Positions 1-64,000 of a DNA stretch of 64,000 nucleotides are shown piece after piece (position 1 is the stretch's first letter; each line of letters opens with the position of its first letter). Location of the stretch: positions 62,001 to 126,000 of the forward strand of contig CASEAG010000039.1 of assembly GCA_949285785.1 (NCBI GenBank), read 5' to 3'. The DNA is from an uncultured Spirochaetales bacterium. GTDB taxonomy: Bacteria; Spirochaetota; Spirochaetia; Sphaerochaetales; Sphaerochaetaceae. A program made the translations under genes and the position numbers. Under the pieces are notes generated by a model that did not search any database, was not told where the DNA came from, and saw only the letters and a list, made by a program, of their open reading frames with translations.

Positions 1-43
1 CATTGGAAAGCAGCTGGCACAGCTAGTATAAGGGAGGCTTGGC

Positions 44-931
44 ATGTCAAAGGTGCTCTGTTTCGGATCTCTCAACATCGACCACGTCTACCGTGTTCCT
101 CACATGGTCATGGAGGGCGAGACGCTTTCGTGCACTTCGCTCAGGACAAGCGCCGGAGGCAAGGGTGCGAACCAGAGCGCCGCCATGGCCCGTGCAGGTC
201 TGGAGGTCTATCATGCCGGCAGGATAGGGACGGACGGCATGTTCCTGGTCGATCTGCTGGACGGCTATGGAGTCGACACCCGTTACATCGACACCACCTC
301 CAGTGCGACCGGGAACGCCATCATACAGGTCGACGATGAGGGACGCAACTGCATAATGATCTATCCCGGAGGCAACAGGGAGATCACGAAGGAAATGGTC
401 GACGCGGTGCTTTCCGATTTCTCGCAGGGCGACTGGCTGGTGCTCCAGAACGAGATCAACCTCGTCGACTATCTGATCACGTGCGCCAGCAGGTGCGGCA
501 TGAGGATATGCCTCAATCCTGCGCCTTATGTGGATGAGGTGAAGAGCTTCCATCTCGACCTGGTGGACATCATATGCGTCAACGAGATCGAGGGCGCGGC
601 GCTTGCCGGACTTCCTCTGAATGCCGGCTACGAGACGATACTCGAGACTCTGGTGGAGGCCCATCCGCACCCGCAGATACTCCTGACCGCAGGAAGCCAT
701 GGGGCATATTACGGCTACCGCGACAGACGCGGGCGTGGATACATCGTGGACCTTCCCGTCAAGGACACGACCGCTGCCGGCGATACGTTCATCGGCTACT
801 ATATCGCCTCGATAGAGCGTGGATACGATGTGGACGAAGCCCTTGCATATGCCTGCCGCGCCTCGTCGATCGCCGTGTCCAGAGAGGGGGCCATGCAGTC
901 GATCCCCGCGGCGTCGGAGGTGTTCACATGA
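44..931 (+). CDS. rbsK: ribokinase (PfkB-family sugar kinase)
   Basis: Cytoplasmic kinase expected to phosphorylate ribose with ATP, giving ribose-5-phosphate, the substrate of the PRPP synthetase encoded next. Seen: the ribokinase substrate motif GGKGANQ at residues 38-44 and the PfkB C-terminal signature DTTAAGDTF with the catalytic Asp near residue 247; 295 residues is the usual family length. The ATG at 44 follows AGGGAGG (31-37) at a good distance. Family membership is clear. Ribose as substrate is inferred from the GGKGANQ motif; another pentose is possible. Any upstream partner, such as a ribose transporter, lies outside the window. Confidence 0.88.
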   Translation: MSKVLCFGSLNIDHVYRVPHMVMEGETLSCTSLRTSAGGKGANQSAAMARAGLEVYHAGRIGTDGMFLVDLLDGYGVDTRYIDTTSSATGNAIIQVDDEGRNCIMIYPGGNREITKEMVDAVLSDFSQGDWLVLQNEINLVDYLITCASRCGMRICLNPAPYVDEVKSFHLDLVDIICVNEIEGAALAGLPLNAGYETILETLVEAHPHPQILLTAGSHGAYYGYRDRRGRGYIVDLPVKDTTAAGDTFIGYYIASIERGYDVDEALAYACRASSIAVSREGAMQSIPAASEVFT

Positions 932-1030
932 CATGCATCCATCTTGCCTGATGCATGATGAGCGGCCTTCCGGAACCCGCTGGATGCGTCGAAACGTGCA
1001 TATGGAGCCGTCTCGGCATGCCTATGCGCA

Positions 1031-1059
1031 TTGAACAAATCACCGAAGGCGAATAACAT
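1031..1059 (+). promoter_or_regulatory. promoter of the PRPP synthetase gene (leaderless type)
   Basis: TTGAAC (1031-1036) and TAACAT (1054-1059) are separated by 17 bases. The -10 box ends 7 bases before the ATG at 1067, so transcription should begin at or next to the start codon. I see no Shine-Dalgarno sequence at a normal distance. The rest of 932-1030 shows no gene. Confidence 0.55.
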
Positions 1060-1066
1060 TCTTCAC

Positions 1067-2353
1067 ATGAGCATCATCAAACCGCACAAGCTGGGGGTTA
1101 TTGCCGGCCCTGGCAGCGAGTATTTCACAGGCAAGGTCGTCAAGCACTTGAGAAGACTTTACATAGACCGCTATGAGAAGGTCTCCAAGGCACTCTCCAA
1201 GAGACACGAGATGACAGAGGCCGAGCTGCTGAAGCAGGTCACGCTCATCGATGATCTGGACAGCAAGAAGATCCCCACTGGCAAGCTGCCCAGCGCCTTC
1301 TACTGCCCGGACTTCACGATCAACGTGAAGTATACCCGCTTCGCCAACGGCGAGGAGAAGGCCGAGCTCATCGATCCGGTGCGAGGACTCAACGTATACA
1401 TCATCCACGACGTGTCCAACAGCGCTCCAATCAAGGTTGCAGGTCTCGATGAACCGCAGCCGATATCCATCAACGACCACCTGATGTTCCTGTTCACCAC
1501 GATCGACGCCGTCAAGCTCGCCGGCGCCGCCTCCATAACGCTGGTCCTTCCCACCTATCCGTATGCAAGACAGCACAAGAAGGCCGGACGCGAGGCGCTG
1601 ACCGCCAGCATGTTCGCCCGCTTCTGCGAGGGACTGGGCGTCGAGAGGATCATCACGCTCGACATACACTCGCGCGAGATCGAGAACGCGTTCTCCACAT
1701 GCCATCTGGAGAACCTCCACGGCTCCTACCAGACCCTGATCGCGCTCAGGAAGGTCATCGACCTGTCCGATCCGGACCTGGTCGTCGTGTCCCCGGACAC
1801 CGGCGCCGTCAGCCGCAACAAGTTCTACGCCCAGGGACTGCACAGGCCGCTGGCCATGCTCTACAAGGAGAGGGACTACTCAATCGTCAGCAAGGATGCC
1901 AAGAACAGCAACATCAAGAGCATCAACCTGCTTGGCGACGTCCGTGGCAAGACCGTCCTGATGGCCGACGACATGATAGCCACCGGAGGCACGATGATCA
2001 TCGCCATGAGGGAGCTGATGAACCTCGGCGCGAAGAAGATAATCTGCATGGTCTCACTTCCGTTCTTCAACGGAAACGCCGTCGAGAACTTCGACGCCGC
2101 CTATCGCGAGGGCGTCTTCTACAGGATCATCGGAACCAACGCCGTCTACCAGGGACGTCATCTGCTGGAGAAGGAGTGGTTCATCCAGGCCGACGTCACC
2201 GAGCTTTTCGCCCGTGTCATATCCCGTCTGCACCATGGCCGTTCCATCTCGCCGCTGCTGGACAACCGCAAGTTCATCCAGAAGCTCATCGACGACACTC
2301 AGGCCAGGAAGATCGTGGGGGACGTCGATCCGAACGAGAACATACAGGACTGA
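1067..2353 (+). CDS. prs: ribose-phosphate pyrophosphokinase (PRPP synthetase), long form
   Basis: Makes 5-phosphoribosyl-1-pyrophosphate from ribose-5-phosphate and ATP for nucleotide, histidine and NAD synthesis. Seen: the PRPP-binding loop VLMADDMIATGGTM around residues 297-310, and RFANGEEKAEL near residue 90, which matches the RFSDGE region of classical enzymes. At 428 residues it is about 110 longer than E. coli Prs; much of the excess lies between the N-terminus and the RFANGE segment. I chose ATG 1067 because it sits 7 bases after a good -10 box. A TTG at 1031 is in frame but lies inside the -35 box and lacks a ribosome site. Sits after ribokinase, which could supply its substrate, and before an intergenic hairpin. 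Confidence 0.9.
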   Translation: MSIIKPHKLGVIAGPGSEYFTGKVVKHLRRLYIDRYEKVSKALSKRHEMTEAELLKQVTLIDDLDSKKIPTGKLPSAFYCPDFTINVKYTRFANGEEKAELIDPVRGLNVYIIHDVSNSAPIKVAGLDEPQPISINDHLMFLFTTIDAVKLAGAASITLVLPTYPYARQHKKAGREALTASMFARFCEGLGVERIITLDIHSREIENAFSTCHLENLHGSYQTLIALRKVIDLSDPDLVVVSPDTGAVSRNKFYAQGLHRPLAMLYKERDYSIVSKDAKNSNIKSINLLGDVRGKTVLMADDMIATGGTMIIAMRELMNLGAKKIICMVSLPFFNGNAVENFDAAYREGVFYRIIGTNAVYQGRHLLEKEWFIQADVTELFARVISRLHHGRSISPLLDNRKFIQKLIDDTQARKIVGDVDPNENIQD

Positions 2354-2375
2354 CAGGGGTCCATTGATTCATCAA

Positions 2376-2412
2376 GACCTCGGGACAGGGGTGTCGCCCC
2401 CTGTCCGCGGTC
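2376..2412 (+). terminator. probable intrinsic terminator after prs
   Basis: The arms GGACAGGGG and CCCCTGTCC form a perfect 9-bp stem with a 6-base loop; GACC (2376-2379) and GGTC (2409-2412) extend it at the base. Only a short T run follows, so termination may be partial and some transcription may pass into the aminotransferase gene. Confidence 0.5.
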
Positions 2413-2431
2413 TTTCAGGAGAGTGAACGAT

Positions 2432-3634
2432 ATGCAGATGTCGAAGAGGATATCCGGCTTCCAGGCCTCGCCGATCAGGCGCCTCGTGCCGTATTCGAGA
2501 CAGGCCGAGAAGAACGGGATACACGTGATCCATCTCAACATAGGACAGCCTGACATCAGGACGCCCAAACAGGCCCTGGAGGCGATCCACTCATACGACG
2601 AACCCTATATCGCATACGGGCTGTCGGAGGGCGAGGTGGCTCTCAGGGAAGGACTATGCGGCTACTACAGGAAGTACGGGGTAGAGGTGGCTCCTGACGA
2701 GATCATGATCACCACCGGCGGCTCCGAGGCCCTTCAGTTCGTCTTCATGACATTGTGCGACCCGTATGACGAGGTCATCATCCCCGAGCCGTTCTACACG
2801 AACGTGTCCACGTTCGCAGCCACGGCGATGGTGTCGCTGGTGCCGGTCACCAGCCGCATAGACGACGCGTTCGTCCTGCCCTCGATCAGCGAGTTCGAGA
2901 AGCGGATCACCAAGAAGACCATGGCGATTCTGCTATGCTCGCCAAACAACCCCACGGGCCATGTATACACCAGACAGGAGCTCATGGACCTGCTTGAACT
3001 CTGCCGCCGCCACGACATCTTCCTGGTCGTCGATGAGGTGTACAGGGAGTTCTGCTATGACGGCGAGGAGTTCACCAGCGTCCTGTCCTTCCCGGAGTAT
3101 GGCGAGAGGATCATCTGCGTGGACAGCTTCTCCAAGCGCTTCTCGATGTGCGGAGCCCGTGTCGGCGCTATCGTCACGCACAACAAGGAGGTCCTGTCGG
3201 CCGCTATGAAGCTCGCTCAGGCCCGCCTTTGTCCTCCAGCGGTGGAGCAGGTGGCTGCCACCGCCGCGCTGAACGCGCCGGAGGAGTACATCCAGAATGT
3301 CAGGGCTGAGTACGAGAGGAGACGCAATCTGCTGGTCAGCGGCATGCAGGAGATCCCCGGCGTGAAGGTCAGCAGGCCGAAGGGCGCCTTCTACTTCGTG
3401 GTCGACTTCCCCGTCGACGATGCCGAGAAGTTCTCGATCTTCATGCTCCGCGACTTCAACTGGGAGGGCAACACCGTGATGTTCGCCCCTGCAGAGGACT
3501 TCTATGTGACCAAGAACCTCGGCCGCACCCAGGCGAGGATCGCCTATGTGCTGAACGAGGACGAGCTCACGAAGGCGGTCAAGTGCCTGGAGGAGGGACT
3601 CAAGGCCTACAGGCGCAAGTGTTGCATCCAGTGA
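2432..3634 (+). CDS. PLP-dependent aminotransferase, class I/II
   Basis: Fold-type I aminotransferase of the aspartate/aromatic group, moving an amino group between an amino acid and a 2-oxo acid in the cytoplasm. Seen: the PLP lysine in SFSKRFSMCGARVG (about K235), the SPNNPTG segment, and the DEVYREF motif carrying the PLP-contacting Asp; 400 residues is normal. ATG 2432 is preferred because AGGAGA (2417-2422) lies 9 bases upstream; a GTG at 2423 directly abuts that site and is too close. It is the first of an apparent run of same-strand genes up to ridA. The substrate cannot be read from sequence; a role with the branched-chain operon, which lacks its own aminotransferase, is possible but unsupported. 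Confidence 0.85.
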   Translation: MQMSKRISGFQASPIRRLVPYSRQAEKNGIHVIHLNIGQPDIRTPKQALEAIHSYDEPYIAYGLSEGEVALREGLCGYYRKYGVEVAPDEIMITTGGSEALQFVFMTLCDPYDEVIIPEPFYTNVSTFAATAMVSLVPVTSRIDDAFVLPSISEFEKRITKKTMAILLCSPNNPTGHVYTRQELMDLLELCRRHDIFLVVDEVYREFCYDGEEFTSVLSFPEYGERIICVDSFSKRFSMCGARVGAIVTHNKEVLSAAMKLAQARLCPPAVEQVAATAALNAPEEYIQNVRAEYERRRNLLVSGMQEIPGVKVSRPKGAFYFVVDFPVDDAEKFSIFMLRDFNWEGNTVMFAPAEDFYVTKNLGRTQARIAYVLNEDELTKAVKCLEEGLKAYRRKCCIQ

Positions 3635-3679
3635 GCTTCTGGGGCGATAATCCTCATACCACAGGCAAGGGAGGACCAG

Positions 3680-6679
3680 GTGAGCGTATTCTCAAATGAC
3701 GACAGTGCGCTGTCGATCCGCGAGGACAAGGCAAGAAGGAACAGCCAGGAGGCGTTGAACTTCCTCGTCAACGACTATCGTTCGATGGCCTCCATCATGA
3801 GGCAGTACTACCCGCTGGCCATCCTGTCCAGGGCCGCATGGCGATGCTATGAGGTCGAGAACGGGCACAGACCGGACGAACTCGCCCTTGCCAGGGCCCG
3901 CATCCTTCCCATGCTTCTGCAGTCGATATTCACCAGCAGGTACTATGACAGGGAAGGGGGATTCTCGAGCCGTCAGGAGATACTCACGAAGGACTGGCAC
4001 AGACTCGAGACTCTTGCAGACGATGCCGTGCGCCGCCTTGTGCGTCTGATAGAGTGCAGGGCGGTGCTTGCCGTCAAGGAGGGCCATGTCGCCTCCTCCG
4101 ACTTCGTCGCCTACCGCGAGAGGCTCTTCCTGCAGCTTTTCGGCTACAGCGCCAGTCGAAGCGATCTCGAGGAATCCCGCTTCCTGTTCGAGTCCGTCTT
4201 CGTCGACGACGAGGAGATGGTGGAGCAGGTGTTCCAGAGCGACAGCCGGAGCCTTGTCGGTGACCTGACCAGGATCTGCTTTACCATGATGGACGGCATC
4301 GGGGAGCTGGTTGCACAGACGAAGCGTCTCAACGACGAGATCAGGGACAAGGTCGTCGAACTGCAGGGTCTCAAGCCTGAGCTCACGCATCAACTTGCCG
4401 TCGACGAGGTCGTCGCCAAGGGAGGCTACAAGCCGCGCCTCGAGGCGCTGGGTGCCAGAGCGGACGGCTATGACCTGTTCTCCGTGGAGCATGCCAGTCT
4501 GATGTCAAGCGCCACATGCCGCCTGTTCAGCGCAGATGCCTCCAGCCTGGACGATGTGATGGAGGACGGCTTCCTCACGGCGGCGCTGCATCCCTTCATC
4601 CGGTTCGCCGACCGCTACTACTGTTTCTTCGGACCATCGCTCTACTCGTTCATCACGCATGCGATCAGGAGCATCATGCAGCGAAGTGGAGTCAAGCCGT
4701 CCAGCTCGTCGAAGATCGACAAGCTGTTCAGCCATTTCGTGCTCCTGCTCTTCCGCCAGAGCGACATAGAGGACGTGTACACCTACAAGGGATACAAGAT
4801 CGACGTCATCAGGCTGTCCAGCCTCAGGTACGTCAACGCCTATCTCTATCCGGAGGTCTTCGAGACCAGGATGGAGAGGAGACGGGCGGAGGAGGCGATC
4901 AGGCCGGCCCTTGGCCATGCCCAGCTCTTCGTGGATCCCGATTCGTTCTCTCCGCTGGAGCAGGTGGGCGATTCGTCATGGAGGATATCGCTGACGCAGC
5001 TTGCAAAAGTCTGCTCAAGCGATGAGGGCAGCGACGAATTCCTAAGGACCGTATTCCATCTGGACGAGAGGGAGGACTTCGAGTCCGGCGGGGACTTCGA
5101 CGACGTGTTCACCGAGGAGGTGGACGACACCTCGTCCTGGGACGCACCTCTTGATGACGTCCCGCCTCAGCTGCTGAGCGACGATGAAGGCGAATACGAC
5201 CGAACGGACGATGACGAGAAGGCACGAATTCTCGAGGCCCGCTTCGATGCCGAGGAGGCCCTGCCGCCGTGCGACGATTCCAATCTGCCGTCGTCCCGGC
5301 CTGTGGACGACATCTCCCAATACGAGCTTCCGGAAGGTATGGAGGACGAACCCGTCACCGAGCAGTTCGAGGATCTCGAGAGCGACGACTTCCAGACGGA
5401 CGATGCCTCGTCCGTGGATGACGATGCCGACATCGGCGATGAGGGGGAGGAGCTCTCGCTTCTCGATGACGAGACCATGTATGACGAGGATGACGGCCTT
5501 GACGACGACCCTCTTGTCGATGAAGAGGAGGACGAGGTCCTGGACGATGAAGAGGAGTACGTCGATGACGGCGATGTCGAAGACGACGTGTGCTATGTGC
5601 CGGATGACGACCCTGATCAGCTCATGCTCTTCGATGAAGACGGCAACCCGGCGCATCCGTATGACGGCAGGCCTGATGTCGACGACCTCGTTGCGGCCGA
5701 TTCGATAGACGAGGACATCGACGACCTTTCACTGGAGGATGGCGCCATGCCGTCAGACGATGGTCATAATCCCGTCCAGCCGGACAGCGCACCATGCCTT
5801 GATGATGACCAGGCGGATTCTGCGCAGGATGGTGGTGATTCCCTCGACGGTTCATCTGATGGATACGTAGAAGACCTCTGTGACGCGCCATGTGCCAATG
5901 ACGAGGTAGTGGAGGCAGACGAGGAAGAGGAGGCCGATGAGGCCGATGACGACCTGCCTGCCGCCTGTGATGACGACCCTGTGGAGGAATACGATCCCTC
6001 CGAGGCGCAGCTCGAGGAGGCATGCCTTGCCAGCGAACCGAGCGAGGAGAGCCAGGAGGCCGAGGAAGAGGAGGAGATGCTCGCGCTTGGCGCTGGAGCG
6101 GACGATGAAGACTCCGCTGGCGACATGGACGTCATCCAGGAGCATGACGCGTCCTATGCAGGGGAGGCGGAATATGGCAAGGCCGAAGACGATGTCGATG
6201 ACGACCCGTCCTCCGGTGTCGACACCGGAGATGAGAACCCGTTCGACGGGCTTCCAGATTCCATAAGCGGTATCCTCAGGGCGATGGACAGACCGCTGCC
6301 TGCCCTCGTCTCGTTCATAGAGAATGCCGATGGTGATACGCTCAGGGCACTGGACGACACTGTCAGGAAGGCCGTCACGGCCTCCAGAAGCGAGGGACGC
6401 GACAAGATGCTGGTGATCCCTTCCTCCTGCCTGTCTCTCATAGTCACGGGATCGGAACGCTTCGATGATCTCAGACGCATGGAGATACGCAACAACGCGG
6501 GTGCCCAGATGTATGCACGCGACGCCTCGTCCTGGTCGTTCGCCCTGCTGGGCTATGACACGATGGAGAGGCTCTCCTTCACCTGGTGCGACGAGATATC
6601 CCCGGATTCCTTCTCGGCATCCGACTGGAAGATCGTGAAGGTGCTTGGCGAGGAGATCAGAAAGGGTGGTCGCAGATGA
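3680..6679 (+). CDS. large protein with a ~390-residue Asp/Glu-rich middle, function unknown
   Basis: I do not recognise this 999-residue protein. Three parts are visible. Residues 1 to about 458 are mostly helical-looking, ordinary in composition, with charged heptad-like stretches (for example around LNDEIRDKVVELQ) and no signal peptide or membrane segment. Residues about 460-850 are extremely rich in Asp and Glu with Ser and almost no Lys, so probably disordered. Residues about 852-999 form a second ordered-looking domain, starting at NPFDGLPDSI and containing FTWCDE. GTG 3680 follows AGGGAGG by 5 bases. The stop overlaps the next start as ATGA, suggesting coupled translation with the phosphatase gene. 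It is likely cytoplasmic; a nucleic-acid mimic or a flexible scaffold are guesses. Confidence 0.85.
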   Translation: MSVFSNDDSALSIREDKARRNSQEALNFLVNDYRSMASIMRQYYPLAILSRAAWRCYEVENGHRPDELALARARILPMLLQSIFTSRYYDREGGFSSRQEILTKDWHRLETLADDAVRRLVRLIECRAVLAVKEGHVASSDFVAYRERLFLQLFGYSASRSDLEESRFLFESVFVDDEEMVEQVFQSDSRSLVGDLTRICFTMMDGIGELVAQTKRLNDEIRDKVVELQGLKPELTHQLAVDEVVAKGGYKPRLEALGARADGYDLFSVEHASLMSSATCRLFSADASSLDDVMEDGFLTAALHPFIRFADRYYCFFGPSLYSFITHAIRSIMQRSGVKPSSSSKIDKLFSHFVLLLFRQSDIEDVYTYKGYKIDVIRLSSLRYVNAYLYPEVFETRMERRRAEEAIRPALGHAQLFVDPDSFSPLEQVGDSSWRISLTQLAKVCSSDEGSDEFLRTVFHLDEREDFESGGDFDDVFTEEVDDTSSWDAPLDDVPPQLLSDDEGEYDRTDDDEKARILEARFDAEEALPPCDDSNLPSSRPVDDISQYELPEGMEDEPVTEQFEDLESDDFQTDDASSVDDDADIGDEGEELSLLDDETMYDEDDGLDDDPLVDEEEDEVLDDEEEYVDDGDVEDDVCYVPDDDPDQLMLFDEDGNPAHPYDGRPDVDDLVAADSIDEDIDDLSLEDGAMPSDDGHNPVQPDSAPCLDDDQADSAQDGGDSLDGSSDGYVEDLCDAPCANDEVVEADEEEEADEADDDLPAACDDDPVEEYDPSEAQLEEACLASEPSEESQEAEEEEEMLALGAGADDEDSAGDMDVIQEHDASYAGEAEYGKAEDDVDDDPSSGVDTGDENPFDGLPDSISGILRAMDRPLPALVSFIENADGDTLRALDDTVRKAVTASRSEGRDKMLVIPSSCLSLIVTGSERFDDLRRMEIRNNAGAQMYARDASSWSFALLGYDTMERLSFTWCDEISPDSFSASDWKIVKVLGEEIRKGGRR

Positions 6680-7434
6680 GCCTGTCACGGAACCAGGTCC
6701 TCCTGGACATCATAAGAAAGGCCGGCTCCCTCGCTCTCGAGCTCTCCCGTGAGGGCGTAGGCATCGAGGTCAAGGGAGTCAATGACTTCGTCACACAGGC
6801 CGACCGCAGGGTCGAGACCTTCATCCGCACATCGCTGGCCGACATCTTCCCCCATGACGGCGTGCTTGGAGAGGAGTACGGGAGCGCCGAGGGTGACGAC
6901 GGGTACGTATGGGTCATAGACCCGATCGACGGCACCGTCGACTTCATGAACACCTTCCCCCTCTATTGCATCTCGATCGCACTGCACAAGGACGGAAAGC
7001 CGGTCGCAGGTGCCGTCTACAACCCCGTCTACGACGAACTCTTCCATGCATTCGCCTCCCAGGGCGCGTACCTGAACGGCAGGAGGATCTCATGCACCTC
7101 CATCCCGCTTGACAAGAGCGTCGCACTGGTCGTGCCTCCCCATCGCCGCCACGAGAGCCTCGAGAGGTTCTGGGCCAACGAGAGGCGGATCTACAACATG
7201 GTCAGCGACACCCGCTCGATCGGATCCGCCGCGATGAGCATATGCTATGTGGCATGCGGCCGGGCCTCGATGTATTACGAGTGGTACCTCCATTATTACG
7301 ACTACGCGGCGGCGATGCTGATCGCACAGGAGGCCGGATGCAGATGCAGGACCAGGGCTCATGGCGACGTGGTCAACGTCCTCGTCGCCTCCGGAGCATA
7401 TGAGGATGCGCCGATGGAGAGTCTGGAGCTATGA
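6676..7434 (+). CDS. inositol monophosphatase family protein
   Basis: Mg-dependent, Li-sensitive-type sugar phosphatase of the IMPase/SuhB superfamily; it would remove phosphate from a small phosphorylated polyol or nucleotide (inositol-1-phosphate, histidinol phosphate or 3'-phosphoadenosine-5'-phosphate are family substrates). Seen: the metal-binding Glu in GEEYG, the core signature WVIDPIDGTVDF and, near the end, YDYAAAMLIAQEAG, where family members usually have WDxAAG. 252 residues, normal length. ATG 6676 overlaps the previous stop by 4 bases, and its own stop overlaps the next start by 4, so three genes are tightly coupled. Exact substrate unknown. Confidence 0.85.
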   Translation: MSLSRNQVLLDIIRKAGSLALELSREGVGIEVKGVNDFVTQADRRVETFIRTSLADIFPHDGVLGEEYGSAEGDDGYVWVIDPIDGTVDFMNTFPLYCISIALHKDGKPVAGAVYNPVYDELFHAFASQGAYLNGRRISCTSIPLDKSVALVVPPHRRHESLERFWANERRIYNMVSDTRSIGSAAMSICYVACGRASMYYEWYLHYYDYAAAMLIAQEAGCRCRTRAHGDVVNVLVASGAYEDAPMESLEL

Positions 7435-8078
7435 TCAAAGCCGTTCTGTTCGACCTTGATGGCACGTTGATGGACACCAGTGAGGGCATATTCCACAGTG
7501 CGAATTTCACGGTCTCATGCCTCGGGCTCGAGCCCTGCCACGACGAGGTGAGGATGCGCCGTTTCGTCGGACCTCCTCTCAAGGACTGTTTCAGAATCGT
7601 CTACGGCTATCAGGACGATGCCCTGCTGGATCGGTGCGTCGAGGTCTATCGCAGGGAATACGAGCGCATCGGCATGCATCTGTGCCACATCTATCCCGGC
7701 CTGGAGGAGGTCATCCTGGCTCTCAGGGCGGATGGTGTGAAGACCGGAGTGTGTACGCTCAAGTACGAGAGGCTTGCCAGGATGATCTTCGCCGAGAAGC
7801 ATATGGACGCCCTCTTCGACACTGTCCGGGGCACGGACGACAAGGGCAGGATCTCGAAGACCGACTGCATCCGCATGGCGATGGCAGACCTCGGCGTCTG
7901 TGCCTCCGATACGCTCATGGTCGGCGATACGGTGAACGACCTTGAGGGTGCAAGACAGGCAGGCGTCGCCTTCGCCGGCGTCAGCTGGGGCTTCGGCTTC
8001 GAGAAGGGCGACAGCCTCGGATACGGTACACTGATCGGCAGGTGCCAGGACATCCTGGCCCTGGTCGAGTCCAGATAG
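7431..8078 (+). CDS. HAD-superfamily phosphatase (phosphoglycolate phosphatase-like)
   Basis: Small-molecule phosphatase with the HAD fold. Seen: motif I FDLDGTLMDTS (nucleophile Asp near residue 8), a four-helix cap after it, and motif IV MVGDTVNDLEGA. 215 residues, typical of phosphoglycolate and pyrophosphate phosphatases (Gph/PpaX type). ATG 7431 overlaps the preceding stop by 4 bases. The pairing with an IMPase-like gene and RidA looks like a metabolite-repair or housekeeping set, but this is inference; the natural substrate is not readable from sequence. Confidence 0.85.
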   Translation: MIKAVLFDLDGTLMDTSEGIFHSANFTVSCLGLEPCHDEVRMRRFVGPPLKDCFRIVYGYQDDALLDRCVEVYRREYERIGMHLCHIYPGLEEVILALRADGVKTGVCTLKYERLARMIFAEKHMDALFDTVRGTDDKGRISKTDCIRMAMADLGVCASDTLMVGDTVNDLEGARQAGVAFAGVSWGFGFEKGDSLGYGTLIGRCQDILALVESR

Positions 8079-8090
8079 GAGAGATGTCAC

Positions 8091-8480
8091 ATGAAACAGA
8101 TCGAGAGAATCCAGACGGACAAGGCCCCTGCGGCCATCGGACCCTACAGCCAGGCGGTATCTGTCGGCGACTTCGTCTTCGCCTCAGGGCAGATCCCCGT
8201 GGATCCTGCAACCGGAGCTGTGGATGGAGCCACGGCGGCCGAACAGGCCAGAAGGTGTTTTTCCAACATAGCCCAGGTCCTTGGCGAGGCCGGACTCGAT
8301 ATCACGCGTGTCGTCAAGGCCACCGTGTTCCTTGCCGACATGAACGACTTTTCGAGTGTGAACGAGGTGTATGCCGAGGCATTCAGGGATGCGCCTGTGC
8401 TTCCGGCACGCTCCGCCGTGCAGGTCGCGCGTCTTCCAAAGGACGTGAAGGTCGAGATCGAGGTGATCGCCATCAGGTGA
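8091..8480 (+). CDS. ridA: RidA family reactive intermediate deaminase
   Basis: Small trimeric cytoplasmic enzyme that hydrolyses reactive enamine/imine intermediates (such as 2-aminoacrylate) released by PLP enzymes. Seen: the family N-terminus with AIGPYSQAV, FASGQIPVDPATG in the middle, and the C-terminal AVQVARLPKDVKVEIEVIA block with the substrate-binding Arg and active-site Glu; 129 residues, full length. An AGGAGAG site precedes the ATG. It ends the run that starts with an aminotransferase, a fitting context. Its stop overlaps the 3' end of the convergent ybaK-like gene by 8 bases. Confidence 0.92.
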   Translation: MKQIERIQTDKAPAAIGPYSQAVSVGDFVFASGQIPVDPATGAVDGATAAEQARRCFSNIAQVLGEAGLDITRVVKATVFLADMNDFSSVNEVYAEAFRDAPVLPARSAVQVARLPKDVKVEIEVIAIR

Positions 8481-8946
8481 ACGAGGCGTAGGTCCCTTCG
8501 CAGGCCGCGCACAGGTCGTCGGGCTTCAGCCTGAGCTGGAGCCCCCTGAGCCCCGCCGAGACATAGATGAACTCCTCCAGCTGGGCAAGCTCCTCTATGA
8601 AGACGGGGTATTTCCTCGTCATGCCCAGGGGGGAGCAGCCTCCGCGTACGTATCCCGTATGCTTCTGAAGCTGGTCCATCCTCAGCAGGTCGATCGACTT
8701 CTCCCCCGTCAGGTCACGCGCCTTCTTCATGGATATGGAGAACAGGGCTGGCGTGACGAAGACATACAGCTGCCCAGAGGCCCCCTGCATCACGATGGTC
8801 TTGTATACGAGCTCAGGATCCAGACCCGCCTTCATGCTGGCCGACATGGCATCGAGATGCTCCTCGTCGACTTCGTATTCCACGACTTCGTAGTCGATGT
8901 GCCTCTGCTCGAGGATGCGCATCGCATTCGTCTTGTGTTCTTTCAT
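8473..8946 (-). CDS. ybaK: YbaK/EbsC-family aminoacyl-tRNA deacylase
   Basis: Member of the ProX/YbaK editing family that hydrolyses mischarged aminoacyl-tRNA, typically Cys-tRNA(Pro). Seen: the N-terminal MKEHKTNAMRILE start, the core with VYKTIVMQ (catalytic-site Lys) and the GGCSPLGM loop, which is the usual GGxSPxG motif. 157 residues, normal length. The start at 8946 is chosen because family members begin here; it lies 8 bases after a TATCAT box and has no upstream ribosome-binding sequence. The reading frame is open further upstream but that part looks non-coding. Cys-tRNA(Pro) as substrate is from family knowledge. Confidence 0.88.
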   Translation of the reverse strand: MKEHKTNAMRILEQRHIDYEVVEYEVDEEHLDAMSASMKAGLDPELVYKTIVMQGASGQLYVFVTPALFSISMKKARDLTGEKSIDLLRMDQLQKHTGYVRGGCSPLGMTRKYPVFIEELAQLEEFIYVSAGLRGLQLRLKPDDLCAACEGTYASFT

Positions 8947-8954
8947 CAGGAGAG

Positions 8955-8983
8955 ATGATAACCCTTTGCCGGCCGGAGAAGAA
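8955..8983 (-). promoter_or_regulatory. promoter of the ybaK-like gene (leaderless type)
   Basis: On the minus strand a TATCAT -10 box (8955-8960) ends 8 bases before the ATG at 8946. A weak -35 candidate, TTCTTC (8978-8983), is 17 bases upstream. The same TATCAT box is found at the same kind of distance before aroB. Confidence 0.4.
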
Positions 8984-9010
8984 AGGGCTGCCTGGCCATG
9001 TGTGCGCCCG

Positions 9011-9090
9011 TTGCAGGCCGACTTCATTTCATATAGACTTTCATTATGCTGCGGCAGATGGACGGCATATGCCCCCCCCGATGTCCGCAG
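9011..9090 (+). promoter_or_regulatory. promoter and structured leader of the Wzz-like gene
   Basis: TTGCAG (9011-9016) and TAGACT (9034-9039) are 17 bases apart. The leader that would follow contains CTGCGG (9049-9054) and CCGCAG (9085-9090) as complementary arms, and between them a run of eight Cs (9072-9079). The remaining leader to the start codon holds another small inverted repeat (CCTGAC/GTCAGG). No riboswitch class is recognisable. Confidence 0.35.
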
Positions 9091-9184
9091 TCGATAACAG
9101 GACCAGCCGCCGTGTGTCCCTGACCCGTCCCTGTCAGGATGACACGAGTGCCGGCCGTCTGGTCAGAAGAGGGGAATGCCTGAT

Positions 9185-11509
9185 ATGGAAAACCAGCAAC
9201 AGATCGAGAACGCCTGCAGCGACGAGATGGAGATCTCCCTTTATGACATCTTCATGGCGGTGCTGAGAAGATGGGTCATGATCGCTTTCTTCGTCGTCAT
9301 CGCCATTGGCCTTGCCATAGGGTATCTGTTCATCGCCGACCCGGTGTACGAATCCACAGCGACCGTGATGATCTCGTCGCTTGCTCCGGCTGAGGAGGCG
9401 ACACTCACCGGCCTCATGCAGTCCGGCAGGGGCGATATCTCGATGGAGGTGGAGCTGCTTGGCAGCCGCATGGCGATACAGGACGCCATCGACTCGCTTG
9501 ACCTGTCCCGGTACCTCGATGAGGATGGAGTGCCCTATTCGCAGCAGGCCAGGCCGTTGACGGCACAGCGGTTGCTCGAATCTGGTGCAATCAGCATCGA
9601 GAAGTCATCCGGGACCAACATCGTTTCCATCACCGTCAAGGACACCAATGCCGGCTTCGCATGCGACCTTGCCAATGCGCTCGCGCTGATGGCGGATGAT
9701 GTCCTCACGGGCTATGCCAAGAGCAGTTCCTCGACGTCGATCGAGTTCGTCGACTCCCAGATTCCTATTGTCCAGAAATCCTATGAGGAGGCCAGCAGTG
9801 CGCTTGCCGACTTCCAGAAGGAGAACGCCGTGCTGCAGGTCTCCCAGCAGAGCATGATCGCCCTGTCCAGATACGACTATCTGGTGGCAAGACGTGCTCC
9901 TCTGGAACTGGAGGCACGGGAGGCGGATGCCATCCTCGCCTCGTATTCCGGCTCGGCATCCTATGACGACCTGCTCCTAGTGGATGGAATGCAGGATCTG
10001 ATGGAGGACATCGAGGCGGTGCAGGAGGAGATGCTCGGCTATGACCTGATCGTCGCGACGCCCGCAGTGGTGTCGTACAGGCCGATGACGGGAATGACCG
10101 GTGTTCCTGCCGCCATGTCCGGGACATCGGACGGAGAGACGGCACAGGGGCATGGAATGCTGATGTCCGCCGCGGCGCCTGCCACATCCTCCACGACGCT
10201 CACACCTGCGCAGAGCTCGCGATACGACAGCCTTTCCGCGTCTCTTGAAGAGATGGAATCCAGAATGGCGGACCTCGTCCTCTCCTCTCTGGAGGGCATG
10301 ACGGGGCAGGCCGCATCCGGCTATGCACAGGCGGTTGTCCAGAAGGCGCTCAGCGAGAGCGAGATCGCCCTGATCGAGCGCATGTGCGCCCAGGAGAGCG
10401 CGGCGCTTGACGAGATTCCCGAGCTGGAGAGACAGCTTTCAAGCCTGTATACCGATGTACAGGTCTACCAGTCCATGGTCGTCTCGCTCATGAACATGCG
10501 TCAGGAGGCGCAGCTCAGGGATGCGGCGATCCAGGACAGCGCCACGATCGTCGACCAGGCCCTTGTCAGCGATGATCCTGTCAGCCCCAGCGGTCTCATG
10601 ATCCTTGCCGTGGCAATCGTGCTGGGAGGCTTCATCGGAGTCGCTCTGGCCCTGGTGCTCGAGCTCTCCGATTCCACGATATTCACGATGGACGACCTTA
10701 AGAAGGCCCAGCCCCGCGGCGTGCCGTTCCTCGGCTGGATTCCGATGCTGCGCGACGGCGTCGATGAGCGCTGTCTGGTCGTCAGGAACCCTTCATGCTA
10801 TGCAAGCGAGAAATACCGGCTCATGGCTTCCTCCATCCTATATGCCGCACATGGTGGCGGTCGTGCAATCGCCGTCACGTCCTGTGACGACGGCACTTCG
10901 CGCACACATGTCACCATGAACCTGGCCCTGGCCATGGCAGGCAGCGGAGCACGCGTGCTCGTGGTCGACGGGGATCTGCGCAATCCCGTCTGTGCGAAGT
11001 ACTTCGACCTGGATCCGGCATCGCCCGGATACGTCGATGCGATTGCTGATGGCAAGGATGTGCATGGCTGCATCGTCCACCCGCTTAGCGAAGTCGATGC
11101 TCTTGACGTGCTGCCTTGCGGAGATTGCATCCAGGCTCCAGCCAGGGTGTTCTCGTCCCAGGCGTTCCGCGACATGCTCAATGACCTGAAGAGGACATAT
11201 GACATCATCCTCCTTCCTGCTGCAGGTGCCGCGCTTGCATCCGACATGCTGGCCCTGGCGGGAGTCGCCGGAGATGCCCTTGTCGTCGTTAGGGCTGGTG
11301 TGGGTGACAGGAACGGCGTGGCGGAGATGGCCGCTCATCTGGAGAGCGTCTCGGCCAGCATCATCGGCACCTGTCTGTACGACATCGTGGTCTCGCAGGT
11401 CAGAGGTGCGAAGGTCGCCGGAACATCAGACGCTTCGTCTCTCGTGATGCATCTTCCTCTCTTCGGCTCGCGCAAGTCGTTCTACAGGAAGAGATACCGC
11501 AGAGGCTGA
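9185..11509 (+). CDS. Wzz/BY-kinase-like polysaccharide chain-length protein with degenerate ATPase domain
   Basis: Membrane protein with the layout of bacterial tyrosine autokinases that control capsule or exopolysaccharide chain length. Seen: a cytoplasmic N-terminus, TM1 at about 30-52, a long periplasmic helical region, TM2 at about 471-494, then a cytoplasmic MinD-like domain. Walker A' (VLVVDGDLRNP) is intact, but the Walker A position reads DGTSRTHV, lacking the GKS/T core, and the Walker B region reads YDIILLPAAG, lacking the Asp. The C-terminus has only two Tyr instead of a tyrosine cluster. So it is probably not an active kinase. ATG 9185 fits the purine-rich GAGGGG better than ATG 9176. 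No other polysaccharide gene is adjacent. Confidence 0.85.
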   Translation: MENQQQIENACSDEMEISLYDIFMAVLRRWVMIAFFVVIAIGLAIGYLFIADPVYESTATVMISSLAPAEEATLTGLMQSGRGDISMEVELLGSRMAIQDAIDSLDLSRYLDEDGVPYSQQARPLTAQRLLESGAISIEKSSGTNIVSITVKDTNAGFACDLANALALMADDVLTGYAKSSSSTSIEFVDSQIPIVQKSYEEASSALADFQKENAVLQVSQQSMIALSRYDYLVARRAPLELEAREADAILASYSGSASYDDLLLVDGMQDLMEDIEAVQEEMLGYDLIVATPAVVSYRPMTGMTGVPAAMSGTSDGETAQGHGMLMSAAAPATSSTTLTPAQSSRYDSLSASLEEMESRMADLVLSSLEGMTGQAASGYAQAVVQKALSESEIALIERMCAQESAALDEIPELERQLSSLYTDVQVYQSMVVSLMNMRQEAQLRDAAIQDSATIVDQALVSDDPVSPSGLMILAVAIVLGGFIGVALALVLELSDSTIFTMDDLKKAQPRGVPFLGWIPMLRDGVDERCLVVRNPSCYASEKYRLMASSILYAAHGGGRAIAVTSCDDGTSRTHVTMNLALAMAGSGARVLVVDGDLRNPVCAKYFDLDPASPGYVDAIADGKDVHGCIVHPLSEVDALDVLPCGDCIQAPARVFSSQAFRDMLNDLKRTYDIILLPAAGAALASDMLALAGVAGDALVVVRAGVGDRNGVAEMAAHLESVSASIIGTCLYDIVVSQVRGAKVAGTSDASSLVMHLPLFGSRKSFYRKRYRRG

Positions 11510-11529
11510 TGCACTGGGGGCATCCGATG

Positions 11530-11560
11530 GAGACGGGCCGGTTTCATGCCGGCCCGTCTC
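11530..11560 (+). terminator. 12-bp perfect hairpin after the Wzz-like gene
   Basis: GAGACGGGCCGG (11530-11541) and CCGGCCCGTCTC (11549-11560) pair perfectly around a 7-base loop. No T run follows, so this may be an mRNA 3'-end stabiliser or a Rho-type end rather than a strict intrinsic terminator. Confidence 0.5.
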
Positions 11561-11573
11561 TCATGAAGGGCAC

Positions 11574-11603
11574 TTTACAAGAAATGCGCAAAACTGCTAT
11601 CCT
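11574..11603 (+). promoter_or_regulatory. promoter of the pyrimidine operon
   Basis: TTTACA (11574-11579) and TATCCT (11598-11603) are 18 bases apart. The predicted RNA start near 11610 lies just ahead of the leader-peptide ribosome site AGGAGA (11614-11619). A similar GCTATCCT box precedes recO. Confidence 0.45.
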
Positions 11604-11624
11604 CGTGTCCGACAGGAGAACGAC

Positions 11625-11699
11625 ATGCACCTCTTTCATGGACCAGATGATCGTGTGGACAGAGCCATGAGACTCCTGTTTTCTGATGAAATGAAGTGA
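11625..11699 (+). CDS. 24-residue pyr operon leader peptide
   Basis: Short frame with an excellent ribosome site (AGGAGA, 5 bases before ATG 11625). It starts MHLFHGPDD and ends MRLLFSDEMK, with TGA at 11697-11699 directly abutting the 5' arm of the attenuator terminator. The coding RNA carries a possible pause hairpin (TCATGG 11636-11641 with CCATGA 11665-11670), followed by a U-rich stretch (11673-11684). This is the arrangement of E. coli pyrL: when UTP is low, polymerase pauses in the U-rich part, the ribosome catches up and its presence at the stop codon prevents the terminator from folding. That the peptide is translated is inferred. Confidence 0.65.
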   Translation: MHLFHGPDDRVDRAMRLLFSDEMK

Positions 11700-11726
11700 A
11701 AATCCCTTTTCGAGGGATTTTTTTTT
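11700..11726 (+). terminator. pyr operon attenuator (intrinsic terminator)
   Basis: AAATCCCT (11700-11707) and AGGGATTT (11713-11720) form an 8-bp stem with a 5-base loop, and nine consecutive Ts run from 11718 to 11726. This is a strong terminator only 18 bases before the pyrB start, after the leader peptide and inside the operon transcript, which marks it as an attenuator. Confidence 0.8.
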
Positions 11727-11743
11727 GACTTCACAAGGAGAGG

Positions 11744-13351
11744 ATGATGGGCAGAAACGTGTTTTACGGAAGGTCTCTCACAGTCATCGAGGATTTTTCG
11801 ATCGAAGAGAGACGCTACTTCTTCAGGAAGGTTCATGAGCTCAAGGATGCCGTCGGCAGAGGCGATGAAAAGACTCTCGACGCCTTCCGGATCGACGACC
11901 CTGACTTCGGAATCTACGAGGTCTTCCTCGAGGACAGCACAAGGACCAAGGAGAGCTTCAGGAACGCAGCCAAGTTCCATCACGCCAAGGTCTCCGAGCT
12001 CATGTGCTCCTCCTCGTCCATAAACAAGGGCGAAAGCTATGCGGACACGTTCAACATGCTCTCGGGATACAGCAACAGGATCTTCATCGTCCGCAGCAAG
12101 GTGGAGGGTCTGTGCCGCTACCTGGACGAGGAGAGCAGGGACTACACCAGGCGCAACGGTCTCCCGGTCAAGCCCGCCTTCATAAACGCCGGCGACGGCA
12201 AGCACGAGCATCCCACCCAGGAGCTGCTCGACGAGTACACTTTCCTCGAGGACAACGGCATGGACTTCCGTCAGCTGCATGTCGCTCTTGTGGGAGACCT
12301 GTACCATGGACGCACGGTGCATTCCAAGGCGGACGGTCTGAAGGTCTTCGACAACGTCAAGGTGGACCTCATCGCCCCTCCTGAGCTCGCCATGCCGGAA
12401 AGCTATGTGGAGAAGATGAAGGAGAACGGCTTCACGGTCAGGACGTTCTCCTCCATCGAGGAGTACCTCGAGTGTCCAGATGTCGCGATGAAGTGGTACT
12501 TCACCAGACCCCAGTTGGAGAGGATGGGCGAGAGGATACTCCAGAAGCAGGACGAGCTGAGGAAGAGCATAACGTTCCGCAGGGAGTTCCTTGACCGCAT
12601 CAAGGAAGGCACGAAGTTCTATCATCCGCTTCCGCGTCACAAGGAGCATCCGACCATCCCGACGTTCCTGGACAACACCCCGCTCAACGCCTGGGAGCGC
12701 CAGGCGATCAACGGCATGTACTGCCGCATCGTGCTGCTGGCCCTCATCGCCGGACGCATCGGCCAGGACTACGACGGCCCTGCAAGGGAGGAGGACCATG
12801 CCCTCACGGACGAGGAGTACATAGTCAACGTCGACCTGTCGAAGAGGCCTTCGGACGGCAAGGTGAAGAACTACAGCGAAGGCGTGCACCCGATCGACGA
12901 AGGCATAGTCATAGACCATATCTGCAAGGGCGACAGCCCCTCCGAGATAAGGGCCCACATGAGACTGATCTCCTCCGTGCTTGGAATCGACGAGGGCCGG
13001 GGTGGCGAGTGGATCAGCCGAGGCTCCGACGGACAGTACAAGGGAATCATCTTCCGTCCGGGTGAGTACGAGCTGTCGAGAAAGGATCTCAAGAGACTTG
13101 CGGCCGTGGCCCCGCACTGCACGCTGAACATCATCAGAGGCGGCAAGGTCGAGGCGAAGTTCCGCACGCACATGCCGCCACGCATCTACAACTTCGATGA
13201 CCTGTGCTGCACCAACGAGGCCTGTGTGTCCAACCCCGCCCAGGGCGAGAACGTCGGTGCGATGTTCATCCGCACCCAGGACGGACACTACGCCTGTGCA
13301 TACTGCGGAAGATTCCACACATACAAGGAGATATGGAAGCACAGGGGCTAG
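11744..13351 (+). CDS. pyrB: aspartate carbamoyltransferase, fused catalytic and regulatory chains (PyrB-PyrI)
   Basis: Condenses carbamoyl phosphate with aspartate, the first committed step of UMP synthesis. Residues 1 to about 345 are the catalytic chain, with the carbamoyl-phosphate motif STRT near residues 65-68 (context FLEDSTRTKESF) and a HPLPR segment. From about 375 on it matches PyrI: IDEGIVIDHI as in the nucleotide-binding domain, then a zinc site with CTNEAC near 489-494 and CAYC near 520-523. Length 535 fits a fusion, a form known from Treponema and Thermotoga. AAGGAG (11735-11740) serves ATG 11744 or the adjacent ATG 11747. First structural gene of the operon; feedback by nucleotides through the PyrI part is expected. 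Confidence 0.95.
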   Translation: MMGRNVFYGRSLTVIEDFSIEERRYFFRKVHELKDAVGRGDEKTLDAFRIDDPDFGIYEVFLEDSTRTKESFRNAAKFHHAKVSELMCSSSSINKGESYADTFNMLSGYSNRIFIVRSKVEGLCRYLDEESRDYTRRNGLPVKPAFINAGDGKHEHPTQELLDEYTFLEDNGMDFRQLHVALVGDLYHGRTVHSKADGLKVFDNVKVDLIAPPELAMPESYVEKMKENGFTVRTFSSIEEYLECPDVAMKWYFTRPQLERMGERILQKQDELRKSITFRREFLDRIKEGTKFYHPLPRHKEHPTIPTFLDNTPLNAWERQAINGMYCRIVLLALIAGRIGQDYDGPAREEDHALTDEEYIVNVDLSKRPSDGKVKNYSEGVHPIDEGIVIDHICKGDSPSEIRAHMRLISSVLGIDEGRGGEWISRGSDGQYKGIIFRPGEYELSRKDLKRLAAVAPHCTLNIIRGGKVEAKFRTHMPPRIYNFDDLCCTNEACVSNPAQGENVGAMFIRTQDGHYACAYCGRFHTYKEIWKHRG

Positions 13352-13401
13352 CAAGCCTTCTGCTGCTCGGGTAGAATCCAATAGAAGGAAGGGATGACGA
13401 A

Positions 13402-14100
13402 GTGAAGACCATTGAAGAGATAACCAGATACTACGGACCGCAGCTTGCGAAGGCTGCTTTCGAGCTTGGTGCGATAAGGCTCTCCCCACGCGAGCCGTTC
13501 ACATGGGCAAGCGGCTACAGGATGCCGATCTACAACGACAACAGGCAGTTCCTGGCCAAGGCCGGCTACCGCGCCCTGATCTGCGACGCGTTCACGGACA
13601 TGCTTGAGGCCCTTGACATGGATCCCCGCAACATCGCAGGTACGGCCACGGCAGGCATCCCGCACGCCACGACTCTTGCGGACCGTCTGCAGAAGCCTCT
13701 GTCCTACGTCAGGAGCTCGTCGAAGGACCATGGACTCGGCCACCAGATCGAGGGGCTCGGGAAGGATGGAAGCTATCATGGTGACACGGTCTGCCTCATA
13801 GAGGACCTGATCAGCACAGGCAAGAGCTCGATCGCCGCCGTGAAGGCCATCGTCGAGGCCGACGGCGTCGTTCCCTACTGTCTGGCGATCTTCACCTACG
13901 GTCTCGATGCGGCGGCCCAGGCATTCGCCGCGCTCCAGCCAGGGTGCGAGGCGTACACGATCCTCAGCTATCCTGTGATGGTGAAGACCGCACAGGAGGT
14001 CGGATACATTTCCAGAGAGGAGGCCGACATGCTTCACAGCTGGAGGGAGGACCCGTTCGGCTGGGGCGAGAAGAACGGCTTTGCGAAAGTGGAGAGGTGA
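13402..14100 (+). CDS. pyrE: orotate phosphoribosyltransferase
   Basis: Joins orotate to PRPP to make OMP. Seen: the PRPP-binding signature VCLIEDLISTGKSS around residues 130-143, the substrate-contacting YVRSSSKDHG segment and an overall length of 232. The start is GTG 13402, behind a GAAGGAAGGGA ribosome site; about 50 bases separate it from pyrB with no terminator visible. It is followed two bases later by pyrF, so the OMP-forming and OMP-decarboxylating enzymes are made together. Confidence 0.93.
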   Translation: MKTIEEITRYYGPQLAKAAFELGAIRLSPREPFTWASGYRMPIYNDNRQFLAKAGYRALICDAFTDMLEALDMDPRNIAGTATAGIPHATTLADRLQKPLSYVRSSSKDHGLGHQIEGLGKDGSYHGDTVCLIEDLISTGKSSIAAVKAIVEADGVVPYCLAIFTYGLDAAAQAFAALQPGCEAYTILSYPVMVKTAQEVGYISREEADMLHSWREDPFGWGEKNGFAKVER

Positions 14101-14102
14101 AC

Positions 14103-14987
14103 ATGAACTATATCGAACTGCTGAGGGAAAGCGCGGACTACACTGGAAACGTCGCCTGCATGGGGCTGGACCCCGTTCTTGACGTCCTGCCCGGAGAAGG
14201 TGGATTCAGGGATCGTGTGAACGGCTTTTGCGAGAAGCTGTTCAGACGCATGAAGCTGGAGGGGGGCTCTCCGGCCGCCTTCAAGCCGAACATCGGCTAC
14301 TACGTGGTCAACGACAGACCCCGTGACGAGAACTTCGAGGGAAGCCAGGCCCTTGCCGATGTGCTGGACATGCTCTCCTCGTTCTTCCCGTCTATTCCCG
14401 TCATCCTCGACAGCAAGAGAGGCGACATAGCAAAGAGCAGCCAGAACTACGCGACAGAGGCGTTCGGGTGCTGGGGGACCGATGCGGTCACCGTCTCTCC
14501 CTATATGGGAAGCGACAGCGTCCTTCCATTCGCCTTCGCCGACAAGGGGGTGTACCTGCTCAACCGCACCAGCAACCCCGGTGGCAGGGATCTTCAGAAC
14601 ATCCTGACCATCGACAAGGTGGAGGAGAGGGACGTCTATCCCCTGTATATCGCGGTAGCACACCACATCGCGGCATGGGCTGGCGAACATGAAGGCATCG
14701 GTGCCGTCGTCGGTGCGACCAGCATGGACGAACTGAAGGCCATCGTCCGCTATTATGCGGGAAAGGACATCCCCACGCTCATCCCGGGAGTCGGAAGCCA
14801 GGGCGGAAGCGCCGTGGACGTGATGTCGGCTCTCCGCGAGGCCTCCTATGATGTCCGTCTGGCGAGGATCAACTCCTCCAGCGGTCTCACACACCCCTGG
14901 AAGAAGTCGCCCGTACCCGAGGACTGGCTCGAGATGTGCATGGCATCCCTCAGGTCGCTCGTGGCCGATACGCAGGTAAAGGCATGA
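14103..14987 (+). CDS. pyrF: orotidine-5'-phosphate decarboxylase
   Basis: Decarboxylates OMP to UMP, the last step of the pathway. Seen: the catalytic Asp-Lys-Asp block in VILDSKRGDIAKSS near residues 99-112, followed by NYATEAF, which places it in the longer type-2 OMP decarboxylase group, plus IPGVGSQGG in the phosphate-binding loop. 294 residues. ATG 14103 comes right after the pyrE stop, with GGAGAGG upstream. Its stop overlaps the next start as ATGA. The frame is open upstream but that part runs through pyrE and is not the gene. Confidence 0.93.
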   Translation: MNYIELLRESADYTGNVACMGLDPVLDVLPGEGGFRDRVNGFCEKLFRRMKLEGGSPAAFKPNIGYYVVNDRPRDENFEGSQALADVLDMLSSFFPSIPVILDSKRGDIAKSSQNYATEAFGCWGTDAVTVSPYMGSDSVLPFAFADKGVYLLNRTSNPGGRDLQNILTIDKVEERDVYPLYIAVAHHIAAWAGEHEGIGAVVGATSMDELKAIVRYYAGKDIPTLIPGVGSQGGSAVDVMSALREASYDVRLARINSSSGLTHPWKKSPVPEDWLEMCMASLRSLVADTQVKA

Positions 14988-16711
14988 CGGACAGGATCCG
15001 ACCGCTTGTGGGCGCCCACCAGACCAGGCGTCCTCTTCTTTCGACGGTCAGCGGCGTCGCCTCCACGAAGAAGGATATGATCCGCTGGTTCGACAGGTCC
15101 ACGTCCATCGACGTGATCACGACGAAGAGTTTCCAGGTGACGCCTAATCCCGGCAACAGGGAGCCTGTGATCTGCGAGGTGGCCCCTGGCGACTTCGGCA
15201 ATTCGGTGGGGCTGAGGAACCCGGGCATGGATGTCTCCCTGCCTGAACTCGAGAAGCTCAGGGCGGAGGGACTTGGCAAACTGCTCAACGTCTCGGTCAG
15301 CGCATCGAACGTCGACGACTTCGTTACGCTCGTCAAGGCCTTCGACCATATGGCGGACTCGATAGAGCTCAACTTCTCCTGCCCGCACGCCAAGGCCGGC
15401 TTCGGTGCATCCATCGGAAGCGACTGCGCCATCGCTGCGAGCTATGTGAAGGGCATAAGACAGGCCTATCCCGAACAGAAGTCGGCGCTTCTGGTGAAGC
15501 TCACGCCGAACGTGGATGACATCGCCTCCATAGCCAGAGGCTGCATCGATGCCGGTGCCGATGGAATCGTCGCCATAAACACGGTAGGCCCAAGACTGTA
15601 CACGGAGAAGCACAGCGGAGAGCCGATTCTCAACAACGCGCTTGGCGGAAAGGGCGGTGCATCGGGCGCCTGGATCAAGCGGAAGGCCCTCGAGTGCGTC
15701 TCTGCGATAAGAAGGGAGATCGGAGACGGACCCCTCGTCATCGGCATGGGCGGAGTGCAGGATGCAGATGATGTGAAGGCCATGATCGAGGCCGGTGCCG
15801 ACGTCGTGGGCATCGGCTCCGTTTTCGGCACCATACGGCAGCAGGACTGGCCCGGGTACCTCGATGCCCTCAAGCGTGAGTGCGGTGCGCTCTTCGAAGG
15901 AAAGGAGATCGCCGGTGATGCAAGGCGCCTGATATCGGGTGTGAACCGCATGGAGTACACGCCCCATGTGATCACAAGACTCGTCGAGCATACTCCTGAG
16001 ATGCTGATCATGGAGCTTGACGGCTCTCTGGACTGCCATAGCGGCGAGTTCGCATTCCTCTTCGTCCCAGGACTTGGAGAGAAGCCTTTCTCGGTCGCGC
16101 ATAACGATCCCCTGACATTCCTGATCAGGAGAAGGGGATTCTTCACCACATCGCTCTTCTCTCTCAAGGTCGGTGACACCGTCTATGTCAGGGGACTCTA
16201 CGGAAAGCCGCTCGAGGCGTCCTCAAGCCGCAATGCACTCCTTCTGGCAGGAGGCAGCGGGGTGGCGGTGCTGCCTTCGCTGTGCCGCATGCTGGAGCCT
16301 AGCCATGCACATGTCGATGTCCTGGTGGGAACCAGTGCATCCAGCGTGACGGGACTCGACGGCAAGGCGCTCTTCGAGGACTGGTTCAGACAGCATGCGG
16401 ACTCCTACCAGGCGATCGCCGACGACGGCAAGGTCGGCCGTGTGCTCGACCACCTGGCCGAACATGTTGAAGGAAAGGATGATCTGAAGGCCTATCTGGT
16501 AGGACCGGAGAAGTTCATGGCCATCGCCGCCGCAAGGCTGGTGGAGCTCGGCCTGTCGCGCGATGACATCTTCCTGTCGCTCGAGCGCAGCACGCTGTGT
16601 GGAATAGGACTGTGCGGCGAGTGCGTGTGCGGCGACCGTCTCACCTGCCAGTGGGGGACCTTCCAGAACTATGGGTATATCATGGACAACGCCAGGGAGC
16701 TGCTGGAGTAG
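14984..16711 (+). CDS. pyrD: dihydroorotate dehydrogenase fused to its electron-transfer subunit (PyrD-PyrK)
   Basis: Oxidises dihydroorotate to orotate. Residues 1 to about 305 are the FMN-binding barrel (LNFSCPHAKAGFG, VKLTPN, INTVGPR, GMGGVQDADD). From about 325 the chain continues as a ferredoxin-reductase-like PyrK: FAD-domain strand pattern, LLLAGGSGVAVLPSLC for the nucleotide domain, and a [2Fe-2S] cluster motif CGIGLCGECVCGDRLTC near residues 539-555. PyrK normally is a separate protein in class 1B enzymes, so one chain of 575 residues is unusual. It would let NAD+ be the electron acceptor. ATG 14984 overlaps the pyrF stop by 4 bases. Confidence 0.9.
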   Translation: MTDRIRPLVGAHQTRRPLLSTVSGVASTKKDMIRWFDRSTSIDVITTKSFQVTPNPGNREPVICEVAPGDFGNSVGLRNPGMDVSLPELEKLRAEGLGKLLNVSVSASNVDDFVTLVKAFDHMADSIELNFSCPHAKAGFGASIGSDCAIAASYVKGIRQAYPEQKSALLVKLTPNVDDIASIARGCIDAGADGIVAINTVGPRLYTEKHSGEPILNNALGGKGGASGAWIKRKALECVSAIRREIGDGPLVIGMGGVQDADDVKAMIEAGADVVGIGSVFGTIRQQDWPGYLDALKRECGALFEGKEIAGDARRLISGVNRMEYTPHVITRLVEHTPEMLIMELDGSLDCHSGEFAFLFVPGLGEKPFSVAHNDPLTFLIRRRGFFTTSLFSLKVGDTVYVRGLYGKPLEASSSRNALLLAGGSGVAVLPSLCRMLEPSHAHVDVLVGTSASSVTGLDGKALFEDWFRQHADSYQAIADDGKVGRVLDHLAEHVEGKDDLKAYLVGPEKFMAIAAARLVELGLSRDDIFLSLERSTLCGIGLCGECVCGDRLTCQWGTFQNYGYIMDNARELLE

Positions 16712-16714
16712 GCC

Positions 16715-17743
16715 ATGGTGGACCTCCACGTACACCTCAGGGACTGGGACCAGAAGGCGAAGGAGACCATAGACCATGGGCTGTCCGTCGCATCCAGATG
16801 CGGCATCCGTCTGGTGGCCGACATGCCCAACACCTCTCCTGCCATCACGAGCCGTGCCGTGGTGCTGGACCGGCTCGAGCTTGCAGGCGACCCGATGAGG
16901 AGGTACGGCGTACGTTACTGCATCCACATGGGCCTGACGGGAGACGAGGAGCAGGTGGAGCACGCCGTGAGAACCCATGGCGAGCTCTTTCCGCTGGTCA
17001 TCGGACTCAAGATGTTCGCAGGCCATTCCACGGGGAACATGGGCATAACCACGCTGGACGACCAGCGTCGTGTCCTGGGCACGCTTTCACGGATGGGTTA
17101 TAGAGGGGTTCTGTCGATCCACTGCGAAAAGGAGTCCCTCATGCGACCGGATCTGTATGTCCAGGGACAGTACGAGACCCAGTCGCTATCACGTCCTCCA
17201 CAGGCCGAGATCGAGTCTGTCTCAGACATGCTCGCACTTGCCCGCGAGACGGGTTTTGCCGGCCATATGCACATCTGCCACATTTCGACGGCGGAGGGGA
17301 TCGCCCTGGTGAAGAAGGCGAAATCCGAGGGGATGTCCGTCTCCTGCGGTGCCACTCCTCATCATGCCCTGCTATGTGAGGACGATGCCCGTGACCATTC
17401 CAGATACCTGCGCATGAATCCTCCATTGAGAAGCGCATCGGACCGCGATGCCGTCTTTGCGGCGCTGCTTTCCGGGGACATCGACTATGTGGAGAGCGAT
17501 CATGCCCCCCATACGCTGCAGGACAAGATCGACGGTGCTGGCGGGATTCCCGGCTTCGAGGGCATGCTGCATCTGCTTTCGGCGCTGAGGAAGGCCGGAG
17601 CCGACAACGGAACCCTGATGCGGCTCTTCTGCACGGGTGCACCTGGAATATTCGGTGTGGAGGGGGACGACCTGCTTCCCGACGATGTAGAGGAGAGGAT
17701 GGCCCAGGTCTGGGACGAGTATCCGTTCCGACCCTTCAGATGA
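16715..17743 (+). CDS. pyrC: dihydroorotase
   Basis: Zinc amidohydrolase that closes carbamoyl-aspartate to dihydroorotate. Seen: DLHVHLRD at residues 3-10 (metal His pair), GLKMFAGHS near residue 97 with the Lys that is carboxylated in the family, metal His residues in SIHCEKE and CHIST, and ESDHAPH near 261-267 with the catalytic Asp. At 342 residues it begins directly at the first barrel strand and lacks the N-terminal beta-sandwich of the long type. ATG 16715 comes 3 bases after the pyrD stop. The 3' end overlaps the convergent MATE gene by 8 bases, so no separate terminator exists. Last gene of the operon. Confidence 0.92.
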   Translation: MVDLHVHLRDWDQKAKETIDHGLSVASRCGIRLVADMPNTSPAITSRAVVLDRLELAGDPMRRYGVRYCIHMGLTGDEEQVEHAVRTHGELFPLVIGLKMFAGHSTGNMGITTLDDQRRVLGTLSRMGYRGVLSIHCEKESLMRPDLYVQGQYETQSLSRPPQAEIESVSDMLALARETGFAGHMHICHISTAEGIALVKKAKSEGMSVSCGATPHHALLCEDDARDHSRYLRMNPPLRSASDRDAVFAALLSGDIDYVESDHAPHTLQDKIDGAGGIPGFEGMLHLLSALRKAGADNGTLMRLFCTGAPGIFGVEGDDLLPDDVEERMAQVWDEYPFRPFR

Positions 17744-19085
17744 CAGTCTTCTCCTGCCAGCCTCCCTTGAGCCAGCGCCTGAGGAAGAAGACTATCCTGG
17801 CATACCAGTCTATGACCATCGCCCAGCATGCTCCATACAGTCCGAACCCGAGGAAGGCGAACAGGTAGGCAAGTGCGACACGGCAGGCCCACATGCTTGT
17901 CATGGCGACGCCCATCGTGAATCTCGCATCCCCTGCAGCCCTGAGGTAGTTGGGCAGAGTGAAGGACAGGGGCCAGAACAGTGCGGTCTGTATCAGCAGC
18001 ATCCTGGTGCATTTCACGCTCAGTGCAAGGGCCTCGTCCGAGAGGTTGTACAGCATGCTCAGCTGTGGCGTGAATATGAAGAAGACGAGGCATGTGATCG
18101 CCATCATGGCGTATGTCAGCACCATGAGCAGCCTTGCGTAGTACCTCGCCTGGTCGAATCTCCTGGCTCCGCAGCACTGTCCGATGACGGTTATGGAGGC
18201 CATGCCTATGACCGACCCGGGGATGTTGGCGAACGATGTGAGGTTGTTGATCACGGCGTTGGCCGCGATCGAGGGCGTCCCGAAGGTCGAGATGAGTGAC
18301 TGCACAAGTATCTTGCCGATGTGGAAGGTGCTGTTCTCTATGCCGGAGGGCAGGCCTATGCGGAGTATCCTGCGTGCCATCATGCCGTTCCACTCGAAGT
18401 GGAAGAGCCTGTCGACATGGATCTCCAGCTTCCTGTTGCATACCACGACGAGCATGACCGAGGCCCCGATGACACGGCTTGCAAGCGATGCGATGCCCGC
18501 ACCTGCCGTGCCGAGTCCTGCTCCGTAGATAAGCAGGGCGTTGCCGCCGATGTTGATGATGTTCATGACCAGGGACACCGTCATCGTTATGCGGCTCCTG
18601 CCCATGCTCCTGCACAGTGCGTTGCAGCTGTTGCACAGTGCCAGGAAGGGGTAGGAGATGACTATGAAGATGAAGTAGTTCTCCGCCGCACTCATCACAT
18701 CGGCCTCTATGCTTCCGAATACCAGGGCGAGCAGGTGTCTGTTTCCGGCCAGACACACGGCGCTTATCACGCCGGAGAAGATGATGGTGATGTACACCAG
18801 CTGCTTGGCCGCCTTGCAGGCGCTTATGCGGTCCTTCCTTCCCATGAACTGCGATGCGACCACCGCACCGCCCGTGGCGAATGCGGAGAAAAGCTGGATG
18901 AACAGGTTCGAGATGCTGTCCACGAGCGAGATGCCGCTGACCGACGCCTCGCCGACGGCGGCTACCATGATCGTGTCCGCCATGCCGATGGTTATGGTGA
19001 GCAGCTGCTCGAAGAACAGCGGAATGATGAGCGATTTCAGGTAGGATGTGGTGAACATCCTCTGTGCCGGTGCAGGTGCCTTCAT
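17736..19085 (-). CDS. MATE family efflux transporter
   Basis: Inner-membrane exporter of the multidrug and toxic-compound extrusion family, normally driven by Na+ or H+. Seen: about 12 hydrophobic segments in 449 residues, the repeat-related positions GMADTIMVAAVGEASVSG (first half) and the matching segment in the second half, and FATGGAVVASQFMGR. I place the start at 19085 (MKAPAPAQRMF); a good promoter (TAATAT) ends 10 bases upstream and no ribosome site is seen. An in-frame ATG lies 13 codons earlier, inside the promoter. Substrate unknown. Convergent with pyrC. Confidence 0.9.
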   Translation of the reverse strand: MKAPAPAQRMFTTSYLKSLIIPLFFEQLLTITIGMADTIMVAAVGEASVSGISLVDSISNLFIQLFSAFATGGAVVASQFMGRKDRISACKAAKQLVYITIIFSGVISAVCLAGNRHLLALVFGSIEADVMSAAENYFIFIVISYPFLALCNSCNALCRSMGRSRITMTVSLVMNIINIGGNALLIYGAGLGTAGAGIASLASRVIGASVMLVVVCNRKLEIHVDRLFHFEWNGMMARRILRIGLPSGIENSTFHIGKILVQSLISTFGTPSIAANAVINNLTSFANIPGSVIGMASITVIGQCCGARRFDQARYYARLLMVLTYAMMAITCLVFFIFTPQLSMLYNLSDEALALSVKCTRMLLIQTALFWPLSFTLPNYLRAAGDARFTMGVAMTSMWACRVALAYLFAFLGFGLYGACWAMVIDWYARIVFFLRRWLKGGWQEKTVI

Positions 19086-19095
19086 ATGTTGCAGA

Positions 19096-19124
19096 ATATT
19101 ATCCCCCGATCGCGGTGAGTGCAA
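19096..19124 (-). promoter_or_regulatory. promoter of the first MATE gene (near-leaderless)
   Basis: On the minus strand TTGCAC (19119-19124) and TAATAT (19096-19101) are 17 bases apart. The -10 box ends 10 bases before the chosen start codon, leaving an untranslated leader of only a few bases. Confidence 0.5.
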
Positions 19125-19189
19125 TGCAGAAAACAGCGCTGAATCAGGATGAAAGAGGAGGGGACGCCCTCCGGCGTCCCCCGATGGTG

Positions 19190-19984
19190 TCAGTCGCCCT
19201 CGGTAAGCAGCTCCTCGTCCGAGGTGAACTCCTTGTTCCTGATCTGCCTGAAGCGCCTTATCAGCTCAGGAACCGTCAGACGCCGCTTCTCCTCGCCGCT
19301 GGCCTCAAGTATGATGCGCCCCTCGTCCATCATGATCAGCCTGTTGCCGAACTCGATGGCGAACTGCATGTTGTGAGTGATCATCATCGCGGTGAACCTC
19401 TGCTTGCGGATATACTCCTCAGTGAGATCCATGACGATGCGGGCGTTGCCGGGATCCAGGGCCGCGGTGTGCTCGTCCAGGAGCAGCAGCTTCGGATTCG
19501 ACATGCAGGCCATGATCAGCGTCAGCGCCTGCCTCTGTCCGCCGGACAGCAGGCCCACGTTGTCCTCGAGCCTATCCTGGAGCCCGACCGGCTCGATGAG
19601 CTGCCTGAACAGCTGTCTGTTCTCCTGCGTCAGAGAATATCCGATGCCCCTCATTCCCTTCTTGAGCGAGAGCAGCATGTTGTCCTGGATCGACATGTTG
19701 GCGCTGGTACCCTTGGTGGGGTCCTGGAAGATGCGTCCGATGTCGAAGGCCCTCTTGTACTCAGGACATCTGGTTATGTCCTTCCCGTCAAGGGTTATGG
19801 TGCCGCTGGTGACGGGGAAGGTTCCTGCAATCATGTTGAACAGCGTCGACTTGCCGGAACCGTTGGATCCGATGACGGAGACGACATCCCCCTCGTCTAT
19901 GTGCAGATTGATGTCCTCCAGCGCGACCTTCTCGTTGACCGTGCCGGGGAAGAAGACCTTCGTCACATGGCTGATGTCAAGCAT
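19190..19984 (-). CDS. ABC transporter ATP-binding protein
   Basis: Cytoplasmic ATPase that powers the importer encoded upstream. Seen: Walker A GSNGSGKST near residues 40-48, the signature LSGGQRQALTL, Walker B LLLLDEHTAALDP and the switch His in MMITHNM. 264 residues. ATG 19984 is 10 bases after GGGAGG; an in-frame GTG at 19993 is too close to that site. It overlaps the end of the permease gene by 8 bases, so the two are coupled. Belongs with the permease and binding protein as a TrpX-type uptake system; the ligand is not certain. Confidence 0.93.
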   Translation of the reverse strand: MLDISHVTKVFFPGTVNEKVALEDINLHIDEGDVVSVIGSNGSGKSTLFNMIAGTFPVTSGTITLDGKDITRCPEYKRAFDIGRIFQDPTKGTSANMSIQDNMLLSLKKGMRGIGYSLTQENRQLFRQLIEPVGLQDRLEDNVGLLSGGQRQALTLIMACMSNPKLLLLDEHTAALDPGNARIVMDLTEEYIRKQRFTAMMITHNMQFAIEFGNRLIMMDEGRIILEASGEEKRRLTVPELIRRFRQIRNKEFTSDEELLTEGD

Positions 19985-20909
19985 CGTGACCACCTCCCAT
20001 GACCCTCTCCACGGCCTTGCGCCGTGCAGACTCCTCCGCCGCCCTTATCCTGGTGGAGGCGACGATCAGCGAGATGATGACCAGAAGTCCGGTCAGCAGC
20101 TTGAAGTCGTTGGGCGTGATACCCACCAGATAGCCGTAGCGGCGTCCGAGGAACATCAGGCCCTTGTAGATTATCGAGCCCAGGATGACGCGCAGTGTTA
20201 TCAGCGAGATCCTGTTGGAGTTGAAGAGGAACTCGCCAAGCATTATCGCCGCCAGTCCCTGGACGACCATGCCCTGTCCAAGATTCGCATCCGCAAAGCC
20301 CTGGTACTGGGCGAGCATCGCCCCCGATAGGGCGATCAGTCCGTTCGAAAGGCCCAGCGCTATGTATTTCAGCATGCTCGGGTTCATGCCGAGACTGAGC
20401 ACGACCTGCTCGTTTCCGCCGAGGGCGCCGATGGCGATTCCCATGTCGCAGCGGAAGAACAGGTCGAACAGGACCTTTATCACGAGCACCAGGACGAGCG
20501 TGCCGGTCAGCGATGCGAATGGCGAGGACATGAAGCCCATGATCTCCGGAAACCAGTCGTACAGCGTCTCGATGCGCACCAGAGGCACGTTTGCCTTGTT
20601 TCCAAGGATCCTGAGGTTGACCGAGTAGAGCATGGTCATCGTCAGGATTCCGGCAAGCAGCCCCGGGATGTGGAGATGGTTGTGTATGGCTGCGGTGCAC
20701 AGGCCGCACAGTATTCCTGCAAAGAAGGCGAGGAGCATCGCCATCGGGATGCTCCAGCCGTTCGTTATGCAGATCGCCGCGACGGCGGCGCCGGTGGCGA
20801 CCGATCCGTCGCATGTCAGATCCGCGAGGTCCAGGATCCTGTAGCTGACAAGGATGCCCAGCGCCATCACGGAGAAGATCAGACCTTCTACGAAAATACC
20901 TTCAAGCAT
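19977..20909 (-). CDS. ABC transporter permease (branched-chain-type)
   Basis: Membrane permease of the BPD_transp_2 type. Seen: about 8-9 hydrophobic segments in 310 residues, starting MLEGIFVEGLIFSVMALGILVSYRILDLADLTCDGS, a start typical of permeases paired with ABC_sub_bind proteins. ATG 20909 is only 10 bases after the binding-protein stop, so the genes are one operon. The frame continues upstream inside the binding-protein gene but that stretch is not protein-like. Overlaps the ATPase gene by 8 bases. Confidence 0.92.
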   Translation of the reverse strand: MLEGIFVEGLIFSVMALGILVSYRILDLADLTCDGSVATGAAVAAICITNGWSIPMAMLLAFFAGILCGLCTAAIHNHLHIPGLLAGILTMTMLYSVNLRILGNKANVPLVRIETLYDWFPEIMGFMSSPFASLTGTLVLVLVIKVLFDLFFRCDMGIAIGALGGNEQVVLSLGMNPSMLKYIALGLSNGLIALSGAMLAQYQGFADANLGQGMVVQGLAAIMLGEFLFNSNRISLITLRVILGSIIYKGLMFLGRRYGYLVGITPNDFKLLTGLLVIISLIVASTRIRAAEESARRKAVERVMGGGHDA

Positions 20910-20919
20910 GGCCTTGTGC

Positions 20920-21921
20920 TCACACTCTCGTCTGGACGCCATCCTCGATGATGACGCTTGCCATGTCCAGGTACTCCTGGCCGATCTCGATGCCGAGCTT
21001 CTCGGCGGTGTCCAGGTTGAACCAGAGCTCGAAGTCCGCAGGATCCTCGAGGATGACCGTTCCAAGCGGCCCCGGCTCCTCGCCGTTGATGATTCTCTCT
21101 ATCAACTTGCCTGTGGCGGTGCCGAGGCTGGAGTAGTCGAAGCCCCAGCTGATCATGCAGTCCAGTCCATCGATTCCGCTCGGATCGGACGAGAAGAGCG
21201 GGATGCCCGCATCGGAGCACACCTCGTCGACGGAGGGAAGGGCGGAGATGACGGCGTTGTCGGTGGCGATGTACATCGCATCGATCCTGTCGACGATGGA
21301 CTGCGCCGCCTGACGCACTTCGGAGGAGTTGGAGATGGCGACCTCGACGAATCCGACACCAAGCTTCTCGCATGCGGCCTTGGCCTGCTCCATGAGTGTC
21401 ACGCCGTTGGCCTCGCCGGATGCGTATATGTTTCCGATCGTCTTGGCTCCCGTGACATCGACAAGCAGCCTGATCTGCTCCTCGACCGGGTTCATGTCGC
21501 TGACACCGCACACGTTGACGTCGGCGGAGCCCTCCATGGAAGGTACGAGACCTGCATCGACCGGGTCGGTGACCGCTGCGAAGACGACCGGGATGTCGTC
21601 GAAGACGTTCGCGAGGGCCTGCGCCGTACCGGTGGCGATGCCCAGCACGATATCACAGCCGGATGTCCTGAACTGCTGCGCGATCGATGCCGCGGTGGAG
21701 ACGTCTCCGTTTGCGTTCTGGAGCTGGAACTCCACCGGAAGACCCGTGCTCTCCAGATACTCGATGCATCCCTGCTCGGCCGCGTCGAGAGCCGGATGGC
21801 TCATCAGCTTGGAGATACCTATCATCGTGACACCGTCGTCGACACTCTCTCCTGTGCCGCCGGCGAAGAGCGGAAGGACCATCGCCAGGACGGCGAGAAC
21901 CAGTATGATGCCCTTTCTCAT
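20920..21921 (-). CDS. ABC transporter substrate-binding protein (ABC_sub_bind / TrpX-like)
   Basis: Periplasmic binding protein that delivers the ligand to the permease. Seen: a signal peptide (MRKGIILVLAVLAMVLPLFAGG) with no lipobox Cys, a FAGG end typical of spirochaete binding proteins, then the two-lobed PF04392-like body (IGISKLMSHPALD, GIATGTAQALAN, VFAAVTDPV, IATDNAVISALPSVDEV, SWGFDYSSLG). 333 residues. A GGGGG-type ribosome site lies 7 bases before ATG 21921. Relatives carry tryptophan or related aromatic compounds, but the ligand here is unknown. Confidence 0.9.
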   Translation of the reverse strand: MRKGIILVLAVLAMVLPLFAGGTGESVDDGVTMIGISKLMSHPALDAAEQGCIEYLESTGLPVEFQLQNANGDVSTAASIAQQFRTSGCDIVLGIATGTAQALANVFDDIPVVFAAVTDPVDAGLVPSMEGSADVNVCGVSDMNPVEEQIRLLVDVTGAKTIGNIYASGEANGVTLMEQAKAACEKLGVGFVEVAISNSSEVRQAAQSIVDRIDAMYIATDNAVISALPSVDEVCSDAGIPLFSSDPSGIDGLDCMISWGFDYSSLGTATGKLIERIINGEEPGPLGTVILEDPADFELWFNLDTAEKLGIEIGQEYLDMASVIIEDGVQTRV

Positions 21922-21957
21922 GGAAAGACCCCCTTTGCATTTGCGATATGCCTAACG

Positions 21958-21986
21958 ACTATATCATGAAGGAGGTCCACTGACAA
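21958..21986 (-). promoter_or_regulatory. promoter of the ABC importer operon
   Basis: On the minus strand TTGTCA (21981-21986) and TATAGT (21958-21963) are 17 bases apart, giving a leader of about 30 bases. Just upstream of the -35 box the heptamer TCTGCAT occurs twice (21995-22001 and 22015-22021), exactly 20 bases apart, a spacing that fits an activator or repressor binding on one face of the helix. Confidence 0.6.
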
Positions 21987-22048
21987 TATCGTCTATGCAG
22001 AAAACCGAATATTAATGCAGATAATATGAATACGAATTTCCACCATGC

Positions 22049-22336
22049 CTAGAAGTCGAAGTCCATCTGCTCATCGTCCTCGTCCTCGTACTGCATCTCC
22101 TCGTCATCGTCGAGGTAGTCGTCATCGTCCCCCTCGATGGAGTATCCGTTGTCCTCGTATTCGTCCTCTTCATCCATGTCGTCCGCATCGGTCCATTCGC
22201 CGTCGTCGTCCATGTAGCCGAACCCGTCGAAGGAATGCTCCTCGTCGTACAGGCTGTCCTCGATGTCGTCCTCTTCGTCCCTGTCGTTGCGCAGGAAATC
22301 CTCGTCCTGTCTGTCTTCGTCCTCGTATCTTCTCAT
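22049..22336 (-). CDS. small, extremely acidic protein ending in MDFDF
   Basis: I do not recognise this 95-residue protein. From MRRYEDEDRQDEDFLR on, well over half of the residues are Asp or Glu, with scattered Tyr, Phe and Met and very few basic residues after the start, so it is probably disordered. AAGGAG lies 7 bases before the ATG at 22336, supporting it as a real gene. The C-terminus reads DDEQMDFDF, which resembles the single-strand-binding-protein tail of E. coli (MDFDDDIPF). It is divergent from recO-recJ, whose products are known partners of that SSB tail in E. coli. A role as SSB-tail mimic is a hypothesis. Confidence 0.75.
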   Translation of the reverse strand: MRRYEDEDRQDEDFLRNDRDEEDDIEDSLYDEEHSFDGFGYMDDDGEWTDADDMDEEDEYEDNGYSIEGDDDDYLDDDEEMQYEDEDDEQMDFDF

Positions 22337-22401
22337 CGCAGAACTCCTTATCTGAGAGTGAACACCGACATCAGGCCGCTCGTCAAGGAAAAACGTCCCA
22401 A

Positions 22402-22431
22402 GCGACATCATGCGCCCTGATGTGCTATCCT
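22402..22431 (+). promoter_or_regulatory. candidate promoter of recO-recJ
   Basis: GCGACA (22402-22407) and TATCCT (22426-22431) are 18 bases apart. The GGAGGG ribosome site of recO follows at 22447-22452. The -10 box has the same GCTATCCT form as the pyrimidine promoter. The 119 bases between the acidic gene and recO hold no other gene. Confidence 0.35.
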
Positions 22432-22455
22432 TCGGCGTAGGACACTGGAGGGTCG

Positions 22456-23202
22456 ATGGACAGGAACGACAGCGCACCGGCGATTGTGATCAGGAGCGGT
22501 AGAAGAGGGGAGCGGGACAGGCTGCTGACCCTGCTCAGTCCGGTCTGGGGCATCCGCCACATCATCGTCTACGGCGCCCAGAAGAGCCGCAGGGCGGTCA
22601 GGGCGTCGCTTTACACGGAAGGCGTCTTCCACATCTACGACAACAGGGAGCGTCATCAGGCCAGTCTGGTCGACGTCGATGTCATCACGATCCATGAGAA
22701 CGCCCTTTCCAGCCTTGCCGCATCCTTCTCGGCCACGCTGATGTGCGAGATAGTCATGGACCACAGGGGCACGGAGGCCCCGGCCTTCTACGACCTGCTG
22801 GTCGATTGTCTGGATGTCATCGACGAGGATAACCACAAGAGGGTCGTGGTCCAGTTCATCATCCGGGCCCTGGAGATAGCAGGTCTGTCCTCCGGCTATG
22901 AGGTGTGTCCCGTATGCGGCAGACGATATTCCGATGATGAGGTGCTGGGCTTCAGCGACCAGCTCGCTAGCCCTTGCTGCCGCTCTTGTGCTAGCATGTC
23001 TGTCGACCTGGTCCTGCCTCCAAATGCCAGACGCTATGTCAGGGACAGCCTGGGCGTCGACTTCGCCCGCTCGATGCAGTTCTCGATCAGCGACCTGATG
23101 GCCACGCGGCTGATGCGCTATGCCATAAGGCTGTACAGACTGAGCTGCTCGTCGCCTCTCAGGAGCGCCGTGGCGCTCATGGAGCTGGACGGTCTTGCCT
23201 GA
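22456..23202 (+). CDS. recO: DNA repair protein RecO
   Basis: Recombination mediator that helps load RecA on SSB-coated single-stranded DNA. Seen: an N-terminal OB-like region, a helical middle, and a four-Cys zinc site CPVCG...CCRSC around residues 154-180, as in zinc-binding RecO proteins; 248 residues, normal length. Overall similarity is low, as usual for RecO, so the call rests on the zinc motif, size and neighbourhood. GGAGGG precedes ATG 22456. It is 15 bases from recJ, another member of the same recombination pathway. Confidence 0.82.
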   Translation: MDRNDSAPAIVIRSGRRGERDRLLTLLSPVWGIRHIIVYGAQKSRRAVRASLYTEGVFHIYDNRERHQASLVDVDVITIHENALSSLAASFSATLMCEIVMDHRGTEAPAFYDLLVDCLDVIDEDNHKRVVVQFIIRALEIAGLSSGYEVCPVCGRRYSDDEVLGFSDQLASPCCRSCASMSVDLVLPPNARRYVRDSLGVDFARSMQFSISDLMATRLMRYAIRLYRLSCSSPLRSAVALMELDGLA

Positions 23203-23217
23203 GGAAGGGATCTTTCT

Positions 23218-25353
23218 ATGAACTATACGCTTCAGCGCACCAGCCCCGACATGGTCAGGAGGATATGCGAGCGCTTCAAGGTGGACTTCCTGTCCGCCAA
23301 CATTTTCGCCCGTCGCGGCATCCATGAGGCCGACGAGATCAAGTACTACCTCGAGGGAGGCCTGAATCTCCTCCACTCTCCGTTCCACTTCCATGATATG
23401 GAGGAGGCGGTGGAGCGCGTCCTGAGCGCGCAGGAGGAGGGCCAGAGGATCGCCGTCTTCGGCGACAGGGACGCCGACGGCATAACCAGCACCGCGATCC
23501 TCGCCCAGGAGCTCAGGAGCATGGGGCTCGAGGTCGTGACCCATCTGCCTGAGGGGGATGAGCCCTACGGGCTGACGATAAAGGCCGTCGAGACGATTGC
23601 AGACGAGGGGGCCTCGCTCGTGGTCACGGTCGACAACGGCATCACCTGCATCCAGGAGATAGACGAGCTTAACCGCAGGGGTATCGACACGATCGTTCTC
23701 GACCATCACCTTGCAGGAGACGAGCTGCCTGATGCGCTTGCCACGATAGACCCCAAGGTCGCCTCGTGCGGCTATCCGTTCGAACATCTGGCCGGTTGCG
23801 CCGTCACGGCAAAGTTCATCTGGGCGCTGCGATTCGCCCAGACGCCGCTCTACAAGAGCCATGTCATACTCCTGCATGCAGAACCAGGTCCCGGTAACGA
23901 CACCACGACCATAGTGCAGGCGGTCGAGCTGTACAATCTCGTCGAGCTCGGACGCATCGTCGAGGAGCTGCCCAACCGGGCCGTGGACTTCGACAACAGC
24001 CGCCTGGTGCGCACACTGATGAAGAACCTCCCGATACTGGTGCTGGACCGAGAGATCGAGCTCAGACAGCTTCGTGCAGCCTTCGGAAACGGCGTGGACA
24101 TCTCCCTCGTGGACATCAGAGGCGAGCTCGAAGCCGTCATACCACGCGTCAGAGGCCGCAACCTGTTCACCCTCACCACCGAAAGCCGGATGGCCATGTA
24201 CGCCGACGGCCATGAGGAGATAGAGACGCTGGTCAGCCTCTTCACGTCCTGCTGCATATACAAGTATCCATCCCTAAGCCGCGACTACCTGAAGCTCATG
24301 GACCTGGTCGCCATCGGCACGATCGCCGACATGATGCCCATGAGCGATGAGAACAGGATACTGGTGCGCCTCGGCCTGAAGGAGCTGGAGAAGGGCACCA
24401 GAGAGTCGCTGGTGCAGCTGATGAGCGCGCAGAACCTCGTCGGCCGTCCGCTGAGCGTGCATGACGTGGGCTGGTATCTCTCTCCTGTGATAAACGCATC
24501 CGGACGCCTCGGCTGTCCATCGGTCGCGCTAGAGCTGCTGCTGTGCGAGGATGCCGGGCGCATGTACGAGCTCACATGCCGGCTGATCGAGCTCAACAGA
24601 CAGCGTCAGAAGATGGGTGAGGACGCCTGGGAGAAGGCCAGGTGGAGCGCGAAGGACTCGCTGGAGTCGTACGGCTCCAAGTTCATCCTTCTGGACACCG
24701 GCGAGATACCCCGCGGTCTTACGGGCTCGCTTGCGACCCGGGCTCTCAAGGAGTTCCCGGCAACGCCTGCCGTCATAGTCCTCTCCCAGCCTGACGACGG
24801 ACGCATCTCGGCCTCCATGAGGGCAAGGGATGGAATCAACTGCCGCGACTTCCTCTCGCGCTTCTCGTCCTTCTTCCTGGACTACGGCGGTCACAAGGCC
24901 GCAGGCGGCTTCTCGATGGAGGCCGGACGCAGGGACGATTTCCTCAAGGCCCTGGACGAGGAGGTCATGAAGATGGACATCGCCCAGGAGGACGAGCCGC
25001 TGGTCGTCGATGCCATGGTCTCGCATGAGGAGATGAACGGATCGCTCGTGCAGGTCGTCGGACGATTCGAACCCTATGGCGAGGCCTGCCCGCCGCTCGT
25101 GTTCCTTCTCGACGGGGCGACGATCGGCGACATCATCAATCTGGGGGATCCCTCCAAGGGGAACGTGAAGCTGATGCTGAGAATCGGACGCAACATCTGG
25201 CCGGCGCTCTGGTGGGGCGCCCGCCGCGACTCCTCGTTCGACTATCATGCCGGTGATGTCGTCAGAATCGTCTTCCGGCTCAACCACAACTACTTCCGTG
25301 GTGTGGACAACGTCCAGCTGACACTGCTTTCAGTCGAGCATTCTCACGCCTGA
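23218..25353 (+). CDS. recJ: single-stranded-DNA-specific 5'-3' exonuclease RecJ
   Basis: DHH-family nuclease that resects 5' ends for recombination and repair. Seen: motif I FGDRDADGITSTA near residues 81-93 (metal Asp residues), VTVDNGIT, the DHH motif near 161-163, IDPK, and the DHHA1 motif GGHKAAGGF near 556. 711 residues, longer than the usual 570-600, with much of the excess in the segment between about residues 225 and 365. GAGGAAGGG lies before ATG 23218. Overlaps the 3' end of the convergent cca gene by 10 bases. Confidence 0.93.
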   Translation: MNYTLQRTSPDMVRRICERFKVDFLSANIFARRGIHEADEIKYYLEGGLNLLHSPFHFHDMEEAVERVLSAQEEGQRIAVFGDRDADGITSTAILAQELRSMGLEVVTHLPEGDEPYGLTIKAVETIADEGASLVVTVDNGITCIQEIDELNRRGIDTIVLDHHLAGDELPDALATIDPKVASCGYPFEHLAGCAVTAKFIWALRFAQTPLYKSHVILLHAEPGPGNDTTTIVQAVELYNLVELGRIVEELPNRAVDFDNSRLVRTLMKNLPILVLDREIELRQLRAAFGNGVDISLVDIRGELEAVIPRVRGRNLFTLTTESRMAMYADGHEEIETLVSLFTSCCIYKYPSLSRDYLKLMDLVAIGTIADMMPMSDENRILVRLGLKELEKGTRESLVQLMSAQNLVGRPLSVHDVGWYLSPVINASGRLGCPSVALELLLCEDAGRMYELTCRLIELNRQRQKMGEDAWEKARWSAKDSLESYGSKFILLDTGEIPRGLTGSLATRALKEFPATPAVIVLSQPDDGRISASMRARDGINCRDFLSRFSSFFLDYGGHKAAGGFSMEAGRRDDFLKALDEEVMKMDIAQEDEPLVVDAMVSHEEMNGSLVQVVGRFEPYGEACPPLVFLLDGATIGDIINLGDPSKGNVKLMLRIGRNIWPALWWGARRDSSFDYHAGDVVRIVFRLNHNYFRGVDNVQLTLLSVEHSHA

Positions 25354-26687
25354 AGCCGGCCTGCCATCTCGAGAAGCGTCTCCCTGCGGTTGAGCGACGG
25401 ATCGTCCATCACCGCATCCAGCAGCGCCGACAGCGTCCTGCCGAGCCGTGGGCCTGCGGGTATGCCGAGGGCCATCAGGTCATGGCCGTCGACCGCCAGG
25501 TCCCTTATGCCCAGGGCGTCGTTGCGCTTCCTTATCTCCTCTATCCGCCTCTCCATCTCCCACAGACTGTCGAGGCTGGCATCCGGCGAGATCGCCAGGG
25601 CGTCCGCTATGCGCAGCTGTATCAGCGGTTCGAGCGCATCGGATACCCTCGCGACGAAGCGCCGCAGGGCACCGTCGCTCCACTGGGAGGTGTAGTTGAA
25701 CATGTGCTCCCTGACAAGCCTGGTCACGAGCTCGCGCTCATCGTTGGACGCCTTGAGACGCCGCATCAGGGCATCGACCATCCTGGCGCCTTCCTTGTCA
25801 TGCCCGTAGAAGGTGTATCCGCCATCGTGCTCTTTCCTGCAACCAGGTTTTCCGATGTCGTGCAGGAGGGCCGCCAGACGGACCATCGGCGGGTAGCGGT
25901 GGGTGCAGGCGCACCTGAGCGTGGCCAGACAGTGATGATAGACGTCCATGCTGTGGAGTCCGCCCTGTTCGACGCCGACGCAGGCGACAAGCTCGGGCAG
26001 GATGTGGTCAAGAAGGCCCGAGGTGCGCATCAGCTCGATTCCCTTGACGGCATTGTCGCTCATCAGCGTCTTGTAGAGCTCCTCGCGTATCCTCTCGGCG
26101 GAGACCTTCACGATGGACGACGAATTCCTCCTGATCGCCTCGAACGTGTCCCTCTCGATGTCGAAGTCCAGCCGGGCTGCGAACCGGCAGGCGCGCAGCA
26201 TGCGCAGTGCATCCTCGCCGAATCGCTCCTGCGGGTCTCCTATGGCCCTTACAAGGCGCCTCCTGAGGTCCCCTCTGCCGTCGTGGTAGTCGAGGATGGT
26301 GCCGTCCAGGGCATCTGCCGCGAACGCGTTGATCGTGAAGTCACGTCTCTCCAGGTCGCTCTCGAGGGAACGCACGAAGGTCACGCTGTCGGGGTGGCGG
26401 GAGTCGGAGTAGGCCCCCTCGCTGCGGAACGTCGTAACCTCGTAGCTCTGGCGCCTGAATCTTACGGTCACGGTTCCGTGCTGCAGTCCTGTGGGTATCA
26501 CATGGTGGGGGAACATGGACATGACCTCGTCCGGTCTGGCGTCGGTGGCGAAGTCCCAGTCGTCGTTGTCGATCCCCATCAGGTAGTCGCGCACGGCGCC
26601 CCCGACCAGATAGAGACGGTGGCCGTGCTCCTGGAATATTCCTCCCAGGGCCCTGGTGTTCTCATCGAGTCTGCATTTCGTCTTCAC
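25344..26687 (-). CDS. cca: CCA tRNA nucleotidyltransferase
   Basis: Adds or repairs the 3' CCA end of tRNAs without a template. Seen: LYLVGGAVRDYLMG near the N-terminus, the catalytic DWD of DNDDWDFAT, ERRDFTINA, the nucleotide-selecting RFGEDALRMLRACRFAARL segment, and an HD domain (LLHDIGKPGC). About 447 residues. I take GTG 26687 as start because the homology begins just after it; a TATTTT box ends 7 bases upstream and there is no ribosome site. The frame stays open further upstream into the preceding MATE gene. Lies 25 bases after that gene, and may be co-transcribed with it. Confidence 0.9.
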   Translation of the reverse strand: MKTKCRLDENTRALGGIFQEHGHRLYLVGGAVRDYLMGIDNDDWDFATDARPDEVMSMFPHHVIPTGLQHGTVTVRFRRQSYEVTTFRSEGAYSDSRHPDSVTFVRSLESDLERRDFTINAFAADALDGTILDYHDGRGDLRRRLVRAIGDPQERFGEDALRMLRACRFAARLDFDIERDTFEAIRRNSSSIVKVSAERIREELYKTLMSDNAVKGIELMRTSGLLDHILPELVACVGVEQGGLHSMDVYHHCLATLRCACTHRYPPMVRLAALLHDIGKPGCRKEHDGGYTFYGHDKEGARMVDALMRRLKASNDERELVTRLVREHMFNYTSQWSDGALRRFVARVSDALEPLIQLRIADALAISPDASLDSLWEMERRIEEIRKRNDALGIRDLAVDGHDLMALGIPAGPRLGRTLSALLDAVMDDPSLNRRETLLEMAGRLQA

Positions 26688-26712
26688 AACTGCCAAAATA
26701 GCACAACGCGTC

Positions 26713-28083
26713 TCAGATGGACAGAGACCCCTGCTCCCGCTGCCGCAGGACACGTGGCAGCATGATGACGAGCGTGGTCGTGCTGACCAGTGATGCGACC
26801 AGGTCGGCGGTCGGCTCCGCGTAGAAGGCGGAGCCCGGACCTCCCGAGATCGCAGGGATCGTCACCAGGGCGATGAAGAAGACCAGCTTCCTGAACAGCG
26901 AGAGCGGAAGGGACACCGTGCTCCAGCCCAATGCCGTGAACGTGTCCACGGTGTTGTACTGTAACGACAGCGGGACGATCATCGCGGTGAACACCCTCAG
27001 GTAGTGCATGCTGACCCTGGCAACCTCCTCATCCTGGGTGAAAAGGGCGATGAACGGTCCGCTGAAGTGCCATGCGATGGTCATCATGAGAATCGTGTAC
27101 AGCGTCGAGAGCATCTGGACGGATGCCCATGTGCGCCTCACACGTCCGGTACGGCCGGCTCCATATGAATAGCTGAGCAGCCCCTGGCTGCCGCCGGTGA
27201 TCCCTCCCAGAGGGTTCATCACCAGCAGATGGAAGGACTGTATGATGGTCGATGCCGCCACCAGCGTGTCGCCCATCTGTGGTCCGCCGTAGTGCTGGAG
27301 CACGCTGTTGAGAGCGATCATGATGATGCTGTCCGTGGCTATGATCAGGAATGGAGACAGGCCCAGACGCACCGTCCTGCGGACTATGTAGGCCCTGGGT
27401 CCTGCAAGTGCCAGCCCGATAGGGGCGCCGGGACCGAGCAGTGCGGCGAGAGTGATTGCGCAGCTGGCCGCCTGGCTCAGTACGGTGGCAAGCGCCGCAC
27501 CCTTCACGCCCATGCCGAAGACGAATATGAACAGCGGGTCCAGGACGACGTTGAGCACCGCTCCGGTCATCACGGAGACCATGGCCTTGCGGCTCATGCC
27601 CTGGTTGATCGCGAAGCTGTTGAGGCCCGATCCGACCAGGGCGAATGGGGTGCCCGCCAGGTACCATGTAAGGTAGTCCCTTGCGTAGGGCAGTGTGGCC
27701 GGGGATGAACCGAAGAGCTCGAGCAGAGGCGTCCTGAACAGGAAGAAGACCGGCGTGAGGATGGCCGAGAGCACGATCAGACATGAAAAGCCTGTCGAGA
27801 GTGTCCTGACGGCCTCCTCATGTTCGCCATGACCTTCCCTGATCGCCATGAGAGGGGAACCTCCCATCCCGATCAGGACTGCGAAGGACGAGAGCAGAGT
27901 GGTGACCGGTGCGGCGACGCCGACGCCCGCAAGGGCGCTCTGTCCGACCATCGGGATGTTGCCTATGAACATCCTGTCCACGATCGCATACAGCACGTTG
28001 ACCGCCTGCGAGAGACAGGTCGGTATGCTCATCATGAGCACGAGGGGGAGTATTTTTCCGTTGTCGAAGTCTTGCCGTCTCAT
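26713..28083 (-). CDS. MATE family efflux transporter (second copy in window)
   Basis: Inner-membrane exporter of the MATE family, cation-driven. Seen: 12 hydrophobic segments in 456 residues, GNIPMVGQSALAGVGVAAP in the first half, GGSPLMAIREGHG and the matching GGITGGSQGLLSYSYGAGR of the second half, which is the NorM/DinF-like repeat. The start at 28083 is 10 bases after the preceding flavoprotein stop, so they form an operon. The nearest GGAGGAG is 19 bases upstream, inside the previous gene, a poor fit. Only distantly similar to the MATE protein at 17.7-19.1 kb. Substrate unknown. Confidence 0.88.
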   Translation of the reverse strand: MRRQDFDNGKILPLVLMMSIPTCLSQAVNVLYAIVDRMFIGNIPMVGQSALAGVGVAAPVTTLLSSFAVLIGMGGSPLMAIREGHGEHEEAVRTLSTGFSCLIVLSAILTPVFFLFRTPLLELFGSSPATLPYARDYLTWYLAGTPFALVGSGLNSFAINQGMSRKAMVSVMTGAVLNVVLDPLFIFVFGMGVKGAALATVLSQAASCAITLAALLGPGAPIGLALAGPRAYIVRRTVRLGLSPFLIIATDSIIMIALNSVLQHYGGPQMGDTLVAASTIIQSFHLLVMNPLGGITGGSQGLLSYSYGAGRTGRVRRTWASVQMLSTLYTILMMTIAWHFSGPFIALFTQDEEVARVSMHYLRVFTAMIVPLSLQYNTVDTFTALGWSTVSLPLSLFRKLVFFIALVTIPAISGGPGSAFYAEPTADLVASLVSTTTLVIMLPRVLRQREQGSLSI

Positions 28084-28093
28084 GGCAGATCGG

Positions 28094-29377
28094 TCAGATG
28101 TACTCCTCCATGCCGCGCGATGCCCTGATGCCGCTTGCCCACGCACCCGTGATGCCACGGCTTGTACCGGCTCCGTCGCCTGCGAAGAAGATCCCTTCGG
28201 CGACCTGGAAGTGCTCGTCCCTGTACTGCGGCTTGTTCGCGTACAGTTTGATCTCCGGGTAGTACATGATGGTGCTCGGATGCAGGATGCCCGGCACGAT
28301 CGTGTCCAGATTCTTCATCGCCGACCAGATGTAGCGCAGGATCTTCGACGGCATGGCCAGCGAGATGTCGGAGGGGCTTGCCCCCTGCAGCGATGGCCTG
28401 AAGTCGTACAGGTCGCCGTTGAAGGTCGCCTCCTTGCTCCTGCGTCCGAGTCTGAAGTCGCCCACGCGCTGCATGAGCGGCTTGCCGCCGCCCATGAGGG
28501 CCGCGATCATGCCGAGGTGTTCGGCGAACTCCTGCCCGCTGGCAAGAGGCTCGGTGAGGCGCACCGTCTTCAGGAGTGCGAAGTTGACCAGTCCGTTGTT
28601 GCGGCTCTCGTCGGCGGCGAATGCATGGCCGTTGACCGAATACCAGATGTCGCCCCGGCCGGTCGCGTACTTCTCCCTGACGACATGCGCGTTGCCGCTG
28701 TTCGTGCAGAAGGTGCGCACCTTCTCCTTGAAGTAGAACTTCGGATCGTAGTAGTCGCGCACGATAGGGTAGTGCTCTATCCTGGTCTCGAGACGGATGC
28801 CGACGTCCACGATGTTGTCGACGTATGGAACTTCCAGCTTCTGCATGACGTCCTGGAGGAAATGGAAGCCCTGGCGGCCCGGGGCGACCAGCAGGCTCCT
28901 GTAGCCAAGCGTCCTCCTGTCGGTGGTGATGGTCCTGGCCGCGGCGTCGATGTCACTCATCGTCTCGCCGAGGGCGAGCGTTACGCCCGCCTGGCGCAGT
29001 CTCTCCTGCAGCTCCTTGATCAGGGCCAGACCGCCGTCGGTCCCCAGATGTGTCTGTCTTATCTCGAGCAGGGAGCAGCCCAGCCTGGTGGCCCTTGCCT
29101 GGTATGTCTCGATGTTGGATTTTGGCAGGATGTCCGGTCTGAGGAACTTCATGACCTCGTCCAGATAGGCGTTCGCCACGTCCTCGTCCCAGTACTCCAG
29201 CGGGAAGCCGATGGGGAAGGTGAAGTTCATCTTGCAGTCGTTCCTCATGCCGCCCGTGGAATACGGGGTCTTGTCAAGCATGAGGATTCTTGCCTGAGGA
29301 TGTCTCTCGATGAGCGAGAACGCCGCTCCCATTCCGGCCGGGCCCGTCCCGACGATGATGCAGTCATACCTGTCCAT
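28094..29377 (-). CDS. FAD-dependent dehydrogenase of the COG2509 type
   Basis: Predicted cytoplasmic flavoprotein. Seen: an N-terminal dinucleotide-binding fold (CIIVGTGPAGMGAA, residues 7-20) with LMLDKTPYSTGGMRNDCKMNFTFPIGF after it, a central domain with VGIRLET, and the C-terminal FAD motif GIFFAGDGAGTSRGITGAWASGIRA. 427 residues. These features match the uncharacterised COG2509 family, which is widespread in anaerobes; the substrate is not established. A ribosome site (GGAG) lies 10 bases before the ATG. Heads the minus-strand run with the second MATE gene and cca. Confidence 0.85.
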   Translation of the reverse strand: MDRYDCIIVGTGPAGMGAAFSLIERHPQARILMLDKTPYSTGGMRNDCKMNFTFPIGFPLEYWDEDVANAYLDEVMKFLRPDILPKSNIETYQARATRLGCSLLEIRQTHLGTDGGLALIKELQERLRQAGVTLALGETMSDIDAAARTITTDRRTLGYRSLLVAPGRQGFHFLQDVMQKLEVPYVDNIVDVGIRLETRIEHYPIVRDYYDPKFYFKEKVRTFCTNSGNAHVVREKYATGRGDIWYSVNGHAFAADESRNNGLVNFALLKTVRLTEPLASGQEFAEHLGMIAALMGGGKPLMQRVGDFRLGRRSKEATFNGDLYDFRPSLQGASPSDISLAMPSKILRYIWSAMKNLDTIVPGILHPSTIMYYPEIKLYANKPQYRDEHFQVAEGIFFAGDGAGTSRGITGAWASGIRASRGMEEYI

Positions 29378-29399
29378 GGCTTCTTTTCTCCAGCTGAGG

Positions 29400-29428
29400 A
29401 TGTTAGTGGGAAAAAAAGAGTTGTGCAA
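29400..29428 (-). promoter_or_regulatory. promoter of the flavoprotein-MATE-cca run
   Basis: On the minus strand TTGCAC (29423-29428) and TAACAT (29400-29405) are 17 bases apart. A leader of about 20 bases with a GGAG site leads to the ATG at 29377. Confidence 0.55.
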
Positions 29429-29466
29429 CCTTCCAAGAAAACGCGTTTAGAGGTACCCTTCTTCCT

Positions 29467-30366
29467 ATGAAGAAGTACATCGGAGCCAGAGAGCTGGCAG
29501 CCAGGTGGGGGGTGACGGAGCGCCGCATCCGTCTCATGTGCCAGGAGGGACGCATAGAGGGGGCCGTGAAGCTCGGCTGGTCCTGGTCCATCCCCGCGGA
29601 TGTGCCCAAGCCGTTCGACGGACGTCACATGAGGGTCTACAAGAACAGCTTCGTGCGTCTGGGATCCATCGACATAGACCGCCTCAACTCGCTTCGCGAC
29701 ATCGACCGTCTCAAGGACCTTGCCGCCAGGCCGGGTGCCCTCGACGGGATCCTAGGCGACCTGCTGCTGCTAGGCATCCGGATGGATGGCGGATCTGCCG
29801 GGAGGGAAGGCATCATGTCCGCCTGGGCGATGAGCCCTGCCAGGGGCATGTCCTACGCCGACAGCCTCAAGGCATCGGCATTCCGCTCCATACTGCTGAG
29901 AAGCCCCTGGATGCATCACGAGGCATCGGTCAGAGGACTGCTGTCGCTCCATTCGTCCTTCACACAGGGTGTGGACGACATCGGCGGCCTCTCCTTCCGC
30001 AGCGGCTTCGTCGTCGAGGAGGGCAGGGACGACGCACTGAGGGTCGATCTGCAGATGGAGACGTTCATGATGCAGTTCGACAGGGAGTGGCGGAATGTCC
30101 ATCCGGTGTTCCGGGCGGTGCTCCTGTTCGCCGGCCTGGTCCACATGAAGCCGTTCGACAGCGACTGCTGCACTTTCGCCGTCCTTGCTTCCTGCGCCCT
30201 GCTGATGAGCGAGGGCCTCCTGCCTCCGAAGATGGATGCGGAAAACCTGAACGAGCTCAACGCCACGCTCGCCCTTGCGGTCAGGAAGGGACTGTATGAA
30301 GATCTGGCGCGCATGTTCGAGCGTTGCATCATCGCCTCTTATGATTCCCTGAAGGAAAGACGCTGA
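29467..30366 (+). CDS. HTH protein with a degenerate Fic-like domain
   Basis: Residues about 5-45 (YIGARELAARWGVTERRIRLMCQEGRI...) match the MerR/excisionase-type helix-turn-helix (HTH_17), so it probably binds DNA. The C-terminal half has the helical pattern of a Fic/DOC domain, and near residues 226-236 reads HMKPFDSDCCT where active Fic enzymes have HPFxDGNGRT. The conserved His survives, but the phosphate-binding Gly-Asn-Gly-Arg is gone, so AMP transfer is unlikely. 299 residues. No ribosome site is evident; a TACCCT box ends 7 bases before the ATG. The next gene starts one base after its stop. It may be a regulator of that gene; this is inference. Confidence 0.75.
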   Translation: MKKYIGARELAARWGVTERRIRLMCQEGRIEGAVKLGWSWSIPADVPKPFDGRHMRVYKNSFVRLGSIDIDRLNSLRDIDRLKDLAARPGALDGILGDLLLLGIRMDGGSAGREGIMSAWAMSPARGMSYADSLKASAFRSILLRSPWMHHEASVRGLLSLHSSFTQGVDDIGGLSFRSGFVVEEGRDDALRVDLQMETFMMQFDREWRNVHPVFRAVLLFAGLVHMKPFDSDCCTFAVLASCALLMSEGLLPPKMDAENLNELNATLALAVRKGLYEDLARMFERCIIASYDSLKERR

Positions 30367-30367
30367 G

Positions 30368-31912
30368 ATGTACGACATCCTCTTCGAAGGCGCAAGGATA
30401 ATCGATGGGCAGGGAGGGCTGCCGTACGTGGCTAACGTCGCGACTCTCGGCTCCGTCATAGCCCTGGTCGGGCGCGAGCACGTCAGGGCGCGACAGCACG
30501 TCGACGCCTCGCACATGGTCCTGACCCCCGGCTTCATCGACATCCATGCCCACAGCGAATTCTATGCCATGAGGGAGAGCGGGATGCCGATGAGGACCGC
30601 ACAGGGCATAACGAGCGACATCAGCGGCAACTGCGGCATCGGGGTGTATCCCCTCCGTCATGGCCGCCGTCTTCTCGAACCGCTGTGCAATGACGTCCTG
30701 GGCAGATGCGACAGCTGGAACTGGGATGGGTTCAAAAGCTTCCATGAAAGGCTTTCGTCGTCGGGAATCGGAATCAACATGGGCTTCCTGCAGCCGCATT
30801 CGCCGCTTCGCGTGGCGGCCATGGGAGCCGACTGCGACAGGGCGGCAGACGATGATGAGATCGCCCTCATGTGCTCTCTTCTCGATGAGAGCCTCGATGC
30901 CGGGTGTTTCGGCCTGTCCACAGGGCTGTACTACCAGCCGTGCTTCAGCGCGGACGACAGGGAGCTCGAGGCCCTGCTGAAGGTCGTCGCCGGACATGAC
31001 AGGCTGTTCTGCGTACACATGAGGAGCGAAGGCGACGGGATCCTGGATGCCCTCGAGGAGGTGCTCTCGCTTGCCATGAGGGCCTCGGTGCGGTTGCAGA
31101 TCAGCCATCTGAAAGTCATAGGAGGCCGGAACCAGGACAAGCTGTCACGGGTCCTGGCCATGATCCACTCCTACCGTGACAGGGGACTGGACGTGGCCTT
31201 CGACCAGTATCCCTACGACTACGGATCCACGAGTCTCTTCTCGCTGTTGCCGCCATGGGCGCTGGCGCTCAGCCGTACCGAGCTGCGCTTCGCATTACAG
31301 CTTGAGGACGAGCGGCGCAGGATGAGAAAGGACATGCTGGAGCCCGATGGCTGGGAGAGCATCTGGTCGCTTGTCGGACCCGATGACATACGCATCCTCC
31401 ACATGGACAGCAGGAGCGACCTGGCGGGAGTCCGCCTTTCGGATCTGCCTGGAGACCCGCTGGAGAGTCTTTTCGACATTCTTGCCGACGAGCCCGGGGC
31501 CGCCGTGATGTGCGACGTGACGGAGGACGTGTCCAGTCTGGAGGCGATCATGAAGGACGACCTGATGAGCTTCTCGACCGACGCCCTATATTCGTCGGCC
31601 GACGTCCATCCTCGATCCCGCTCGGCCTCCGTCGAGATGATCCGCCGCACTCAGGACAGGAGGCTGATGCCTCTGGAGGAGTGCATCCGCCGCATGAGCC
31701 TGGCGAACGCCGCACGTCTCGGCCTGACGGACCGGGGCGTCATCCGGGAGGGGGCTGCGGCGGACCTGGTCCTGATGGACCTGGACAGGCTGTCCGGCCA
31801 GTGGGACGGACATGCCAACGCAGGCATCGTCATGGTCTGCGTCAACGGACGCATCGTCCATGAGGACGGCGTCGCTACAGGGGCGAGGCCGGGGACGGTG
31901 CTGCTTGCCTGA
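30368..31912 (+). CDS. D-aminoacylase (N-acyl-D-amino-acid deacylase) family amidohydrolase
   Basis: Zinc amidohydrolase likely removing the acyl group from N-acyl-D-amino acids. Seen: PGFIDIHAHSEF near residues 56-67 (the HxH metal pair), SGNCGIG with the family Cys ligand, CVHMRSEGDG, SHLKVIGG and SFSTDALY with the catalytic Asp. 514 residues, normal for D-aminoacylase. The ATG follows the HTH/Fic-like gene's stop by one base, so they are co-translated; AAGGAAA is upstream. Such enzymes allow use of D-amino-acid derivatives, for example from cell walls; the exact substrate is unknown. Confidence 0.85.
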   Translation: MYDILFEGARIIDGQGGLPYVANVATLGSVIALVGREHVRARQHVDASHMVLTPGFIDIHAHSEFYAMRESGMPMRTAQGITSDISGNCGIGVYPLRHGRRLLEPLCNDVLGRCDSWNWDGFKSFHERLSSSGIGINMGFLQPHSPLRVAAMGADCDRAADDDEIALMCSLLDESLDAGCFGLSTGLYYQPCFSADDRELEALLKVVAGHDRLFCVHMRSEGDGILDALEEVLSLAMRASVRLQISHLKVIGGRNQDKLSRVLAMIHSYRDRGLDVAFDQYPYDYGSTSLFSLLPPWALALSRTELRFALQLEDERRRMRKDMLEPDGWESIWSLVGPDDIRILHMDSRSDLAGVRLSDLPGDPLESLFDILADEPGAAVMCDVTEDVSSLEAIMKDDLMSFSTDALYSSADVHPRSRSASVEMIRRTQDRRLMPLEECIRRMSLANAARLGLTDRGVIREGAAADLVLMDLDRLSGQWDGHANAGIVMVCVNGRIVHEDGVATGARPGTVLLA

Positions 31913-31921
31913 GAACAAAGG

Positions 31922-31950
31922 TTGCAAGAGCGCATCAAACGTGGTTGAAT
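31922..31950 (+). promoter_or_regulatory. promoter of the dtxR-like operon (leaderless type)
   Basis: TTGCAA (31922-31927) and TTGAAT (31945-31950) are 17 bases apart. The -10 box ends 7 bases before the ATG at 31958, so the mRNA should start at or next to the start codon. No ribosome-binding sequence is present between them. Confidence 0.5.
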
Positions 31951-31957
31951 CTAGACT

Positions 31958-32338
31958 ATGCAGAAATCCGGTGAAGACTATTTGGAAGCCATCCTCGTGC
32001 AGGAGATAAGACACGACTCGGAGAAGGTGCGCAGCACCGACATCGCCCGGCATCTTGGCGTGAGCCGGCCGAGCGTCTCGCGTGCCATGTCCATACTGAA
32101 GGCGGACGGCTACATCGAGATGGAGACCTACGGTGACGTGAGCCTGACCGCCAAGGGACGGGCCGTTGCCGAGGAAGTGTACGACCGGCACAGGACGCTC
32201 ACGAGGTTCCTGCATGACATTCTGGGCGTCGATAGACAGGTCGCGGAGCACGATGCCTGTCTGATCGAGCATGACATCTCCCGGGAGAGCATGAACAAGC
32301 TCACCGAGTTCATCCGCGGGTACCAGCATGTCGAATGA
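31958..32338 (+). CDS. DtxR/MntR-family metal-dependent transcriptional regulator
   Basis: Winged-helix repressor that binds DNA when loaded with Mn2+ or Fe2+. Seen: EDYLEAI at residues 6-12, which supplies the Asp and Glu metal ligands of MntR, the recognition helix in VSRPSVSRAMSILKADGYI, a His in DRHRTLTRFL, and the C-terminal ligand block AEHDACLIEHDIS. 126 residues: the two core domains only, with no SH3-like domain, as in MntR. It overlaps the next gene by 11 bases and starts a four-gene overlapping operon with a HAD enzyme and a two-component system. The targets are unknown; no metal transporter is adjacent. Confidence 0.85.
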   Translation: MQKSGEDYLEAILVQEIRHDSEKVRSTDIARHLGVSRPSVSRAMSILKADGYIEMETYGDVSLTAKGRAVAEEVYDRHRTLTRFLHDILGVDRQVAEHDACLIEHDISRESMNKLTEFIRGYQHVE

Positions 32339-32912
32339 CCTGGTGATCTTCGACCTGGGAGGCGTGATCGTCAGGAACATCTCGATCATCGACTCCATAG
32401 CCCGCACGCTCGGCATCGACGAAGACGGATTGAAAAGCGACTACGCGCTGTACGAGAAGGCCCTCATGGCCGGGCTCTTCCCGATCGACGCCTATTACCG
32501 CCACCTGGAGGACAGGTTCGGCGTCAGAGTGTGCCAGGACATCTTCCGCACCCATTTCAAGCCTGTCCTCAACGAGCCTATGCTGTCCCTTGCCGACGAC
32601 CTGAGAGCGCGCGGGGTGCGTTGCGTCATCGGATCCAACACGTACCAGAGCCACTGGTGGTTCATCGACGAAATGGGCATCAGGGAGCATTTCGACGCCT
32701 GCCATGCAAGCCACGTCATACATGCCGTGAAGCCCTGCGCCAGCTTCTTCAGCGCCATACTCGCCATCGAGGGCAGGAGCGTGGAGGAGACGCACTTCAT
32801 CGACGACCTTCCGCAGAACGTCATGACCGCCTGTCTGATGGGCATCGACGGCTTCTGCTACCAGGATGACGACGAGGCCCTCAGGTCCCACCTGGGAGCT
32901 CTGCTTGCATGA
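32328..32912 (+). CDS. HAD-superfamily hydrolase (YihX-like)
   Basis: Small HAD enzyme, probably a sugar-phosphate phosphatase. Seen: motif I VIFDLGGVIVRN near residues 6-17 (nucleophile Asp), motif II Ser in CVIGSNTY, and motif III/IV VKP and HFIDDLPQN. 194 residues. ATG 32328 lies 11 bases inside the dtxR-like gene and its stop overlaps the kinase start as ATGA, so it is locked into this operon. The reason for joining a metalloregulator and a sensor kinase is not evident from sequence. Confidence 0.85.
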   Translation: MSNDLVIFDLGGVIVRNISIIDSIARTLGIDEDGLKSDYALYEKALMAGLFPIDAYYRHLEDRFGVRVCQDIFRTHFKPVLNEPMLSLADDLRARGVRCVIGSNTYQSHWWFIDEMGIREHFDACHASHVIHAVKPCASFFSAILAIEGRSVEETHFIDDLPQNVMTACLMGIDGFCYQDDDEALRSHLGALLA

Positions 32913-34588
32913 AGGTGGCGGCCAGCTTCCGTTCGAGGATCGTCCTGGCGATCCTCTCGACGGTGATGATCGCGCTGATCCCCGCCTCCCTTTTCGTCTT
33001 CAGCTACGGTGACACGCTGACGCGCTCGAACCTGTACAACCAGCTCGACGTGTCCATGAACGACATCATGATCCGCTTCTGCGACACCATAGGGGACTAT
33101 GCCGGTGCACTGGAGACGTTCTCGTCCAGCGATGCCCTGGTCGCCTATGTGAAGGGTGACACGCAGGACAGGCAGGAGCTCTCCGATGACGTCATGATCG
33201 ACTTCGGCGGCATGCAGCGTGGAATCGACCTGACCGTCATCGACACCTCGGGCGGGGTGGTGTACTCCACCATGGAGCACATGCCACCTGGTGTGGACTT
33301 CTCCAGCCGCGTGCCTGACGTGAGACTTGACGGCATACTCTATTCGACGGACTTCCGCTACTCGACATTCAACAGCGACGAGGTCGTGATCAACCTGACG
33401 TGTCCGGTGTACGACGAGGAGGGGTTCCTTGTGGCCTACGCACTGCTGGACGTGATCGGTACGCAGTTCATACGCTATGCCGATCCGGCCCTGGTCAACG
33501 AGGTGTGTCTCCTGGACGGGTCGACTGGCATGGTCTCCTCTCTCATCCATCTGGACGACTACCGTCCGCTTGATGACGGGTGGGTCTTCTCCGAGACGCT
33601 CAGCCGCGACAGCGGGGACGTGCTGATCGCAAGCCGGGTGCTGGACGAATACGGCTTCACCCTTGTGGGCTATCTCGACATATCGCCGTACATGGCGTCG
33701 CTCAACAGCTTCTACGCACTGCTGGCCATGGTGCTGGCGCTCGCCTTCATAGTCTCCATTCTGCTTGCTTTCCTCCTGTCGAGCTCGCTTGTACGTCCGA
33801 TCAGAGGCCTGATCGGCACGATGGACGAGGTGGAGAGGGGCAATCTGGATGCAAAGGTCTCCGAAAGCCGCATAAGGGAGATGGAGGAGCTGAACGACAA
33901 GTTCGGCGAGATGCTCCTTCGCGTCAAGCTGCTGATGAAGCACAACGAGGAGGAGCGCGACAAGGTGCGCGATGCCGAGCGCAAGGCCCTCGAGGCGCAG
34001 ATGAACCCCCATTTCCTGTTCAATACGCTCAACGTGATACGCTCCCTGGCCAGGATAAACGGACAGGAGCAGATCGAGGACATCACGATAAAGCTCGGCC
34101 GGCTGCTGCGATACGCCGTGGACAACAGGGAGGGGGTCGAGCCTCTCTCCGGAAGCTTCCTGATGGTGGACAGCTACATAGGCATACAGAAGGTGCGCTT
34201 CGGCCAGAAACTCCATGTGTCGATGGAGCTGGATCCAGTGTGTGCCAAAGTCGTGACGCCAAAGCTCATCATACAGCCGCTTGTGGAGAACGCCATAGTC
34301 CATGGCCTCGAGCCCAAGGTGGGACAGTGGAGCCTGGACGTCCGCGCCGCACTCGACGGGGATGGATCCGTCGTGATCAGCGTGCGTGACAACGGGGTGG
34401 GGTTCGACGACAGCCTCTACCAGGACATGGAGCGGCTTGCCCAAAGCGAGCACACCGGCATGTACAATGTGTACAAGCGGCTTCAGCTGCATTATGGAAA
34501 GGATGCCTCCTTCATTGTACAATCCACACCAGGAGAGGGGACGCTGATCACGCTGCGCCTGCCTCCCGGTACAGGAGATTGCACATGA
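32909..34588 (+). CDS. sensor histidine kinase, LytS/YesM type
   Basis: Membrane sensor kinase. Seen: TM1 at about residues 11-31, an extracytoplasmic sensor region to about 260 (Cache-like, by size and position), TM2 at about 268-292, a HAMP linker, the His_kinase motif EAQMNPHFLFNTLNVIRSLA with the phospho-acceptor His near 364, and a HATPase domain with QPLVENAIVHGLEP (N box) and DNGVGF. 559 residues. ATG overlaps the preceding stop by 4 bases and the stop overlaps the response-regulator start by 4. The signal is unknown; YesMN-type systems often sense sugars, which is family knowledge only. Confidence 0.92.
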   Translation: MKVAASFRSRIVLAILSTVMIALIPASLFVFSYGDTLTRSNLYNQLDVSMNDIMIRFCDTIGDYAGALETFSSSDALVAYVKGDTQDRQELSDDVMIDFGGMQRGIDLTVIDTSGGVVYSTMEHMPPGVDFSSRVPDVRLDGILYSTDFRYSTFNSDEVVINLTCPVYDEEGFLVAYALLDVIGTQFIRYADPALVNEVCLLDGSTGMVSSLIHLDDYRPLDDGWVFSETLSRDSGDVLIASRVLDEYGFTLVGYLDISPYMASLNSFYALLAMVLALAFIVSILLAFLLSSSLVRPIRGLIGTMDEVERGNLDAKVSESRIREMEELNDKFGEMLLRVKLLMKHNEEERDKVRDAERKALEAQMNPHFLFNTLNVIRSLARINGQEQIEDITIKLGRLLRYAVDNREGVEPLSGSFLMVDSYIGIQKVRFGQKLHVSMELDPVCAKVVTPKLIIQPLVENAIVHGLEPKVGQWSLDVRAALDGDGSVVISVRDNGVGFDDSLYQDMERLAQSEHTGMYNVYKRLQLHYGKDASFIVQSTPGEGTLITLRLPPGTGDCT

Positions 34589-35346
34589 GCTATACGGTCA
34601 TACTGGTCGAGGACGAACAGCTCGTATGTCAGGAGATCGCGATGACTACCCCCTGGTCGGATCTCGGCCTGGAGCTGGTCGCCACCTGCGCCGACGGCAT
34701 CGAGGGGGAGAGGACCATCCAGGAGCTTCAGCCGGACATCGTCATCACCGACATCCGGCTGCCAGGCCAGGACGGTCTGGCCATGCTTGAGCGCTGCGGC
34801 GTCCCTCATGCCGTGATACTGTCGGGCTACACCGACTTCTCCTACACCAGGAGCGCCATAAGGCTTGGCGTCTTCGACTACCTGCAGAAGCCCATAGATT
34901 CCAGGCAGTTCCATGAGACGCTGTCGGGTCTTGTCGAGAAGATGAGGCAGGAGGACCAGGCGATAGAGAGGCTGAAGACCAGCGACCCCGAGCTCATTGC
35001 CCTGCCGAGGAACGTCGGCAATCATGTGATCAATTCGGTGATCGCGTTCATCGCGGCCAACTACAGCCGTCCCGTAGGGCTCCAGGAGGCGGCCCAGTAC
35101 CTCGAGCTCTCGGAGAGTCATCTCAGCCGTCTGTTCAAGGAGGAGACCGGACTGAACTTCCTCCAGTACCTCAACGCGTTCCGCGTGAACAAGGCCGCCC
35201 AGCTCATGAAGGACCCGCGCAAGAACATCTCGCAGATCGCCGCCGAGTGCGGCTTCCCGTCGCCGGGATACTTCGCCAAGATATTCCGACGCTTCAGCGG
35301 ACAGACTCCGACGAGCTTCAGGGACAATATGTCCGTGGAGCAGTGA
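34585..35346 (+). CDS. response regulator with AraC-type DNA-binding domain (YesN type)
   Basis: Partner of the upstream kinase. Seen: a receiver domain with the acidic pair in LVEDEQ, phospho-acceptor Asp56 in VITDIRLPG, and the Lys in LQKPID; then two AraC/XylS helix-turn-helix units near the C-terminus (LQEAAQYLELSESHLSRLFKEETG and ISQIAAECGFPSPGYFAKIFRRFSGQTP). 253 residues, shorter than most YesN proteins because there is little linker. ATG 34585 overlaps the kinase stop by 4 bases; a TTG two codons earlier is less likely. Targets unknown. Confidence 0.92.
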   Translation: MSYTVILVEDEQLVCQEIAMTTPWSDLGLELVATCADGIEGERTIQELQPDIVITDIRLPGQDGLAMLERCGVPHAVILSGYTDFSYTRSAIRLGVFDYLQKPIDSRQFHETLSGLVEKMRQEDQAIERLKTSDPELIALPRNVGNHVINSVIAFIAANYSRPVGLQEAAQYLELSESHLSRLFKEETGLNFLQYLNAFRVNKAAQLMKDPRKNISQIAAECGFPSPGYFAKIFRRFSGQTPTSFRDNMSVEQ

Positions 35347-35444
35347 ATCCGTGCAATTCCCTGTCCTGTAGGGACATGTTGATCATCATGATGGCCAGTT
35401 CTCGATAAGGACTGTAAAAAAATGCAGAATTGTGCATGGCCTCA

Positions 35445-35474
35445 TTGACAAAGGACGCCCAAAAGAAGTAAGAA
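35445..35474 (+). promoter_or_regulatory. candidate promoter of the ilv/leu operon
   Basis: A perfect TTGACA (35445-35450) is followed after 18 bases by a poor -10 box, TAAGAA (35469-35474). The start site would lie about 30 bases before the leader-peptide ATG. The weak -10 hints at an activator, but no site is identifiable. The stretch 35347-35444 holds small inverted repeats and no gene. Confidence 0.4.
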
Positions 35475-35512
35475 ATCCACATCAGGGTTTCCGCCTGGAG
35501 GAGGTAAGCAGG

Positions 35513-35587
35513 ATGAAGGACATTCACATCACATCATTGCCGCCTTCCGGCGCGTTCATCCTCATTGCGCTACTTATTGGAGACTAG
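35513..35587 (+). CDS. 24-residue ilv/leu operon leader peptide
   Basis: Short frame with a strong ribosome site (GGAGGAGG at 35497-35504 before ATG 35513). The peptide begins MKDIHITSL and ends FILIALLIGD: six Ile and four Leu codons among 24, seven of them in the last ten, just before TAG (35585-35587). Placed before an intrinsic terminator and branched-chain amino-acid genes, this is a classical attenuator leader: ribosomes stall on Ile/Leu codons when charged tRNA is scarce. No Val codon is present, so valine would not be sensed. Confidence 0.82.
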   Translation: MKDIHITSLPPSGAFILIALLIGD

Positions 35588-35654
35588 ACCACGGTTTAGT
35601 TCGCTCTGTTGTAGCCCGTGGTCGACGAAGATGGGACCGCGGGCGGATTTTTTT
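35587..35654 (+). terminator. ilv/leu operon attenuator with alternative antiterminator
   Basis: Three segments are visible. Segment A, GACCACGG (35587-35594), starts on the last base of the leader stop codon. Segment B, GCCCGTGGTC (35614-35623), can pair with A, or with segment C, GACCGCGGGC (35635-35644), through a 10-bp stem with one G-U pair. Seven Ts (35648-35654) follow C. A ribosome at the stop codon covers A and lets the B:C terminator form; a ribosome stalled in the Ile/Leu run leaves A free to pair with B and block termination. Confidence 0.8.
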
Positions 35655-35667
35655 ATTGGAGGTTGCA

Positions 35668-37210
<1,543 letters not shown>

Positions 37211-37232
37211 GAAGGACGAGAGCGGAGGAGAT

Positions 37233-38827
<1,595 letters not shown>

Positions 38828-38828
<1 letters not shown>

Positions 38829-40420
38829 TGGAAAGGCGGGTTGAGATCTTCGACTCGACGCTGCGCGACGGCAGCCAGGGCGAGGGCCTGAGCTTTTCCG
38901 TGGAGGACAAGCTCAGGATCGTCGACGAGCTGGATGCGCTCGGGGTCGCTTACATAGAGGCGGGCAACCCGGGAAGCAACGTCAAGGATCTGACGTTCTT
39001 CCAGCGTCTTGCCTCCAGACATCTTGCCAACGCCAGGGTCGTCGCCTTCGGCTCGACCCGGCGTCATGGCGTCACATGCGACGAGGATGCGAATCTGGCG
39101 AGTCTCATCGAGGCCGGGGTGGAGCATGTCGCGATCTTCGGCAAGAGCTGGGACTTCCAGGTGTCCCGGATACTCAGGATCACTCTGGAGGAGAACCTCG
39201 AGCTGATCTCGTCGTCGGTCGCCTGGCTGAAGGAGCGTGGACGGAAGGTGTTCTTCGACGCCGAGCACTTCTACGACGGCTGGAGGGAGAACAGGGAATA
39301 CGCTCTGGCATGCCTGAAGGCCGCGGTGGACGCCGGAGCAGACACCCTGGTGCTGTGCGAGACGCGTGGCGGCGCCCTGCCGGACGAGGTGTATGAGACG
39401 ACGAGACAGGTCGTCCAGCTCTTTCCACAGGTGCCTGTGGCTGTCCATGCACACAACGACTCCGGCTGTGCGGTCGCCTCGTCGCTGATGGCGGTCAAGG
39501 CCGGTGCGGTGCAGGTGCAGGGCACGCTGCTTGGCATCGGCGAGAGGTGCGGCAACGCCGACCTGTCCACCATCATCGCGAACCTGGAGCTGAAGATGGG
39601 CATCAGGTGCATGACCGGCAGACTGGACAATCTTGCCCAGACCTGCAGGACTGTTGCGGCGCTGTGCAACATCAACATCGCATCAAACACACCGTACATC
39701 GGCTCGTCCGCCTTCGCCCACAAGGGTGGAATGCATATCGACGGCGTCCTGAAGGATCCCATGAGCTTCGAGCACATAAGGCCCGAGCAGGTTGGTTCCC
39801 AGCGTCGCCTCCTGATGAGCGAGGTCAGTGGCAGGGCCCTGCTGATGAAGCGCATCGAGCGCATACGTTCAGACCTGTCGAAGGACAGCCCGCAGGTCAG
39901 GCGCCTGATCGAGATCCTCAAGCAGAAGGAGGTCGAAGGCTACCAGTACGAGGGTGCGGAGAACAGCTTCGACGTGATCATCTACAGGGAGCTGTTCCAG
40001 AGTGAGCCGTTCTTCACCTTCGTCCACTACCAGACGATAGGAAGTCTGCCGTATGCGGATCCGGACAGCGGGACCAGCCATACGGCCCTGGTCAAGGCTC
40101 GCGTGCGTGGCGAGAGCGCCATAGCAGGTGCGGAGGGAAAGGGCCCCGTGAACGCGCTGGACATAGCGCTCCGCTCCGTGCTGGAGCAGTTCTACCCATC
40201 GCTCAGGAGTGTGCATCTGACGGATTACAAGGTGCGTGTGCTGGAGGGCTCCGATGCCACCGCCAGCCGCGTCAGGGTGCTCATCGACTCCACGGACGGC
40301 TATGATACATGGTCCACCATCGGGGTCTCGAGCGACATAATCAAGGCAAGCTTCCTGGCCTTGTCGGACAGCATCGAGTACAAGCTGTTCAAGGACAGGA
40401 ACAACAATGAAAGGAGATAG
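38828..40420 (+). CDS. cimA: (R)-citramalate synthase
   Basis: Condenses acetyl-CoA with pyruvate to citramalate, the threonine-independent entry to 2-oxobutyrate and isoleucine. Seen: EIFDSTLRDGSQGEGLSFSVEDK at the N-terminus, the CimA-type AGNPGSNVKDLTFF where LeuA has AGF, VAVHAHNDSGCAVAS, QVQGTLLGIGERCGNADL, and a C-terminal LeuA-like regulatory domain. 530 residues, typical for CimA. It overlaps leuA by one base. Its presence and the absence of threonine deaminase (ilvA) in this operon argue for isoleucine synthesis from pyruvate. Confidence 0.92.
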
Positions 40421-40423
40421 AGG

Positions 40424-41686
40424 ATGGCAATGACATCAACCGAGAAGATACTGGCCCATGCCGCCGGACTGGACGAGGTCCATGCAGGCCAGCTGATCAT
40501 GGCGGATCTGGATCTGGTGCTTGGAAACGATATCACCAGCCCGGTCGCCATAGAGGAGTTCTCGAAGTTCGCCCTGGACAGGGTCTTCGACAAGGACAAG
40601 GTCGCCCTGGTCCCGGACCATTTCGCACCGAACAAGGACATCAAGGCGGCGACGCAGTGCAAGTGCGTGCGCACCTTCGCCAGGAAGATGGACATCACCA
40701 ACTACTTTGAAGTGGGCGAGATGGGCGTAGAGCATGCCCTGCTTCCCGAGAAGGGGCTCGTGACGGCAGGGGACGTGGTCATCGGCGCGGACAGCCACAC
40801 ATGCACCTACGGAGCCCTGGGGGCCTTCTCCACAGGTGTCGGCTCGACCGACATGGCTGCAGGCATGGCCACCGGAAAGGCCTGGTTCAAGGTGCCTTCC
40901 GCACTGAAGTTCAACCTGACCGGCTCCTTCAGGAAGTATGTCAGCGGCAAGGACCTCATACTGCACATCATCGGGATGATCGGTGTCGACGGTGCGCTGT
41001 ACCGGACGATGGAGTTCGCCGGACCCGGTGTCGCGTCGCTTACGATGGACGACCGCTTCACCGTGTGCAACATGGCGATCGAGGCCGGTGGCAAGAACGG
41101 CATCTTCCCGGTGGACGAGAAGACGCTTGCATATCTGAAGGAGGCGGGGGCCAGGGAGCCCAGGATCTTCACCAGCGACCCGGACGCCTCCTACGAGAAG
41201 GTCTACGACATCGACCTGTCCACGATCGAGAGCACGGTCGCCTTCCCTCATCTGCCGGAGAACACCCATGTCATCGGCGAATGCGGTGACATCGAGATCG
41301 ACCAGGTCGTCATCGGATCATGCACCAACGGCAGGCTGTCGGATCTGGAGCAGGCGGCAGGGATCCTCAAGGGACGTCATGTCGCCAAGGGGCTCAGATG
41401 CCTGGTCATCCCTGCCACGCAGAAGATTTACCGCGATGCGATGGAGGAGGGCCTGTTCGACATCTTCCTCGATGCCGGATGTGTCATCAGCACGCCGACC
41501 TGCGGTCCCTGCCTGGGTGGCTACATGGGCATCCTCGCCGAGGGCGAGAGGTGCGTCTCGACGACCAACCGCAACTTCGTAGGCCGCATGGGCCATGTGA
41601 AGAGCGAGGTATATCTGGCCAGCCCGGCCGTGGCCGCGGCCAGCGCCGTCATGGGCAGGATCGCCGATCCGGCGGGTCTCGAGTGA
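40424..41686 (+). CDS. leuC: 3-isopropylmalate dehydratase large subunit
   Basis: Aconitase-family [4Fe-4S] enzyme subunit that with LeuD converts 2-isopropylmalate to 3-isopropylmalate, and very likely citramalate to 3-methylmalate. Seen: [37 protein letters not shown] with the first cluster Cys, and [16 protein letters not shown] with the other two. 420 residues, the short archaeal/Thermotoga-like form, a group noted for acting on both substrates. AAAGGAGATAGAGG precedes ATG 40424. Confidence 0.94.
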
Positions 41687-41699
41687 GAGGAGGAGAGAG

Positions 41700-42194
41700 A
41701 TGAAAGTCAGAGGAAACGTCTTCAGATACCAGGACAACGTCGATACGGACGTGATCATTCCTGCACGCTACCTGAACACCAGCAGCGCAAGCGAGCTGGC
41801 CCAGCACTGCATGGAGGACATCGACAAGGACTTCGTGTCGCGCGTCAGGAAGAACGACATCATCGTGGCCGGAGCCAACTTCGGCTGCGGATCGAGCCGT
41901 GAGCATGCGCCTCTTGCGATCAAGGAGAGCGGAATCGGGTGCGTCATCGCCACGACCTTCGCCCGCATCTTCTACCGCAACGCCATCAACATCGGGCTTC
42001 CGATTCTCGAGTGCCCGGAGGCCAGTCGCGCCATCGAGGGCGGAGACGAGGTCGAGGTGGACTTCGACAGCGGCGTGATCAGGGACGTAACGAAGAATCT
42101 GGAATTCAAGGCGGAGCCGTTCCCGCCGTTCATGCAGGCCATCATCAGTGAAGGAGGGCTTGTCAACTATCTGAAGAAGGAGGCCGCGAAATGA
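41700..42194 (+). CDS. leuD: 3-isopropylmalate dehydratase small subunit
   Basis: Small subunit that forms the swivelling domain of the isomerase with LeuC. Seen: [19 protein letters not shown] at the N-terminus and the substrate-binding loop [19 protein letters not shown] near residues 57-75. 164 residues, the short form that pairs with short LeuC. GAGAGGAGAG precedes ATG 41700. Its stop overlaps the leuB start as ATGA. Confidence 0.94.
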
Positions 42195-43252
42195 GGATCT
42201 CTCTTGCAGTCATCCCCGGTGACGGAATCGGACCGGACATAGTCGCCCAGGCGATACGCGTCCTGGACAGGGTGGGTGGAATCTACGGCCACCGGTTCAG
42301 CTACAGGATGCTTCTTGCCGGAGGAGAGGCCATAGACAGGACAGGCGTTCCACTTCCCGACGAGACGCTCCAGGCGGCGAAGGAGAGCGACAGCGTACTC
42401 CTTGGCGCCGTCGGAGGACCCAAGTGGGACGACGTTCCTTCCCACCTGCGCCCGGAGAAGGCTCTTCTCGGACTGAGGGGAGGACTGGGGCTTTTCTGCA
42501 ACCTGCGCCCCGCAATGCTCTACAGGCAGCTGGCGGACGCCTGTCCGCTGCGCAGCGAGCTGGTCGAGGGCGGACTGGACGTGATGGTCGTGCGCGAACT
42601 CACCGGCGGCATCTACTTCGGCAAGAGGGGCAGGACGGATGACGAGGCGTATGACACGATGAGCTATACGAAGGGCGAGATCGAACGCATCGCCGTAAAG
42701 GCCTTCGAGATCGCCATGAAGCGCAATTGCAGACTGACCAGCGTGGACAAGGCGAACATCCTCGAGTCCAGCCGCCTGTGGAGGGCCACTGTGGATGAGG
42801 TGGCGAAGTCCTACCCGGAAGTGACGGTCAACCACCTTTACGTGGACAACGCCGCGATGCAGCTCGTGCGAAATCCGAAGCAGTTCGACGTCATCCTGAC
42901 GGAGAACATGTTCGGCGACATCCTCTCGGACGAGGCCAGCATGATCACCGGTTCGATCGGAATGCTGCCTTCGGCATCGCTGCGCTCCGACTCGTTCGGA
43001 ATGTACGAGCCGATCCACGGCTCTGCACCGGACATCGCAGGCCAGGACAAGGCCAATCCGCTTGCCACGATACTTTCCGTGGCAATGATGCTGCGCTATA
43101 GCTTCGACCTGAAGGACGAGGCGGATGCACTCGAGAGGGCCGTGGACAGGACGCTCGACCAGGGCTGGAGGACTGCAGACATATACACCGAAGGCATGAA
43201 GCTGTGCGGTACCCGGGCCATGGGCCAGGCCGTCGTGGACAATCTGGAGTGA
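42191..43252 (+). CDS. leuB: 3-isopropylmalate dehydrogenase
   Basis: NAD-dependent oxidative decarboxylase giving 2-oxoisocaproate; it can also act on 3-methylmalate in the citramalate route to isoleucine. Seen: [10 protein letters not shown] at the N-terminus, [11 protein letters not shown], the substrate Arg residues in [33 protein letters not shown], and the metal/NAD block [26 protein letters not shown]. 353 residues. ATG 42191 overlaps the leuD stop by 4 bases. Confidence 0.95.
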
Positions 43253-43260
43253 GGTGGCGC

Positions 43261-44931
43261 ATGAGAAGCGATGTGATGATGAGGGGTGTCGAGAGGGCGC
43301 CCAACAGGTCCCTGATGAAGGCCCTCGGATGGACCGACAGGGAGATGGAGCGTCCGGTGATCGGCATCGTCGGCAGCCAGAACGAGATCATCCCCGGCCA
43401 CATACAGGTCGAGCGCATAGTCGAGGCGGTCAAGGCCGGTGTCAGGGAGGCGGGAGGAAACCCCGTCGCCTTCCAGACGATAGGGGTGTGCGACGGAATC
43501 GCCATGGGACATCAGGGCATGAAGTATTCCCTGTGTTCGCGTGAGCTGATCGCCGACTCGATAGAGGTCATGGTCAACGCCCATCCCTTCGATGCACTGG
43601 TATTCGTGCCCAACTGCGACAAGATCGTGCCGGGCATGCTGATGGCTGCATGCAGGCTGGACCTGCCATGCGTCTTCGTCTCCGGCGGACCGATGCTCGC
43701 CGGCCATATCAAGGGCGTCAGGGACAGGAGCTTCTCGCTATCGTCCATGTTCGAGGCGGTCGGAAAGTACAAGGCGGGGACCATGGACGAGGACCAGGTG
43801 CACGAGTGGGAGGACAGCGTATGCCCCACATGCGGATCCTGCTCCGGCATGTACACCGCCAACAGCATGAACTGTCTGTGCGAGGCGATCGGAATAGCGC
43901 TTCCTGGAAACGGGACGATACCTGCGGTGTATGCAGAGCGCGAGAGACTTGCCAAGCAGGCCGGCTACGCCGTCATGGACATGCTTGCCAAGGGCATCGG
44001 CGCACGTGACATCATGACGAAGGACGCCTTCTGGAACGCATTGACCGTCGACATGGCCCTCGGCTGCTCGACGAACACTATGCTGCATCTGCCGGCAATC
44101 GCCCATTCGGCCGGTGTCGAACTGGACATCTGGGATGCGAACGCCCTTTCCGCGAAGGTTCCGAACCTGTGCCATCTGGCACCTGCCGGTGCTGCGCACA
44201 TCGAGGACCTGTATTTCGCCGGCGGCATAATGGCCGTGATGAAGGAGCTGGACAGGAAGGGCCTGCTGGCGCGCGATCTTGTCACCGTTACAGGCGGAAC
44301 GATAGCACAGTCGTTCGACAAGGCGGTCAACCATGACACGTCCGTCATCCGTCCGATAGACGATCCGTATGACGTATCGGGCGGCATCGCGGTGCTGAAG
44401 GGCAACCTGGCGCCCGAGGGTGCCGTCGTGAAGCGGTCGGCCGTCGCTGCCGAGATGCTGCATCACAAGGGGCCTGCCCGTGTCTTCGACTGCGAGGAGG
44501 ACGCCATCAGGGCGATTTACGAGAAGCGGATAGTCAAGGGCGACGTGGTCGTCATCCGCTACGAGGGTCCCAAGGGCGGACCCGGGATGAGGGAGATGCT
44601 CAATCCGACCAGCGCGATCGCCGGCATGGGACTGGACAAGGACGTGGCGCTGATCACAGACGGCAGGTTCTCCGGTGCCACCAGAGGCGCATCGATCGGG
44701 CATGTATGCCCCGAGGCCGCAGCCGGCGGATTGATCGCCCTGGTCGAGGACGGAGACGAGATAGAGATCGACATCGATGGATGTCTGCTGCAGCTGAATG
44801 TGGACGAGAAGGTGCTCGAGGAGAGACGCAGGGGCTTCAGGCCTCGTGTGAACGAGTGTTCGGGCTATCTGAAGCGCTATCGCGAGATGGTGACATCCGC
44901 AAGCAGAGGCGCGGTTTTCAAGGAGGAGTAG
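43261..44931 (+). CDS. ilvD: dihydroxy-acid dehydratase
   Basis: Iron-sulfur dehydratase that makes 2-oxo acids in the valine and isoleucine branches. Seen: [11 protein letters not shown] and [19 protein letters not shown] with the cluster Cys residues, [15 protein letters not shown], and the C-terminal [12 protein letters not shown] and [20 protein letters not shown] blocks. 556 residues, normal length. ATG 43261 is 8 bases after the leuB stop, with GAGGTGG upstream. The frame extends upstream into leuB and is not coding there. Confidence 0.95.
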
Positions 44932-46617
44932 GTGAAGCTGAAGGGAGCACAGGCGATTGTCGAGGTGCTGGTGGAGCAGGGAGTCGACACGGTCTTCGGA
45001 TACCCCGGAGGCCAGGTCATCCCTCTTTACGATGCCCTCTGGGAGAACAAGGGGAGGATCAGGCATGTCCTGACGGCCCATGAACAGGGTGCGAGCCATG
45101 CCGCCGACGGATATGCCCGCTCCACAGGCAAGGTCGGCGTCTGCATCGCCACCTCGGGTCCCGGAGCCACGAATCTGGTGACGGGCCTCGCGACGGCATA
45201 CATGGACTCGTCCCCCGTGGTCGCGATCACAGGCAACGTGCCGTTGAACCTTCTTGGCAAGGACAGTTTCCAGGAGGTCGACATAACCGGCGTGACGATG
45301 CCGATCACGAAGCACAACTACATCATCAAGGACAAGGACGAGCTGGTGGCGACGCTGCGCGAAGCGTTCCACATCGCCCGTTCCGGCCGTCCTGGTCCCG
45401 TTCTGGTAGATGTTCCGAAGAACATCCAGACCGACGATGTCGAGTACGAGTACAGCCAGCCGCTTCCAGTGGAACGTGACGTGAGGCGCCTGAGACAGTC
45501 CGACCTTGAGAAGGCCGTGAAGATGATCCGGGAGGCGGAACGTCCCATGTGCTACGTCGGCGGAGGCGTGATCCGCTCGGATGCCTCCCCTGAACTGGAC
45601 GAGTTCCTCGAGAAGACGGACTCGGCCGTATGCGCCTCCCTCATGGGTCTCGGGGCGGTCAGGGCGGACAATCCGCGCTTCACCGGCCTGGTCGGCATGC
45701 ACGGCACCAAGCTGAGCAACATGAGCATCAACGCCTGCGACCTGCTGATCGTCATCGGCGCGCGCTTCTCGGACCGTGTCATAAGCAAGGGTTCGACGTT
45801 CGCCCGTCAGGCCAGGATCCTGCAGCTGGACATCGATCCGGCGGAGTTCGACAAGAACATCGTCTCCCATGTCCATGTCGTGGGCGATGTGAAGGAGGTC
45901 CTGACCCGCCTGAACGCCATGCTCGGCGAGAAGGCCAGCCACCCCGACTGGATCGCATCGATTGCGCACAACAGGAGACGCTATCCCGTGAAGGTCACCA
46001 GCGAATCGCGTCGTGCCAGGGAGATACTCAGGGCACTGGGCAAGGAGCTGCGGAGCTTCGACGACTCCTACGTGACGACGGAGGTGGGACAGCACCAGAT
46101 GTGGGCTGCGCAGTTCCTGCGCCATACGAAGCCAAGGCACTTCATAACCTCGGGAGGACTGGGGACGATGGGCTTCGGCACAGGCGCCTCGATCGGCGTT
46201 CAGATGTCGCACCCGGGTGCAAGGGTGTGCAATGTGGCGGGAGACGGCTCCTTCCGCATGAACTGCAACGAGCTTGCCACGATTGCGCGCTACAACCTTC
46301 CGATCGTCATCCTGATCTTCGACAACCATTGTCTGGGAATGGTGCGCCAGTGGCAGACCCTTTTCTATGACGGGCATTACAGCGAGACTACGCTGGACAC
46401 CCCGATAGACTGGGTCGCGCTTGCGGGTGCATACGGTGTCACCGGCATGAGGATGAGTCTCGACGACGATCCCGCAGCGGTCATCAAGGAGGCCTTCGCG
46501 AAGAACGGCCCTGTCGTCGTGGACTGCGAGATCCCGCTTGACGACAAGGTACTGCCGATGGTCGCCCCCGGGGCCTCGATCAACGACATGATGGGCTTCG
46601 TCGAGGAGCCGATGTGA
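44932..46617 (+). CDS. ilvB: acetolactate synthase large (catalytic) subunit
   Basis: Thiamine-pyrophosphate enzyme that joins two pyruvates, or pyruvate and 2-oxobutyrate, in the first step of branched-chain synthesis. Seen: the activation Glu in HEQGASHAADGYAR near residues 47-60, ATSGPGATNLVTGLA, the FAD-domain Rossmann region in the middle, and the TPP motif GDGSFRMNCNELATIARYNLP with DNHCLGMVRQWQ. 561 residues. The start is GTG 44932 immediately after the ilvD stop; AGGAGG lies in the ilvD tail. Last gene of the operon; I see no clear terminator after it. Confidence 0.95.
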   Translation: MKLKGAQAIVEVLVEQGVDTVFGYPGGQVIPLYDALWENKGRIRHVLTAHEQGASHAADGYARSTGKVGVCIATSGPGATNLVTGLATAYMDSSPVVAITGNVPLNLLGKDSFQEVDITGVTMPITKHNYIIKDKDELVATLREAFHIARSGRPGPVLVDVPKNIQTDDVEYEYSQPLPVERDVRRLRQSDLEKAVKMIREAERPMCYVGGGVIRSDASPELDEFLEKTDSAVCASLMGLGAVRADNPRFTGLVGMHGTKLSNMSINACDLLIVIGARFSDRVISKGSTFARQARILQLDIDPAEFDKNIVSHVHVVGDVKEVLTRLNAMLGEKASHPDWIASIAHNRRRYPVKVTSESRRAREILRALGKELRSFDDSYVTTEVGQHQMWAAQFLRHTKPRHFITSGGLGTMGFGTGASIGVQMSHPGARVCNVAGDGSFRMNCNELATIARYNLPIVILIFDNHCLGMVRQWQTLFYDGHYSETTLDTPIDWVALAGAYGVTGMRMSLDDDPAAVIKEAFAKNGPVVVDCEIPLDDKVLPMVAPGASINDMMGFVEEPM

Positions 46618-46666
46618 GGTTGAAACAGGATGGATCGATGGCCGTAACCACCGGCACGGGAAGATA

Positions 46667-46694
46667 TTGACACATTTTTCGATTGTGTTAATAT
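46667..46694 (+). promoter_or_regulatory. strong upstream promoter of rpmF-acpP-rnc
   Basis: A perfect TTGACA (46667-46672) and TAATAT (46689-46694) are 16 bases apart in an AT-rich patch. Transcription from here gives a leader of about 140 bases before rpmF, which carries a second promoter. Confidence 0.7.
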
Positions 46695-46765
46695 TGTCTG
46701 TGTTGGTGGAACTGCCATCTGGAATGGAAACGGTTCCGAAGTGCATCGTGTGTGCGTCGGGATTA

Positions 46766-46795
46766 TTGACCAATGCTCCGCTTTTGGGTTAACAT
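46766..46795 (+). promoter_or_regulatory. second promoter of rpmF-acpP-rnc
   Basis: TTGACC (46766-46771) and TAACAT (46790-46795) are 18 bases apart. The transcript would have a leader of about 37 bases with an AGAGAGG ribosome site before ATG 46840. Two promoters in tandem fit a highly expressed ribosomal-protein gene. Confidence 0.5.
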
Positions 46796-46839
46796 CCGGA
46801 AAGTGTCTATTCCAGATAACATTTCAGAGAGGTTAAGTA

Positions 46840-47025
46840 ATGGCTACTCCAAAGTATAAGACATCCAAATCCAAGGCTGCTTCACGCAAGGCCGCCAACA
46901 TGAAGCTTGCAGCTCCGACCCTTTCTCCTTGCCAGACCTGTGGAAACCTTGTTCCGTCCCACCAGGTTTGCCCGAAGTGCGGATACTACAACGGTAAGCA
47001 GGTCGTCGTGAAGGACGCCGAGTAA
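46840..47025 (+). CDS. rpmF: 50S ribosomal protein L32
   Basis: Small zinc-ribbon protein of the large ribosomal subunit. Seen: the basic N-terminus MATPKYKTSKSKAASRKAA and two CxxC pairs (CQTCG and CPKCGYYNGK) that bind zinc. 61 residues, typical. The order rpmF-acpP-rnc that follows is known from Borrelia. It has its own strong tandem promoters. Confidence 0.96.
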   Translation: MATPKYKTSKSKAASRKAANMKLAAPTLSPCQTCGNLVPSHQVCPKCGYYNGKQVVVKDAE

Positions 47026-47037
47026 GGAGAAGAGAAA

Positions 47038-47280
47038 ATGACTGATGTTCAGGTTCTTGACAAGGTTAGAGATCTGGTGGCAGAGAAGCTTTCCGTCGAT
47101 CCGTCGAAGATCGTGCCCAGCGCATCGTTCAGGAAGGATCTTGGAGCGGACAGCCTCGACACCTATGAGCTGGTCTACGCAATCGAGGAGGAGCTCGGCG
47201 TCACCATTCCGGATGACATGGCCAACGAGTTCGAGACTGTCGGAGATGCAGTGAAGTATCTGTCCGAGGTGCTCGGCTGA
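47038..47280 (+). CDS. acpP: acyl carrier protein
   Basis: Carrier of growing acyl chains in fatty-acid and lipid synthesis. Seen: the phosphopantetheine attachment Ser39 in DLGADSLDTYEL, the acidic helix II and the C-terminal VGDAVKYLSEVLG. 80 residues, normal. GGAGAAGAG precedes ATG 47038, 12 bases after rpmF. Followed closely by rnc, with a terminator-like hairpin at the junction that may set its expression above that of rnc. Confidence 0.96.
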   Translation: MTDVQVLDKVRDLVAEKLSVDPSKIVPSASFRKDLGADSLDTYELVYAIEEELGVTIPDDMANEFETVGDAVKYLSEVLG

Positions 47281-47284
47281 GATC

Positions 47285-48025
47285 GTGTTGATACAGCATA
47301 CCTTAAAGGCTCCTTCAAAAGAACGTTTGGAGGAGCTTTTGTCATTCAGCAGGAATCTCGGTGTCACATTCAAGGACATCGATCTGCTGGAACTGTCCCT
47401 TACACATACCTCCTACGCCAACGAGATGGGAAGCGTGAGCAACGAGCGCCTCGAGTTCCTGGGCGACAGCGTACTTGGACTCGTGTGCGCCGACTATCTG
47501 TACGAATCTCTTCCGGATCATCAGGAGGGTGACCTGTCGCGCATCAAGTCCATGGTCGTCTCGGAGGAGAGCCTCGCGGAGGTGTCGCACAAGCTCGAAC
47601 TGCCGAAGTACATCCATATCGGACATGGCGAGGAGATCAACGGCGGGCGCAGCAAGAAGGCCATTCTCGCCGATGCCATGGAGGCCATCATAGCAGCGAT
47701 CTACCTGGACCAGGGCTTCGAGACAGCCCAGACATATGTGCTCAGCTGGCTCAGGGGACAGGTCGAGAACGTCCTCAAGGGCAGAAACACGAACAAGGAC
47801 TACAAGAGCACACTTCAGGCCTACGCCCAGAAGACCCGTGGCAAGGTGCCCGAGTATTTCCTCGACCGCACGAAGGGGCCTGAGCACAATCCGACATTCT
47901 ACGTGAAGGTCTTCATCGGGCCGAAGTGCTTCGGCCCTGCCAGCGGTGGCAACAAGAAGCAGGCCGAGCAGAATGCAGCCCGCCTTGCCCTGATCAGTCT
48001 GAATCTGATAAAGGAGACCGACTGA
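47285..48025 (+). CDS. rnc: ribonuclease III
   Basis: Endonuclease that cleaves double-stranded RNA in rRNA and mRNA processing. Seen: the signature NERLEFLGDSVLGL near residues 49-62, the catalytic ADAMEAIIAAIYLD segment, and a C-terminal dsRNA-binding domain (KSTLQAYAQKTRGKVPEY...GGNKKQAEQNAARLAL). 246 residues from GTG 47285. The start is uncertain: TTG 47288 or TTG 47339 (with GGAGGAG just upstream) are alternatives. A hairpin sits across the first codons and covers that GGAGGAG. Confidence 0.93.
   Translation: MLIQHTLKAPSKERLEELLSFSRNLGVTFKDIDLLELSLTHTSYANEMGSVSNERLEFLGDSVLGLVCADYLYESLPDHQEGDLSRIKSMVVSEESLAEVSHKLELPKYIHIGHGEEINGGRSKKAILADAMEAIIAAIYLDQGFETAQTYVLSWLRGQVENVLKGRNTNKDYKSTLQAYAQKTRGKVPEYFLDRTKGPEHNPTFYVKVFIGPKCFGPASGGNKKQAEQNAARLALISLNLIKETD
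47305..47340 (+). promoter_or_regulatory. terminator-like hairpin at the start of rnc
   Basis: AAAGGCTCCT (47305-47314) and AGGAGCTTTT (47331-47340) form a 10-bp stem with one G-U pair around a 16-base loop; four Ts end the second arm. It lies at the acpP-rnc junction, inside the 5' end of rnc, and includes the GGAGGAG that could serve a downstream TTG start. It could attenuate rnc transcription, hide its ribosome site, or be cut by RNase III itself. Confidence 0.55.
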
Positions 48026-48050
48026 CCCTGCGTGCGGGCCATGACAGATG

Positions 48051-48076
48051 AGGCATCCGGTGAACGGATGCCTTTT
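48051..48076 (+). terminator. intrinsic terminator after rnc
   Basis: AGGCATCCG (48051-48059) and CGGATGCCT (48065-48073) form a perfect 9-bp stem with a 5-base loop, followed by a T run (48073-48076) and a second one a few bases on. Confidence 0.85.
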
Positions 48077-48379
48077 CCGTCTTTTGTGGAATATATGTCA
48101 GTCACGGTATTGTCACGTGTCTGGGTATGGAACTTGTCCTCTTCATGTTTCCGGATAGTGCAAGCCAGAGTCGTTGACCATTGCTTTTCTGGAAAGGATC
48201 CGGCCTAGCCGACGGTCGTCTCGAGTCTCCTACGGCATGGAATACTGCTCCTTCCGGTTTCCGGAATCCTGCATATCCGATGAGTTCATCTTTTCATTCT
48301 TACGGCTAGTCTCGACACCCTCGTCATGAGCGGGAATATCTGCATACATGGCTGAGGAAAACGGGCATGGGAGAAAGGG
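48077..48379. other. non-coding gap, nothing recognised
   Basis: About 300 bases between the rnc terminator and the minus-strand terminator, with lower GC than the neighbouring genes. I find no tRNA, known RNA motif or convincing gene. A 39-codon minus-strand frame starting near 48348 (MYADIPAHDE) has no ribosome site. A plus-strand frame from 48367 crosses the minus-strand terminator and enters a real gene antisense. Confidence 0.5.
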
Positions 48380-48421
48380 AAAAAAGCGGCTGGTCGATCA
48401 AGGGGGTTGATCATACCAGCC
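48380..48421 (-). terminator. intrinsic terminator of the activase operon
   Basis: Read on the minus strand, GGCTGGT and ACCAGCC (48415-48421 and 48388-48394) enclose a second stem GATCAA/TTGATC, and six Ts follow (48380-48385). It lies about 115 bases after the last stop codon; a weaker TCGC/GCGA hairpin with five Ts precedes it. Confidence 0.85.
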
Positions 48422-48535
48422 TAAGGAGGTGCAAACCAAACGGGGTTCACAGGAATTACAAGTTATTGTTATATCGGAATTTGCAATCCGTCAAGAAAAA
48501 TCGCCGTAAGCGAGTGGGATTGGCCTCCCTGTGTC

Positions 48536-49801
48536 TCATGCCTTCTCATTCTCGTCTTCAAGACGCTCTCTTGCAACCGAGAGCATCAGCTTGATCCTGT
48601 TCTCCTGGTTCACGCGTGACTGCGAGGGGTCGTAGTCGATCGGCACGATATTGCTTTCAGGATACTTCTCCTTAAGCGGCCTTATCATGCCCTTGGCGCA
48701 GATATGGTTCGGCAGGCATCCGAAGGGCTGTGTCGTTATGATGTTCGAGTATCCCTTCTTTATGAGCTCGACCATTTCGGCCGTCAGCAACCAGCCTTCG
48801 CCCATCTTGCAGCCGGTGTCTATGATCTGGCTTGCGTATTCCTGCAGCTCCTTTATCGTGGCAGGTGGCACGAACTCCGGGTGGCGCGTGATGGCCTTCT
48901 CGAGAAGGTGCTCGTAGCGGGCCAGAAACGGCATCCCGAAGTGTTTCATGACGAAGGCGTACTTCCTGCCTCTTCCGTAATACTCGCTGTCCTTTATACC
49001 GTTGGAGAAGCCGTACAGGACGAAACCCAGGAGGGCGGGGACCATGACCTCGCAGCCTTCCGATTCCAGGAAGTCCTCCAGGTTGTTGTTGCCAAGCGGT
49101 GCGTACTTCAGATATATCTCTCCGACGACACCGACCTTGACCTTCCTGCGGCTCCGGTCGACCCTGATCGAGGCGAAGTCGTCCGACATGGCGTACAGGT
49201 TCCTCTTCATCCATCGACCAAGGTAATGGCGGTTCTCCTTGTAGCAGGAGTCGATGTATCCGGTCCACTTTTCGACCATGCGGTCCGTATCGCCCCTGTT
49301 CACCTCGTATGGCCTGACCTGGTGGGAGAGAAGCATGAGCATGTCGCCGTAGATCAGCCCCGACAGTGCCTGCAGAAGCATCGACGGCGTGATCGTGAAG
49401 CCCGGGTTCCTGTTCATTCCGCTGAGGTTCAGCGATATGACCGGAATCTGGGGATAGCCGGCCCTCTCCAGCGCCTTGATCAGCAGGAAGTAGTAGTTGC
49501 TGGCCCTGCAGCCTCCGCCTGTCTGGGAGATGGCCAGAGCGCACCTGTCAGGATCGCATACGCCACGCTTGAGTGCATCCAGCATCTGTCCGATGACCAG
49601 GAGAGCGGGGTAGCACATGTCGTTGTGCACGTACTTCAGCCCCTCCTCGATGACCGTGTGGGATGAATTGGTCAGCAGTATTATCCTGTAGCCATGCAGC
49701 TCGAACGGGCGCTTCATGACGTTGAAGTGTATCGGGCTCATGTTGGGGATGAGGATGGTATAGTCCTTCTTCATCTCCTTCGTGAACGGTATGCTAGGCA
49801 T
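48536..49801 (-). CDS. 2-hydroxyglutaryl-CoA dehydratase D-component-like protein (C-terminal partner of the activase)
   Basis: Belongs to the family (COG3581-like) that in many bacteria forms the C-terminal part of a ~1400-residue CoA-enzyme activase protein. Seen: NDMCYPALLVIGQMLDAL near residue 60, SQTGGGCRASNYYFLL with Cys, and TTQPFGCLPNHICAKGM near the end, giving conserved Cys positions that could hold an iron-sulfur cluster. 421 residues. The ATG at 49801 overlaps the upstream gene by 8 bases, with GAGGAG in place, so the two are made together. The biochemical role of this family is not established. Confidence 0.82.
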   Translation of the reverse strand: MPSIPFTKEMKKDYTILIPNMSPIHFNVMKRPFELHGYRIILLTNSSHTVIEEGLKYVHNDMCYPALLVIGQMLDALKRGVCDPDRCALAISQTGGGCRASNYYFLLIKALERAGYPQIPVISLNLSGMNRNPGFTITPSMLLQALSGLIYGDMLMLLSHQVRPYEVNRGDTDRMVEKWTGYIDSCYKENRHYLGRWMKRNLYAMSDDFASIRVDRSRRKVKVGVVGEIYLKYAPLGNNNLEDFLESEGCEVMVPALLGFVLYGFSNGIKDSEYYGRGRKYAFVMKHFGMPFLARYEHLLEKAITRHPEFVPPATIKELQEYASQIIDTGCKMGEGWLLTAEMVELIKKGYSNIITTQPFGCLPNHICAKGMIRPLKEKYPESNIVPIDYDPSQSRVNQENRIKLMLSVARERLEDENEKA

Positions 49802-52715
49802 TTGTCTTCTTCTCCTCAAGGGCTGCGAAGAGGCTTCTCAGACGGATTCTGACGGCCCCGACGTTCGTGATCTCGTCGATCTTTATCATCGTGTAGATCC
49901 TGTCCTTCTCGCGCAGGATCTCGCGCACCTCGTCGCTGGTGACGGCATCCAGACCGCATCCGAAGGATATGAACTGCACGAGGTCCATGTCCTCATGCTC
50001 CCTGACGTAGTAGGCTGCATCATACAACCTTGCGTGATAGGTCCACTGGTTGAGGACCCTGACGTCATGCCGGCTCTCCTTGTAGCTGATGCTGTCCTCG
50101 CTGATGACGTAGGCTCCAAGAGTCAGTATGAGGCGGTCGATGCCGTGGTTCGTCTCTCCATCGACATGGTATGGTCTGCCGCACAGCACTATTATCCGCT
50201 TGCCGTCCCTGTGGGCCCTCTCGACGATCTCCTCGCCGCGCCTGACCACCTTCTCATGGTAGCTGTGCAGCTCCTGGAAGGCATGTGCGACGGCCTTGGC
50301 GACGGTGCGCCTGGGTATGTCGAAGGTCTCGGCGATCCGCCGTGTCAGGTGCTTCTCGTTCTCTAGGCTGAGATAGGGGTAGTAGAAGGGGGTGCCCCTG
50401 AGGTCCATGTTGGAGTGGACCACCTCGGCGTAATATGCGACGACAGGGCAGTTGAAGTGGTTGGTACCCTTCTCCTCGTCGACGTTGTAGCTGGAGCAGG
50501 GCAGGAAGATCGCATCGACCTTCTTGTCCAGCAGGGCCTCGATGTGGCCGTGCATCAGCTTTGCGGGGAAGCATACCGTGTCGGAGGGTATCGAGCCCTG
50601 ACCCTTCACGTAGAGATCCCTGTTTGACTTGCCGGACACCACCACATCCCATCCGAGATCGGTGAAGAGCGTATGCCAGAACGGCAGCAGCTCCCACATC
50701 CCCAGGGCCATGGGAAGGCCCATGGTGCCCCGCGTGGCGGAGCCGTTGCGCTTCGAGGCGTATTCATCGAACAGCTGTTCCTTGTAGGCGTAGATGTCCG
50801 TGAGCTCCGGGTCCAGGACCTTCGTCTTCGCGACAGGCCGTTCGCAGCGGTTGCCGCTGATCAGCCTCCTGCCTCCTGCAAAAGTGTTGATCGTCAGCAG
50901 ACAGTGGTTTGTGCAGCCGTTGCACTTGGTGCTCTTCACGTCATGGGTGAACTCGCGGATCTCGCCTTCGGAGAGTATCGCCGAGGTGTCGCGACCTTCT
51001 GCCGAGCTTCTGCGCTTCGCGTAGAGCGCCGCACCGAAGGCCCCCATCAGACCCGCGATGTTGGGTCTGATCACATCGGCACCGATCTCCTTCTCGAAGG
51101 CCCTCAGGACGGCATCGTTGAGGAAGGTGCCTCCCTGGACCACTATGTGACGGCCGAGCGACTCTGCACTTGTGGCCCTGATGACCTTGTAGATGGCGTT
51201 CTTCACGACGGATATCGCAAGACCTGCGGAGATGTCCTCCAACAGGGCTCCATCCTTCTGCGCCTGCTTTACGGACGAGTTCATGAAGACCGTGCACCTG
51301 CTTCCCAGGTCGACCGGATGCTTCGACTTTATTGCGGCGGCCGCGAATTCGCTGACCGACTTTCCAAGGGCGACGGCGAAGGTCTGCAGGAACGATCCGC
51401 AGCCTGACGAGCAGGCCTCGTTCAGGAAGATGTCGTCGATGCTCTCGTCGCGTATCTTGAAGCACTTCATGTCCTGCCCGCCGATGTCGATGATGAAGTC
51501 CACGTCCGGCATGAAGAAGCGTGCCCCGATGAAGTGGGCCTGGGTCTCCACCAGGGAGTAGTCCAGGTTGAAGGCCGCCTTCATCAGGTCCTCTCCGTAA
51601 CCTGTGCTGGCTGCGCCTGCAAGCGTTATGTACGGGAACTGCTCGTAGAAGGACATCAGGAAGGACTCGACGGCCTGGATCGGGTTGCCGTTGTTGGGAC
51701 TGTAGCGGGACAGCAGAAGATCTCCGTCCTGGCTGATGATGCACATCTTTATCGTCGTGGATCCGGAGTCGATTCCAAGGTAGGCCTTGCCGACATAGGC
51801 CGATGGATCCGCCGACTTCACGCAGTCCCTGTCATGCCGTTGTCGGAAGAGCCTGTAGTCCTCATCGTCCTTGAACAGCGGCTCGAACTGGACGTACTTG
51901 CCTTCGCCTGAGTAGGATTCGATGCGCTGGATGCATTCCTGCACCGTAAGTCTCTCGCTGGTCTTCGTCAGCGCTGTTCCCAGGGCGACATAGTAGAGCG
52001 AGTTCTCAGGGCAGATGCCCTTCGTTCCAAGCGCCTCGTCGAACCTGGCCCTGAGAGTCGGTATGAATGTCAGCGGACCTCCGAGATAGACGATGCGTCC
52101 GGTGATCTTACGGCCCTGTGCGAGACCTGCTATGGTCTGGTTGACGACGGCCACGAGGATGGATGCCGCGATGTCCTCGACCTTCGCCCCCTGGTTGATC
52201 AGGGGCTGGACATCCGTCTTGGCGAACACTCCGCAACGGCTTGCGATCGTGTATGTCTGTGTGGCGCGGCTGGCGTAGTACTCCATGTCGTCTCGTCCGA
52301 TGCCGAGCAGCGTCGCCATCTGGTCGATGAAGGCTCCGGTTCCTCCGGCGCAGCTGCCGTTCATCCTCACTTCGAGTCCGCCGGTGAGGAAGAGGATCTT
52401 GGCATCCTCTCCGCCAAGCTCGATTATTGCATCCGTGTCGGGAATGTAGTGCTTCGCGGCGTTGCGCGTCGCATACACCTCCTGGACGAACGGGATGCCG
52501 CAGTCAGTGGCAAGTCCCATTCCGGCCGAGCCGGAGATTGCGATGCTCACCGGCTCGTCCTTCACGATCGGCAGGATGCGCTCGAGCATCTCCTTGGTCT
52601 TGTCTATTATCTCGGACAGGTGCCTCTCGTACTGGGAGAACAGTATCCTGTCGTCTTCATCGAGCACGACGACCTTGATGGTCGTCGACCCGATATCTAT
52701 TCCCACTCGATACAT
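49794..52715 (-). CDS. double-domain acyl-CoA dehydratase activase family protein (BcrAD/BadFG type, DUF2229)
   Basis: 973-residue ATPase of the ASKHA fold. The N-terminal half repeats the activase unit twice: GIDIGSTTIKVVVLD at residue 5 with NGSCAGGTGAF, and GIDSGSTTIKMCII at about 317 with NEACSSGCGSF; the single Cys in each is where activators bind an interfacial [4Fe-4S] cluster. After about 640 follows a DUF2229-like part with KCNGCTNHC and CFPAKLMHGHIEALL. Relatives are often one chain of about 1400 residues; here the last part is the next gene. TATATT ends 10 bases before the ATG and there is no ribosome site. Family knowledge suggests ATP-driven electron transfer, but the partner enzyme is unknown. 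Confidence 0.87.
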   Translation of the reverse strand: MYRVGIDIGSTTIKVVVLDEDDRILFSQYERHLSEIIDKTKEMLERILPIVKDEPVSIAISGSAGMGLATDCGIPFVQEVYATRNAAKHYIPDTDAIIELGGEDAKILFLTGGLEVRMNGSCAGGTGAFIDQMATLLGIGRDDMEYYASRATQTYTIASRCGVFAKTDVQPLINQGAKVEDIAASILVAVVNQTIAGLAQGRKITGRIVYLGGPLTFIPTLRARFDEALGTKGICPENSLYYVALGTALTKTSERLTVQECIQRIESYSGEGKYVQFEPLFKDDEDYRLFRQRHDRDCVKSADPSAYVGKAYLGIDSGSTTIKMCIISQDGDLLLSRYSPNNGNPIQAVESFLMSFYEQFPYITLAGAASTGYGEDLMKAAFNLDYSLVETQAHFIGARFFMPDVDFIIDIGGQDMKCFKIRDESIDDIFLNEACSSGCGSFLQTFAVALGKSVSEFAAAAIKSKHPVDLGSRCTVFMNSSVKQAQKDGALLEDISAGLAISVVKNAIYKVIRATSAESLGRHIVVQGGTFLNDAVLRAFEKEIGADVIRPNIAGLMGAFGAALYAKRRSSAEGRDTSAILSEGEIREFTHDVKSTKCNGCTNHCLLTINTFAGGRRLISGNRCERPVAKTKVLDPELTDIYAYKEQLFDEYASKRNGSATRGTMGLPMALGMWELLPFWHTLFTDLGWDVVVSGKSNRDLYVKGQGSIPSDTVCFPAKLMHGHIEALLDKKVDAIFLPCSSYNVDEEKGTNHFNCPVVAYYAEVVHSNMDLRGTPFYYPYLSLENEKHLTRRIAETFDIPRRTVAKAVAHAFQELHSYHEKVVRRGEEIVERAHRDGKRIIVLCGRPYHVDGETNHGIDRLILTLGAYVISEDSISYKESRHDVRVLNQWTYHARLYDAAYYVREHEDMDLVQFISFGCGLDAVTSDEVREILREKDRIYTMIKIDEITNVGAVRIRLRSLFAALEEKKTNA

Positions 52716-52725
52716 ATCTATAAAA

Positions 52726-52731
52726 AATATA
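52726..52731 (-). promoter_or_regulatory. -10 box of the activase operon
   Basis: On the minus strand TATATT (52726-52731) ends 10 bases before the ATG at 52715; no clear -35 box is found at 16-18 bases. The AT-rich stretch between thiI and this gene (52716-52833) also holds a GGAAGG/CCTTCC inverted repeat (52749-52774), perhaps the end signal of thiI. Confidence 0.35.
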
Positions 52732-52833
52732 GTAAATCGGTGTTTGAAGGAAGGCTTTGAGGCAACAACCTTCCATATTAATCAAAACCTTTCCATTGCA
52801 AATATGCGGCTTCCATACTTGTCATCAACCCCG

Positions 52834-54066
52834 TCAGATGCTGTCATCAGCCCTGTCGAGCCTGTCCGCGAAGCTCCAGGTGCCTGTCGGCTCGCCATTT
52901 GCGTCATAAGAGTAGATGACGGTCTCCCTCAGCGCCCTGTCGATGAAGTCATCCATGCCCAGCGATTCGTACTGGAGTCTCATCTCGTCCTTGTCAGGAT
53001 TCGTCACGGGGTGTTTCGGTGAGAAGATGACACAGCAGTCCTCATATGGAAGGATGCTGGTCTCGTAGGTCCCGATCCTCCTGGCGAGCGTGATGATCTC
53101 CTCCTTGTCGAACCCCACCAGCGGGCGCAGGACCAGATGGTCCGCCATGCTGTCGGTGAACGCCATTGCGGGAAGTGTCTGGCTCGCGACCTGGCTGAGA
53201 GCCTCTCCTGTAACGATGCACTGCATGCCCTCCGTTCTGACCACCCGGCTTGCGAGCTTCATCATGCTGGCACGGAACATGAGCGTGGTGGCGTCCTCAT
53301 GCGCCTTGTCCTTGATGTTCAGCTGTCCATCGGTGAACGGCACGACGAACAGCCTGGTGCCGTTGAGGTAGGGCGCTATCGTGCGGGCGAGCGTCTTGAC
53401 CTTCTCCAGGGCCTCGTCGCTCGTATATGGATATGCGTGGAAGTACAGGCAGTCCAGCTTCACTCCGCGCTTCGCCATCTCGTATGCGGCCACGGGGCTG
53501 TCGATGCCGCCGCTCAGAAGCAGCAGACCGCGACCCGCCGTACCGGCCGGAAGGCCTCTTGGCCCTGCGTTGTCGCTAGTGTAGAGGAATGCCTGGTTGC
53601 GTATCTCCAGATGAAGCACGAGATCCGGCCTCCTGAGATCCACCTCGAGAGACGGGAAGACCTCGTGAACCACTTCGGCAAGCCTGCATGCCATATCGTA
53701 GCTGTGGTACGGGAAGCTCTTGTCCTCCCTCCTTGCAACGACCTTGAAGGTCCTCATGCCGGTCGCGTCGAACTTCGAGAGCAGATCCTTCGCCTTCTCG
53801 AAAATCGTCTCGAGTCTCTTCTCGCACATGACGGCCTCCGCCCATCCGACTATGCCGAATGTCGTGGAGAGGGCCTTCTCTATGCGCTCCCGTGGACACT
53901 CCTCGTCGACGAAGAGGAAGATGCGCCCCTTCTGGCGCTGAGTGGTCGAATGATATGGGCGCAGCTTATCCTTGATGTTGTTCTTGAGCCTCTTCTCGAA
54001 GAGGCCCCTGTTGAGTCCCTTGAGGGATATCTCGCCCTCTTTGATCAGATATAGATGCTTTGGCAT
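52834..54066 (-). CDS. thiI: tRNA 4-thiouridine sulfurtransferase ThiI
   Basis: Adenylates and thiolates U8 of tRNAs, and in some bacteria passes sulfur to thiamine synthesis. Seen: an N-terminal ferredoxin-like region and THUMP domain (MRTFKVVARREDKSFPYHS), then the PP-loop LLLLSGGIDSPVAAYEMAKRG near residues 181-201. 410 residues, without the C-terminal rhodanese domain of E. coli ThiI, so sulfur transfer probably relies on the desulfurase encoded directly upstream. GGGAG lies 9 bases before the ATG at 54066. Confidence 0.93.
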   Translation of the reverse strand: MPKHLYLIKEGEISLKGLNRGLFEKRLKNNIKDKLRPYHSTTQRQKGRIFLFVDEECPRERIEKALSTTFGIVGWAEAVMCEKRLETIFEKAKDLLSKFDATGMRTFKVVARREDKSFPYHSYDMACRLAEVVHEVFPSLEVDLRRPDLVLHLEIRNQAFLYTSDNAGPRGLPAGTAGRGLLLLSGGIDSPVAAYEMAKRGVKLDCLYFHAYPYTSDEALEKVKTLARTIAPYLNGTRLFVVPFTDGQLNIKDKAHEDATTLMFRASMMKLASRVVRTEGMQCIVTGEALSQVASQTLPAMAFTDSMADHLVLRPLVGFDKEEIITLARRIGTYETSILPYEDCCVIFSPKHPVTNPDKDEMRLQYESLGMDDFIDRALRETVIYSYDANGEPTGTWSFADRLDRADDSI

Positions 54067-54069
54067 GTT

Positions 54070-55185
54070 CTAGAGCTCCCTGATGGCCTTGGCCAGGCCT
54101 TCCGCCTCTTCGATGGTGTTGTCACGCGAGAAGGATATCCTGATCGCACCGGAGGCATACCGGTCGAATCCGCATGCGCGGTAGATCGACTCCGCCTTGC
54201 CCCTTGCGTTGTTCGAGCACGCCGAGCCGGAGGACACCAGGTAGCCCTTGTCCTGGAGCATCCTCAGCGCCACCTCGGAAGGCAGCGGCGTGGCAAGCGA
54301 GAGTATGTATGGCGTCGTGCCGGTCTCGGGAGAGAGCACCTTGATGCGGCTTCCTGCCAGCGTGTCCCTGACGAGACGGTTCATCTTCAGTATGTGTCCG
54401 TCGTCCCTGTCGTCCAGCTGGCTGCAGGCCGTGGCCAGCGCCGCGATCGCCGGCAGGTTCTCCGTGCCTCCCCTGATGCCTCCTTCCTGCCCACCTCCAT
54501 GGGAGAGCACCTGGAGCCGGCCGCTGGCGAGGTATAGTATGCCGACACCTCTTGGCCCGTGGATCTTGTGTCCGGAGAACGAGGCCCCGTCGACGTCAAG
54601 ACCGGCGAGAGTGAAGTCCGTCTTGCCCAGGGCCTGCACGCAGTCGCTGAAGAAGAAGATTCTTCTGCCGAATTCGGCTTCCTTCCTCCTGATGACCTGA
54701 GACAGCCCTGCGATGTCCTGAATCGTTCCAAGGACGTTGTTTACGGCCATCACCGCGACAAGCCTGGTAGACTTCGTAAGCATTCCTTCCAAAGTCTCCG
54801 GGTCGACGAATCCTCCTCTGGCGGGTATCGTGCGCACACTCCAGCCCTTTTCCTTGAGTATGGGGACGTATGCGCTCACGGCCTCGTGCTCGATTGCCGA
54901 TATCAGGACCTCTCCAGGTGTCTTCGCCCACAGCAGGGATGACATGACGATGCCGATCGACTCCGTGGCTCCGCTGGTGAAGAAGATGCTTCCGCCCTTC
55001 ACGCCAAGGGCCTTCGCCACCCTGGAGCGCGAGTCCTCCAGCAGCCTGTGGCTATCGCGGCCCGCCTCATAGGATGCGGACGGGTTCGCCATGTATTCCA
55101 GCGCCGTATCCTCATATGTCTTCAGACATGCGCGGCTGATCGGAGTCGTTGCGGCATTGTCGAAATAACAGGTTTTCGTCTGCAT
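54070..55185 (-). CDS. cysteine desulfurase (IscS/NifS family)
   Basis: PLP enzyme that takes sulfur from cysteine as a persulfide. Seen: the N-terminal YFDNAATTPIS, the PLP lysine in SFSGHKIHGPRGVG, GGGQEGGIRGGTEN and the active-site Cys in SSGSACSNN. 371 residues. It is 3 bases from thiI, so its likely task is sulfur supply to ThiI; no iscU or suf genes are near. Start 55185 (MQTKTCYF) fits the family. It lies 7 bases after a CAGAAT box; AGG is the only purine-rich hint of a ribosome site. The frame is open 19 codons further but overlaps the promoter region. Confidence 0.92.
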   Translation of the reverse strand: MQTKTCYFDNAATTPISRACLKTYEDTALEYMANPSASYEAGRDSHRLLEDSRSRVAKALGVKGGSIFFTSGATESIGIVMSSLLWAKTPGEVLISAIEHEAVSAYVPILKEKGWSVRTIPARGGFVDPETLEGMLTKSTRLVAVMAVNNVLGTIQDIAGLSQVIRRKEAEFGRRIFFFSDCVQALGKTDFTLAGLDVDGASFSGHKIHGPRGVGILYLASGRLQVLSHGGGQEGGIRGGTENLPAIAALATACSQLDDRDDGHILKMNRLVRDTLAGSRIKVLSPETGTTPYILSLATPLPSEVALRMLQDKGYLVSSGSACSNNARGKAESIYRACGFDRYASGAIRISFSRDNTIEEAEGLAKAIREL

Positions 55186-55192
55186 GGCACCT

Positions 55193-55242
55193 ATTCTGTC
55201 CAATCGTGGGCAAAGACACAAGAGCGTCATGTGTGTTATCAT
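55193..55242. promoter_or_regulatory. divergent leaderless promoters of the desulfurase and aroB
   Basis: Minus strand: TTGTGT (55216-55221), 17 bases, CAGAAT (55193-55198), then 7 bases to the ATG at 55185. Plus strand: AAGACA (55213-55218), 18 bases, TATCAT (55237-55242), then 6 bases to the ATG at 55249. The two -35 boxes overlap, so the polymerases would compete for the 63 bases between the genes. Confidence 0.45.
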
Positions 55243-55248
55243 CGCATC

Positions 55249-56313
55249 ATGGGCATTGATCTGGATGTGACACTTCAGGGTGGCAGGACGACACGCGTGT
55301 TCTTCGTCGAGACCGTCAAGGATCTCTCTTCAAGACTGTCGGATTACGGGCAGCGCGTGCTCTGGGTCTTCGACGTGAACAGCGCCAGACTCTTCACATC
55401 CCTGCCGCAGAACAGCGTCATCCTGCCCAGCGGCGAGAAGTTCAAGTCCTGGGCCTCGATCGAGAAGATCCTTTGCGCCGCACTCGATGCCCATCTCGGC
55501 CGAGACAGTCTATTCATCGCCTTCGGTGGCGGTGTCGTGTGCGACATGACGGCCTTCGCGGCCAGCATCTACATGCGCGGCTGCGGCCTGGTGCTGGTGC
55601 CGACGACACTGCTGTGCATGGTGGACGCCTCGATCGGAGGCAAGAGCGCCATAGACTTCCACGGGGGCAAGAACCTCGTCGGCACCTTCTATCCCGCACG
55701 TGACGTCCTCATCTCGCCATCATGTCTCAGGACGCTTCCGGAGAGCGAGTACATGAGCGGTCTGGGAGAAGTGCTCAAGCATGCGTTCCTCGCATCCGAC
55801 AGGCAGCTGTACGACTTCCTCGTCGACAACAGGAAGGCAGTGCTTGCCCGTGATCGCGAGACGCTGTCCACCATGCTGCATCTCTCGCTGAAGGTGAAGG
55901 CCTCATACATCGAGCGCGACCCGGAGGAGAAGAAGGGCATCAGACAGGCATTGAACCTTGGACATACCTTCGCGCATGCACTCGAGAGTCTTGAGGACTT
56001 CCGGGTCAGACATGGGATCGCGGTGGCCTGGGGGCTTTCCAGGGCGGCTCACTGCTCCCTGGATGCAGGCGTCTGCGATGCCTCTCTCGTCGAGGCGGTG
56101 GATTCCCTGCTCAGGCTTTATGGCTTTGACATCGACAGAAGGGTGGAGCGGGGTCGCTGGCTGGACTTCCAGAGCGCGGTTGCCAAGGACAAGAAGAACA
56201 TCTCGGGCAAGGTGCGCTTCGTTCTGCTGGAGGACTGGGGCAGGCCTGTGCTCAAGGATCTTCCCTCCGCTCTCGTCCAGAGAAACGTCATAGCATCCGC
56301 CGCACTCAGGTGA
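55249..56313 (+). CDS. aroB: 3-dehydroquinate synthase
   Basis: Second enzyme of the shikimate pathway, converting DAHP to 3-dehydroquinate with NAD+ and a metal ion. Seen: the NAD-binding FGGGVVCDMTAFAASIYMRG near residues 90-109, PTTLLCMVDASIGGKSAID, the metal His and Glu residues in GLGEVLKHAFL and LNLGHTFAHALE, and a Lys-rich C-terminal site (KDKKNISGKVRF). 354 residues. Start ATG 55249 directly follows a TATCAT box with no ribosome site. Not followed by other aro genes. Confidence 0.94.
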   Translation: MGIDLDVTLQGGRTTRVFFVETVKDLSSRLSDYGQRVLWVFDVNSARLFTSLPQNSVILPSGEKFKSWASIEKILCAALDAHLGRDSLFIAFGGGVVCDMTAFAASIYMRGCGLVLVPTTLLCMVDASIGGKSAIDFHGGKNLVGTFYPARDVLISPSCLRTLPESEYMSGLGEVLKHAFLASDRQLYDFLVDNRKAVLARDRETLSTMLHLSLKVKASYIERDPEEKKGIRQALNLGHTFAHALESLEDFRVRHGIAVAWGLSRAAHCSLDAGVCDASLVEAVDSLLRLYGFDIDRRVERGRWLDFQSAVAKDKKNISGKVRFVLLEDWGRPVLKDLPSALVQRNVIASAALR

Positions 56314-56571
56314 GAAATGATATCCACTGGAATCTGCAACGTATCATTTACCTTGCAGTTTCGTTTCTGCACAATCGAGATTCTTCCATCTGCCCCTGAT
56401 GGCGGTGTGTCACCGTTATCATCCAAGGAGCACCGTTCCTGTACGTGTGCTCATGATAACAGAATAAAAATAAGTTTGTAATACCTAAAACGGTATGAAA
56501 TATTTGATAATCAATCTAAACGAAAAAAGCTTTGACGATGCGACCTGAAGTCGCCTGTCATGTCGGCTGGA
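56314..56571. other. structured AT-rich intergenic region, no gene recognised
   Basis: Contains a bulged hairpin with arms GTTATCAT (56415-56422) plus GAGCAC (56428-56433) against GTGCTC (56447-56452) plus ATGATAAC (56453-56460), possibly the aroB end signal. It is followed by an AT-rich island with a TTGTAA (56476-56481) and AATATT (56499-56504) pair 17 bases apart on the plus strand. A GCGAC/GTCGC hairpin near 56540-56554, read on the minus strand, is followed by a T run and may be a second terminator of the helicase gene. Confidence 0.45.
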
Positions 56572-56612
56572 ACCGGAGACGAGGATGCGAGGCACATCCT
56601 CGTCCAACCGGT
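56572..56612 (-). terminator. terminator hairpin of the helicase gene
   Basis: Immediately after the helicase stop (minus strand), GACGAGGAT and ATCCTCGTC form a perfect 9-bp stem, extended by ACCGG/CCGGT at the base. No T run follows directly, but a second small hairpin with six Ts (56522-56527 as As on the plus strand) comes about 45 bases later. Confidence 0.6.
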
Positions 56613-56613
56613 C

Positions 56614-59244
56614 TCATTCCAGACCTTCGAGCTTCGAGAGCTGGTCTAGTATCCTCTGGCAGGACTTCTGCAGTTTCGAATAGCGTTTTCTGTTGCCTCT
56701 GGTTTCCGCGAGTATGTCGTTGAGTGAGGAGAAGGCGTTGTCGACGGCCGAGGGCAGGGAACTCGAGGCGTAGATCTTGTACGTCCTCTTCCTGTCCTTC
56801 GTGCGGACGATCGTCAGGAAGCCGAACTTCCCGCCGCCGAGTCCTGCAGGCGTGAAGAGCATGTCGAGCCTGTCGGAAAGCGCCATATGGTCGTCGTCCA
56901 GGCCGTAGTACTCGTCCGTGAACTCGTCAAGCACTCTCTTGTCGGTGATCAGGGCCGCCTCCTGGATATAAGTCCTGAGCGGGAGGGCCTGCGTCGAGAT
57001 TCCAGCCGAACAGGTGAGGCGGACCTTCAGTTTAGGCACGCTGCCTGCCTGGAATGCCTTTTCGGCCATGTCCTTCAGGTTCCTGAGATTCAGCAGGAAG
57101 ACCGCATCACCCTTGTGGCCCTTCTTCCTGCCCTTGTCCTGACGAAGCGTAAGGCCGAAGACGGTCCTGCTTCCGTCTTCGTTCTTCTGTTCAGGTACGG
57201 CCTTGGAGGCCTTGACGCCCTTTCTCTTCTCCTCGGCATCCTGCCCCTTGCGATAGCTTTTGCGTATGTTCTCGTAACCTGATGCCCTGGTGTACCTGAG
57301 CAGGTTCTTCAGGTCGGGATAGATCTCGTCAAGCCACTCGGCCTTCAGAGGGGAGACGGAGCGTGCGAACATGCGCGATGTCTGCACGACCTCACCTGCA
57401 AGGATGAAGCCCGGCTTGTTCCTGAACCAGCTGCATGATGGGTGTATGTAGATGGCGTCAGTCGTCAGCGACCTGTAGGACGAGGAGTCGTCGAGGACGC
57501 ATACGAACTGAAGCAGCCCGGTTCCCAGACAGATCAGATACTCGGACATCTCCCCGCCTCCCGTGATGGGGACGCCCATGGATGAGACGATGAGCTCAAG
57601 CTGTCCCTTGATGTGGACGATCTCGTCCATGGTCTGGATGTCGAGGAAGTAGTAGCGGCAGAACTTCTCCTTCGCCTTTTCTGCGGCCTTGGGGGTATCG
57701 GCCTTCTCGATGATGCGGGTGTATTCCCTGTAGAGCTTCAGGTATCCGGCGAAGTCGCCGTAGGTCGAGTCCTGGAAGCGTTCCTGACGGGTACGGGCCA
57801 GCATGGCCCTGTCCTGCGGGAAGAGGAACGGCCCCTTGGTCGACAGGAACGACACGGCCACAAGCACCTCCTCGAGCACGTCAGGATGCCTCATCACCGC
57901 TTCGACTATGGCCCTCGACAGGCGTGGAATCAACGGGAAGCGGACCATCATCTCTCCGATGGCGGTCAGATGATTCCCGTCATCTATCGCCCCGATCAGG
58001 GAGAGCGTGTACTTGGCGGAGGCCAGCGCGCTCTTCTTGGGAGGGGTTATGAAGGGGAAGTTGTCGTAGTCGTAGATCGCCAGGTCGCTCATCCTCAGCG
58101 CGACTTCGGCAAGGTCGCTGCGGGTGATCTCCTCGCGGCTGAACTCCTCCCTCTTGTGGTAGCTGTCCTCCGTGTACAGTCGATAGCATACGCCCGGCTG
58201 GGTCCGTCCCGCTCTTCCCTTGCGCTGCTCGGCCGAGGCCCTGCTGACAAGCTGCGGGACAAGCGAGGATGTGAAGGTGCGCTGGTCGTAGTAGTTGACC
58301 TTCGCCACGCCGCTGTCGATGACGGCGCGTATACCGTCGATCGTGATGCTGGTCTCCGCGATGTTCGTCGCTATGACGACTTTGATCCTGCCTTCGGCGG
58401 TGGGCGTGAAGACCCGCTCCTGCTCCTCTTTGCTCAATCTTCCATAAAGCGGATAGATCTGCAGTTCATCCCGGAACGGACAGTGGCGCAGCATGTCGTC
58501 GCACTGGAGGATCTCGAACTCCCCAGGCAGGAATATGAGGATGTCTCCGCCGGCCCTGTCCTTGATCCGCTCCTCGACGATCGAGTAGATGCGCTCCATC
58601 CTCAGGTCCGTCTCATTGGCTCCGCGTCTGGAGAACCAGTCGTCGGCGGCCACCTCCTCGAGCGGGCAGTAGCGCACCTCGACCGGGTAGACCTTCGTCG
58701 GGATGCTTATGATCCTGGCGCCTGAGAAGAACTCGCTGAACTTCCTGGTGTTGATGGTCGCGCTGCTGATGATGACCTTGAGATCCTTCCTGACCTCGAG
58801 GACCTGCTTGAGCAGTCCGAGTATGAAGTCGATGTTGAGGCTTCTCTCATGCGCCTCGTCGACCATCATGACGCTGTAGCGCGACAGGTAGCGGTCACCC
58901 TTGAGCTCCTGCAGAAGGATGCCGTCCGTCATGATCTTTATTCGCGTCGTCTCGTCGCTGGTGTCGGCAAAGCGCATGGTGTATGCGCAGTAGTTGTCGT
59001 CCGAATCCAGTTGCCTTCTGATGAAGTCGCAGATGGACAGCGTCGCGATGCGTCTGGGCTGTGTGACGCCGATGATCCCGGTCCTGTCGTAGCCCGCCTC
59101 CTTCAGTATGAGGGGGATCTGGGTCGTCTTTCCGCTTCCCGTGGGGCTTTCCACGATGATGACCTGATCCGTCTCGAGACTCGAGAGGATCAGGTCCCTG
59201 TGCCTGTATACGGGAAGGTCAAGAAAGTCTATCTTCGAGTGCAC
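56614..59244 (-). CDS. hrpA: DEAH-box ATP-dependent RNA helicase (HrpA/HrpB family)
   Basis: RNA helicase likely active in ribosome or mRNA processing. Seen: Walker A ESPTGSGKTTQIP near residue 35, MMVDEAHERSLN (DEAH), ISSATINTRKFSEFF (motif III), the second RecA domain with ATNIAETSITIDGI and QRKGRAGRTQPGVCYRLY, then HA2 and OB-like regions. 876 residues, shorter than E. coli HrpA (1300), so the HrpA/HrpB choice is not settled. GTG 59244 follows AGAGG by 6 bases and overlaps hisS by 26 bases. The C-terminal 170 residues, after the Lys-rich KGQDAEEKRKGVKASK, look lineage-specific. Confidence 0.88.
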   Translation of the reverse strand: MHSKIDFLDLPVYRHRDLILSSLETDQVIIVESPTGSGKTTQIPLILKEAGYDRTGIIGVTQPRRIATLSICDFIRRQLDSDDNYCAYTMRFADTSDETTRIKIMTDGILLQELKGDRYLSRYSVMMVDEAHERSLNIDFILGLLKQVLEVRKDLKVIISSATINTRKFSEFFSGARIISIPTKVYPVEVRYCPLEEVAADDWFSRRGANETDLRMERIYSIVEERIKDRAGGDILIFLPGEFEILQCDDMLRHCPFRDELQIYPLYGRLSKEEQERVFTPTAEGRIKVVIATNIAETSITIDGIRAVIDSGVAKVNYYDQRTFTSSLVPQLVSRASAEQRKGRAGRTQPGVCYRLYTEDSYHKREEFSREEITRSDLAEVALRMSDLAIYDYDNFPFITPPKKSALASAKYTLSLIGAIDDGNHLTAIGEMMVRFPLIPRLSRAIVEAVMRHPDVLEEVLVAVSFLSTKGPFLFPQDRAMLARTRQERFQDSTYGDFAGYLKLYREYTRIIEKADTPKAAEKAKEKFCRYYFLDIQTMDEIVHIKGQLELIVSSMGVPITGGGEMSEYLICLGTGLLQFVCVLDDSSSYRSLTTDAIYIHPSCSWFRNKPGFILAGEVVQTSRMFARSVSPLKAEWLDEIYPDLKNLLRYTRASGYENIRKSYRKGQDAEEKRKGVKASKAVPEQKNEDGSRTVFGLTLRQDKGRKKGHKGDAVFLLNLRNLKDMAEKAFQAGSVPKLKVRLTCSAGISTQALPLRTYIQEAALITDKRVLDEFTDEYYGLDDDHMALSDRLDMLFTPAGLGGGKFGFLTIVRTKDRKRTYKIYASSSLPSAVDNAFSSLNDILAETRGNRKRYSKLQKSCQRILDQLSKLEGLE

Positions 59245-60529
59245 CTGCAACCTCTGAGGCCTCGAGCCTGACGCTCTCCTGCGTCCTGGTGTCCTTGAGC
59301 GAGCGTTCACCCTTCCAGTCGTATATGAGAACGAACGGGATGCCGTTCCTGTCGCTGTAGTCGTACACCGCCTTCATCTTCTTCGCCTCGAAGGGGTAGA
59401 TGTCGCAGCGTATGCCCTTTCTTCTGAGCTGGTCGGCGATGGCCACGTCCTCCGAATAGCTTGCATTCTTGTCCTGGCTGACGATGAGCACGTCCGCAGA
59501 GCCCCTAGAGCCGAGGATAGGCAGACCCAGGTCCTCGACGGCCGCAAGGAGCCTGTCCAGACCGATGGACGAACCGACTCCGGGAAGATCCTCCTTGGAA
59601 TAGAGGCTTGCCAGGTTGTTGTATCTGCCGCCCGAGCAGACGCTTCCGATGGAGGGAAGGGCGGTGAGGAACGTCTCGTACACGATGCCCGTGTAGTAGT
59701 CCAGACCGCGGGTGATCGAGGAATCGAGCATGAAGCGTCCGTCAATGCCCTCCCTGACAAGGAGTGCATGGATGTCCCTCATCCTCCTCGAGGATTCGGT
59801 CTCATGTCCGATCAGGCCCTCGAGCCTGGCGATCGTGGACAGATAGTCCTCGCCATCGACGACCTGGATGAAGGACAGGATGCCCTGTGCCTTGTCCATG
59901 CTGCCTGTCTCCTCCTCGAGCAGCCTTGCGACCTCGTCGCGACCGATCTTGCGGAGCTTGTCGACTGTACGGAGTATCTCGACGGACCTGTCGCGTATGC
60001 CCATGCTGTCGAGGAACTCGTTGAACAACCCTCTGTGCGAGAGGTGGAAGCGGTACTGGGACGAGTCGCCCTGGAAGATCGTGTCGAAGCAGAACGCCAT
60101 CGTGGAGAGTATCTCGGCATCGGAGTAGGCGTTGTCGACGCCGACGATGTCGAAGTCGCACTGGTAGAACTCCCTGTAGCGGCCCTTCTGGGGGTTCTCG
60201 CCGCGCCAGACCTTGCTGATGTGGTAGCGCTTGAAAGGACGGGAGATCTCTCCTGCGTGTGCCGCGACGAAGCGGGCGAAGGGGACTGTGAGGTCGAAGC
60301 GCAGCGCCACCTCGCGTCCACCGTTGTCCTGGAAGTGGAATATCTGCTTGTCGGTCTCGCCGCCACCCTTTCCCAGCAGGACGCTGGTGTACTCGAGCGC
60401 GGGTGTGTCGATGGGCGAGAAGCCGTAGAGGGAGAAGATCTCCTCAAGCTTCGAAATCAGTCTCTTCTTCGGTATCTCCTGGCAGGGAAGCGAGTCGCGG
60501 AAACCCTTCAGGACGACTGGATCTATCAT
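59219..60529 (-). CDS. hisS: histidyl-tRNA synthetase
   Basis: Class II synthetase that charges tRNA(His). Seen: FRDSLPCQEIPKKRLI at the N-terminus, motif 1 region DTPALEYTSVLLGKGG, motif 2 WRGENPQKGRYREFYQCDFD, the histidine-binding GLDYYTGIVYE, motif 3 GSSIGLDRLL, and a C-terminal anticodon domain (DVLIVSQDKN...PFEAKKMK). 436 residues. CAGGAGAG lies 8 bases before the ATG at 60529. Divergent from valS and followed by the helicase gene, which it overlaps. Confidence 0.95.
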   Translation of the reverse strand: MIDPVVLKGFRDSLPCQEIPKKRLISKLEEIFSLYGFSPIDTPALEYTSVLLGKGGGETDKQIFHFQDNGGREVALRFDLTVPFARFVAAHAGEISRPFKRYHISKVWRGENPQKGRYREFYQCDFDIVGVDNAYSDAEILSTMAFCFDTIFQGDSSQYRFHLSHRGLFNEFLDSMGIRDRSVEILRTVDKLRKIGRDEVARLLEEETGSMDKAQGILSFIQVVDGEDYLSTIARLEGLIGHETESSRRMRDIHALLVREGIDGRFMLDSSITRGLDYYTGIVYETFLTALPSIGSVCSGGRYNNLASLYSKEDLPGVGSSIGLDRLLAAVEDLGLPILGSRGSADVLIVSQDKNASYSEDVAIADQLRRKGIRCDIYPFEAKKMKAVYDYSDRNGIPFVLIYDWKGERSLKDTRTQESVRLEASEVAGALEDRLS

Positions 60530-60562
60530 GTCTTGTGCTCTCCTGATACGAACTGTGTCGTG

Positions 60563-60591
60563 TTGTATTCTTGATTTTCTTCTGCTAATAT
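60563..60591 (+). promoter_or_regulatory. promoter of valS
   Basis: TTGTAT (60563-60568) and TAATAT (60586-60591) are exactly 17 bases apart in an AT-rich divergent region shared with hisS. A leader of about 30 bases with GGAGG (60613-60617) leads to ATG 60628. I see no T-box-like leader. Confidence 0.65.
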
Positions 60592-60627
60592 TCAAGGCAG
60601 TCTTTTCACACTGGAGGCTTATTATAT

Positions 60628-63282
60628 ATGAAAGCCGTCGAACTGTCCAAATCATACGATCCAAAGGAATTCGAAGACAGAATATACAGGCAGTGGGTGG
60701 AGAATGGCGCCTTCCACCCGGACCCCGATGGACGCGGCCACTTCTCCGTGGTGATGCCGCCGCCCAACGTCACCGGCATCCTCCACATGGGCCATGCCCT
60801 GAACAACACTCTGCAGGACATCATCATCCGCTATCAGCGCATGAAGGGCCTGAAGACGCTGTGGGTGCCCGGAACCGACCATGCCGGCATCGCGACGCAG
60901 AACGTCGTCGAGCGTCAGCTGGCCAAGGAGGGCCTGAGAAGACAGGACCTCGGGCGCGAGAAGTTCCTCGAGCGCACATGGCAGGTGAAGGACAGACACC
61001 ACGAGATCATAACCAGCCAGCTGAAGAAGATGGGATGCTCGTGCGACTGGGACCACGAGCGCTTCACGATGGACGAGGGGCTCTCCCGTGCGGTCCGCGA
61101 GGCCTTCGTCACGCTGTATGAGCGCGGTCTGATCTACAAGGGCCAGTACCTGGTCAACTACTGTCCCAAGTGCGGCACTGCCCTTGCAGATGACGAGGTC
61201 GAGTACGAGAACATGCCGGGCAAGCTGTACGACGTGCGCTACCCGTATGCTGACGGAAGCGGCTTCATCACGGTCGCCACGACCCGTCCAGAGACCATGT
61301 TCGGCGACGTGGCCGTGGCCGTGAACCCGGATGACGAGAGATACAGGGATGTCGTGGGAAAGGAGCTTCTGCTGCCTCTGACGGACAGGAGGATCCCCAT
61401 CATCGCCGATTCCTTCGTCTCGATGGAGTTCGGAACCGGCATGGTCAAGATCACCCCGGCACACGACCCCAACGACTGGGAATGCGGAAGACGCCATGGC
61501 CTGGAGGCCATCAATCTGCTCAATGCGGACGGCACGCTCAACGGCAATGTGCCCCGGAAATACCAGGGCATGGATCCCGTCAGCGCCAGGAAGCTGGTCG
61601 TCGAGGATCTGAAGAGTGCCGGCTACCTCGTCAAGGAGACAGACCATGCCCATGACGTCGGACACTGCTACCGCTGCCATACCGTCGTCGAGCCGTATCT
61701 GTCGGACCAGTGGTTCGTCTCGATGAAGGGCATGGCCGACAAGGCACTCAAGGCCCTGCGCGACGGAGATATCGTGTTCTATCCGAAGAGATGGGAGAAC
61801 ACCTATGTCCACTGGATGGAGAACATCCGCGACTGGTGCATCTCGCGCCAGCTGTGGTGGGGCCACAGGATTCCCGTGTGGTACTGTCGCAAGTGCGGAA
61901 GGATGATCGTCAGCCGTACCGACGTCACGGAATGCCCGGACTGCCACAGCCATGACCTGGAGCAGGATCCGGATGTCCTGGACACATGGTTCAGCTCCTG
62001 GTTGTGGCCTTTCAGCACACTGGGCTGGCCCGACAGGACTCCTGACCTCGAGACCTTCTTCCCGACCAGCACGCTGGTGTCCGCATACGATATCATCTTC
62101 TTCTGGATCAGCAGGATGATCATGGCAAGCGAGGAGTTCACCCTCAAAGCCCCGTTCCGCGACATCGTCATCACGGGACTCGTGCGCGACAAGCAGGGAA
62201 GGAAGATGTCCAAGAGTCTTGGCAACGGAATCGATCCGATCGAGGTCATAGACCTGTATGGTGCCGACGCCATGAAGTTCACCCTCTGCTACCTTGCCGC
62301 CCAGGGACAGGACGTCCAGATCGACATGGATTCGTTCAAGATGGGAAGCCGCTTCGCCAACAAGATCTGGAACGCAACGCGCTTTCTGCTGATGAACGCC
62401 GAGGGCCGCAGTCTCGTGGACATCGACCCGTCGATGCTCTCCGTGATGGACAAATGGATCTACACGAGGCTCGACAGGACCATCGAGACCATTGACAAGG
62501 CCATGGCCGGCTACCGTTTCAACGACGCCGCACAGGCCGTGTACTCGTTCTTTTGGAACGACTTCTGCGACTGGTACGTCGAGGCGACCAAGCAGCGGCT
62601 GCTGCATGGCAGCGACGAGGAGAAGGACCTGTCGATCTCGATCATGATCGACCTGCTCTCGAAGAGCATGCGTCTCATGCACCCGTTCCTCTCATTCGTC
62701 ACCGAGGAGATCTACCAGAGGCTGCCGACCAGCCAGGGCATGCTTATCGGGCAGAGATATCCTGAGGTCGACCCGGCCTTCGACTTCCCTGTGGAGGAGG
62801 GCCTGGTAGGATCGCTCCAGGAGGCGGTCAGGATTGTGCGTGCGGCACGCAGCCAGCTTGGCATCGCCCCGGAGAAGCGCTTCGGCGTCGTCATCCGTCC
62901 CTCGAAGGACTTCGCCGGCACGTCGCTCTTCATGAGCGAGAAGGACCTGATGGCATCCTTCATGGGTGCAAGCACCCTCTCGATCGATGTCGACGCCAGC
63001 ATCGACGTCTCTCAGGCCTATCCTTCAAGCGCACTGGGCTACGAGGTGTTCTGCTTCGTCAAGGAGGCAATCGACGTCGATGCCGAGACGGCCAGGCTGG
63101 AAGGCGAGATCCGCAAGGCGGAGAAGAACCTCGAGGGCACGATGAGGAAGCTGTCCAATCCGCAGTTCCTGCAGAACGCGAAGAGCGAGGCCGTGGAGAA
63201 GGAGAAGGGCAAGAAGGCCGAGTTCGAGGAGGTCATCGCCAAGGCGAAGGCCCATATCGAGCTGCTTGCCCGGCTCAGATAG
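60628..63282 (+). CDS. valS: valyl-tRNA synthetase
   Basis: Class I synthetase charging tRNA(Val), with an editing domain that removes mischarged threonine. Seen: PPPNVTGILHMGHAL (HIGH-type motif) near residues 44-58, the zinc-like CPKCGTALADDEVEYE, the CP1 editing domain with TTRPETMFGDVAVAV, a second CRKCG...CPDCH site, GRKMSKSLGNGIDP (KMSKS) near 526-539, an anticodon domain, and the C-terminal coiled coil (AETARLEGEIRKAEKNLEG). 884 residues, full length. Confidence 0.96.
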   Translation: MKAVELSKSYDPKEFEDRIYRQWVENGAFHPDPDGRGHFSVVMPPPNVTGILHMGHALNNTLQDIIIRYQRMKGLKTLWVPGTDHAGIATQNVVERQLAKEGLRRQDLGREKFLERTWQVKDRHHEIITSQLKKMGCSCDWDHERFTMDEGLSRAVREAFVTLYERGLIYKGQYLVNYCPKCGTALADDEVEYENMPGKLYDVRYPYADGSGFITVATTRPETMFGDVAVAVNPDDERYRDVVGKELLLPLTDRRIPIIADSFVSMEFGTGMVKITPAHDPNDWECGRRHGLEAINLLNADGTLNGNVPRKYQGMDPVSARKLVVEDLKSAGYLVKETDHAHDVGHCYRCHTVVEPYLSDQWFVSMKGMADKALKALRDGDIVFYPKRWENTYVHWMENIRDWCISRQLWWGHRIPVWYCRKCGRMIVSRTDVTECPDCHSHDLEQDPDVLDTWFSSWLWPFSTLGWPDRTPDLETFFPTSTLVSAYDIIFFWISRMIMASEEFTLKAPFRDIVITGLVRDKQGRKMSKSLGNGIDPIEVIDLYGADAMKFTLCYLAAQGQDVQIDMDSFKMGSRFANKIWNATRFLLMNAEGRSLVDIDPSMLSVMDKWIYTRLDRTIETIDKAMAGYRFNDAAQAVYSFFWNDFCDWYVEATKQRLLHGSDEEKDLSISIMIDLLSKSMRLMHPFLSFVTEEIYQRLPTSQGMLIGQRYPEVDPAFDFPVEEGLVGSLQEAVRIVRAARSQLGIAPEKRFGVVIRPSKDFAGTSLFMSEKDLMASFMGASTLSIDVDASIDVSQAYPSSALGYEVFCFVKEAIDVDAETARLEGEIRKAEKNLEGTMRKLSNPQFLQNAKSEAVEKEKGKKAEFEEVIAKAKAHIELLARLR

Positions 63283-63307
63283 CCTGAGTCTCATCGTCTG
63301 ATGACTG

Positions 63308-63334
63308 GACGGGACCGGACAGACCGGTCCCGTC
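63308..63334 (+). terminator. intrinsic-type terminator after valS
   Basis: GACGGGACCGG (63308-63318) and CCGGTCCCGTC (63324-63334) form a perfect 11-bp stem with a 5-base loop. TTGTCTCT follows, a U-rich but interrupted tail. Confidence 0.75.
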
Positions 63335-63361
63335 TTGTCTCTCCGCCCTGATGCCGGTTTC

Positions 63362-63391
63362 TTGAGACGAAGGCCTGATGAGGAATATAAT
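63362..63391 (+). promoter_or_regulatory. promoter of the aminopeptidase gene (leaderless type)
   Basis: TTGAGA (63362-63367) and a perfect TATAAT (63386-63391) are 18 bases apart. The -10 box ends 7 bases before ATG 63399, which puts the RNA start on or beside the A of the start codon. No ribosome-binding sequence is present. This is the clearest leaderless case in the window. Confidence 0.7.
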
Positions 63392-63398
63392 CGTCGTC

Positions 63399-64000
63399 AT
63401 GAAAGACAGCAAAGCCGCAAAGGATCTCATCGGATTCCTCTCTTCATCTCCATCCACCTTCCACGTGGTATCGAACATGGCATCGGCGTTTCTTGAATCG
63501 GGCTTCACACGCCTGCAAGAGAACCGGCGGTTTTCAATCGCGAAGGGTTCGCGCTGCTTCGTCACGAGAAACGGCTCGTCCATCATCGCCTTCCGTGTGC
63601 CGGAAAGGCCGTTCAAGGCCATGCACATAGTCAGCGCCCATACGGACAGCCCGTGCCTGAAGATCAAGCCTGATCCCGTGGACATCTCCAGCGGTTCATA
63701 CGCCACGCTCAACGTCGAGACCTATGGCGGGCTCACCCTCAACACCTGGTTCGACAGGCCGCTGTCGATTGCCGGACGAGCCTTCGTAAGGACTCCAGAG
63801 GGCATCGAGTGCCGTCTTGTGGACTTTGGGCGCGACCTCGTATGCATCCCGAATCTTGCCATCCACCAGAACAGGGGTGTCAATGAAGGGGTCAGGATAA
63901 GCGTGCAGAAGGAGATGAAGCCCATCCTATCCACGGACATGGACAGACATCGCTTCATGAAGATGCTCTGCGACGATCTCGGCGTCGATGGCAAGGATCT
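63399..64000 (+). CDS. M18 family aminopeptidase (aspartyl aminopeptidase type), 3' end cut by the window
   Basis: Zinc aminopeptidase expected to remove N-terminal (often acidic) residues from peptides in the cytoplasm. Seen in the 200 residues present: FLSSSPSTFHVVSNMA at the N-terminus, IVSAHTDSPCLKIKP with the first metal His and its Asp, TYGGLTLNTWFDRPLSIAGRAF, and PNLAIHQNRGVNEG, all typical of the M18 family, whose full length is about 430-470. The ATG at 63399 follows a perfect -10 box by 7 bases. The second half of the metal site lies beyond the window. Confidence 0.9.
   Translation, partial: MKDSKAAKDLIGFLSSSPSTFHVVSNMASAFLESGFTRLQENRRFSIAKGSRCFVTRNGSSIIAFRVPERPFKAMHIVSAHTDSPCLKIKPDPVDISSGSYATLNVETYGGLTLNTWFDRPLSIAGRAFVRTPEGIECRLVDFGRDLVCIPNLAIHQNRGVNEGVRISVQKEMKPILSTDMDRHRFMKMLCDDLGVDGKD

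Follow-up and report, generated by a model that had tools for sequence, protein, structure and literature searches.

The window analyzed here, a stretch of 64,000 nucleotides from the genome (G000) of an uncultured bacterium of the Sphaerochaetaceae, ends within a gene for an M18 aminopeptidase and carries prs, a DtxR-like gene, aroB, a cysteine desulfurase gene (nifS), ybaK, cca and a first MATE gene. Each of these has a -10-like box close ahead of its start codon (Table 1). The gene names given in the original prediction were largely confirmed by Pfam, which backs M18, DtxR, prs, dehydroquinate synthase, a class V aminotransferase (cysteine desulfurase), a ybaK-type editing domain, cca, MATE and the activase; the gene called 'HTH/Fic-like', which follows the weak TACCCT box, had no Pfam match.

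Table 1. Predicted promoter elements and associated coding sequence in the window.
Feature	Position	Strand	Remarks
prs promoter TTGAAC-17-TAACAT	1031..1059	+	7 bases before ATG 1067; layout also kept in congeners and in other families
ybaK -10 TATCAT	8955..8960	-	8 bases before ATG 8946; TATTTT-7-ATG in G001, TAAGAT-8-GTG in G011
First MATE gene -10 TAATAT	19096..19101	-	10 bases before ATG 19085
cca -10 TATTTT	26695..26700	-	7 bases before GTG 26687; TATCTT-8-GTG in G011
TACCCT, weak case	29454..29459	+	7 bases before ATG 29467; same box and spacing in G011; protein without Pfam match
DtxR-like promoter TTGCAA-17-TTGAAT	31922..31950	+	7 bases before ATG 31958
Cysteine desulfurase (nifS) promoter TTGTGT-17-CAGAAT	55193..55221	-	Coordinates inferred from spacings; 7 bases before ATG 55185
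aroB promoter AAGACA-18-TATCAT	55213..55242	+	6 bases before ATG 55249
M18 -35 element TTGAGA	63362..63367	+	Read from the sequence; G011 has TTGAGG in this position
M18 -10 element TATAAT	63386..63391	+	7 bases before ATG 63399; TATAAT or TAGAAT 6-7 bases before ATG in 8/8 congeners
M18 aminopeptidase coding sequence, predicted leaderless	63399..64000, runs past window end	+	Pfam PF02127

The arrangement originally read upstream of the M18 gene, TTGAGA and TATAAT separated by 18 bases with the ATG 7 bases on, was found letter for letter, and the boxes described for prs, dtxR, aroB, cysteine desulfurase, ybaK and cca were all present. Among eight congeners the M18 box reads TATAAT, but TAGAAT in G008, at 6-7 bases from the ATG. 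A second in-frame ATG at 63378, the one picked by our own start caller, would put TATAAT inside the gene. This start was ruled out by three relatives, G001, G012 and G009, which keep TATAAT-7-ATG but lack any in-frame start ahead of it. Outside the genus, the matches to the M18 query were mostly from Clostridia MAGs, which may reflect horizontal transfer.

The other loci vary in how well the layout is kept. The DtxR-like gene has TTGAAA-17-TTGAAT-6-ATG in G011; a -10-like box lies at 6 bases in each of G004, G007, G006 and G003, and the reading is ambiguous in G001 and G008. A further DtxR-like match (G000:C38:7435-7692) is weak, contains two in-frame stops and is possibly a decayed copy. For aroB, a TANNNT box at 6-7 bases was found in G008, G001, G005, G004, G002 and G006 but not in G007; of the eight readable genomes of the genus, seven keep the layout. 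The CAGAAT box of nifS is kept in G011, G008, G001 and G004, at 7, 9, 9 and 7 bases, respectively. aroB and nifS are divergent (55185-55249), with about 63 bp between the two predicted leaderless starts; since their -35 boxes overlap, the two promoters may compete. The distance from box to ATG of the MATE gene is 10 bases in G000 and 7 in G011.

We extended the analysis to 777 kb of the genome, in which 694 genes were called by a coding model without upstream signals. Counting the raw pattern TATAATN{n}ATG over the genome gave too much noise for a clean peak, and counts anchored to genes were used instead. A strong Shine-Dalgarno (SD) peak stood in for the anti-SD sequence, 16S 3' ends not having been recovered. 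Over the 694 genes, occurrences of TANNNT peaked sharply 6-8 bases ahead of the start codon, and those of TTG peaked at positions -37 to -35. A box this near would put the transcription start on the start codon or no more than some 5 nt from it. In genes without an SD site, 78 of 348 carried TANNNT at 6-8 bases against 10.4 expected from the other spacings (p 8e-41), with 24, 39 and 15 boxes at spacings 6, 7 and 8 over a background of about 3 per position. The peak was almost restricted to these genes: the corresponding counts were 1, 5 and 0 in SD genes and 1, 1 and 0 in genes less than 10 bp behind a gene on the same strand. With a looser box and looser choice of start, 150 cases were observed against 59 in dinucleotide shuffles of the upstream DNA. 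The recurrence of the architecture proposed from a few genes thus holds genome-wide, and so does the proposed coexistence of two initiation modes, as both appear when the plot is split by SD; SD initiation serves about half of the genes and coexists with the leaderless starts. The excess over other spacings amounts to 9.2% of all genes (19.4% of non-SD genes), or 11.9% with a looser box and flexible starts. This share of 9-12% is approximate because the start codons were home-made and several of the named cases (M18, aroB and cysteine desulfurase) were miscalled by our own caller.

Conservation was assessed for the G000 cases by reciprocal best hits in two congeners. The orthologues in G011 keep the arrangement in 13 of 21 cases against 9 of 182 other genes (p 7e-10), and those in G001 in 6 of 10 against 3 of 67 (p 6e-5). 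G001 is AT-richer and has a weak genome-wide peak, with a strict excess of 2.1% of all genes that falls to zero with a relaxed box; the case for G001 therefore rests on the non-SD subset and the orthologues. That the boxes are chance matches in an AT-poor genome, chosen by eye, is next to inconceivable. The loosest named cases, TACCCT and CAGAAT, do mean little on their own, but the genome-wide plot refutes chance as a general explanation, and the orthologues conserve the arrangement, even the odd CAGAAT box being kept in four congeners.

Promoter hallmarks were examined in the set of 77 strict cases. The gap between a -35 TTG and the box was 17 in 19 cases, 18 in 10 and 16 in 3, with 0-3 cases at each other gap, and a TGn extension was found ahead of the -10 box. 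C occupied position -1 in 69% of strict cases compared to 30% of the other non-SD genes, and a pyrimidine in 68/77 compared to 136/271 (p 3e-10). Bacterial RNA polymerase usually prefers to start on a purine (+1) that is preceded by a pyrimidine (-1); by this preference +1 would fall on the A of the ATG. The strict cases also tend to head a transcription unit: 47 of the 77 are divergent from their neighbor and 20 more have at least 50 bp upstream, while 3 lie within 20 bp of a gene on the same strand, compared to 163 of 330 SD genes. Seen from the other side, they make up 67 of the 375 genes that lead a transcription unit. These features bear on the idea that the TA-rich motif is no promoter at all, and instead an unstructured or S1-binding site that aids ribosome loading on leaders without SD. 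AT-rich signals 5' of non-SD genes have been so interpreted in some phyla (PMC5397173), and rpsA (S1) is present here as usual. However, S1 binding would account neither for a second element, TTG, spaced 17/18 bases from the box, nor for the TGn extension, the pyrimidine at -1 or the near absence of the motif from operon-internal genes, and we find this explanation very hard to credit.

An explanation that accepts the boxes as real promoters is that the true starts lie downstream, so that the genes are mis-started and their mRNAs have ordinary leaders. Start calling is indeed uncertain in this genome, the M18 gene with its two in-frame ATGs being an example. However, only 4 of the 77 strict cases offered an SD-preceded in-frame start downstream within 30 codons, fewer than the 56 of 330 among SD genes. 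The ATG and the codons that follow are moreover conserved, as in prs with MSIIKPHKLGVI across 13 species. Mis-starting would also leave without cause both the fixed 6-8 spacing and the enrichment of ATG, which is the start codon in 73/77 strict cases compared to 208/271 other non-SD genes (p 1e-4). We regard this explanation as very improbable.

The prs gene offers the broadest comparison. Read by eye, all 13 genomes of the genus have TTGAAC or TTGAAT, a spacer of about 17 bases, then a -10-like box with an ATG 6-8 bases on, although in G007, G008, G004 and the G005 group the exact place of the box allows more than one reading. Two genomes of other families (G014 and G015) have TTGACC-18-TATTCT-6-ATG, and a pattern search matched the same plan in further genera of family f1, further members of f3 and f4, and f58. 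Several families of the class share this promoter-to-start layout, and prs is possibly an ancestral leaderless gene. That core genes such as prs have been leaderless since before the families split in this part of the Spirochaetia, with the -10-to-ATG spacing selected for a distinct regulation through leaderless translation, is a doubtful extension of this. In two other families, prs matches were interrupted by in-frame stops (G018:C1:1526305-1527525 and G017:C1:2277030-2278266), representing decay, a frameshift or an assembly error.

In small samples from other families, no spacing peak was seen in G018 and G017, and weak peaks in G019 and G020. In 25 of the 27 genomes sampled across the class, TTGA...TATNNT is followed by an ATG after 6-8 bases more often than after 21-23 bases, and in f12, a family with small genomes, the ratio is close to 1; this comparison is rough, since counts in GC-rich genomes are small and the distant count includes real leadered promoters. 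Outside the class the tally covered chosen families only.

Altogether, the best explanation is that the genes with a -10 box 6-8 bases 5' of the start are leaderless or nearly so. With a probability of about 0.93, a promoter abuts the start codon of around one gene in ten in this spirochaete, and the mRNA is predicted to begin at or near the coding sequence. The motif, its spacing, its near-exclusivity to leading genes without SD and its conservation are direct observations, and the sequence evidence that the close boxes are sigma-70 promoter elements is strong; what we infer is where exactly the RNA begins and how the ribosome engages it. A sigma-70-type promoter would set its -10 box 6-8 bases ahead of the start codon, and RNA polymerase would start the transcript on the A of the ATG or at most 1-2 bases off. 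Lacking a 5' untranslated region and an SD site, the 5'-terminal AUG would be read directly by the ribosome, probably by an intact 70S with initiator tRNA if the analogy with other bacteria holds (PMC9031893). The leaderless layout would serve genes that head a transcription unit, and SD initiation operon-internal genes and many leading genes.

This is a well-supported new instance of a known mode of starting genes and not a new mechanism. The original prediction doubted that spirochaetes commonly use leaderless mRNAs, a doubt contradicted by two earlier studies, one of them on Leptospira, which probably belongs to another class than this spirochaete. Zheng et al. (2011; PMC3160421) predicted leaderless (TA-led) genes for 6 of 18 spirochaete genomes, with a share of 1.8-6.9%. 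As here, they are mainly leading genes, and TANNNT precedes the start by about 12 bp; the share of about 9-12% found here is higher, although the methods differ and the gap is only suggestive. In Leptospira interrogans, of the same phylum, dRNA-seq in 2017 mapped about 440 genes with a 5' UTR below 10 nt, half of these below 2 nt (PMC5243855). The 5' ends were measured there and are predicted from sequence here, and whereas we observed a clear -35/-10 pair, no shared promoter motif except sigma-54 emerged from that study. In Deinococcus-Thermus a TANNNT just before the ORF acts as promoter of leaderless mRNA for about 30% of ORFs (PMC12340547); a -35 box need not be present there, whereas TTG at 17/18 shows a clear enrichment here. 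Our analysis would add a lineage in which the share is somewhat higher, the -35/-10 signature is clear and single predicted leaderless promoters are conserved between species and families.

Gene callers that expect an SD site may misplace starts in this lineage, as our own upstream-blind caller did for the three genes named above. Whether leaderless starts are ancestral or arose repeatedly could be tested on the conserved prs promoter, a concrete case that spans families. With these predicted starts, a little-studied spirochaete lineage would join the routine users of leaderless initiation.
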